Positions 1 through 36,197 of a DNA stretch of 36,197 nucleotides are shown here, piece after piece. The translations under genes and the position numbers were made by a program. The notes beneath the pieces are model-generated. The model was given only the letters and a program-made list of their open reading frames with translations. It did no database searches and was not told the origin of the DNA. The DNA lies in the NCBI GenBank assembly GCA_002781365.1, contig PETN01000100.1:1-36197 (forward strand). The letters are read 5' to 3'. Origin of the DNA: Sulfurimonas sp. CG01_land_8_20_14_3_00_36_23 (GTDB lineage Bacteria > Campylobacterota > Campylobacteria > Campylobacterales > Sulfurimonadaceae). Positions within the stretch are counted from its first letter, which is position 1. Every line of letters begins with the position of its first letter.

Positions 1-56
1 TTTAGGATTAGGTCTGTAAAATGCCATTGGCTAGCATTTTTATGATACAATTTTAA

Positions 57-689
57 GAGAAATTAGGTGTTGACACAGAATTTATTACACTCCCTAGTTA
101 TTTAAAAAAAGTAATTCATCAAGCCTTAATTGGCTTTAGAAAAGAGTATGAACTGCAACTCAAAGAGAAAGATGGCAAAGAATATCCAATTATTTCAATT
201 CCTCAGAAGGAACTTGGCTTTACAGATGATTTTGAAGAGTTAGATGTTTCAAAAAATGTTTACGATAAATTTTATAATCGTAAAAAATATCTTGGTAAAG
301 ATAATGAAGAACTTTTTATAAATTTTTTGGAAAAACATCAAAATATATCTTGGTGGCATAAGCAAAATGACAGCGGTAAAGATAATTTTGCAGTAGAGTA
401 TTTTGACACGCAAGAGAAAAAAGAGAGACTTTTTTATCCTGATTTTATCATCAAAACAGTTGATAATAAAATTTATTTAGTGGATACAAAAAAAGATGCA
501 ACTGCAAAATCAACTGAGACAAAAGATAAAGCAGAAGCTTTGCAAAAGTGGATAAAAGAGAATCAGGATAAATATGAGTTGGAGATTATTGGAGGTATTG
601 TTATATCTAAATATCCGAATTGGTTAATTCATTTTAGTGATGTGTATATTTATGAAAATAGTGATGATTGGAATATCTTTTTAAATTAA
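57..689 (+). pseudogene. C-terminal remnant of a restriction/helicase-type nuclease
   Basis: The frame is open from just after an in-frame TAA at 54-56 to the stop at 687-689, but it has no ATG or GTG; the first usable start is TTG at 327. The 120 residues from that TTG contain a PD-(D/E)xK-like signature, Pro38-Asp39 after an aromatic pair and Asp53-Thr-Lys55 on the next strand, as in the C-terminal nuclease part of DEAD-box restriction enzymes. The residues coded at 57-326 (charged, ending in a stretch such as KKYLGKDNEELF) continue the same protein style, so the coding signal clearly starts before 327. I infer a gene that has lost its N-terminal helicase part by deletion or frameshift. All three + frames are closed within the first 56 bases, so the break lies inside the window. 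A short stand-alone nuclease starting at TTG 327 is a weaker alternative. The exact family (type III Res or other) is unsure. Confidence 0.55.
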
Positions 690-698
690 AATCATCTT

Positions 699-708
699 GG
701 CATGTGGA
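699..708 (+). repeat. dispersed 10-mer GGCATGTGGA, intergenic
   Basis: Exact copy between the nuclease remnant and the 3' end of rseP. It forms one arm of the imperfect hairpin at 701-720. Confidence 0.9.
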
Positions 709-720
709 AATTCCCACATG
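701..720. terminator. hairpin from motif copies, probable terminator
   Basis: CATGTGG (701-707) and CCACATG (714-720) form a perfect 7-bp stem with a 6-nt loop. It lies between the converging nuclease remnant (+) and rseP (-). No clean U-tract follows in either direction, so it may be a weak terminator or simply an inverted pair of the dispersed motif whose second copy has diverged (CCCACATGAC). Confidence 0.45.
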
Positions 721-768
721 ACGTAGAGTTAAAAAACTAAAACTTTTAAAACAGAGTTTGCAACTATG

Positions 769-1821
769 TTAGCCCACCAATCTTGAAATATCATTATAGA
801 GTCCTAATCCCATAAGTGAGAAAAGAATTACCCAGCCTGCAATGGTGAGTTTAATCACGATTGCTTCGCTTGCCTCACGTCTTGCAATAAGCTCATACAA
901 ATTAAACATGATATGTCCTCCATCAAGTGCAGGAATAGGGAGTAGGTTGAGCACACCCAAGTTCACAGAAATTAGGCCTGCAAAAAAGAGTACACTCATC
1001 CAGCCTGCATCTGTAGCATCTGAGGTGAGTTTCACTATACTAATCACTCCCCCCAGCTCTTTTGCAGGTACTTCTCCGAGTATAAGCTTCTGTAAACCAG
1101 TGAAGATAACCGTTGAAGCAAAAAGAGTCTGCTCGGTTGCATAGGAGAGTGTTTCACTTGGAGAGAGTTCTAACTTGTGTGAAACACCAGCACTTCCAAT
1201 CCCAATCATCTTTTTATTTATAACTTCATTGTACATATTTGTAGTCTGCGTGATTTTAGGAGTGAGTATTTTATACTCTAAAAATCCCTCTCTTTGTATC
1301 TCAAAATTTAATGCGCCTTGGGAAGTTGCAATGGTCTCAGCCATCTCTTTCCATGTAGTGATTTTTATGTTGTTGATTGAGATAACTCTGTCATTTGTTT
1401 GAAGTCCTGCAATCTCTGCAGGTGACTCTTTTACAATATCTCCGATAACTGGAGAGAGAATATTTGGTCCACCAAGGGCAATAGTAAAGTATAAAACAAA
1501 GGCTAAAATAAAGTTCGCAACAGGACCTGCTAGAAGAATAAAAATCTTTTGAATCGGAGTTTTTACATTATAGCTATCTTCATCATAACTTTTTTTCGTC
1601 GGGTCACTGTCATCTTGTCCCTTCATCTTTACATAGCCACCAAGTGGAATCGCTGAGATACTCCATTGTGTATTATAAGCATGAAATGAAAAAAGTTTTT
1701 TCCCAAAACCTATACTAAAAACCTCTACACAAACACCCATAAGTCGAGCGGCAAGATAGTGACCTAGTTCGTGAAAAAAGATAAGAGCAGATAAAACTAA
1801 AAGAGAGACTAACCAACTCAT
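769..1821 (-). CDS. rseP: RIP site-2 metalloprotease RseP
   Basis: Inner-membrane zinc protease that cuts transmembrane segments, typically of anti-sigma factors or signal-peptide remnants. The zinc-binding HELGH lies at residues 17-21 within the first membrane helix. A PDZ domain sits in the middle (about 120-200). The C-terminal membrane part has the family LDG motif in LLPIPALDGGH near residue 300. Length 350 is normal for the family. The ATG at 1821 overlaps the pgsA stop as TAATG, so the two are translationally coupled. The substrate in this organism cannot be told from the window. Confidence 0.93.
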   Translation of the reverse strand: MSWLVSLLVLSALIFFHELGHYLAARLMGVCVEVFSIGFGKKLFSFHAYNTQWSISAIPLGGYVKMKGQDDSDPTKKSYDEDSYNVKTPIQKIFILLAGPVANFILAFVLYFTIALGGPNILSPVIGDIVKESPAEIAGLQTNDRVISINNIKITTWKEMAETIATSQGALNFEIQREGFLEYKILTPKITQTTNMYNEVINKKMIGIGSAGVSHKLELSPSETLSYATEQTLFASTVIFTGLQKLILGEVPAKELGGVISIVKLTSDATDAGWMSVLFFAGLISVNLGVLNLLPIPALDGGHIMFNLYELIARREASEAIVIKLTIAGWVILFSLMGLGLYNDISRLVG

Positions 1822-2372
1822 TATTTAGCATCCTTTAAAAGAGTGTTTTTAAATGCATAGAGATACTCCATCCCTGAGTAAACTGTGAGAACAACGGCAA
1901 TCCAAAGAAGCTCACTTCCAAAGGGCCAGTGCATCAGTAAAAAACCAATCGCAATCATCTGTGCAACTGTTTTTATTTTTCCTGCCCATGAAGCTTTTAC
2001 ACTAATGCCCTCATTGACTGCAATCGTTCTGATACCTGTAATAAAAAGTTCACGAACGATGATGATATAGATAGCCCAAGCACTTGCTTCTCCCATCATC
2101 ATAAGTCCTAAAAAAGCTGCGAGTGTAAGCATCTTATCTGCAAGTGGATCCAAAATCGCACCTAACATTGTTGACTGGTTCCACTCTCTAGCTATGTAGC
2201 CATCAAAAAAATCTGTTGCTGAAGCGAGCACAAAAAGAAGTGATGAAGCATAATAGTTCCAACTGATATGAAAACCATTTTCTGTAAAGAGTTCTGGATT
2301 TAAGATAATCCAAAACATAAGAGGTGCTAAGAGTATGCGAAGTGAAGCTAATATGTTTGGTAAATTTAGCAC
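1821..2372 (-). CDS. pgsA: CDP-diacylglycerol-glycerol-3-phosphate phosphatidyltransferase
   Basis: Membrane enzyme making phosphatidylglycerophosphate, the committed step to phosphatidylglycerol and cardiolipin. The CDP-alcohol phosphotransferase signature is visible around residues 50-80: ATDFFDGYIAR, then LGAILDPLADK, giving the D-G-x2-A-R ... G-x3-D-x3-D pattern. Several hydrophobic helices follow. Length 183 is typical. The start is GTG at 2372 with AAGGAT about 8 nt upstream on the minus strand. First gene of a two-gene operon with rseP, an arrangement also found near dapA/pyrD in Helicobacter as I recall. Confidence 0.93.
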   Translation of the reverse strand: MLNLPNILASLRILLAPLMFWIILNPELFTENGFHISWNYYASSLLFVLASATDFFDGYIAREWNQSTMLGAILDPLADKMLTLAAFLGLMMMGEASAWAIYIIIVRELFITGIRTIAVNEGISVKASWAGKIKTVAQMIAIGFLLMHWPFGSELLWIAVVLTVYSGMEYLYAFKNTLLKDAK

Positions 2373-2598
2373 AAAAATCCTTATTAAATAAAGTGTGAGA
2401 GTTTAGCTATTTATTGCTTACTTAGGGTTGATATAGCTTAATATAGCAAGTGAAAAGTTCATTTTATCGACTCTCTTATATATCAATAAAGAAGTTTATG
2501 AATTAGAACTTATATTAAAAAATTATAATATTTATTAAATTATATATTTATTTCTAAAAAATTATTGTATAATTATTCATTCAAATCAGGAGAATAAT
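2373..2598. other. AT-rich divergent intergenic region
   Basis: 226 bp between the divergent pgsA and cytochrome c genes. It is very AT-rich, with near-repeats of ATATAGC around 2431-2450. The cytochrome promoter is listed separately. I see no convincing small ORF or RNA gene. Confidence 0.6.
2568..2573 (+). promoter_or_regulatory. -10 box of the cytochrome c gene
   Basis: Perfect TATAAT 26 nt before the ATG at 2599, preceded by T/A-rich sequence with no -35, as is usual for sigma-70 promoters in this phylum. A consensus AGGAG ribosome binding site lies at about 2587-2592. Confidence 0.6.
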
Positions 2599-2880
2599 AT
2601 GAAAAGAATCGTTGTTTTATTAGCAGTTTTAGGTTTAAGTACATCGGCTATGGCAGATGCTTATGCAAAATGTGTTGCTTGTCATGGTGCAGCTGGTGAG
2701 ACTACAGCACTTGGTAAAAGTAAAGTAATTGCTGAGTTTACTAAAGCAGAGATTGTGACTGCATTAAATGGTTACAAAGATGGCACTTATGGTGGTGCAA
2801 TGAAAGGTTTGATGAAAGCTCAAGCTACTCCATTAACTGAAGCAGACATTCAAGCAATTGCTGAAAAAATAGGTAAATAA
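2599..2880 (+). CDS. periplasmic class I c-type cytochrome (c-553-like)
   Basis: Small monohaem electron carrier. Residues 1-19 are a Sec signal peptide (MKR, hydrophobic core, cleavage after AMA). The haem-binding CVACH is at 25-29. A Met-rich stretch at about 68-74 (AMKGLMK) supplies the likely sixth ligand. At 93 residues it matches the c-553 family that shuttles electrons between the bc1 complex and terminal oxidases or reductases. It is a single-gene unit with its own promoter and a hairpin behind it. The redox partner cannot be assigned here. Confidence 0.9.
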   Translation: MKRIVVLLAVLGLSTSAMADAYAKCVACHGAAGETTALGKSKVIAEFTKAEIVTALNGYKDGTYGGAMKGLMKAQATPLTEADIQAIAEKIGK

Positions 2881-2884
2881 TTTT

Positions 2885-2913
2885 TTTGTTTCCAAGGTAA
2901 TCTTGGAAACAAA
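2885..2913. terminator. 12-bp stem hairpin, bidirectional terminator
   Basis: TTTGTTTCCAAG (2885-2896) pairs perfectly with CTTGGAAACAAA (2902-2913) around the loop GTAAT. It starts four bases after the cytochrome stop codon, between convergent genes. The + transcript has a run of T before rather than after the stem. Confidence 0.6.
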
Positions 2914-2940
2914 TCAAAATCTTCTCTAAAAATCCCCAAC

Positions 2941-3708
2941 TTACTGAAAAGTAGTTCCACCATCTATAACAATAGTTTGACCTGTTAACCAAGAAGACTC
3001 ATTTCCACATAAGAAGAGACAAGCACCTGTCAGGTCTGTTGCTTCACCCATTCTTGAAAGTGGTGAGCGTTTTACGACTTCGCTTTTTACCTCTTCATAG
3101 TTAGGAAATGCTTTAAGAGCATCTGTATCAATTGGACCGCCACTTACTGCATTGACTCTGATACCTTTTTCTCCAAGTTCAGCCGCCGCATAGCGAACCA
3201 TAGCCTCAACTGCTGCTTTGTTTGTTCCATGACCTGCATAGTTTGGAGTATAGACTAAGTTTCCAGTCGAACTCATACTTATGATACTACCACCACCCAC
3301 TTTCTCAATTCTCTTCGCCGCTTCTTGTGCACCAACAACAAAAGCATCTACAGTTGCAGTATAGATGTTGTTTAAACCTTTTGGTTTAAGTCTCATAAAA
3401 GGACCAAAGCCACCGACAACAGCACGACCAGAGATAATTGCATTGGAGATAAAGAAATCAAGTCTATCAAAATCTTCATCAAAGAGTTTATAAACATCTT
3501 GATACATTAAAGGCTCTAAAATATCTAGCTTATAAGCTCTACACTTTACACCAAACTGAGCCTCAACATCTGCAATAATTTCATTCGCAGTATCAGCACT
3601 TGAGGCATATGTAAATGCTACATCGCACCCTTTTTGTGCAAAAGCATACACTATCGCTTTACCAATTCCTCGAGTTCCACCGCTTACAAATAGAGTTTTA
3701 CCTTTCAT
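2941..3708 (-). CDS. short-chain dehydrogenase, FabL-like enoyl-ACP reductase candidate
   Basis: NAD(P)-dependent Rossmann oxidoreductase. The cofactor loop GGTRGIG is at residues 10-16, the NAG-type motif is replaced by SNA at 88-90, and the C-terminal IDGGTTF closes the fold. The catalytic Tyr157 and Lys164 are spaced Y-x6-K, as in FabI/FabL enoyl-ACP reductases, instead of the Y-x3-K of ordinary SDRs; this favours a role in fatty-acid elongation. H. pylori has a gene of this type beside dapA, annotated as a steroid dehydrogenase, as I recall. It starts directly after the dapA stop and belongs to the pyrD-M16-dapA operon. Substrate assignment is inference. Confidence 0.75.
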   Translation of the reverse strand: MKGKTLFVSGGTRGIGKAIVYAFAQKGCDVAFTYASSADTANEIIADVEAQFGVKCRAYKLDILEPLMYQDVYKLFDEDFDRLDFFISNAIISGRAVVGGFGPFMRLKPKGLNNIYTATVDAFVVGAQEAAKRIEKVGGGSIISMSSTGNLVYTPNYAGHGTNKAAVEAMVRYAAAELGEKGIRVNAVSGGPIDTDALKAFPNYEEVKSEVVKRSPLSRMGEATDLTGACLFLCGNESSWLTGQTIVIDGGTTFQ

Positions 3709-4602
3709 TTAGAGTCCTTTAATTTCATAGTTTTTCATTACTTCTTCGATACGCTTCATATTTTCTAAGCTTGGAGCCAGAAGTGGAAGGCGGTACTCGA
3801 GAGTATCAATAAGCCCAGCGATATACATTGCCGCTTTAATTGGCATAGGGTTCGCTTCACAAAACATCACTTTGTTAAGTGGAAAGAGCTTGTCATTGAT
3901 AGCTTTTGCAGCAGCAAAATCTCCGCTGAGTGCCAATCGAACCAATTCTGACTTCAAATCAGGCACAAGGTTTGCAGTCACAGACGTGATACCTGCTCCA
4001 CCGTTTGCTAATATAGGAAAGTCTATCGCATCATCTCCTGAAAATACTTTAAGATCAGGGCGACGTGATAAAAGTTCAACTGTACGCTCTAAACTCCCAG
4101 TTGCTTCTTTGATACCATAGATGTTTTTGACATCATCAAAAAGTCTGATAACAGTATCTGCACTTATATCAACAACAGTACGACCTGGAACATTGTAGAG
4201 CATAAAAGGGAGGTCAGGTACAGATTCGGCAATGGCTTTGTAGTGCTGATAGAGTCCCTCTTGGGATGGCTTTACATAGTAAGGTGCAACAGAGAAAATA
4301 GCATCTACACCACACTCTTGTGCGACTTTAGCTGCATTGATTGCCTCAGATGTTGAGTTACTTCCTGCACCTGCGAGAACTTTTGTAGCTGTTCCTTTAC
4401 AAACTTCTACTGCTATCTCCATACATCTTCTATCTTCATCGTAAGAGAGGGTTGCGCTCTCGCCTGTAGTCCCAACGGGACAGACTGCATTGATGCCATT
4501 GTTAATCTGTCTTTTTATAAGTGCAGCAAAAGTTTGCTCATCGAGTTTTCCATTTTTAAATGGAGTAATTACTGCTGTGGTTGAACCTGTGACTCTATTC
4601 AT
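3709..4602 (-). CDS. dapA: 4-hydroxy-tetrahydrodipicolinate synthase
   Basis: Condenses pyruvate with aspartate semialdehyde at the start of lysine and meso-diaminopimelate synthesis, so it feeds peptidoglycan. Class I aldolase: the Schiff-base lysine is Lys165 in YGIKEATG, Tyr136 lies in LYNVPGRT with Arg141 binding substrate, and the GTTGES loop is at 44-49. Length 297 is standard. It starts with ATG immediately next to the M16 peptidase stop and runs straight into the SDR gene, so the three are co-transcribed. Confidence 0.96.
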   Translation of the reverse strand: MNRVTGSTTAVITPFKNGKLDEQTFAALIKRQINNGINAVCPVGTTGESATLSYDEDRRCMEIAVEVCKGTATKVLAGAGSNSTSEAINAAKVAQECGVDAIFSVAPYYVKPSQEGLYQHYKAIAESVPDLPFMLYNVPGRTVVDISADTVIRLFDDVKNIYGIKEATGSLERTVELLSRRPDLKVFSGDDAIDFPILANGGAGITSVTANLVPDLKSELVRLALSGDFAAAKAINDKLFPLNKVMFCEANPMPIKAAMYIAGLIDTLEYRLPLLAPSLENMKRIEEVMKNYEIKGL

Positions 4603-5901
4603 TTAATTACCTTTTTTTAAAATTACAGTTGTTGATTTGTCAAAGTTAAAATATTTTTTTGCAGATTCTTGAACATCTTTTGCTGTTACTTTGTTAATAT
4701 TTTCTTCATACGTTAAAAGAGGTCTGATGTCGCCTCGCACGAGATAACTTCCATAAAGATTTGCAACAGAAGTTGAGCTCTCAAGTGAGTAGATAAAATC
4801 TGCTTTGGAGTTGAGTTTGACTTTCTCTAACTCCTCTTTTGTGACCTCTTCATTTTTCATACGTTCTATCTGCAAAAGAAGCTCTTTTTCTACATCTTCA
4901 GCTTTTACACCTGGGTTACAAACTGCAAGGAAGATGAAAAGACTTGGGTCAATATTTTCCATATTGTAAGCATAGATTTGATTGACAAGCTGTTTTTTAA
5001 CCACTAACTCTTTGTAAAGTCTTGAGCTTTTTCCAGAGTAGAGTATTTCAGAAATGACACTGAGGTTTATCTGGTCTGGATCTTGAAAGTTAGGAATATG
5101 GAAGTTTATAGAGAGCATTTCCACTTCACTCTCTTTGTGAATGATAACTCTTTTTGCTCCATCTTGCTCTGGTTCTATAAACTTGAACTCAGGGATTTTT
5201 ACACTGTTTTTTATATGTGAAAACTCTTTTTTAGCTTTTTTAAAAACTTCTTTAGGCTCAATATCGCCTGTTACTACAAGAATCGCATTGTTTGGTTGAT
5301 AATAGGTTTTATGAAAATCTTTTATATCTTTGATAGTCCAAGTTTTTATATCGTTTTTAAAGCCGATTGGTGTCCAGTGGTAAGGGTGATATACATAAGC
5401 ATTGTTGAACATTTTAAAGTACATATAACCCATTGGAGAGTTGTCTGTTCTCCATTTTCTCTCTTCCATTACAACATCACGCTCTGGTTGAAACTCTTTA
5501 TCTTTTAGATTGAGATTTTGCATCAACTCTGCATAGAGTTCTATTGATTTTGAAAAGTTTTGTGTGCTTGATTTGATATAGTAATGCGTGTAGTCAAAAC
5601 TAGTCGAAGCGTTGTTCACTCCTCCTATACTCTTAACCTCTTTATCAAACTCACCTGCATTGAGGTTTTTTGTTGATTTGAAGTTCATGTGTTCAAGCAT
5701 GTGAGCAATTCCAGTTTTACCCATAATCTCATTTCTACTTCCAACTTTGTAGAAGATATCAGTGCTGATAACATTTGTGTTATTATGGAGTGGAATGACA
5801 ACTATTTGTAGTCCATTCTCGAGTGTTTGTGTTTCATATTTTGGTAGCGATGATGCCATGAGTGTTCCTAAAAAAAGTGTAAGTAGTAGCAGAAAATTCA
5901 T
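4603..5901 (-). CDS. secreted M16 family zinc peptidase
   Basis: Insulinase-type metallopeptidase, 432 residues. Residues 1-16 are a hydrophobic signal sequence ending near MASS. The inverted zinc motif HMLEH (HxxEH) lies around residues 67-71 in GIAHMLEHMNFK. The second, inactive M16 half follows (about 190-420). This is the short bacterial M16B layout. The homologue in H. pylori (called pqqE there) also sits between pyrD and dapA, as I recall, although no PQQ pathway is visible. The natural substrate is unknown; export to the periplasm is likely. Confidence 0.88.
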   Translation of the reverse strand: MNFLLLLTLFLGTLMASSLPKYETQTLENGLQIVVIPLHNNTNVISTDIFYKVGSRNEIMGKTGIAHMLEHMNFKSTKNLNAGEFDKEVKSIGGVNNASTSFDYTHYYIKSSTQNFSKSIELYAELMQNLNLKDKEFQPERDVVMEERKWRTDNSPMGYMYFKMFNNAYVYHPYHWTPIGFKNDIKTWTIKDIKDFHKTYYQPNNAILVVTGDIEPKEVFKKAKKEFSHIKNSVKIPEFKFIEPEQDGAKRVIIHKESEVEMLSINFHIPNFQDPDQINLSVISEILYSGKSSRLYKELVVKKQLVNQIYAYNMENIDPSLFIFLAVCNPGVKAEDVEKELLLQIERMKNEEVTKEELEKVKLNSKADFIYSLESSTSVANLYGSYLVRGDIRPLLTYEENINKVTAKDVQESAKKYFNFDKSTTVILKKGN

Positions 5902-5902
5902 A

Positions 5903-6961
5903 TTATTTCCTGTCTATACCGATTGCTTGGGTTATATTTGTATATCCATCTGCACGTAGAAGCTCGATGAGCGCTTTATTGATGTCCATAATCATATCAG
6001 GACCATGAAAAACAAGTCCGCTATAGATTTGAACAAGAGATGCACCCGCTTTGATACGTCTGTAAACTTCCTCTGCAGAATCAATTCCACCAACAGAGAT
6101 GAGTACTGTTTTTCCATAAAGCTCTTTTGCAATTGCTTCAAAAATCTCAAAACTTTTCTCTTTTAAAACAGCTCCGCTTAATCCACCTATATCTTTTGGC
6201 TCTTCTACAAGCGAATAATCAATTGTAGTATTTGTAGCGATGATCCCATCGGCTCCTTTTTCCACAGCCATTTTTGTAAGTGCTACCGCATCCTCTTTAC
6301 TCATATCGGGAGCGATTTTTAATAAAATAGGCTTTTTTGTTAGAGCTTTTGCCTCTGCAAAAAGTCTTGTAATAAACTCCTCATTTTGTAAATCTCTGAG
6401 TCCTGGAGTGTTGGGTGAAGAGATATTTATAACAAGATAATCGCCTAAGTCATGAAGTGCTTTGATAAGCGTCGTGTAATCATTTATGGCTTCACTCTCA
6501 GAAGTGAGTTTATTTTTACCAATATTGATACCGACTGGAGTTGTGTAGGGATAGAGTTGTTTAAGTCTCTTTTGTACTTTGAGCAGTCCATCGTTGTTGA
6601 AGCCCATAGCATTTTGGATACTCCTCTCTTTGACATGTCGAAACATTCTAGGTTTAGGGTTTCCCTCTTGTGGCTTAGGCGTCACTGTTCCTATCTCCGT
6701 GAAACCAAACCCTAAAGTTTGTATGCCTCGAATCATAGTAGCATTTTTATCAAAGCCAGCACCAAGACCAACAGGATTTAAAAAGGTGCGTCCAAAAATC
6801 TCTTGCGTTAAGAGTGGGTCACTTATAAAGTGAGAACCCAAGAAAGGGTTAAATGGAATTTGACAAAGATTAGGAGCTCTTAAAATGCACTCAACAAGGT
6901 GATGCGCTGATTCTGGCTGAAGCTTGAAAAGCCAAGGTTTTATGTTTTCATAATTAATCAT
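5903..6961 (-). CDS. pyrD: dihydroorotate dehydrogenase, class 2
   Basis: Quinone-linked FMN enzyme that oxidises dihydroorotate to orotate in pyrimidine synthesis, bound to the inner membrane through its N-terminal helices. The class 2 signature is seen in NISSPNTPGLR, with Ser as catalytic base, followed by FMN-binding stretches PILLKIAPD, GIIATNTT and ISVGGI. Length 352 fits class 2. First gene of the pyrD-M16-dapA-SDR operon. Confidence 0.95.
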   Translation of the reverse strand: MINYENIKPWLFKLQPESAHHLVECILRAPNLCQIPFNPFLGSHFISDPLLTQEIFGRTFLNPVGLGAGFDKNATMIRGIQTLGFGFTEIGTVTPKPQEGNPKPRMFRHVKERSIQNAMGFNNDGLLKVQKRLKQLYPYTTPVGINIGKNKLTSESEAINDYTTLIKALHDLGDYLVINISSPNTPGLRDLQNEEFITRLFAEAKALTKKPILLKIAPDMSKEDAVALTKMAVEKGADGIIATNTTIDYSLVEEPKDIGGLSGAVLKEKSFEIFEAIAKELYGKTVLISVGGIDSAEEVYRRIKAGASLVQIYSGLVFHGPDMIMDINKALIELLRADGYTNITQAIGIDRK

Positions 6962-6992
6962 TTATTATATTTCCACGTTTAAAAATTAAGTG

Positions 6993-6998
6993 ATTATA
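6993..6998 (-). promoter_or_regulatory. -10 box of the pyrD operon
   Basis: TATAAT on the minus strand, 31 nt before the pyrD start. The divergent DJ-1 gene starts at 7039 and may use the overlapping TATACT at 6995-7000 or TAAAAT further on, so the two promoters share this 77-bp gap. Confidence 0.5.
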
Positions 6999-7038
6999 CT
7001 AAAATAAAGGTAAAATTAGGATAAACAAGGAATTTGCT

Positions 7039-7599
7039 ATGAAGAACATAACTGTATTAGTGCCTTTGGCATGTGGATTTGAAGAGATTGAAGCTGTGAC
7101 GATTATCGATGTATTAAGACGTGCAAAAATAGAAGTTTTAGTGGCTTCTTTAGATGGGGAATCATTCGTCAAAGGGGTGCATGGAATCACTATCCAAACA
7201 GATGTACAACTCAAAGATGTAAATGCCGACATGCTCGATATGATAGCACTTCCAGGCGGGTGGATAGGAACAAAAACACTCGCAGCAGATGAAAATATAA
7301 AGACTCTTTTAAAAGAGATGGATGCCAAAGGCAAAGAGATTGGTGCAATCTGTGCGGCACCTTATGTACTTGAAAAAGCGGGTGTTTTAAAAGATAAATA
7401 TACATGTTACCCCTCTGTTGAAGAGGATATAAAAAGAGCAGGGTATCAAGATGCGCCGATGGTTGTTGAAGATGCAAATATCATGACCTCTCGCGGACCA
7501 GCAACGGCTATCTGTTTTGCACTTGCTATAGTAAAAAAACTTCAAGGCAAAGAGAAGTATGAAGCTATAAAAGCAGGGCTTTTGGCAGAACACTGCTAA
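7039..7599 (+). CDS. DJ-1/PfpI family protein (YajL/ThiJ type)
   Basis: Flavodoxin-like protein of the DJ-1 superfamily. Glu16 and the nucleophile Cys105 (in AICAAP) are at the DJ-1 positions, and the glycine turn PGGW is at 72-75. Members act in stress protection, as glyoxalase or chaperone; the deglycase activity is disputed. Length 186 is normal. AAGGA lies about 10 nt before the ATG. An exact GGCATGTGGA falls at codons 11-13 and encodes the LACGFEE stretch that in many homologues is less constrained at the Cys. Confidence 0.88.
   Translation: MKNITVLVPLACGFEEIEAVTIIDVLRRAKIEVLVASLDGESFVKGVHGITIQTDVQLKDVNADMLDMIALPGGWIGTKTLAADENIKTLLKEMDAKGKEIGAICAAPYVLEKAGVLKDKYTCYPSVEEDIKRAGYQDAPMVVEDANIMTSRGPATAICFALAIVKKLQGKEKYEAIKAGLLAEHC
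7069..7078 (+). repeat. dispersed 10-mer, inside DJ-1 gene
   Basis: Exact GGCATGTGGA in the context CTTTGGCATGTGGATTT, read as Ala-Cys-Gly (residues 11-13). Confidence 0.9.
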
Positions 7600-7618
7600 G
7601 AGTGTTGTGCTTCTCCCG

Positions 7619-8530
7619 TTAGAGCACTCTTTGAAACACTAGATTTTTCAAACTTCGCTCTTCCTCTGCACTTGCAAACTCTGCCACATTCTCGAGACGT
7701 TTTATAAACTTAAAACTTGGTGCAAGCTCTTCTATCATGTTAATGATAAAAGTGCTGTCTAACTCTGGTGCATTGAGGCAGGCCAAAACTATCGCATCTT
7801 CTGAGGCGATTTGCTCAAGTCTGCTGATGATTTTTTGATAATCTTTCGTCGCTTCAAAACTTCCACGCTGAAAGGTCGGAGGATCTATGATGATTAAATC
7901 ATAAGGAGCTTTTTTCTTGATGTTTGAGAAGGATTTTAAGATGTTATAGGGTAAGAAACTGACACCTCTTGGGTCGAGATTATTGATAGAATGGTTTGTT
8001 TTTCCGCTAGAGAGCGCGCTTTTACTCATGTCAATATTGACAACACTATTCGCACCTCCAAACTTCGCCGCTACACTAAAGGCACATGTGTAGGAGAAGA
8101 GGTTGAGTACACGTCTGTTCTTTGCATTTTCTCTGACAAACTCCCGACCATTTTTCATATCTGGAAAGTAACCACTGTTACGGTTCGAGAGGAGGTTGAG
8201 TTTTATTTTCATTCCATTTTCAACAACAAAAACAGAATCACTCAGCTCCCCGATAATCACTTCACTCGGACTTCCTTGGAGGTATCTTCTTTGAACAATG
8301 AGCGTTGTATATCTTGAACCCTGTACAAAATCTTGAAGCATTTTTATAAGCTCAGCTTCACTCTCTTCCTCAAAGTAGAGCGCCACGCTTAAAATGGTGT
8401 CAATACTATCAACAGTGAGATGTTTGAAACCCTCATAAAGTCCGCCACGACCATGAAAGAGCCGTTTAAACTCATCTGTTAAATCTTTTGAATTTTCTTG
8501 TAAAATATTTTGAATATCTAGGAGTTGCAT
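7619..8530 (-). CDS. class I SAM-dependent methyltransferase, RlmI/RlmK-like
   Basis: Predicted RNA methyltransferase of the RlmI/RlmK type (PF10672-like). The SAM-binding motif I is VLNLFSYTCAFSVAA near residue 145, the acidic end of strand 2 is NIDMS, and motif IV IIDPPTF lies near 215; the DPPxF form fits a base methyltransferase. The N-terminal 120 residues have no PUA signature that I can see. At 303 residues it is shorter than E. coli RlmI (396). It is followed within 4 nt upstream by the DUF2164 gene. Target nucleotide unknown. Confidence 0.75.
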   Translation of the reverse strand: MQLLDIQNILQENSKDLTDEFKRLFHGRGGLYEGFKHLTVDSIDTILSVALYFEEESEAELIKMLQDFVQGSRYTTLIVQRRYLQGSPSEVIIGELSDSVFVVENGMKIKLNLLSNRNSGYFPDMKNGREFVRENAKNRRVLNLFSYTCAFSVAAKFGGANSVVNIDMSKSALSSGKTNHSINNLDPRGVSFLPYNILKSFSNIKKKAPYDLIIIDPPTFQRGSFEATKDYQKIISRLEQIASEDAIVLACLNAPELDSTFIINMIEELAPSFKFIKRLENVAEFASAEEERSLKNLVFQRVL

Positions 8531-8534
8531 GGTT

Positions 8535-8789
8535 CTACTTTTTTAAATCTGTTATCTTTTCTATCTCATAAAGAGATTGTGTTATGTTGTCAAATTGAGT
8601 TGATACTACGGCTTGCGCGTCGCGTACACCCTCATTGTAAAAATGGTTTCCAATCTCTTTTGCAAAAAAATCTAAAAGAAACTCCGCTTCAAACTGACCA
8701 ATATCACTCTGAAGCTCATTTTGAAAATATTGTTTTATTTTATAGACAATATTCTCTGTTTCCTCTTTTGAAAATTTTATATCTGCCAT
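8535..8789 (-). CDS. DUF2164 family small protein
   Basis: 84-residue cytosolic protein with the DUF2164 signature in its middle: QFEAEFLLDFFAKEIGNHFYNEGVRDAQ, split here by the family features EAEFLLDFF and FYNEGVRDA. Function is not known. It lies 1 nt after the cysS stop and 4 nt before the methyltransferase start, so all three are one operon. Confidence 0.8.
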   Translation of the reverse strand: MADIKFSKEETENIVYKIKQYFQNELQSDIGQFEAEFLLDFFAKEIGNHFYNEGVRDAQAVVSTQFDNITQSLYEIEKITDLKK

Positions 8790-8790
8790 T

Positions 8791-10191
8791 TTAAACCCTC
8801 TCCCAAAATGTGCCTTGTGGTGTATCCATTATGCTCACTCCACATGCCAAAATCTCATCACGAAGTTTGTCTGAGCTTGCAAAATCTTTTACTTTTTTAG
8901 CTTCATCTCTTTGTCTTATAAGTGCGTCAATTTTTGCTTTTGTAGCTTCATCCAAACCAAACTGAAAATACTCAAATGGATTTTTAACACCAAAACCTAA
9001 AACTTCTTCTATGTAAGCAAGGTTTGCCATAGTCTCACGTTTAAGCTCTTTATGTTTACCTGCTGTGTCTAAAGTTTCGTTCGCACTGCTAATCATTTCA
9101 TCGATGAGCGCTAAGGCGGTGGATACATTCATGTCATCACTAAGAGCTTCTAAAAGCTTCTCTTTAAATGCTGTACTATCATTTCCACATGCCAAACCAA
9201 AGAGGCGTTTTTTGAGTCTGTAAATCTTGTCTAAGCGTTTTTTAGAAGCAGTTAAATCCTCTTCGTTGAAGTTAAAGTTACTTCTGTAGTGCGTACTCAA
9301 AAGGTAAAAGCGTAAAACCTCTCCATCGTACACTTTGAGGGCATCTTTTAAGAAAAAGCTGTTACCTAAAGATTTGCTCATTTTTTCGCCGTCTATGTTT
9401 ACAAAACCGTTATGCATCCAGTAGTTCGCCAGCGCGTGGTTTGTGCCACATCTTGTTTGTGCCGCTTCGTTTTCATGGTGAGGAAAGAGCAGGTCGGCTC
9501 CTCCACCGTGGATATCTACTGCATATTTATTACTTCCACATGCCAAATGTTTTTCAATCATCGCCGAACATTCCAGATGCCAACCTGGACGACCCGCACC
9601 AAAAGGAGAATCAAAAGTCAGACTGTTATCTTTTACACTTTTCCACATGGCAAAGTCAGCAGAGTTTTTCTTTGCAGAGGAACTCTCCACTCTGTTTTGT
9701 TTCTCATCTTCCTCTTGCACTCTTTTGGAGAGAGTGAGGTACTCGCTGTCGCTCGCAGTATCAAAATAGACATCGCCATCAGCAGTTCTATACGCATGCT
9801 TCGAGTCTATAAGTTTTTGAACAAGCTCAAACATAGCTTCAAGTGATTCGGTTGCTTTTGGCTCAATATCTGGACGGGCTACACCGATGGCCTCCATCTC
9901 TTTATGAAAAGCCTCTGTATAGAAGTCTGTAATCTCTTTTATATCTTTTTTTTGTTCCATCGCTTTTTTAATGATTTTGTCATCAATATCGGTGATGTTT
10001 CTAGCGTAGGTTACATCGAGTCCATTTGCTTTTAAAACACGAGTGAGCAAATCAAACACCAAAGCACTCTTGGCGTGCCCTAAATGCGCATCATCATAAA
10101 CAGTCGGACCACAAACATAAAGAGTGGCTTTGCCTTCTTCTTGGGGGATAAATTCTCTTTTTTCTTTTTTTACGGAGTCGTAAATAGTCAT
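8791..10191 (-). CDS. cysS: cysteinyl-tRNA synthetase
   Basis: Class I synthetase charging tRNA-Cys. The zinc ligand Cys27 is in YVCGPTVYD, the HIGH box appears as HLGH at 36-39, the second zinc site is in HLECSAM with HHENE further on, and KMSKS is at about 269-273. Length 466 is typical. First gene of cysS-DUF2164-methyltransferase, with an extended -10 promoter upstream. It carries three exact and one near copy of the dispersed 10-mer within about 815 bp, the highest density in any gene here; all exact copies read Ala-Cys-Gly. Confidence 0.97.
   Translation of the reverse strand: MTIYDSVKKEKREFIPQEEGKATLYVCGPTVYDDAHLGHAKSALVFDLLTRVLKANGLDVTYARNITDIDDKIIKKAMEQKKDIKEITDFYTEAFHKEMEAIGVARPDIEPKATESLEAMFELVQKLIDSKHAYRTADGDVYFDTASDSEYLTLSKRVQEEDEKQNRVESSSAKKNSADFAMWKSVKDNSLTFDSPFGAGRPGWHLECSAMIEKHLACGSNKYAVDIHGGGADLLFPHHENEAAQTRCGTNHALANYWMHNGFVNIDGEKMSKSLGNSFFLKDALKVYDGEVLRFYLLSTHYRSNFNFNEEDLTASKKRLDKIYRLKKRLFGLACGNDSTAFKEKLLEALSDDMNVSTALALIDEMISSANETLDTAGKHKELKRETMANLAYIEEVLGFGVKNPFEYFQFGLDEATKAKIDALIRQRDEAKKVKDFASSDKLRDEILACGVSIMDTPQGTFWERV
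8839..8848 (-). repeat. dispersed 10-mer, in cysS
   Basis: Exact copy read as Ala-Cys-Gly near the C-terminus (ILACGVS). Confidence 0.9.
9184..9193 (-). repeat. dispersed 10-mer, in cysS
   Basis: Exact copy read as Ala-Cys-Gly in GLACGND, with TT before and AAT after, matching the long consensus. Confidence 0.9.
9535..9544 (-). repeat. dispersed 10-mer, in cysS
   Basis: Exact copy read as Ala-Cys-Gly in HLACGSN. A one-mismatch copy (GCCATGTGGA, read Ala-Met-Trp-Lys) lies 100 bp away at 9642-9651. Confidence 0.9.
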
Positions 10192-10225
10192 ATAATTGTT
10201 CTCATTCGTATGTAATATAGGTGCG

Positions 10226-10231
10226 ATTATA
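10226..10231 (-). promoter_or_regulatory. extended -10 promoter of cysS
   Basis: Minus strand reads TGCTATAAT, an extended -10 (TGnTATAAT), 34 nt before the cysS start codon. Confidence 0.62.
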
Positions 10232-10279
10232 GCACATTACAAATATAGCTTTATTTGTATGGGCTTGGAGAGAAGTCTT

Positions 10280-10289
10280 GGCATGTGGA
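10280..10289 (+). repeat. dispersed 10-mer, intergenic
   Basis: Exact copy in the context GTCTTGGCATGTGGAAAT, in the gap between cysS and the decarboxylase operon. It is the last copy before a 6.15-kb motif-free stretch. Confidence 0.9.
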
Positions 10290-10342
10290 AATATCAATAG
10301 TAAAAATTTAAAATGCTCAGTAAGAATAAAAGTCTCTTGATG

Positions 10343-10353
10343 TAGAATAAAAT
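10343..10353 (+). promoter_or_regulatory. possible promoter of the decarboxylase-kinase-cyclase operon
   Basis: Two overlapping -10-like hexamers, TAGAAT and TAAAAT, lie about 50 nt before the ATG at 10402. The upstream gap holds nothing else that looks like a start site. AAAGGA precedes the start codon. Confidence 0.35.
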
Positions 10354-10401
10354 CGATAAGTCGGTTCTGAAAAGATTAGCAAAAGAGATAAAGGACGAAG
10401 T

Positions 10402-12009
10402 ATGAATACAAATTTAGTGAGTCTAAGCGGTGAATTGGAGAGTAAATGGTTTAAGATAGATGATAAAAAAATGTCTCTCAAAAAGAAAAAACGAGCTTTA
10501 TCGAAGCTATCTGATTATGAGTTTACGCAAGAGAAGACCTTTTTAGGCTATCAAATGACGGAATATTTAAATTATAAGAAGAACTATTCCAAGTATTTAA
10601 ATATCGCTATGAATAATGTCGGTGACCCTTTTGTCGGCGGGAATCTTACTTTAAATACAAAAGCTGTCGAAGTTGAAGTATTAAGATATTTTGCAAATCT
10701 TTGGAACAACAAAGATAGAGGCAATCCTCTAAAAAAAGATGATTTTTGGGGATATATAGTCTCTATGGGATGTACTGAAGCAAATATTTTTGCACTCCTT
10801 AGCGGAAGAGATTATTTGGAAGGAAAATACCTTTTAATAGATGATGAAAAGGCGCAAAAAGCCAAAAGATTAAGCGAAACATTGAAAGATGCGGAGTGCA
10901 GAATTAATCAACAACTAGCATCAAGTTACGGTACGATGAAAAGTACAAATGAAAATAAATTTAAACCCGTAGCATTTTACTCTCAAGATGCACACTACTC
11001 TATAGTAAAAGCTATGGAAGTGCTAAAAATAGCCACATTCAATAGTGAAGCAGCTACTCACGGATACACATGTCCCCTTACAAAAGAGGATTATCCGCAA
11101 GGCTTCTCAAAGGAGTATTTGGATGAGAATGGCTGGCCAAAAGAGGTGCCTTCAAAGGATGACGGTTCTATTTACATACCTGCACTTGTGAAACTGGTGG
11201 AGTTTTTTGCCAAAAAAGGGCATCCAATTTTGGTGAGTTTTAATTACGGAAGTACTTTTAAAGGTGCCTACGATAATGTAAAAGAGGCAATAGATGCGTT
11301 GGTGCCAATCTTAAAAAAATATGATTTATACACAAGAGAGATAGAGTATGCTGATGGCAAAACAGATATAAGAAACGGTTTTTGGTTTCATGTTGATGGA
11401 GCATTGGGCGCTGCATACATGCCTTATATAGAAGAGGCATTAAAGCAAAAGCTTATTAAAAAACCTACCAAAGATTATACATTTCCCGTGTTTGATTTTA
11501 GAATACCCGAAATTCATTCCATCGCAATGAGCGGACACAAATGGATAGGCTCTCCTTGGCCTACTGGTATCTATATGTCAAGGGTTAAGTATCAACTCAA
11601 GCCAGTTGATGACCCAATGTATATAGGTTCGCCTGATACAACATTCGCAGGTTCAAGAAATGCTTTTTCTCCTCTGATTCTTTGGGAATATCTTTCCAAT
11701 AAATCTTTTCAAGACCATGTACAAGAAACCGTCAAAGTTGAAGAGATGACACAATATGCCTATGAAAAGTTAAAATCCTTAGATAAAGATGACAAATGTT
11801 GGGTACAAAGAACACCTTTTTCTCTGACTATACGGATGAAAAAGCCAACTCAAGATATGATTTTTAAATATTCACTATCCACGGAAGAGCTTTATGTAAA
11901 TGGTAAAAAAAGAGAATATGCTCATATTTACATCATGAGGCACACTACAAAAAAATTGATAAATAAATATATTTCAGAGTTGAAAAAATCTCATTATTTT
12001 AAGGATTAA
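10402..12009 (+). CDS. group II PLP-dependent amino-acid decarboxylase
   Basis: Fold-type I pyridoxal phosphate enzyme of the glutamate/histidine/aromatic decarboxylase group. His330-x-Asp332 (FHVDGA) holds the cofactor ring and Lys380 in SGHKW is the Schiff-base lysine. The N-terminal stretch [10 protein letters not shown] resembles histidine-decarboxylase-like proteins, but at 535 residues it is much longer than the roughly 380-residue bacterial histidine decarboxylases, so the substrate is open. It is the first gene of an operon: the hybrid kinase starts 7 nt after its stop, with AAGGA overlapping the decarboxylase end. Pairing with a Cache-domain kinase suggests amine or amino-acid signalling, which is inference. 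No copy of the dispersed 10-mer. Confidence 0.82.
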
Positions 12010-12016
12010 AATAGAT

Positions 12017-15000
12017 ATGGGCAAAGTACATAAGACGCTACTTCAGTTATTAAATAAAAATATTACGCTTGCTACACTGATTCCGATACTGAGTATATCT
12101 GTTTTACTGCTGGGTATCTACTATTTTATGGTGAACTATATTTCCGCGGAAAACGAAAAAAATATTATAAAAAATGCCAGAGAATCTTTACAGTATTCCG
12201 TAAATAGAGAATCAGCCATCATCAAAAACAAGATGAAGAGTATGGCTGATAGTCATCAAGCTCTTTTCTCCCAGATAGAATACTTTTACAACCATAGGGA
12301 TAAATATCAAGTCATAGACCCAAATGTAAAATATGCAAAAGATAAATATGGATTGTTCTACCAAACAAAAGATAGAGGCGGTGCAGATGCAATGTCTTTT
12401 CTATTTACAAAATTATCCCAAGAAGAGATTACAAGCTATTTAAATGAAACACAATGGTTTGATATTGCGTTAAAAAATGCACAAGAAGCACATGAAGCAG
12501 TTGTTGCTTCTTGGATTATAGATAGCGATGCGCTGATAAGATATTATCCATTTATAGAGCTACACAATTATATGTCGGATGTATCCAATTTTTTTGATTG
12601 GACTTTTTATTATGAAGCAGATTTAAATCACAACCCGACAAAAAAACCATTATGGAGTTCTATCTACTTAGACCCCGCTATGAATGGATGGATGACTTCG
12701 TATATCAGACCTATTTATGATAACAAAAATAATTTTAGAGGAGTTGTCGGGATTGATGTGCCTATTAAAAAATTAGCGCAAGAGGTATTATCAGAAAACA
12801 TACCTTTTGGCGGTGAAGTCTTTTTGAGTGATGACAAGGGCATGATTATCGCTATTTCCGATAAATTAAATCTTTTTTTAGATTTGGTAGAGCTTAAAAA
12901 GAATGATAAAAATGAGTTGGTAATACACGAGATTTTACAACCAAAAGAGCATAATCTTTTAACACAGCAAAATAAAAAAATATCTGAACAGTTTAAAAAT
13001 TATTTTTTACATGATATAAAAAGCGGAGAGTTCTCATTTAAACAAAAGAACTTCTTAGTTGAAAATAGAGATATAAAAGATACTAATTGGAAAGTGTTTT
13101 TCCTAATTGACAAAGACTCTATTATAAAAGACAGCCTTAGCATACAGAGGTTTTCAAAGAAAGTAGCATTATATGTATTTATTATTTTGGTATTTGCACT
13201 TGTACTGATACTCTATACCTTGTATAAAAACTCTATAAAATTATCAAAGTTTTTATCAAAGCCAATTGTTGAGTTGTCTGAAAACACTAAAAATATTGAT
13301 ATTTATGTAAAGCAAGAAAAAACTAATATCGAAGAGATAGATAATTTGCTTGAAAATTTTGACAACATGATAAATGAGGTTAAAAGCAATAGGGAGAACC
13401 TGGAAAGAACCGTACAAGAAAGAACACAAGAGTTGGAATCAGCCAAATTAAAGGCCGAAGAAACTACAAAAATCAAGTCAGAATTTTTAGCAAATATGAG
13501 CCATGAAATAAGAACTCCGATGAACGGAATCATTGGAATGTCTCATTTGGCACTACAAACACAGCTGAGTGAACAACAAAAAAACTACATTCAAAAGATA
13601 GATATAAGTGCTAAAAATTTATTGAATATTATCAATGATATTTTAGATTTTAGCAAAATAGAAGCTGGAAAACTAGAGATAGAAACGATAGAGTTTGACC
13701 TTTTTAAAATGATAGACAATGCTATAAATTTGATAGAATTGAAAGCTCATGAGAAAAAATTGGAGATCATAGTAAGTTACGGTTCCAACATGGGAAAAAA
13801 CTTTTTAGGAGACCCTCTGCGCTTATCTCAGGTGATTATAAATCTTTTGACTAACGCAGTAAAGTTCACCCAAGAGGGTGAAGTTGGGATTTATATCAAA
13901 AAGAGTTCACAAGATAGATTGCAATTTACAATCAAAGATACAGGGATTGGATTGACGCAAGAGGAGCAAGCAAAACTTTTTCAATCATTTTCACAAGCCG
14001 ATGGAAGCACTACGCGAAAATATGGTGGAACAGGTTTAGGACTCTCTATATCAAAACAGTTAATCGAACTAATGGACGGCAAAATTTGGGTAGAGAGTGA
14101 AAAAGGTAAAGGAAGCAGTTTTAGTTTTGAGATATCTCTCAAAGAGTTAGATACGGCGAAAAAAGAGTATATACAATTTAGCAATAAGAGAGCATTGGTG
14201 GTGGATGACAACCAAAGTTGGCATGAAATATTAAAGACATTACTTTCAAATTTTGGATTAAGCGTAGATGTTGTTTTTAGCGGTCATGAAGCCTTAGTAA
14301 AGGTAGATGAATGCAATAACAAATACGATATTATCTTTATGGATTGGCACATGCCGAATTTAGACGGTATAGAAACTACAAAGCTGATAAAACAAAAGTG
14401 TAAGTCGAAAGTCACTCCGCCTACGGTTATAATGGTCAGTGCATTCAGGCAAGATTCAATTATTCCTTTAGCAAAAGATGTTGGAATTAATATATTTTTA
14501 CAAAAACCTATTAATCCCTCAACTGTCAACGACATACTGTGTGATGTATTTCAAGGGGAACTAAAGAGCAGTTATTTAAACATGCAGACGCAAACGGCGC
14601 TACAACTCGATAAAAATGCATTGAAAAACAGTAGCATACTTTTGGTAGAAGACAACCAGACAAATCAAGAGATAGTTCTGGGACTTTTAGAAAATAGCGG
14701 TGCAGAGATAGAGATAGCTTCAAACGGGAAAGAAGCGGTTGATATGTTTAAGCAAAATCAAAATAAATACAACCTCATTCTTATGGATATTCAGATGCCG
14801 ATTATGGATGGATATGAAGCTTCAAAACTTATAAGAGAGATAGATAAAGATATCCCGATTATTGCACTCACTGCAAATGCTATGAAAGAGGATATTCAAA
14901 AAACAAAAAAAGCGGGTATGTGTGCGCACCTCAATAAACCGATAGAGATAGAGAAACTTTACGAACTGTTACATAAATATCTAAACAAAAAAGTAGAGCT

Positions 15001-15556
15001 AAGCGGCGATACAGCGACCGCTACTATCCCCAATTTTATAAACATAGACACCTCTTTGGGACTCCATTACATGGTAAATAATGAAAAACTCTACTTAAAG
15101 ATTTTAAATAGTTTTTATAACAGTTACAAAGAGTTAAATCTTGAAAATTTGAATGCTAAGGAGTTCAAAAATGTCATCCATACGCTCAAAGGACTCAGTG
15201 CAAATATAGGTGCTACAAATTTAAGCAACATAGCCAAAGAGATAGAAACTACACAAAATAAAAATCTATTTCCAAAATTTTATGAAGAGTTGCATAAAGT
15301 TTGTGATGAATTATCCAATGTACAAATTGTCGGTTCGGCGATTGAGACAGCAGATATTACAAAAGAAAAAAGAGATGAATTATTTGGTAGATTGGAAGAT
15401 GCGATATCTTCAAAAAGGCTAAGAAATATTCTTGTCGTTTTTGAAGAGTTAGAGGGTTATAATTTGGCTGATATTGATAAAGAGTTGGTTGTTACTGCAA
15501 AACAATTCATAGAGAAGAGAAAATATAAAGATGCTTTGGAGAGTTTAAATAAATGA
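12017..15556 (+). CDS. Cache-domain hybrid sensor histidine kinase
   Basis: 1179-residue membrane kinase with a complete phosphorelay. Order: transmembrane helix at about 17-40; periplasmic double-Cache-like sensor about 41-385; second helix about 386-405; HAMP-like linker and coiled coil to 485; HisKA with phospho-acceptor His496 in [11 protein letters not shown]; HATPase with N box [14 protein letters not shown] and GGTGLGLSI; receiver 1 with Asp776 (FMDWHMP); receiver 2 with Asp924 (LMDIQMP); HPt with His1055 (HTLKG). The Cache region [21 protein letters not shown] followed by GVVGIDVPI is typical of small-molecule sensing. The next gene, a REC-GGDEF protein, overlaps by ATGA and is the obvious final phospho-acceptor. 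Ligand unknown. Confidence 0.93.
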
Positions 15557-16428
15557 ACACTAAAACAATATTGATAGTGGATGATACAGTTGCAAATCTG
15601 GATATTTTAGCGGAATTACTTGCCGAATATGACCTTATTGATACTACAAGCGGTGTCGATGCACTAGAGATTGTAAATGAAGAAAAAGTAGATTTGATTT
15701 TGCTTGATATTATGATGCCAGAAATAGGTGGTTTTAAGGTGTGCGAGAGACTGAAATCAAACCCTTACACAAAAAATATACCCGTTATATTTCTTACGGC
15801 AAAAACAGATGAAGAGAGTATTGAAAAAGCATATGAAATCGGCGGCAGCGACTATATCACAAAACCTTTTAAACCAAAAGAGTTGTTAGCCAGAGTAAAA
15901 ATGCAACTTGATTTACAAAGTTTAATCCAAAATTTAGAGTACATGTCATCGTATGACTCTATGACAAATATTTATAACAGACGAAAGTTTTTTGAATTGG
16001 CAGAATATAGATTTATAAATGCGCGAGATGACTTGTTCGCTGTAATGATTGATATTGATACTTTTAAAAATATCAATGATACTTATGGTCACGATACAGG
16101 AGATGAAGTTATCAAAACCATCACAAAAATTATCCAAGAGATGTTGCCTCCAAAAAGCATATTTGGACGACTTGGAGGCGAAGAGTTCGCAATTGTGTGT
16201 AACCATAAAAATCAAACAGAACTCTTGAGCTTTATTGAATCGATACGAAAAAAGATAAATGAGATTTCGCTGGACTTTAACAATAAAACCATCCATTTTA
16301 CAATAAGTATCGGTGTTGCAAAGTATCAAGAAGAGTTTATGATGATAGATGACTTACTCAAAGAGGCAGATAAGTTACTCTATCAAGCAAAAGAGACAGG
16401 AAGAAATAAGACGATATTTAGAAAATAG
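15553..16428 (+). CDS. response regulator diguanylate cyclase (REC-GGDEF)
   Basis: Makes c-di-GMP when its receiver domain is phosphorylated. REC at 1-120 with DD at 10-11, Asp52 (LLLDIMMPE) and the conserved Lys in YITKPFKP. The GGDEF domain (about 130-291) keeps an active GGEEF at 208-212 and the metal-site [13 protein letters not shown]. The RxxD product-inhibition site expected five residues upstream is replaced by PPKS, so feedback inhibition is probably absent. The start overlaps the kinase stop (ATGA), placing it as the output of that phosphorelay. Confidence 0.93.
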
Positions 16429-16439
16429 AGGCGTATCTT

Positions 16440-16449
16440 GGCATGTGGA
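16440..16449 (+). repeat. dispersed 10-mer, intergenic
   Basis: Exact copy in ATCTTGGCATGTGGAAAT, between the convergent 3' ends of the cyclase and ccdB genes. Its flanks match the 10280 copy over about 15 bases. Confidence 0.9.
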
Positions 16450-16458
16450 AATCTCTTT

Positions 16459-16764
16459 TTAAAAACCAGTTATCATAAAATCAACTGCCGAGATGATTTC
16501 GTCTCTTTTATCTCCCACCGAACAAACAGTAGAACCTAAGTTGTTTACGGATATACCTGCAAGTTCGGCTGTAGACATAGTTACTATTAACCCATTTATT
16601 TCAAATTGAGGATTTAGTATTTTTGCAGGTTTCATGTTTAAAACTAAAGGTACAACAACTCTGGTTGACAAGTTATTGAGTATGTCGTTTTGAATGTCTA
16701 ACAAAAAGGGAATCCCTTGCTTTGTTCTTATATTGAGATTTTCGTAAATATCAAATTGCGCCAT
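16459..16764 (-). CDS. ccdB: CcdB-family toxin
   Basis: 101-residue homologue of the F-plasmid gyrase poison. It follows CcdB along its length: QFDIYENLN at the start, LLDIQNDILNNL, RVVVPLVL, the middle QFEINGLIV, and the end DEIISAVDFMITGF against E. coli DIKNAINLMFWGI. The gyrase-contacting C-terminal Trp-Gly-Ile of F CcdB is Thr-Gly-Phe here, which might weaken or shift the target. Start overlaps the ccdA stop as TAATG, the standard antitoxin-first arrangement. Confidence 0.88.
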   Translation of the reverse strand: MAQFDIYENLNIRTKQGIPFLLDIQNDILNNLSTRVVVPLVLNMKPAKILNPQFEINGLIVTMSTAELAGISVNNLGSTVCSVGDKRDEIISAVDFMITGF

Positions 16765-17009
16765 TAAAAACTTCTTATCTCATCGCTAAATGTACCGCTT
16801 TTGGCAACTCTTTCGTTATAGCTATTAATGGAAGTTTTGTTTTGAGATGTCCATTTTTTTGCCTCTTGCTCTTTTATAAGTTCTATGAGTGTTTTTTCCA
16901 AAGAGTTAGAAATATTGATGTGAAGCTCTTTCGCTTTTTTAAGTAGGTCTGAATTTATACTAAGGTTGGTTGCTTTTTTCTTGGCATGTGGATTATAAAG
17001 TGCTGTCAT
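16764..17009 (-). CDS. ccdA: CcdA-family antitoxin
   Basis: 81-residue antitoxin. The N-terminal part KKATNLSINSDLLKKAKEL is the ribbon-helix-helix DNA-binding half, and the C-terminal half AKKW...SYNERVAKSGTFSDEIRSF is the CcdB-wrapping tail, close to E. coli GSFADENRDW. AGGAGA precedes the ATG at a good distance. The first ten codons contain an exact dispersed 10-mer, reading Asn-Pro-His-Ala-Lys, ahead of the conserved part. Expected to neutralise CcdB and repress the operon. Confidence 0.88.
   Translation of the reverse strand: MTALYNPHAKKKATNLSINSDLLKKAKELHINISNSLEKTLIELIKEQEAKKWTSQNKTSINSYNERVAKSGTFSDEIRSF
16983..16992 (+). repeat. dispersed 10-mer, in start of ccdA
   Basis: Exact copy; on the gene strand it reads Pro-His-Ala at codons 7-9 of the antitoxin. 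Confidence 0.9.
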
Positions 17010-17032
17010 TGGTATCTCCTATGCGTATAAAG

Positions 17033-17055
17033 TATGTGTATGATTATAACACATA
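17033..17055 (-). promoter_or_regulatory. ccdAB promoter with operator-like inverted repeat
   Basis: Minus strand carries an extended -10, TGTTATAAT (hexamer at 17043-17048), 34 nt before the ccdA ATG. It is bracketed by perfect 7-bp inverted arms TATGTGT (17033-17039) and ACACATA (17049-17055). Binding of a ribbon-helix-helix dimer there would block the promoter, as CcdA-CcdB does in known systems. Confidence 0.6.
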
Positions 17056-17154
17056 AAAATAGAAGAAATAGTTAATTGAACTCTCTGATTAAACAACAAA
17101 ATTTCAGAGCCAATTAGATAAAATAAAAGAACTAAAAAAAGAGTGAGAAATATT

Positions 17155-17259
17155 ATGCAACCAAGTTTTTTCGATTATGAGATGGAGTATCAAGGCGGTA
17201 AGAAGAGTACAAAGTTTCTAAGTGAGATGAAAGAACTTAGCATGTGGAAACTTTCATGA
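17155..17259 (+). pseudogene. N-terminal stub of an IS5-family transposase
   Basis: A 34-codon ORF, beginning MQPSFFDYEMEYQGGKKS and continuing TKFLSEMKEL, resembles the first 30 residues of IS5-group transposases (MQ-SF-D-E ... KKTRREKFLxEMDxLVPW). The match breaks exactly where a one-mismatch copy of the dispersed motif (AGCATGTGGAAA, 17240-17251) begins, and a stop follows four codons later. No inverted ends or DDE domain remain. Confidence 0.55.
17240..17249 (+). repeat. degenerate dispersed 10-mer (AGCATGTGGA)
   Basis: One mismatch at the first base, followed by AA as in the long consensus. It lies at the break point of the transposase stub. Confidence 0.6.
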
Positions 17260-17351
17260 CATCAAGGTGAAGCTCGTGTGTCAAAGCATAGTTTACGTGT
17301 GAAAATACAATAGCCATCTATTTTAGAAGCATCACATCCGACAGAGAGTCT

Positions 17352-18758
17352 TTAAATATAAGCACCGATAAAATCTTTGAAAATTAATAGTAAAATACTC
17401 AGTAAAACGGAAGCTATCACGAGATAAATCGCTTTTTTGTTCAGAAGTATATCAAAAAACTTTTTCACTCCAAAAGCTCTAATAGTTAAACTAAAACTCA
17501 CAAAACCGCTTACGGTGCTTGCAAGGGCTAAACCGCTTACTCCCATGGGTGCGATGAGTGAAAGTGCAAAAAGTATGTATGCGGCTAGTGAAAAGGTGGC
17601 TATTTTTGCCGCTCTCATTTGCATCTCTTTTGAGTAGAGCCAGAGTAAAAAAAGTTTTTGCAGACCAAAAGGGAGAAGTCCTATCATGTACATTTGTAAA
17701 ACTGCTGTCGTGTTTGCGGTGTCTTGAACGGTAAATGCGCCTCTTTCAAAGAGAAGCCAAGTAATCTCTTGTGATAATATAAATCCACCGATTGTACTCG
17801 CTGTCAGTAAAAATGTTAAAAACCAAAATGCCTTTTCTAAAAATGCCAAGGCTTTTTCTTCATCTTTGTTTTTTATGTATCTTGCAACTCTTGGAAAAAG
17901 AGCGATGGATGTTGCAATGGCAAAGAGTGCTAAAGGAAGCTGAAATATGCGGTTTGCATAGTAGAGATAACTTATAGACCCAGTGACAAGAAACGAGGCT
18001 AAAAAGGTGTCTAAAAATGCACTCACTTGAGCAGTTGAGTTTCCCCACATTGCAGGAAAAAACTGTTGTCTAAACTTTCTTGTGTCTTTTTTTATAATGT
18101 ATGACTTTACTCTTACATATTTAAAACCGCCATACAAGAGCTTTATAAATCCTAGTTTATATATAGCCAATATGTGAACAGCCAGCTGTAAAATACCGCC
18201 GATAACTACACCCCAGCTAAGATAATAAACTATCTCAGCCTGGCTTTTGTCCTGTGCGAAATAAAGAGCTAATATAAGTGAAATATTTAGCAGTGCAGTA
18301 GAGAATGCAGAAGTTGCAAAATGGTGTTTATATTGGAGCAGGGTGCTTAAAAAAGTAACAGCAAATATAAGCGGTAAGTACCAAAAGTTTATGGCTACAA
18401 AGGGAGCCGCCAACTCTATGGTTTTCTCATCAAAACCGATGGCTATGGCTTGCGTTGCCAGAGCAGGTAAAATGTTTACAAGCAGAGTGATTAAGAGGAT
18501 AATAGATAAAAATATGACAAAAATATTTGCCGAAAAAACTCCCTTGTGCGAAGAGCGAGCAAAAGCGGGGATGAAAACTTGTGTAAAAGCCCCCTCTGCA
18601 AAGATACGGCGAAAGAGATTTGGGAGTTTAAAGGCTATGAAAAATATGTCACTGTAGATGTTTGCACCAAGGGCTGATGCAGTTAATAAATCTCTTAAAA
18701 ATCCTAAAATTCTTGAGACTAAGATTCCAAAACTGTTAGTGAAGATGGCTTTAAACAT
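17352..18758 (-). CDS. murJ: lipid II flippase MurJ (MviN)
   Basis: Inner-membrane MOP-superfamily protein that flips lipid II for peptidoglycan assembly. The family signature lies in the N-terminus: NSFGILVSRILGFLRDLLTA, then FKLPNLFRRIFAEGAFTQVFIP. About 13-14 hydrophobic segments fill the rest. The frame extends upstream to ATG 18803, but I choose ATG 18758 because family members begin at MFKAIFTNS and the extra 15 residues are polar and overlap the divergent promoter region. That gives 468 residues. Its neighbours ddl and murF act on the same pathway. Confidence 0.93.
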   Translation of the reverse strand: MFKAIFTNSFGILVSRILGFLRDLLTASALGANIYSDIFFIAFKLPNLFRRIFAEGAFTQVFIPAFARSSHKGVFSANIFVIFLSIILLITLLVNILPALATQAIAIGFDEKTIELAAPFVAINFWYLPLIFAVTFLSTLLQYKHHFATSAFSTALLNISLILALYFAQDKSQAEIVYYLSWGVVIGGILQLAVHILAIYKLGFIKLLYGGFKYVRVKSYIIKKDTRKFRQQFFPAMWGNSTAQVSAFLDTFLASFLVTGSISYLYYANRIFQLPLALFAIATSIALFPRVARYIKNKDEEKALAFLEKAFWFLTFLLTASTIGGFILSQEITWLLFERGAFTVQDTANTTAVLQMYMIGLLPFGLQKLFLLWLYSKEMQMRAAKIATFSLAAYILFALSLIAPMGVSGLALASTVSGFVSFSLTIRAFGVKKFFDILLNKKAIYLVIASVLLSILLLIFKDFIGAYI

Positions 18759-18812
18759 GGGCTTCTTTTTAGTATGTATTGTCGATTTACATAATTTTAA
18801 CAAATATTCCGT

Positions 18813-18818
18813 TAAAAT
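18813..18818 (+). promoter_or_regulatory. -10 box of the DUF342-ruvA-ddl-murF operon
   Basis: TAAAAT followed by GTAGAC, 40 nt before the ATG at 18858. It is preceded by AT-rich sequence without -35. Confidence 0.45.
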
Positions 18819-18857
18819 GTAGACTTAAAAAAAATAATATCTAATTTGGTTGTATAA

Positions 18858-20765
18858 ATGGCACTATTTGGTTCTAAGAAATCTAATCCATCTTTTATGA
18901 AAAAAGTTCGTCCAACAGTCGTAAAAACGCAAAATGTTGCAAAAGAGCTTGTAACTCTTGCAAAATCTTACGACGTACGAGTTGATTCTCTTGATTTTTC
19001 TATTTTGGAAGCTCAAACATTTGTAAGAGAAAATAGTGAAACCGCAGAGGGAGAGTGGGAAGAGGTCTCTAGCGAAGAGTTATACGGGCTCGATAAAGAA
19101 AAAACACTTTTGAACCCAAACTTTCAAATAAAACAAGTCTATGAAATTGAAATATTTTCAAAAAATGGTGTAGAGGATTTTTATAAAGATTTTAATGTAG
19201 AGGTTGGAGTTAACGCGACAAAATGTAAGGCATACTTGAGCATCAAACAGGGTTCCGTCGTTAATTACAGCAATAGTTTTGAAAAAGATTTGTTAGTGAT
19301 TATCAACAAAAGCAAGATTCGTGCAGGAATTTTAATCAATATCTTTGATGAGATGTTAGACGTTACAATCTCTCAAATAGTAGCACGAGTCCGTGTGGAT
19401 GAAACAGTGAAGTATGAAAAAAATGAGATGATTCTAATAGCTCAAAGCTTAGAGCCAACAGCAACGACAGATGATAAAATAATTTTTCATTATGCGAAAG
19501 AAGAAAAAGTCAAAGAGAATGCAAAAGTTGATTACGCTTCAAGAGGCTTTATTCATAGTGTTGTCCAAGATGAACTTATCATTGAATATGTAAAACCTAA
19601 AGAGGGAAAACCAGGACGCAATTGTCGTGGTGAGTTTATCGCACCTAAAGAGGCCGAAGTAAATCATTTACCTACTTTTAAAATAGATGAGACTATCAAA
19701 GAGATTGATACGCCCAACAGCATAGAATACAGAGCCGTGGATAAGGGTTATGTGATGCATGAAGGGGAAAACTATTCTATTCAAAAAGAGCTTGATATTG
19801 GTGAGATAAGTTTTAAAACAACGGGTTCTATCTCTTCTGGTCTTGACTCAGACATTACCATAAGCGTGAAAGAGACAGACTTTATGAAAGATGCCATTGG
19901 AAGCGGTATGAGTATTGAAGTGAGTGAGATTGATATTGAAGGGAATATAGGACCAAACTCTAATGTAAATGCTATAAAAGCAATTATTGGCGGGCAGACA
20001 CATAAAACTTCACAAATCAGGGCACACACACTAAAAATAAATACTCACAGAGGGAGTGCCTTTGGTAAAGATATCCATATTGTTCGATTAGAACACGGCA
20101 TAGTGGATGGGGATAAAGTTGAGATAGAGCAAGCGGTAGGTGGTGATGTTAGAGCTAAAGAGATAAGAGTTGACTTGTGTGGTTCTTACCTTAAAGCAAC
20201 TGCTTCAAGGCTAATCGAAATCAAAAAGCTTAAAGGGAGTGAAAATATTTTTACAATAGACCCTTTGATAAAAAGAACTGCACAAGAGGATTTGGAAGAG
20301 TCTGAAAGTAAAATCAAAGAGATTAATTATGCTATTCGTGATTTACACAAAGAGATAGAAAAATATGAAATCCTCATTAAAAATAATGTAGATACTTTTA
20401 ATGAAGTGAAGAAAAGATTGATTCATTATAAGAAAAATGGTGTAAAGATGCCGTCTTCGTTTATAAGACAATACAATCAGTTTAAGAAAGCTGAAGAGCA
20501 TCTAGGAAACATTAGAAAAGAGTTAAGTGAAAAGAACGAACAACTTTTACTCTTTACAAATCATACGACTTCTCTTCAAGATAACATAATGGATGCAAGA
20601 GTCATCAACAGAGACCATTGGAGTGGGCATAATGAGATAAGGTTTAAGTTGGTTAACCCAGACAAAGAACTTGTCTATAAACCAGAACCAGGCTCACCAG
20701 ACAAAGTGTTTGGTCTTGTTGAACTTGAAGATGGTGAATTCTCCATACAAGCTGTATCAGAGTGA
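18858..20765 (+). CDS. FapA (DUF342) family protein
   Basis: 635-residue cytosolic protein. Two parts show: a divergent N-terminal half, then the DUF342 beta-helix, with GRNCRGEF, VDKGYV and the repeated glycine-aspartate turns EGNIGPNSNV and GDVRAKEI (about 235-480). A long coiled coil follows (about 475-590) and a short beta tail. FapA-like proteins are linked to surface polymer and flagellar or cell-shape functions, but biochemical activity is unknown. It sits between murJ and ruvA in this phylum generally, as I recall. First gene of the + operon; ruvA overlaps its end by GTGA. Confidence 0.82.
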   Translation: MALFGSKKSNPSFMKKVRPTVVKTQNVAKELVTLAKSYDVRVDSLDFSILEAQTFVRENSETAEGEWEEVSSEELYGLDKEKTLLNPNFQIKQVYEIEIFSKNGVEDFYKDFNVEVGVNATKCKAYLSIKQGSVVNYSNSFEKDLLVIINKSKIRAGILINIFDEMLDVTISQIVARVRVDETVKYEKNEMILIAQSLEPTATTDDKIIFHYAKEEKVKENAKVDYASRGFIHSVVQDELIIEYVKPKEGKPGRNCRGEFIAPKEAEVNHLPTFKIDETIKEIDTPNSIEYRAVDKGYVMHEGENYSIQKELDIGEISFKTTGSISSGLDSDITISVKETDFMKDAIGSGMSIEVSEIDIEGNIGPNSNVNAIKAIIGGQTHKTSQIRAHTLKINTHRGSAFGKDIHIVRLEHGIVDGDKVEIEQAVGGDVRAKEIRVDLCGSYLKATASRLIEIKKLKGSENIFTIDPLIKRTAQEDLEESESKIKEINYAIRDLHKEIEKYEILIKNNVDTFNEVKKRLIHYKKNGVKMPSSFIRQYNQFKKAEEHLGNIRKELSEKNEQLLLFTNHTTSLQDNIMDARVINRDHWSGHNEIRFKLVNPDKELVYKPEPGSPDKVFGLVELEDGEFSIQAVSE

Positions 20766-21325
20766 TTGTAGGTTTAAAAGGTGCCATTACCTATAAAGAG
20801 CCGAGTTTTGTTCATGTCGAAGTGAGCGGAGTTGTTTATGAAGTCTATATCTCTTTGCATACCTTCTCTGCACTTCCAAAAGAGCAGGTCAATCTCTTCA
20901 CGACACATATAATTCGTGAAGATGCACAGTTGTTATATGGTTTTTTAGAGCTGAGTGAGAAAAAGATGTTTGAGAGACTTATCAAAATAAGTGGAGTAGG
21001 ACCTAAGGTTGCCATGGCAATCTGTTCTACTTATTCTCCCTCTCAGTTTGCGACGGTTCTTAACAACAAAGATATAAACGGTGTCAAAAAAGTTCCAGGG
21101 ATTGGTCCAAAAAGTGCAGGAAGAATTTTGGTGGAGCTTAATGGCTTTGATGCTGAAATCTTATCTGCAGGAACACCTCAAAACAAAGCGTATAACGAAG
21201 CGAGTGAAGCTCTTGAATCTTTAGGATTTACAAAAGCAAAAATATCTAAAGCGCTCAACGCATGTCAAGGCACAGACACAGCCTCACTTGTCAAAGAGTC
21301 TTTAAGACTATTACAAACAATTTAA
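20762..21325 (+). CDS. ruvA: Holliday junction DNA helicase subunit RuvA
   Basis: Tetrameric DNA-binding subunit that holds four-way junctions for RuvB. The N-terminal OB fold begins IVGLKGAITYKEPSFVHVEV. Two helix-hairpin-helix motifs follow (LIKISGVGPKVAMAIC and VKKVPGIGPKSAGRIL), and the C-terminal RuvB-binding domain starts at ASEALESLGF. Length 187 is typical. Start is GTG at 20762, overlapping the previous stop. Confidence 0.95.
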   Translation: MIVGLKGAITYKEPSFVHVEVSGVVYEVYISLHTFSALPKEQVNLFTTHIIREDAQLLYGFLELSEKKMFERLIKISGVGPKVAMAICSTYSPSQFATVLNNKDINGVKKVPGIGPKSAGRILVELNGFDAEILSAGTPQNKAYNEASEALESLGFTKAKISKALNACQGTDTASLVKESLRLLQTI

Positions 21326-21340
21326 CCAAGGAAGTATATA

Positions 21341-22378
21341 TTGAGATTAACTATTTTATTCGGCGGTGCTAGTTTTGAGCATGAAATTAGCATAGTAAGT
21401 GCGATTACCCTAAAAGAGAAGCTCTCTGGCTTTGATTTAACTTTTGTTTTTTGTGACCAAGACCACAAGTTTTACCTCATAAATCCATCTAAGATGCGAG
21501 CAAACACTTTCTCTAAAGGTGAACATAAAAAGATGCCTGAGTTGCATCTCTCTCTTGGCAGTTTTGTGCAAAAAGGTCTCTTTGGTGCTACGGAGCATAA
21601 GGGTGTCGTTTTAAACCTTATCCATGGTGCGGACGGAGAGGATGGAACTATCGCTGCACTTTTAGACTTTTTCTCCATAGACTACATAGGACCAAGAGTC
21701 GATGCAAGTGTGTTCTCTTACGACAAGAGATATACAAAGTGGTTATGTGATGCACGAAAAATCAAAAGTGTAAAGTATGAGATATTATCTGCAAAAGAGC
21801 AAAAAGATATAACGATTCCCTATCCGATTATTATCAAACCTGCGCGTCTTGGAAGCTCTATTGGTGTAAGTATTGTTAAAGAGGAGAGCGAGCTTGATTA
21901 TGCTTTAGATACAGCATTTGAGTTTGATAACGCTCTTCTAGTAGAACCTTTTTTAACGGGTGTGAAAGAGTATAACCTTGCAGGTTATATGGCAGATGGA
22001 AAGATGCATTACTCTATCGTTGAAGAGCCTCAGAAAAATGAATTTTTAGATTTTGAAAAAAAATATATGGATTTTTCTCGTAGTGAACAGGTTCTAAAAG
22101 CAGATATCGATATAAAACTAGAGAACAAACTAAGAGCTAATTTTGAAAAAATTTATAAAAATTTATTTGAAGGTGCATTGATTCGATGTGATTTCTTTGT
22201 GGTGGATGGAGAGGTCTATTTAAATGAGATAAATCCTATTCCAGGCTCTATGGCAAACTACCTTTTTGAAGATTTTAAAGCTTCGGTTACATCACTTTCA
22301 AACTCACTTCCACATGCCAAAAGAGTGAAAGTCTCGTATGATTATATTCACTCTATTAGTAGCGCAAAAGGGAAGTAA
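21341..22378 (+). CDS. ddl: D-alanine-D-alanine ligase
   Basis: ATP-grasp enzyme making the D-Ala-D-Ala dipeptide for MurF, two genes downstream. Signatures: LFGGASFEHEIS at the N-terminus, HGADGEDGT, the ATP-binding PIIIKPARLGSSIGVS, and the metal site NEINPIPGSM near the C-terminus. Length 345 is normal. The start is TTG at 21341 with AAGGAA about 9 nt upstream. It ends in a TAATG overlap with the hydrolase. An exact dispersed 10-mer codes for Pro-His-Ala-Lys near the C-terminus. Confidence 0.95.
   Translation: MRLTILFGGASFEHEISIVSAITLKEKLSGFDLTFVFCDQDHKFYLINPSKMRANTFSKGEHKKMPELHLSLGSFVQKGLFGATEHKGVVLNLIHGADGEDGTIAALLDFFSIDYIGPRVDASVFSYDKRYTKWLCDARKIKSVKYEILSAKEQKDITIPYPIIIKPARLGSSIGVSIVKEESELDYALDTAFEFDNALLVEPFLTGVKEYNLAGYMADGKMHYSIVEEPQKNEFLDFEKKYMDFSRSEQVLKADIDIKLENKLRANFEKIYKNLFEGALIRCDFFVVDGEVYLNEINPIPGSMANYLFEDFKASVTSLSNSLPHAKRVKVSYDYIHSISSAKGK
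22309..22318 (-). repeat. dispersed 10-mer, in ddl
   Basis: Exact copy; the gene reads it as Pro-His-Ala in LPHAKRV. Confidence 0.9.
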
Positions 22379-23112
22379 TGGCTATAAAATCGATTCAGTA
22401 TAATCAACACACAATCAACGTTAGTTATGAGATTGTAAATCCAGATGCCAAAATAGATTTAATAGTTCTGCATGGTTGGGGAAGCAACAAGAATTTGATG
22501 AAGAGTACATTTGCACCCTACATGGATAGTTTTCGACATATATACATAGATTTACCTGGCTTTGGTAAAAGTACATGCAGTTTAACGCTTAAAACCTCTG
22601 ATTATACAAGGATTGTAGAACTTTTGATGATTCATATGAATGCATCCAAAGATATTATACTAGGGCACTCCTTTGGTGGTAAAGTTGCACTCTTGCTTGA
22701 CCCAAAAGTTCTGGTTTTAGTTGCAAGTGCTGGTATCTATATAGAAAAGAGTTTTAAAATCAAAGCTAAAATAGCACTCTTTAAAGCCCTTAAAATCTTT
22801 GGTTTTGCAAAACTGCGTTCTCTGTTTGCCGCTGAAGATGCAAAAACTTTAAGTGAGCCGATGTACAAAACTTTTAAAAATGTAGTTAATGAGGATTTCT
22901 CTTATGAGTTTTCAGACTACTCTGGAAAAGCACTTCTTTGCTGGGGTAAAGAGGACACTGCAACCCCTCTAAGTTCAGCAGAAAAAATCCACGCTCTTAT
23001 CAAAGACTCGACACTTAAAGTCTATGAAGGTGACCACTACTTCTTTATGAAGCATGCAGAGGATGTCTCTAAAGAGATAGAAGCTGTTTTTTTGAAAACT
23101 TTGGAGCATTAA
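22378..23112 (+). CDS. alpha/beta hydrolase
   Basis: 244-residue hydrolase. The oxyanion region is HGWGSNK, the nucleophile elbow GHSFGG (Ser near 99), the acid Asp is in WGKEDTATPL and the His in EGDHYFFMKH. No signal peptide. Substrate unknown. It lies between ddl and murF, overlapping ddl by TAATG, as in related genomes from memory, so a role in cell-wall precursor handling is possible but unproved. Confidence 0.85.
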   Translation: MAIKSIQYNQHTINVSYEIVNPDAKIDLIVLHGWGSNKNLMKSTFAPYMDSFRHIYIDLPGFGKSTCSLTLKTSDYTRIVELLMIHMNASKDIILGHSFGGKVALLLDPKVLVLVASAGIYIEKSFKIKAKIALFKALKIFGFAKLRSLFAAEDAKTLSEPMYKTFKNVVNEDFSYEFSDYSGKALLCWGKEDTATPLSSAEKIHALIKDSTLKVYEGDHYFFMKHAEDVSKEIEAVFLKTLEH

Positions 23113-23113
23113 T

Positions 23114-24559
23114 ATGGAAAACTACGAGATTTTAGTTGCTTTTGTAACCAATGTACTCTTCGTAACTGTTTTGGGCTGGTATCTGATTACCAATCTTCAG
23201 TGGTATGATTATAGACTCTCCCGTGTTGTTTTAAAGCACCATAAACCTCAATGGCATGCCATCTACTTTATCATTCCTTTTATCGCATACCACACAACGG
23301 GACATTTTTTCGCTATTTTCTTCTACTTTGCTATCTTACCTGCGATGTTTGTTTGGTACAAAAGGTTAGATAAGAAGCTCATCTTAACATGGCGTGTCAA
23401 AAGATTTCTCATTCTTCTTGTCTCTTTAGTTCTCTTTCAAGATGTACTTTGTACCTTAAAGTCGGCATGTGAAACGTATGGTGTATTTATGCCTTTGGCA
23501 ATCGCTTACATCGGCAGTTTTATAATAGAGAAGTTTCTCTTCGCAGTTTATAAAAAAGAGGCAAAGAAAAAACTTCGTGAGATGTCTGAGTTACAGATAG
23601 TCTGTATCACAGGGAGTTACGGAAAAACGAGCATTAAAAACTTTGTAGCGCAGATTTTGAGTAAAAAGTTTAATGTCTATGCAACTCCAAGAAGTGTCAA
23701 TACACTCGGTGGAATCATGGGAGATATTAACAACTCTCTGCCTCAAGATACAGAGATTTATGTTTGTGAAGCAGGAGCAAGAGAGGCGGGGGATATCTAC
23801 GAGATAACTACATTTATTGAACCTCAAACTGTGGTTGTTGGAAAAGTTGGGGAAGCGCACATAGAGTACTTCAAATCTTTGAAAAATATCATAGCGACAA
23901 AACTCGAAATCATGCAGTCACCAAGATTAGAGCGAGCATTTATACACACTTCTGTAACAAACGAACCACATGAAAAAGTAACCTTTTTCGGGGATGAAGT
24001 TGTAAATCCACATGCCACACTAGAGGGGACAAGGTTTGATCTGAAAATCGATGATGAAACACTCTCTTTACAAACGGAAATCTTAGGCGAGTTCCAAACG
24101 ATGAATATTGCAGTTGCAGTGCGCATTGCCAAGAGTTTTGGAATGAGTGATGAAGAGATAGTCAAAGCAGTTAAAGCACTCAAACCAGTAGAACACAGAC
24201 TTCAAATGATAAAAGCAGGCGGAAAACTCATCCTTGATGATGGATACAACGGCAATATTGATGGCATGCTCGAGGGGGTGAGACTCTGCTCCCTTCATGA
24301 AGGCAGAAAAGTGATAGTCACCCCAGGACTCGTTGAAAGCAGTGATGAACTTAACCTAAAACTCATCCATGCAATCAATGAGGTTTTTAACATAGTTATC
24401 GTAACAGGCTCCCTCAACGCAGACCTTTTCAACGATAATCTTAAAGTTAAAAATAAGATTATGCTACTCGACAAATCCGCACTAACGGATGTGCTAGCAA
24501 GTCAAACAAGAGCGGGTGATATTATTTTGTTTGCTAATGACGCTCCGAATTTCATTTAA
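23114..24559 (+). CDS. murF: UDP-MurNAc-tripeptide D-Ala-D-Ala ligase with membrane N-terminus
   Basis: Adds D-Ala-D-Ala to the UDP-MurNAc tripeptide, completing the pentapeptide. The Mur ligase P-loop GSYGKTS is at 167-173, followed by TPRSVNTLGG, the Mg-binding region VCEAGAREAGDI and the C-terminal LDDGYNGN. The first 150 residues are not the usual MurF substrate-binding domain but contain about four hydrophobic segments, so the enzyme is probably tethered to the inner membrane. This layout occurs in relatives of this phylum as I recall. An exact dispersed 10-mer encodes Asn-Pro-His-Ala. It ends 21 nt before radC. Confidence 0.92.
   Translation: MENYEILVAFVTNVLFVTVLGWYLITNLQWYDYRLSRVVLKHHKPQWHAIYFIIPFIAYHTTGHFFAIFFYFAILPAMFVWYKRLDKKLILTWRVKRFLILLVSLVLFQDVLCTLKSACETYGVFMPLAIAYIGSFIIEKFLFAVYKKEAKKKLREMSELQIVCITGSYGKTSIKNFVAQILSKKFNVYATPRSVNTLGGIMGDINNSLPQDTEIYVCEAGAREAGDIYEITTFIEPQTVVVGKVGEAHIEYFKSLKNIIATKLEIMQSPRLERAFIHTSVTNEPHEKVTFFGDEVVNPHATLEGTRFDLKIDDETLSLQTEILGEFQTMNIAVAVRIAKSFGMSDEEIVKAVKALKPVEHRLQMIKAGGKLILDDGYNGNIDGMLEGVRLCSLHEGRKVIVTPGLVESSDELNLKLIHAINEVFNIVIVTGSLNADLFNDNLKVKNKIMLLDKSALTDVLASQTRAGDIILFANDAPNFI
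24007..24016 (-). repeat. dispersed 10-mer, in murF
   Basis: Exact core, read as Pro-His-Ala; the outer TT is GT here. A one-mismatch copy, GGCATGTGAA, is at 23464-23473 in the same gene. Confidence 0.88.
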
Positions 24560-24563
24560 GTTT

Positions 24564-24573
24564 GGCATGTGGA
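24564..24573 (+). repeat. dispersed 10-mer, between murF and radC
   Basis: Exact copy in AGTTTGGCATGTGGAAAA. It fills most of the 21-bp gap at the left border of the restriction island. Confidence 0.9.
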
Positions 24574-24580
24574 AAAATAG

Positions 24581-25240
24581 ATGAAAACAATTAGTGAACT
24601 AAATGATTTTGATAAACCAAGAGAAAAACTCACTAAAAAAGGTGTGCAATCTTTAAAAGATTATGAGCTTTTGGCTATTCTTTTAGGTAGTGGCACAAAA
24701 GATAAAGATGTTTTAAAACTCTCCCGTGAAATCGTAAAACTTTTTGAAGATGATTTTGAAACTATCAACTTAGATAAGCTTACATCTATTCATGGTTTAG
24801 GCATAGCAAAAGCCTCACAAATATTATCTGCAATTGAACTCTCAAAAAGATATTTAATTAAACAAAATAAAAAAGTAACTTCCTCTCAAGATATATATGA
24901 TGAACTTCAAGAGTATAAAACAAAGCAACAAGAGTATTTCCTAACCATAACTCTTGATGGGGCTAATCATATAATACAAACAAGAATCATCTCCATCGGT
25001 ACACTCAATCGTTCTCTTGTTCACCCTAGAGAGGTATTTGCAGATGCTATATCAGATAGGGCAGCTTCTATCATTATTGCTCATAATCATCCAAGTGGAT
25101 TGCTTGAAGCAAGCCAAGAAGATATACACGTAACAAAAAGATTGCAAGAGAGTGCAAAACTTTTAGGTATAGAATTGCTTGACCATCTTATTATCAGTAA
25201 AAATGGATATTTAAGTATGCGGGATTTGGAGCTTTTATGA
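24581..25240 (+). CDS. radC: RadC family JAMM-domain protein
   Basis: 219 residues: helix-hairpin-helix region in the first 90 (LTSIHGLGIAKASQIL), then a JAB1/MPN/Mov34 domain with the metal motif His168-x-His170-PSG and Asp181 in HNHPSG ... SQEDIHV. Despite the name, a DNA repair role is doubtful; relatives are often found on mobile and defence islands. It overlaps hsdR by ATGA, so it is translationally coupled to a restriction subunit. No dedicated promoter is visible. Confidence 0.88.
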   Translation: MKTISELNDFDKPREKLTKKGVQSLKDYELLAILLGSGTKDKDVLKLSREIVKLFEDDFETINLDKLTSIHGLGIAKASQILSAIELSKRYLIKQNKKVTSSQDIYDELQEYKTKQQEYFLTITLDGANHIIQTRIISIGTLNRSLVHPREVFADAISDRAASIIIAHNHPSGLLEASQEDIHVTKRLQESAKLLGIELLDHLIISKNGYLSMRDLELL

Positions 25241-28200
25241 TAAAACATAATGAAGACACAAGAGTTAAAATACCCTCTATTTTACATCTGACAAGATTAG
25301 GCTATGAATATCTTTCGTTAAGAGATGCTACTTGGGATTTAGACACAAATATTTTTACGGATGTTTTCAAAAAAAGTATCACTAAAATAAATCATGATTT
25401 GAAAGAAGATGCTATAAACCGTCTTTATGATGACATCTCTCACTTATTAGATTATGAAGATTTTGGAAAAGCATTTTATGAAAAACTTACAGAACAATCT
25501 GGTGTAAAACTCATAGACTTTGAAAACTTTCACAACAACACTTTCAATGTTGTTACAGAACTCACATATAAAAATGGCGATGATGAGTTTAGACCTGATA
25601 TTATTTTACTTATAAATGGCATGCCTTTAGTTTTTATAGAGGTTAAAAAGCCAAACAATCAAGACGGTGTATTAGCCGAGAGAAAGAGGATAAACACAAG
25701 ATTTTCAAACAAAAAATTTAGAAAGTTTGTAAATATTACGCAGTTGATGGTTTTCTCAAACAATATGGAATACGATGATGACTTATCCGAGCCGATTGAA
25801 GGCGCATTTTATGCGACACCTTCCCATACTCCGAAGTTTAACTATTTTAGAGAAGAAGAGAAGTTAAATTTAGCAAAGCTTTTAAATGATTTAGATGAAG
25901 ATACAGAAAATTTTATTTTAAAAGATAACAACTTAGAATCTATCAAGAAGCAAAATGAATTTTTAACAAACAAAGACCCAAGCACTCCGACAAATCGTTT
26001 AAGTACCTCTCTATTTTGTAAAGATAGATTAGCATTTGTTTTAAAGTATGCCATCGCTTATGTTAAAGTAAGTGGCGGTGTTGAAAAACATATCATGCGT
26101 TATCCTCAGATTTTTGCTACAAAAGCGATAGAGAAAAAACTTAGTGAGGGTATTACAAAAGGCATAATCTGGCACACTCAGGGGAGTGGTAAAACCGCAC
26201 TTGCATTTTATAATATCAAGCATCTGACAGATTATTTTCAAAAAAAATCTATCATTCCAAAATTTTACTTTATAGTTGATAGGCTCGATTTATTAACGCA
26301 AGCAAAAAAAGAGTTTATTAGTCGTGGGCTTGTTGTGCATGAAATCTCCAGTCGTGAAGCATTTGCAAAAGATATAAAAGCAACAACGGCGATTCATAAC
26401 GAAAGAGGACATCAAGAGATAACAGTTGTAAATATTCACAAGTTTAAAGATGACCCAGATGTTATTGCGGTGCAGGATTATGACATCAACATTCAAAGAG
26501 TCTATTTTTTAGATGAAGTTCACAGAAGTTACAATCCAAAGGGTAGCTTTTTAGCGAACCTCACTACCTCAGATCCACATGCCATAAAGATTGGGTTGAC
26601 TGGAACACCGCTTATTGGTGCGGATGCTTCATCAAAAGCCATTTTCGGAGATTATATACATAAGTATTATTATAATGCTTCCATAGCAGATGGATACACG
26701 CTCAGACTTATCCGTGAAGAGATACAGACAGAGTACAAGATACAACTGCAAAAAGTCCTTGAAGAGATAGAAATACTCAAAGGTACTTTAAAAAAAGAGC
26801 AGATATATGCGCATCACAGTTTTGTAGAGCCTATGCTTGATTATATTGTAAAAGATTTTGAGAAAAGTCGTTTGCTTTTTGATGAAAACTCAATAGGCGG
26901 TATGGTGATTTGTGACTCTTCAGATCAAGCTAAAATGATGTTTGAAATATTTGAGTCAAAGTATGCGCAACAAATATTTCCACATGCCAACAATGATTAT
27001 TACGATGCCGAGATGGTAGCTGAACTTATGCCAACCTATGGAGAAAAAAGAAAAGACGCTTCCAAAGTAAAAAGTGCAGCGTTAATACTTCATGACATCG
27101 GAAACAAAGAAGAGCGAAAGCAGAAGGTTGAAGATTTCAAAGACGGAAAAATCGATTTTTTATTTGTTTATAACATGCTTTTAACAGGCTTTGATTCTCC
27201 GAGGCTCAAAAAACTCTATCTCGGTAGAATCATCAGAGACCATAACCTTCTTCAAGCACTTACGAGAGTGAACCGAACCTACAAAAAGTTTAAGTACGGA
27301 TTTGTAGTCGATTTTGCAGATATAAGTAAAGAGTTTGATGATACTAATAAAGCCTATTTTGAAGAGCTTCAAGCAGAACTCGGTGATGAGATGGAACATT
27401 ACTCATCACTCTTTAAATCCCGTGAGGAGATAGAAGAGGAGATTCAAGCTATAAAAGAGCTTCTGTTTAGTTTTGATACAACGAACGCAGAGATTTTTTC
27501 ACAACAGATAAACCAAATCCAAGATGTTAAAAAAATGCAAGAGATTAAAAAAGCGTTGGGTGATGCAAAGAGTCTGTACAATCTTATAAGACTGTTTGGA
27601 CATAATGAACTACTTGAAAAGATAGATTTTGCAAAGTTAAATCTACTCTACCGTGAAGCATCAAACCACCTCAATCTATTGAACCAAAAAAGTGCACTTG
27701 AAAGCGGAGACGACAATGCAAATATTTTAAACTATGCACTTGAAGATATATTGTTTAAGTTTACAAAGATTGGGGAAGAAGAGCTTGTTCTAGCAGATAA
27801 ACTCAAAAATACTCTAAAACGAACTAGAGAAGCATTAGCAGGCAACTTTGACAAAAAAGACCCTGAGTTTATCTCACTAAAAGAGGAGCTTCAAAGACTC
27901 TTTAAAAACAAAAACTTAAACGAAGTAACACAAGACGAGATGAACAAAAATATAGCAACACTTGAAAAAATACATGAAAAGATAAAAGAAATAAATAGAG
28001 AAAATGAGCTTTTAAAACATAAATATCAAAATGATGCAAAATATGCAAGAATACATAAACGACTGATGCAAAATGACGACTTGTCTAAAATGAAGAGTGA
28101 GGTTTATGCTGCTCTTTGTGATGTAAAAAAAGAGACGGATGAGCAAGTTCTCCATAATAACTCTATTTTAGAAAATGAGGATTATTTCAATAGAGTGATG

Positions 28201-28329
28201 CTAACTACAGTTTTCAATCAGTTTAAAAAAGAACATCACATAGACTTAAATCCACATGCTACTAGAGAGATAAGTGCTTTAGTACTCAATGAATACATGA
28301 ATGAGTATAATGGAAGTATAAATTGGTAA
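25237..28329 (+). CDS. hsdR: type I restriction enzyme R subunit
   Basis: 1030-residue motor and nuclease. N-terminal endonuclease core with Asp121 (RPDI) and Glu135-Val-Lys137 (IEVKKPN). Helicase: Walker A TQGSGKT at 314-320, DEVH at 426-429, motif III LTGTPLI, motif VI region LLQALTRVNRTYKKF. The C-terminal 300 residues are helical and likely bind HsdM. All catalytic residues are present, so it looks active. Two exact copies of the dispersed 10-mer (Asp-Pro-His-Ala, Phe-Pro-His-Ala) and one near copy (28251-28260) lie in it. Confidence 0.95.
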   Translation: MIKHNEDTRVKIPSILHLTRLGYEYLSLRDATWDLDTNIFTDVFKKSITKINHDLKEDAINRLYDDISHLLDYEDFGKAFYEKLTEQSGVKLIDFENFHNNTFNVVTELTYKNGDDEFRPDIILLINGMPLVFIEVKKPNNQDGVLAERKRINTRFSNKKFRKFVNITQLMVFSNNMEYDDDLSEPIEGAFYATPSHTPKFNYFREEEKLNLAKLLNDLDEDTENFILKDNNLESIKKQNEFLTNKDPSTPTNRLSTSLFCKDRLAFVLKYAIAYVKVSGGVEKHIMRYPQIFATKAIEKKLSEGITKGIIWHTQGSGKTALAFYNIKHLTDYFQKKSIIPKFYFIVDRLDLLTQAKKEFISRGLVVHEISSREAFAKDIKATTAIHNERGHQEITVVNIHKFKDDPDVIAVQDYDINIQRVYFLDEVHRSYNPKGSFLANLTTSDPHAIKIGLTGTPLIGADASSKAIFGDYIHKYYYNASIADGYTLRLIREEIQTEYKIQLQKVLEEIEILKGTLKKEQIYAHHSFVEPMLDYIVKDFEKSRLLFDENSIGGMVICDSSDQAKMMFEIFESKYAQQIFPHANNDYYDAEMVAELMPTYGEKRKDASKVKSAALILHDIGNKEERKQKVEDFKDGKIDFLFVYNMLLTGFDSPRLKKLYLGRIIRDHNLLQALTRVNRTYKKFKYGFVVDFADISKEFDDTNKAYFEELQAELGDEMEHYSSLFKSREEIEEEIQAIKELLFSFDTTNAEIFSQQINQIQDVKKMQEIKKALGDAKSLYNLIRLFGHNELLEKIDFAKLNLLYREASNHLNLLNQKSALESGDDNANILNYALEDILFKFTKIGEEELVLADKLKNTLKRTREALAGNFDKKDPEFISLKEELQRLFKNKNLNEVTQDEMNKNIATLEKIHEKIKEINRENELLKHKYQNDAKYARIHKRLMQNDDLSKMKSEVYAALCDVKKETDEQVLHNNSILENEDYFNRVMLTTVFNQFKKEHHIDLNPHATREISALVLNEYMNEYNGSINW
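26574..26583 (-). repeat. dispersed 10-mer, in hsdR
   Basis: Exact core read as Pro-His-Ala in SDPHAIKI, just before the helicase motif III. Confidence 0.88.
26979..26988 (-). repeat. dispersed 10-mer, in hsdR
   Basis: Exact copy with the long consensus flanks, read as Pro-His-Ala in IFPHANN. Confidence 0.9.
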
Positions 28330-28360
28330 AATATAGTTTAAATTTTGAAAGGTTATTGAA

Positions 28361-28513
28361 ATGAGTAAAAATCCAATAGATAGCAAAGAACTTGAAAAAG
28401 TAATTTTTACAACACAAATTATAGAAGGCTATAAAGAAGCGGATGCAGAGGTTATTAAAAAGGTTCGCGAACTAAGGGAAAAATATGGCATCAAAGTACA
28501 AAGTTCAAAGTAG
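28361..28513 (+). CDS. small Fic antitoxin (VbhA-like)
   Basis: A 50-codon ORF beginning MSKNPIDSKELEKV, with GAAAGG 8 nt upstream of its ATG. Residues Thr18-x-x-x-Glu22-Gly23 (TQIIEG) match the (S/T)xxxE(G/N) inhibitory motif by which class I Fic antitoxins block ATP binding. The helix is followed by a charged helical tail (EVIKKVRELREKYG). It overlaps the start of the fic gene by 29 nt, the usual antitoxin-toxin arrangement. Identification rests on motif and position. Confidence 0.78.
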   Translation: MSKNPIDSKELEKVIFTTQIIEGYKEADAEVIKKVRELREKYGIKVQSSK

Positions 28514-29096
28514 CGATGTCTATATTAACGATACTGATGTACCTATAAATAAGCTCAATATAGATGATAGTGTAGAAATTCATGAGCTAGAAAAAGAGCT
28601 TATAACAGAAGCCTACAAGATTTTTTATGATGAGCTTAATGAAAATACACTTTTTAATGAGACTTATTTCATAGAACTCCATAGACGAACTTTTGAAGCC
28701 TTATATGCTTGGGCAGGAATATATAGAGATCTTAATATGGCAAAAGGTGAGTCTAGATTTTGCCAAGGAATGTATGTACAAAGTGAATCAAAAAAAATAT
28801 TTGAAGCATTGAAAAAAGATAATTATCTGAAAGATTACGAAAATAAACCAAAAGAAGAGTTTGCTAAAAAACTAGCATACTACAAATGTGAACTCATAGC
28901 TTTACACCCATTTTATGAGTTAAATGGTCGAATCACAAGGCTTTTTTTTGACATGATAGCCTTGTTTAACGGATATAAGTATATTGATTATTCGACTATA
29001 ACACCAAAAGAGTATATTGATGCCGCGATAGAGTGTGTTCAGTTTGCAGATAGTGACAATATGGAAAAGATAATATTAGACGGATTAAAAAAATAG
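28485..29096 (+). CDS. fic: Fic-domain AMP transferase (toxin)
   Basis: 203-residue Fic protein, expected to AMPylate a target with ATP. The Fic motif HPFYELNGRITR is at 141-152: His141, Phe143, Glu145, Asn147, Gly148 and Arg152 are all kept, but the Gly that normally precedes the Asn (E-G-N-G) is Leu146. An upstream beta-hairpin/flap region (ARYAWAGIYRDLN-like, about 74-84) and GESRFCQGMYV are also typical. No inhibitory helix is seen within the protein, fitting an antitoxin in trans. AAGGG precedes the ATG. Position between hsdR and hsdM is unusual. Confidence 0.9.
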   Translation: MASKYKVQSSDVYINDTDVPINKLNIDDSVEIHELEKELITEAYKIFYDELNENTLFNETYFIELHRRTFEALYAWAGIYRDLNMAKGESRFCQGMYVQSESKKIFEALKKDNYLKDYENKPKEEFAKKLAYYKCELIALHPFYELNGRITRLFFDMIALFNGYKYIDYSTITPKEYIDAAIECVQFADSDNMEKIILDGLKK

Positions 29097-29104
29097 GAAT
29101 AAGT

Positions 29105-30727
29105 TTGACAACACAAGATTTTGAGAGAGAAACAAAAAAGTTAATAGATAGTTTAAAAGGGATTTGTTCTAGTTACGGTTTAGGTAATGATGGAAATGAA
29201 TTTAAAATTATTACACAAGTGTTTTTATATAAATTTTTAAATGACAAGTTTGCTTATGAAGCTAAACAAAACAATAAAACGCTTGCAAAAGCAGAGAAAT
29301 GGGAAGTGGCATATAGCGCTATGTCTGCTGATGACAAAGAGTTCTTACTTATGGCATTAAGTGCAGATACGGCTAGACTGAGACCACAACATCTTATTTC
29401 TCATCTTTTTGACATTCAAAATAGCCCTGACTTTGCCAAAACATTTGATGAGACTTTACGAACAATTGCAAATGAAAACAACGATATTTTTGCAGTAAAA
29501 ACAGAGACTGGAGCAAAGATAACTCTTTTTGACAATGTAAGTGAGTTCATCTCTGACAACTCAAAAAGAGATGCTTTTTGTAAAGCAGTTATCAACAAAC
29601 TTGTACATTTTAGTTTTGAAAAAATTTTTAAAGAAAAGTACGATTTTTATGCGACTATTTTTGAGTACCTCATAAAAGACTACAACAACGATAGCGGCGG
29701 AAAATATGCGGAGTATTACACTCCACATGCCGTAGCAAAAATTATGGCGGCTATCTTGGTTCAGGGTGATGTCAAAAATGTGACTTGTTATGACCCCTCA
29801 GCAGGTTCTGGAACGCTTCTTATGAATATTGCCCATGCCATAGGAGAAAAGAACTGTACTATCTACTCACAAGACATCTCTCAAAAATCATCAAGCCTTT
29901 TGAGACTCAATCTTGTTTTAAACAATCTTGTACACTCGATTCAAAACATTATCCAAGGTAATACAATCCTGCACCCTTATCACAGAGAGGGTGAGGCTCT
30001 TAAAAAGTTTGACTACATCGTTTCAAATCCGCCGTTCAAGATGGATTTTAGTGATTTTAGAGATGACCTTGACTCCAAAGAGAATCATGAGAGATTTTTT
30101 GCGGGCATCCCCAATGTTCCAGCAAAAAAACTAGAGAGCATGTCGATTTATAGCCTCTTTTTACAGCACATCATCTTTTCACTCAAACAAGGTGGAAAAG
30201 CCGCGGTTGTTGTGCCGACTGGTTTCATCACTGCTCAAAGTGGTATAGATAGAAAAATAAGAGAAAAACTCATAGATGAAAAGATGCTTGCAGGTGTGGT
30301 TTCGATGCCGAGCAATATCTTTGCAACTACAGGCACAAATGTTTCCATAGTTTTCATAGACCGTTCAAACAAAGAGGGCGTTGTTCTCATAGACGCTTCA
30401 AACTTGGGTAAAAAAGTAAAAGAGGGGAAAAACCAAAAAACTGTTTTAAGTCCTACAGAAGAAGATGAGATTATAAACACTTTTAACAACAAAATAGTCA
30501 AAGAAGATTTGTCGGTTGTGGTAAGTTACGATGAAGTAAAAGCCAAAAACTACTCCTTCTCAGCAGGGCAGTATTTTGATGTGAAGATAGAGTATGTGGA
30601 CATCACAAAAGATGCGTTTGAAGCGAAGATGAAAGGGTTTAGCGATAACTTGGAGAGTATGTTTGCAGAGGGTAGGGTTTTGGAAGAAGAAATAAAGAAG
30701 CAATTAAAGATGGTTGGTTATGAGTAA
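29105..30727 (+). CDS. hsdM: type I DNA methyltransferase M subunit
   Basis: N6-adenine methyltransferase of a type I system. The N-terminal helical domain (HsdM_N) covers 1-150. SAM motif I is YDPSAGSGTLL (Asp230) and catalytic motif IV NPPF is at 308-311. Length 540 is normal. Start is TTG 29105, 8 nt after the fic stop, with AGGAA upstream. It overlaps hsdS by 8 nt. One exact dispersed 10-mer reads Thr-Pro-His-Ala-Val in the conserved YYTPHAV stretch. Confidence 0.95.
   Translation: MTTQDFERETKKLIDSLKGICSSYGLGNDGNEFKIITQVFLYKFLNDKFAYEAKQNNKTLAKAEKWEVAYSAMSADDKEFLLMALSADTARLRPQHLISHLFDIQNSPDFAKTFDETLRTIANENNDIFAVKTETGAKITLFDNVSEFISDNSKRDAFCKAVINKLVHFSFEKIFKEKYDFYATIFEYLIKDYNNDSGGKYAEYYTPHAVAKIMAAILVQGDVKNVTCYDPSAGSGTLLMNIAHAIGEKNCTIYSQDISQKSSSLLRLNLVLNNLVHSIQNIIQGNTILHPYHREGEALKKFDYIVSNPPFKMDFSDFRDDLDSKENHERFFAGIPNVPAKKLESMSIYSLFLQHIIFSLKQGGKAAVVVPTGFITAQSGIDRKIREKLIDEKMLAGVVSMPSNIFATTGTNVSIVFIDRSNKEGVVLIDASNLGKKVKEGKNQKTVLSPTEEDEIINTFNNKIVKEDLSVVVSYDEVKAKNYSFSAGQYFDVKIEYVDITKDAFEAKMKGFSDNLESMFAEGRVLEEEIKKQLKMVGYE
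29722..29731 (-). repeat. dispersed 10-mer, in hsdM
   Basis: Exact core, read as Pro-His-Ala in EYYTPHAVA, a stretch that is conserved in the HsdM family itself; the outer flank is not the long consensus. This copy may be dictated by the protein. Confidence 0.7.
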
Positions 30728-31877
30728 AATACCTTTAAGTAAAATTGCTAAATATTCCAACAAAAGAATTCATATTCAAAATGTTACAGTAGATAATTTT
30801 GTAACAACTGATAATTTATTACAAAATAAATTAGGCTTAACAAGAGCAATTTCTTTACCTCCGCAAGATGGAAATATGCCCGCATATGTAAAAGGAAATA
30901 TACTTATAGGAAATATTCGTCCATATTTGAAAAAAATATGGTTTGCAGATAAAGATGGTGGATGTTCTGCAGATGTTCTAGTGATTGATGTAAATGACGA
31001 TTTTGATTCTAAATTTGTATATTATGCTCTTTTTAGAGATGATTTTTTTATTCATATGATGAATGGTTCAAAAGGCACTAAAATGCCTCGTGGCGATAAA
31101 ACACAAATTATGAATTTTTCTATTCCTAATTTTAAATTTGACATTCAACAAAAAATTGCCAAAGTTCTCTCCACTTTAGATGCCAAAATAGAACTCAATA
31201 ACCGTATAAACAAAGAGCTCGAAGCTATGGCAAAAACTCTTTATGATTATTGGTTTGTGCAGTTTGATTTTCCTAATGTTGACGGAAAACCCTATAAATC
31301 ATCAGGCGGAAAAATGGTTTATAACGAAGAGTTAAAAAGAGAGATTCCAGAGGGCTGGGAAGTGAAAAAGCTTGGAAAATATGCAGAAATCAAAAGAGGT
31401 GATTTAATTACAGAAAAAGAGACATTAGAAGGAAATGTTAAAGTTGTTGCTGCTGGAATTAATTACTCATATTTACATTCAAAGTATAATAGAGAGAAAA
31501 ATACAATTACTATAAGTGGTTCTGGAGCTAATGCTGGACATATAAATTTTTGGAGAGAACCTATCTTTGCTTCTGATTGTACTACCATTAGAGGTCAAAA
31601 TGATATTGATACCATTATGATTTTACATCATTTATATTTGTTGCAAGACTATATCTATAGTCAAGCAAAAGGTTCAGCTCAACCACATGTGTATCCTGAA
31701 GATATAAAGCAATTATATTATGTCATAGCAAGTGAAAAACTAATTGATAAGTATCAAAAAATAATTTTGCCAACAAATGAAAAAATAGCGATTAATCAGC
31801 ATGAAATCCAACACCTAACCCAGCTAAGAGATTTCCTCCTCCCGATGCTGATGAATGGACAAGTGAGCGTGAAATGA
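30720..31877 (+). CDS. hsdS: type I restriction specificity subunit S
   Basis: Reads the DNA target. Two target-recognition domains (about 1-140 and 215-335) are separated by a conserved helical spacer, IQQKIAKVLSTLDAKIELNNRINKELE, and the C-terminal spacer NEKIAINQHEIQHLTQLRDFLLPMLMNG. TRD2 opens with the family-type IPEGWEVKKLG. The first TRD is strikingly AT-rich, as often in exchanged TRDs. I choose ATG 30720 (MSKIPLSK) rather than ATG 30714. The stop overlaps the dctQ start (ATGA). The recognition sequence cannot be predicted. Confidence 0.92.
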   Translation: MSKIPLSKIAKYSNKRIHIQNVTVDNFVTTDNLLQNKLGLTRAISLPPQDGNMPAYVKGNILIGNIRPYLKKIWFADKDGGCSADVLVIDVNDDFDSKFVYYALFRDDFFIHMMNGSKGTKMPRGDKTQIMNFSIPNFKFDIQQKIAKVLSTLDAKIELNNRINKELEAMAKTLYDYWFVQFDFPNVDGKPYKSSGGKMVYNEELKREIPEGWEVKKLGKYAEIKRGDLITEKETLEGNVKVVAAGINYSYLHSKYNREKNTITISGSGANAGHINFWREPIFASDCTTIRGQNDIDTIMILHHLYLLQDYIYSQAKGSAQPHVYPEDIKQLYYVIASEKLIDKYQKIILPTNEKIAINQHEIQHLTQLRDFLLPMLMNGQVSVK

Positions 31878-32353
31878 TAGATAAAACCATAAAATACTTA
31901 GGCTATTTTACAGCTTTTATCTTGAGCGTTCTAGTGCTGCTGATAGTTTATGATGCAACTGCGAGGTATCTCTTCTCTTCAGGTTCCATCGCGCTTCAGG
32001 AGTTGGAGTGGCATCTTTTTGATGTTGTTATTATGTTTGGGATTGCCTATACGCTTCGTGAAAATGCGCATGTACGTGTAGATATATTTTATGCAAACTA
32101 TGCCCCTAAAACAAAAGCGTTGATCTCTATCATCTCTACGCTCTTTTTTATACTCCCTTTCTCTTTTCTCATTATCTACATCGGAGTGGATTTTGTGAGT
32201 ATGAGTTTTGCCCAACATGAGGCATCTTCAAATCCTGGTGGCTTAGAGTATCGATACCTTGTAAAGTCACTTCTACCACTCTCCTTTCTCTTTTTAGCAC
32301 TTCAAGCAATCAAAGAAGCTAGCAGTAGCTTTGGCATGTGGAAATCATTATGA
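31874..32353 (+). CDS. TRAP transporter small permease DctQ
   Basis: 159 residues with four hydrophobic helices, the DctQ layout: IKYLGYFTAFILSVLVLLIVYD, then LEWHLFDVVIMFGIAYTLRENAHVRVDIFY, which holds the family residues. Works with DctM in sodium-driven uptake of organic acids or related anions. Its start overlaps hsdS by ATGA and its stop overlaps dctM. The binding protein DctP is not in the window. Its last residues, GMWKSL, are encoded by an exact dispersed 10-mer. Confidence 0.9.
   Translation: MIDKTIKYLGYFTAFILSVLVLLIVYDATARYLFSSGSIALQELEWHLFDVVIMFGIAYTLRENAHVRVDIFYANYAPKTKALISIISTLFFILPFSFLIIYIGVDFVSMSFAQHEASSNPGGLEYRYLVKSLLPLSFLFLALQAIKEASSSFGMWKSL
32333..32342 (+). repeat. dispersed 10-mer, at dctQ/dctM junction
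   Basis: Exact copy in GCTTTGGCATGTGGAAATC. It encodes Gly-Met-Trp-Lys at the DctQ C-terminus and also contains the GTG (32338) that could start dctM. Confidence 0.88.
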
Positions 32354-33633
32354 TAGCTTTGTCAATGTTCGCTGTAGTCTTGGTGCTACTTCTGATTGGA
32401 ATCCCTGTCGCTTTTGTTTTTGGTGCGGTCTCTATAGCTTTTGCACTTCTTATTCCTGATCTAGGGCTTGAAGTTTTTTCTGTTTTACCTTTTAGAGTTT
32501 ATGGGATTATGTCCAACACGACATTGATGGCTGTTCCACTCTTTATAGCGATGGGGCTTATCCTTGAAAAGTCACAAATGGCAGAGCGACTTCTAATCGC
32601 CATGAGCGCACTTTTTCGTGATGTTCGTGGTGGGCTTGGCGTGAGTGTTGTTCTCGTTGGTGCAATGCTTGCGGCTTCTACGGGAATCGTCTCTGCTTCG
32701 GTTGTTATGATGAGTGTTATAGCGCTCCCTTTGATGCTCAAAGCGGGCTACGACAAAGGTTTGGCTTCGGGAACAGTTGCGGCGAGTGGAACTTTGGGTC
32801 AGATTATTCCGCCCTCTATCATCTTGATTATTTTAGGTGATGTTATGAGCGTGAGTGTGGGTGAGTTGTTTATGGGTGCGCTTTTACCAGGAATCGTTTT
32901 GGTTGGTCTCTATATAGCCTACATCTTGATTCGCGCCTACGTCTCACCTGAGCTTGCCCCGATTCCAAAACAGAAAATCAAAGTCTCAGCCAAAGAGATA
33001 GTTCTCTCCATCCTTCCGCCGATGCTTTTAATGATGTTTGTTTTGGGAAGTATCTTTGCAGGAGTTGCTTCTCCTACAGAGTCCGCTGCATTTGGTGCTT
33101 TAGGCGCACTTCTCTTAGCAAAGCTCAATAAATCTCTCTCTTTTGAAATGCTAAAGTATGCTTCGCTTGAAACCGTGAAACTTAGCGGTATGATTTTTAT
33201 GATACTCATAGGAGCAACTGCATTTTCACTGGTTTTTAATGAACTTGGCGGCTCAGACTTGATACTGGAGTTTTTTAGTGAAGATATAGGGGATGTTTGG
33301 ATTTTTATAGCTGTGGCGATGGTGAGTATCTTTATCCTCGGTTTCTTTATAGACTTTATTGAAATCAGTTTTATAATCGTGCCTATTTTAGTTCCTATTA
33401 TGGACTCTTTTGGCATCGACCCTATCTGGTTTGCTGTTTTGATTGCGCTGAATCTCCAAGCCTCTTTTTTAACACCACCCTTTGGACTCTCTCTCTTTTT
33501 TCTCAAAGGTGCCGCAGGCGATAGTATCAAAACGATGGAGATTTACAAGGGGATTGTTCCCTTTATCCTTCTTCAGTTTTTTGCACTGCTTTTGGTTATA
33601 ATATTTCCAGATTTAGTCTTTGCATTTTTATAA
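32350..33633 (+). CDS. TRAP transporter large permease DctM
   Basis: About 427 residues, 12 or so transmembrane helices, the ion-transporter-superfamily subunit that carries substrate and sodium. Conserved features: GIPVAFVFGAVS, TTLMAVPLFIAMG, TGIVSASVVMM, SGTLGQIIPPSIILIILG, and the C-terminal LQASFLTPPFGLSLFFLKG. The frame opens at GTG 32338 inside the dispersed motif; I prefer ATG 32350, which overlaps the dctQ stop as ATGA. Substrate unknown without DctP. Confidence 0.92.
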   Translation: MIALSMFAVVLVLLLIGIPVAFVFGAVSIAFALLIPDLGLEVFSVLPFRVYGIMSNTTLMAVPLFIAMGLILEKSQMAERLLIAMSALFRDVRGGLGVSVVLVGAMLAASTGIVSASVVMMSVIALPLMLKAGYDKGLASGTVAASGTLGQIIPPSIILIILGDVMSVSVGELFMGALLPGIVLVGLYIAYILIRAYVSPELAPIPKQKIKVSAKEIVLSILPPMLLMMFVLGSIFAGVASPTESAAFGALGALLLAKLNKSLSFEMLKYASLETVKLSGMIFMILIGATAFSLVFNELGGSDLILEFFSEDIGDVWIFIAVAMVSIFILGFFIDFIEISFIIVPILVPIMDSFGIDPIWFAVLIALNLQASFLTPPFGLSLFFLKGAAGDSIKTMEIYKGIVPFILLQFFALLLVIIFPDLVFAFL

Positions 33634-33649
33634 TTTGAAGTAGATTATT

Positions 33650-33659
33650 GGCATGTGGA
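33650..33659 (+). repeat. dispersed 10-mer, intergenic
   Basis: Exact copy in TTATTGGCATGTGGAATT, between dctM and the HIT gene, 9 nt before the AAAGGAG ribosome binding site. Confidence 0.9.
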
Positions 33660-33679
33660 ATTAACAAAAGGAGAAGAGC

Positions 33680-34177
33680 ATGAAAGATATTTTATACGCC
33701 CCTTGGCGCGATGAGTATGTTACGAGAGAGAAGATAGAGGGGTGTGTTTTTTGTCATGTAAGTGAACATCATGAAAAAGATGAGGAGCAGTTTGTCCTCT
33801 ACAGAGATGAACACTGCTTTATTGTAATGAATCTTTTTCCCTACACTCCAGGGCATTTTATGATTATTCCACATGCCCATACAGACAAACTCGAAGAGTT
33901 GGACTCTGCTGTTTGGCTTCACATGAGTAACTTAGCGCAAAAGGGTGTAAAACTCTTAAAAGAGGGTTTAAATGCGCAGGGTGTCAATATCGGAATGAAC
34001 CTTGGAAAAGCGGGTGGAGCAGGGATAGCTGAACATATCCACATGCATTTAGTACCTCGCTGGGAGGGTGATACGAACTTTATTACTTCTCTTGCAGATA
34101 CAAGAGTTTACTCTACGGATTTTATGAAGATTTTTAAAAAGATGAAAAGTTTAAGTAAGAAATATATAGAGAGTTAA
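33680..34177 (+). CDS. HIT family nucleotide hydrolase
   Basis: 165-residue histidine-triad protein of the Ap4A phosphorylase/Hint-like branch. The triad is His119-x-His121-x-His123 (EHIHMHLVPRW). N-terminal FCHVS and DEHCFIVMNLFPYTPGHFMIIPHAH form the nucleotide pocket. AAAGGAG lies 6 nt before the ATG. It is convergent with a small ORF on the other strand that overlaps its stop by 4 nt. One exact motif copy reads Pro-His-Ala. Confidence 0.9.
   Translation: MKDILYAPWRDEYVTREKIEGCVFCHVSEHHEKDEEQFVLYRDEHCFIVMNLFPYTPGHFMIIPHAHTDKLEELDSAVWLHMSNLAQKGVKLLKEGLNAQGVNIGMNLGKAGGAGIAEHIHMHLVPRWEGDTNFITSLADTRVYSTDFMKIFKKMKSLSKKYIES
33868..33877 (-). repeat. dispersed 10-mer, in HIT gene
   Basis: Exact core read as Pro-His-Ala in IIPHAHT, a stretch that is conserved in HIT proteins, so it may be protein-driven. 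TCCACATGCA at 34038-34047 is a near copy that encodes the histidine triad. Confidence 0.65.
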
Positions 34178-34278
34178 CTTTTTTTCTTTCTTGTAAGTGT
34201 AAATATAAATATAGCAACGATAACTACTAATACAACTGTTCGAATGGTTAAATCTATCGGGTCTGTAGTGTCTTGCAT
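34174..34278 (-). CDS. 34-residue single-pass membrane protein
   Basis: Small ORF, MQDTTDPIDLTIRTVV at the start, then a hydrophobic run LVVIVAIFIFTL and a basic end TRKKKS. AAAGGTG lies 6 nt before its ATG. One transmembrane helix with a positive C-terminus suggests N-out, C-in topology. It overlaps the stop of the HIT gene on the opposite strand by 4 nt and lies downstream of tRNA-Gln. Family unknown to me. Confidence 0.6.
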   Translation of the reverse strand: MQDTTDPIDLTIRTVVLVVIVAIFIFTLTRKKKS

Positions 34279-34315
34279 ATGTTACACCTTTGGATTGTTT
34301 TTGAAGAGAGTGGAG

Positions 34316-34390
34316 TGGATGGGGATACAGGATTCGAACCTGTGAATGGTAGCACCAAAAGCTACTGCCTTACCACTTGGCGAATCCCCA
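34316..34390 (-). tRNA. tRNA-Gln (anticodon UUG)
   Basis: 75 nt including encoded CCA. Acceptor TGGGGAT pairs with ATCCCCA; anticodon stem GTAGC/GCTAC encloses TTTTGGT, giving anticodon TTG; the T arm is ACAGG TTCGAAT CCTGT. The discriminator base is T, which is uncommon for Gln. Confidence 0.95.
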
Positions 34391-34431
34391 ATCTAAATAA
34401 AAAGTGGTACCTTTTATTTCGGCAAAATTCT

Positions 34432-34437
34432 ATCATA
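34432..34437 (-). promoter_or_regulatory. possible -10 of tRNA-Gln and small ORF
   Basis: TATGAT on the minus strand, about 42 nt upstream of the tRNA 5' end, in AT-rich sequence. Confidence 0.35.
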
Positions 34438-34510
34438 AGAAACTTTAAAAATTATTTATATTGATAGAAAAAAAGAACTTTTTTGAAAAGAAATAATTAG
34501 GAAGCTAAGA

Positions 34511-34540
34511 TTTGGCATGTGGAAATTTCCACATGCCAAA
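34511..34540. terminator. 30-bp perfect palindrome of two head-to-head motif copies
   Basis: TTTGGCATGTGGAAA is followed directly by its exact reverse complement, with no spacer. It contains both exact 10-mers (34514-34523 and 34528-34537). It lies 17 bp downstream of the Amt gene stop and folds into a 13- to 15-bp hairpin, so it probably ends the amt transcript. Its minus-strand tract after the stem is mixed (ATCTTAGC) rather than T-only, so it may be weak. Confidence 0.8.
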
Positions 34541-34556
34541 AAGATGAGCGAAAACT

Positions 34557-35732
34557 CTATATCGCTCGCTTAAATTCAGGGTAAGACTCAACCCCACATT
34601 CGTTAATATCCATACCCTCTTGTTGTGCATCATCAGTTGCTCTAAATTGCGTAATGCGATTGATAATATAGATAAGCACATAAGAGACACTAAAAGCAAA
34701 AACCCCAACAATGACAACGCCTTTGAGTTGATCCATAAAAGAGATCTCTTCTATAAAAATACCGACTGCTAAAGTTCCCCAGATACCATTTACTAAGTGC
34801 ACAGAGAGCGCTCCAACAGGGTCATCGAGTTTGAACTTATCAAAAAGAGGGACAGCAAAGACAACTAGAGCACCACCAATAGCACCGATTAAGATAGGCA
34901 GATACATATTAAACAAGTCTGGTCCCGCAGTGATTGCTACAAGTCCACCGAGTGCACCATTTAATATCATGGTAATATCAAAGAGTTTGTATCTCACATA
35001 CATCAAAATACCAGCGATGATTGCACCAGCAAGACCCGCTGTGTTTGTATTCATGATTGTTTTTGCAACACTGTTCGCATTTTCAACACTTGAGATAGAA
35101 CCAACACTACCACCATTAAAGCCAAACCAACCTATCCAAAGTAAAAAAGCACCTAAAACGACAAGAGGAATATTTGACGCTGGAATAACACGGATACTAT
35201 CTTGAACATAACGACCTTTACGTGAACCGATGATAAGAATAGCCGCTAAAAGTGCCCAGCCACCAGTAGAGTGGATAACAGTTGAACCTGCTAAATCGTG
35301 CATGTTTATATCTAAAAAAGTGCCTGCTAAAAAGTCTGCACCCCAACTCACATTTACAACTGCAGGGTAGATAAAAGCTCCCATAATAACAGCGAAAATC
35401 GCAAGCGGAATAATACGAACTCTCTCACTCACACCACCACTCATAATGTTGATAGTTTTACCAACAAATGCCATCTGAAACAGAAATGCCGCCCACATAC
35501 TCATATTGGAATTTTCCCAACTCCCAAACGCAAAACAATAACCAACAAGTAAAAATGCCAAAGACGCAACGGCATAAATCATTACGTTTATCGTAAGTAC
35601 TGACGATACATTTTTTGTGCGAACAAGCCCAGCTTCGAGCATCGCAAACCCTGGAACCATAAAAATTATAAGCACCATACAAAAGAGAGTAAAGAACGTG
35701 TCTATAATATATTTGAAATCAGCTTCTAACAT
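34557..35732 (-). CDS. amtB: ammonium transporter (Amt family)
   Basis: Trimeric inner-membrane channel for ammonium/ammonia. 391 residues with about 11 helices. Signatures: FMVPGFAMLEAGLVRTKN at the N-terminus, DLAGSTVIHSTGGWALLA with the first twin histidine, GWFGFNGGS, and SVHLVNGIWGTLAVG with the second. No glnK/PII gene accompanies it in this window. There is no signal peptide in the first 8 residues (MLEADFKY), so the first helix follows directly. GGGG lies 9-12 nt before the ATG. Confidence 0.95.
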   Translation of the reverse strand: MLEADFKYIIDTFFTLFCMVLIIFMVPGFAMLEAGLVRTKNVSSVLTINVMIYAVASLAFLLVGYCFAFGSWENSNMSMWAAFLFQMAFVGKTINIMSGGVSERVRIIPLAIFAVIMGAFIYPAVVNVSWGADFLAGTFLDINMHDLAGSTVIHSTGGWALLAAILIIGSRKGRYVQDSIRVIPASNIPLVVLGAFLLWIGWFGFNGGSVGSISSVENANSVAKTIMNTNTAGLAGAIIAGILMYVRYKLFDITMILNGALGGLVAITAGPDLFNMYLPILIGAIGGALVVFAVPLFDKFKLDDPVGALSVHLVNGIWGTLAVGIFIEEISFMDQLKGVVIVGVFAFSVSYVLIYIINRITQFRATDDAQQEGMDINECGVESYPEFKRAI

Positions 35733-36004
35733 TGAAAAAACCCCTATTTTTATTGATGTGAGAATTTTAGCTAAATTGTATTTGATAGTGCAAATTTATA
35801 GAATATTAAATCTATTTGTATTAAACGAGAAAATTTTTTAAAGCATAGGTTTGCCTAAATTTAAAACAATATAAAATATATTTTACACATTTATGCCTTA
35901 TTTTTAATCAACAATCATCTAGCTAACTATTAAATATTTTATCCTGTTGGTCTTTAAAAATGTTATTATTTATTCTTAAAATAACTCTGAATTTAGGTCT
36001 AAAT
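35733..36004. other. 272-bp divergent intergenic region
   Basis: Very AT-rich region between amtB (-) and the last ORF (+). It holds the amtB promoter candidate. I see no RNA gene or small ORF with a convincing ribosome binding site. Confidence 0.5.
35775..35780 (-). promoter_or_regulatory. possible -10 of amtB
   Basis: TACAAT on the minus strand, 43 nt before the amtB start. No sigma-54 GG-N10-GC element is visible here. Confidence 0.4.
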
Positions 36005-36197
36005 ATGCAACATTTTCTCCCGCTCTTCCCCTTCATTGAAAAATCAAAAAGTGATTTTGAATATGAAAATAAACTCCTTCATAAAGTAACCCTAACTGGA
36101 AAAATCAATTCGGATGAGACAACTGTAAACTTGTTTGAATATACTGAAGATACAAATGCAAAATTTGCTGAGCTTAAAAACAATCTGATTAACCTCT
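36005..36197 (+). CDS. unidentified protein, 5' portion only
   Basis: Open from ATG 36005 to the window edge, 64 codons: MQHFLPLFPFIEKSKSDF, then YENKLLHKVTLTGKIN and a charged helical stretch NAKFAELKNNLINL. No signal peptide. The helical, charged end could precede a signalling domain, but I cannot assign a family. The coding signal is convincing (no stops, normal composition), the function is not. Confidence 0.55.
   Translation, partial: MQHFLPLFPFIEKSKSDFEYENKLLHKVTLTGKINSDETTVNLFEYTEDTNAKFAELKNNLINL

Follow-up and report, generated by a model that had tools for sequence, protein, structure and literature searches.

A 30-bp palindrome behind amtB in Sulfurimonas as an inverted pair of a putative uptake-sequence-type repeat

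The palindrome at 34511–34540, behind the amtB gene of a Sulfurimonas genome, is probably an inverted pair of an uptake-sequence-type repeat, and such pairs at gene ends appear to be kept as 3′-end hairpins that carry no U tract. The broader reading is an uptake-sequence system that evolved independently in a third group, one part of Sulfurimonas within the Campylobacterota, with its own dialects. Its inverted pairs would have been recruited as U-less 3′-end hairpins, so that the dual use of Neisseria and Haemophilus would be achieved through another mechanism of termination. We regard this reading as evenly poised. The window analyzed, 36,197 b long, makes up the entire contig C82 in a genome of 2,427,617 b (G000). 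By amtB, the nearest named loci come from Sulfurimonas MAGs.

The amtB palindrome and the other copies in the window

Positions 34511–34525 read TTTGGCATGTGGAAA and abut 34526–34540, TTTCCACATGCCAAA, with a spacer of 0. This is exactly the half-site followed by its reverse complement that the original prediction placed between amtB and tRNA-Gln. As A34510 and A34541 are unpaired, the palindrome is exactly 30 bp long. The features of the window are the following:

34511–34540, no single strand (34511–34525 +, 34526–34540 −): spacer-free palindrome of two head-to-head repeat copies (sequence; RNA stem-loop prediction)
34514–34525, +: exact motif copy, GGCATGTGGAAA (motif scan)
34526–34537, −: exact motif copy, GGCATGTGGAAA (motif scan)
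34557–35732, −: amtB, ammonium transporter, stop codon 16 nt before the palindrome (PF00909, 3.7e-85)
34316–34390, −: tRNA-Gln (TTG), next gene downstream of amtB, same strand (tRNA match)
699–722, no single strand: second, imperfect inverted pair between convergent genes (327–689, +, and rseP-like 769–1821, −) (motif scan, Pfam, RNA fold)
9182–9193, −: single exact motif copy inside a gene (this and the following lines: motif scan, gene calls)
10280–10291, +: single exact motif copy, intergenic
16440–16451, +: single exact motif copy between convergent genes, 12 nt past a stop
24564–24575, +: single exact motif copy just past a stop
26977–26988, −: single exact motif copy inside a gene
32333–32344, +: single exact motif copy at a gene 3′ end

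The RNA of 34511–34540 is predicted to fold into a 13-bp stem with the loop AAUU (−23.2 kcal/mol, z −6.5). In this predicted fold a GC-rich stem-loop lies shortly past the amtB stop codon, as expected of a terminator, and the U run expected after the stem is missing, the amtB strand reading UCUUAGC there. In all likelihood the hairpin is therefore no textbook Rho-independent terminator. A search of the window against the Rfam RNA families returned the tRNA as its sole match. About 25 nt past the palindrome, at 34461–34486, an AT-rich weak hairpin with a T-rich tract (minus strand CTTTTCAAAAAAGTTCTTTTTTTC) precedes a TATGAT-like box for tRNA-Gln; amtB may truly end here, or the stretch may be promoter DNA. 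Other Sulfurimonas amtB genes carry different hairpins in place of the palindrome (loci L068, L070 and L071). At the nearest amtB locus (L066, position 4217) a hairpin AGTACCC..GGGTACT follows amtB and is itself directly followed by one motif copy, in the same place as the palindrome.

The second pair consists of an exact copy of GGCATGTGGAAA at 699–710 (+) and of GTCATGTGGGAA at 711–722 (−), which has two mismatches. Its 7-bp arms (701–707 and 714–720) enclose 6 nt, and the neighboring minus-strand gene at 769–1821 encodes an M50 protease with a PDZ domain. The weaker version with one decayed half that had been proposed behind rseP at 701–720 is thus real, and its RNA fold is far weaker than that of the amtB palindrome (z −2.2 / −0.7). 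The whole window holds 30 motif matches at up to two mismatches, against 2.6 expected, and 26 occurrences of CATGTGG against 2.3.

The repeat in the genome and in the genus

Throughout the 2.43-Mb genome there are 495 copies of GGCATGTGGAAA (247 on the forward strand, 248 on the reverse) and 0 of the reversed control; an over-represented short exact motif on both strands is one of the marks of an uptake sequence. The 10-mer GCATGTGGAA has 858 copies. We analyzed 1.83 Mb of the genome in detail, in contigs chosen partly for carrying convergent (+−) pairs. From the flanks of the copies in these contigs the consensus of the repeat is TTTGGCATGTGGAAAT. Single-mismatch variants are nearly absent at the inner motif positions; the first G and the last A tolerate more variation. 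On the 3′ side there is a T at +12, with T mildly in excess thereafter, and there are no further AT-rich blocks. Intergenic DNA, 8.5% of the sequence, contains 39% of the cores. The other 61% (405/662) lie inside genes, nearly all as single copies, divided 197/208 between the strands and with frame preferences. Genes were called with our own dicodon predictions, which agree with the open reading frames of the window that have Pfam matches. The two longest motif-free stretches are a low-GC sugar cluster and a core atp/fab operon, so that no clean depletion of the motif in foreign DNA is seen. Viral contigs gave 7 chance-like single matches to the 16-mer, one in each contig. Copy number, strand symmetry and mismatch intolerance support the view that the repeat behaves like an uptake sequence, as far as sequence statistics can tell.

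Counted as TTGGCATGTG, the repeat shows enrichment in 18 of the 135 genomes of Sulfurimonas, with 43 to 851 copies each against 0–29 in the remainder. No enrichment was found in other genera of the order, where ∼234 sampled genomes had at most 14 copies. By these counts the repeat characterizes one part of Sulfurimonas. Uptake sequences are expected to recur, as the same motif or as dialects, in related species, and besides these 18 of 135 genomes we found candidate dialects in small samples: CTTGGCATGTGC (TTGGCATGTGC-like) in genome G035 and an TAGCATGTG-like motif in G036. Both genomes likely carry motif dialects, and the 200 copies of GCATGTGGAA but only 43 of TTGGCATGTG in G036 fit this reading. 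A further Sulfurimonas (G016, C14:1-20000, locus L252) has a different dense repeat, with 12 copies of TCATTCTGGAC.. / CCAGAATGAC in 20 kb.

Genes for DNA-uptake machinery are present, both ComEC and type IV pilus or T2S-like parts. ComEC was matched at C1:67258-68025 of the genome studied here (7.6e-24), which also encodes a T2SSE-family ATPase and several prepilin-like proteins, among them the products of C1:59402, 59999, 114931 and 115839; prepilin-like genes adjoin priA-like and recG-like helicase genes. ComEC is found in 30 of 32 genomes tested, motif-bearing and motif-free, and therefore does not discriminate between them. We found no report of an uptake sequence in Sulfurimonas or the Campylobacterota in the open-access literature. 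To our knowledge, experimentally established uptake sequences are limited to the Neisseriaceae and Pasteurellaceae.

Orientation and position of motif pairs

Exact pairs with a spacer of up to 30 were counted in the whole genome, so that these counts are free of the contig-choice bias of the 1.83 Mb. There are 31 convergent (+−) pairs, 12 divergent (−+) pairs and 2 direct pairs outside the 17-bp tandem arrays. Among intergenic core pairs within 40 nt of each other in the 1.83 Mb, 63 are inverted and 9 direct, a further 8 direct ones in tandem arrays being set aside. Inside genes the corresponding numbers are 7 and 8. This near equality serves as an internal control: the spread of the motif does not itself favor inverted pairs; the preference for them arises from something at work at gene borders. 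At spacings up to 10 the favored +− order outnumbers −+ by 29 to 6, and spacers of 0–5 are the commonest. Eight spacer-free 24-mers are present in the 1.83 Mb, where independent placement predicts 0.02. Motif pairs, all intergenic, account for 13 of its 16 perfect palindromes that measure at least 24 bp. The inverted excess recurs in four other genomes (G100, G120, G121, G079).

Direct repeats also occur as tandem arrays. Outside the window, arrays with a 17-bp period lie at C13:3-97, C94:7-88 and C86:4715-4792, and genome G100 has one of ∼16 copies with an 18-bp period (C18:43139-43418). Two of the arrays stand at contig ends and may in truth be longer. An intergenic repeat of ∼100 bp with 92–98% identity, found at C30:5739-5828, C30:7593-7686 and C96:134-239, contains an inverted motif pair with a loop of 14–18 nt. 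On another contig (C62:1-6028, locus L238) repeated segments (CCATCGTCCTCCGATGGGAATGC..., GCCCAC..CCCGAAGCC...) that carry motif copies stand between small genes that by eye look toxin-antitoxin-like and KilA-N-type-like, an arrangement that resembles a gene-cassette array.

The pairs are concentrated at gene ends. When both neighbors are known, 28 of 60 intergenic pairs lie between convergent genes and 3 between divergent ones; the gene calls leave out tRNA genes, and the amtB pair therefore counts as convergent despite the intervening tRNA on the amtB strand. Single copies are found between convergent genes in 20.5% of cases (p 4.5e-4), and such regions make up 9.35% of intergenic bases. That inverted pairs should be commoner at gene ends than elsewhere had been named as a test, and the comparison of 28/60 with 9.35% of bases bears it out. 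A stop codon is found no more than 40 nt from approximately 76–85% of pairs, compared with 37% for random intergenic positions. Single copies are close to stops too (71%); stop proximity alone hence does not distinguish pairs, and part of the gene-end position is mere tolerance of that DNA.

Hairpin tails and alternative explanations

The repeat TTTGGCATGTGGAAAT would be a protein-recognized sequence of the DNA-uptake type that arose within Sulfurimonas, its single copies probably marking kin DNA for uptake. Two head-to-head copies just past a stop are predicted to give the mRNA a strong stem-loop of 12–15 bp. Selection would keep these pairs as transcript 3′ ends, which is consistent with the position and orientation bias described above. 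The hairpin may pause the polymerase, or block trimming exonucleases after Rho- or pause-assisted termination. Other gene-end hairpins of the genome, mostly tail-less, would act likewise. At 34511–34540 the hairpin would separate the amtB mRNA from the downstream tRNA-Gln.

A closer copy of the Neisseria and Haemophilus situation, in which the pairs would be canonical Rho-independent terminators made from uptake sequences, is unlikely. The uptake motifs of Neisseria and the Pasteurellaceae start with A's (Kingsford et al., 2007; PMC1852404), so that in Neisseria and Haemophilus the favored +− pair is flanked by A on its 5′ side and T on its 3′ side and makes a Rho-independent terminator (PMC1852404). 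The inverted arrangement and the tail-to-tail enrichment reported for Neisseria (PMC1852404) are seen here as well, together with a strong predicted stem. However, the extended motif of Sulfurimonas starts with TTT, the opposite polarity, and the favored +− pair therefore leaves CAAA rather than U after the stem. At least five T's in the 8 nt after the stem are found for 9 of 47 +− pairs, against a background of 31%. Such T content is slightly commoner than background among −+ pairs (15/29, p 0.024), on which account some of them could be intrinsic terminators. Mean T counts in the same 8 nt do not differ (2.52 for +− pairs, 3.16 for −+ pairs and 2.81 for non-motif hairpins). Gene ends are hairpin-rich overall (51% / 34%, vs. 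18.5% / 9% in shuffles), and T-tailed hairpins are found at only 6–7% of them (<1% in shuffles). Because the non-motif hairpins at gene ends are also at background T, the motif hairpins look like the ordinary gene-end hairpins of this genome. The dual use as Neisseria-like terminators that had been suggested thus holds for the concentration at gene ends and fails for the tail, which is CAAA with T at background.

We consider it quite unlikely that the palindrome serves at the DNA level, as a site bound by a symmetric dimer (an uptake receptor, a nucleoid or a regulatory protein), with the hairpin playing no part. Perfect dyad symmetry and the predominance of spacers of 0–5 would agree with such a site, as would the overlapping dyad DUS of Simonsiella muelleri (PMC3630211), but it would not predict an inverted bias that peaks between convergent genes and is missing in coding DNA; moreover, +− spacers vary and −+ pairs also exist. 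A mobile palindromic element of the REP/MITE type hopping between gene ends is very improbable. The 17–18-bp tandem arrays and the ∼100 bp of flank shared by a few pairs (C30, C96, C32, C49/C51) are what such an element might leave. Against it, the cores inside genes (405/662) are nearly all single copies, most pairs have no common flanking sequence beyond the motif, and a long conserved unit beyond the half-site is lacking, only a handful of copies having common flanks. Hundreds of copies of one exact core would also suit a chromosome-maintenance motif like Chi, KOPS or Ter, an idea we find hardly credible for a core whose orientation shows no strand bias in any large contig or relative to GC skew (335 vs. 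327), where a polar motif would be biased.

Relation to known systems and meaning

The Sulfurimonas repeat resembles the neisserial DUS in being an exact repeat of 10–12 bp with hundreds of copies, equal strands and likely dialects between species, in its many single copies within genes, and in inverted pairs that lie at gene ends and are most concentrated where genes converge. Dialects and inverted pairs are found in all DUS-bearing Neisseriaceae (Frye et al., 2013; PMC3630211). According to Treangen et al. (PMC2397512), inverted pairing leaves transformation in Neisseria unchanged, which agrees with the pairing serving something other than uptake. Unlike the DUS, the repeat occurs in the Campylobacterota, has an unrelated sequence (TTTGGCATGTGGAAAT vs. 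ATGCCGTCTGAA), numbers ∼860 cores instead of ∼1900 or more, and begins in its extended form with T's and lacks a T tail; uptake is putative here. The USS of the Pasteurellaceae is likewise a genome-wide repeat with +− pairs in presumed terminators, but it opens with AA(A) and carries AT-rich blocks on its 3′ side that the Sulfurimonas motif lacks. Enterobacterial REP/BIME elements are intergenic palindromes at gene 3′ ends whose U-less hairpin is thought to stabilize the upstream mRNA. The motif pairs share this location and the hairpin without a U tract, whereas their half-site is an autonomous repeat, mostly single and often in coding DNA.

Taken together, the terminator idea appears right in place and not in the Neisseria mechanism, and the uptake idea is plausible. 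If it is true, the Sulfurimonas repeat would represent a separate origin, and it becomes possible to ask what is general in DNA self-marking. The polarity of the tail acts as a natural control. In Neisseria, pairs may be kept for terminating transcription or because a T tail comes with the motif, and the two are difficult to tell apart. The Sulfurimonas motif brings the wrong tail and its pairs are nevertheless kept at gene ends, and only there, which suggests that the hairpin itself is the selected feature and that U-less 3′ ends in this group are a wider class.
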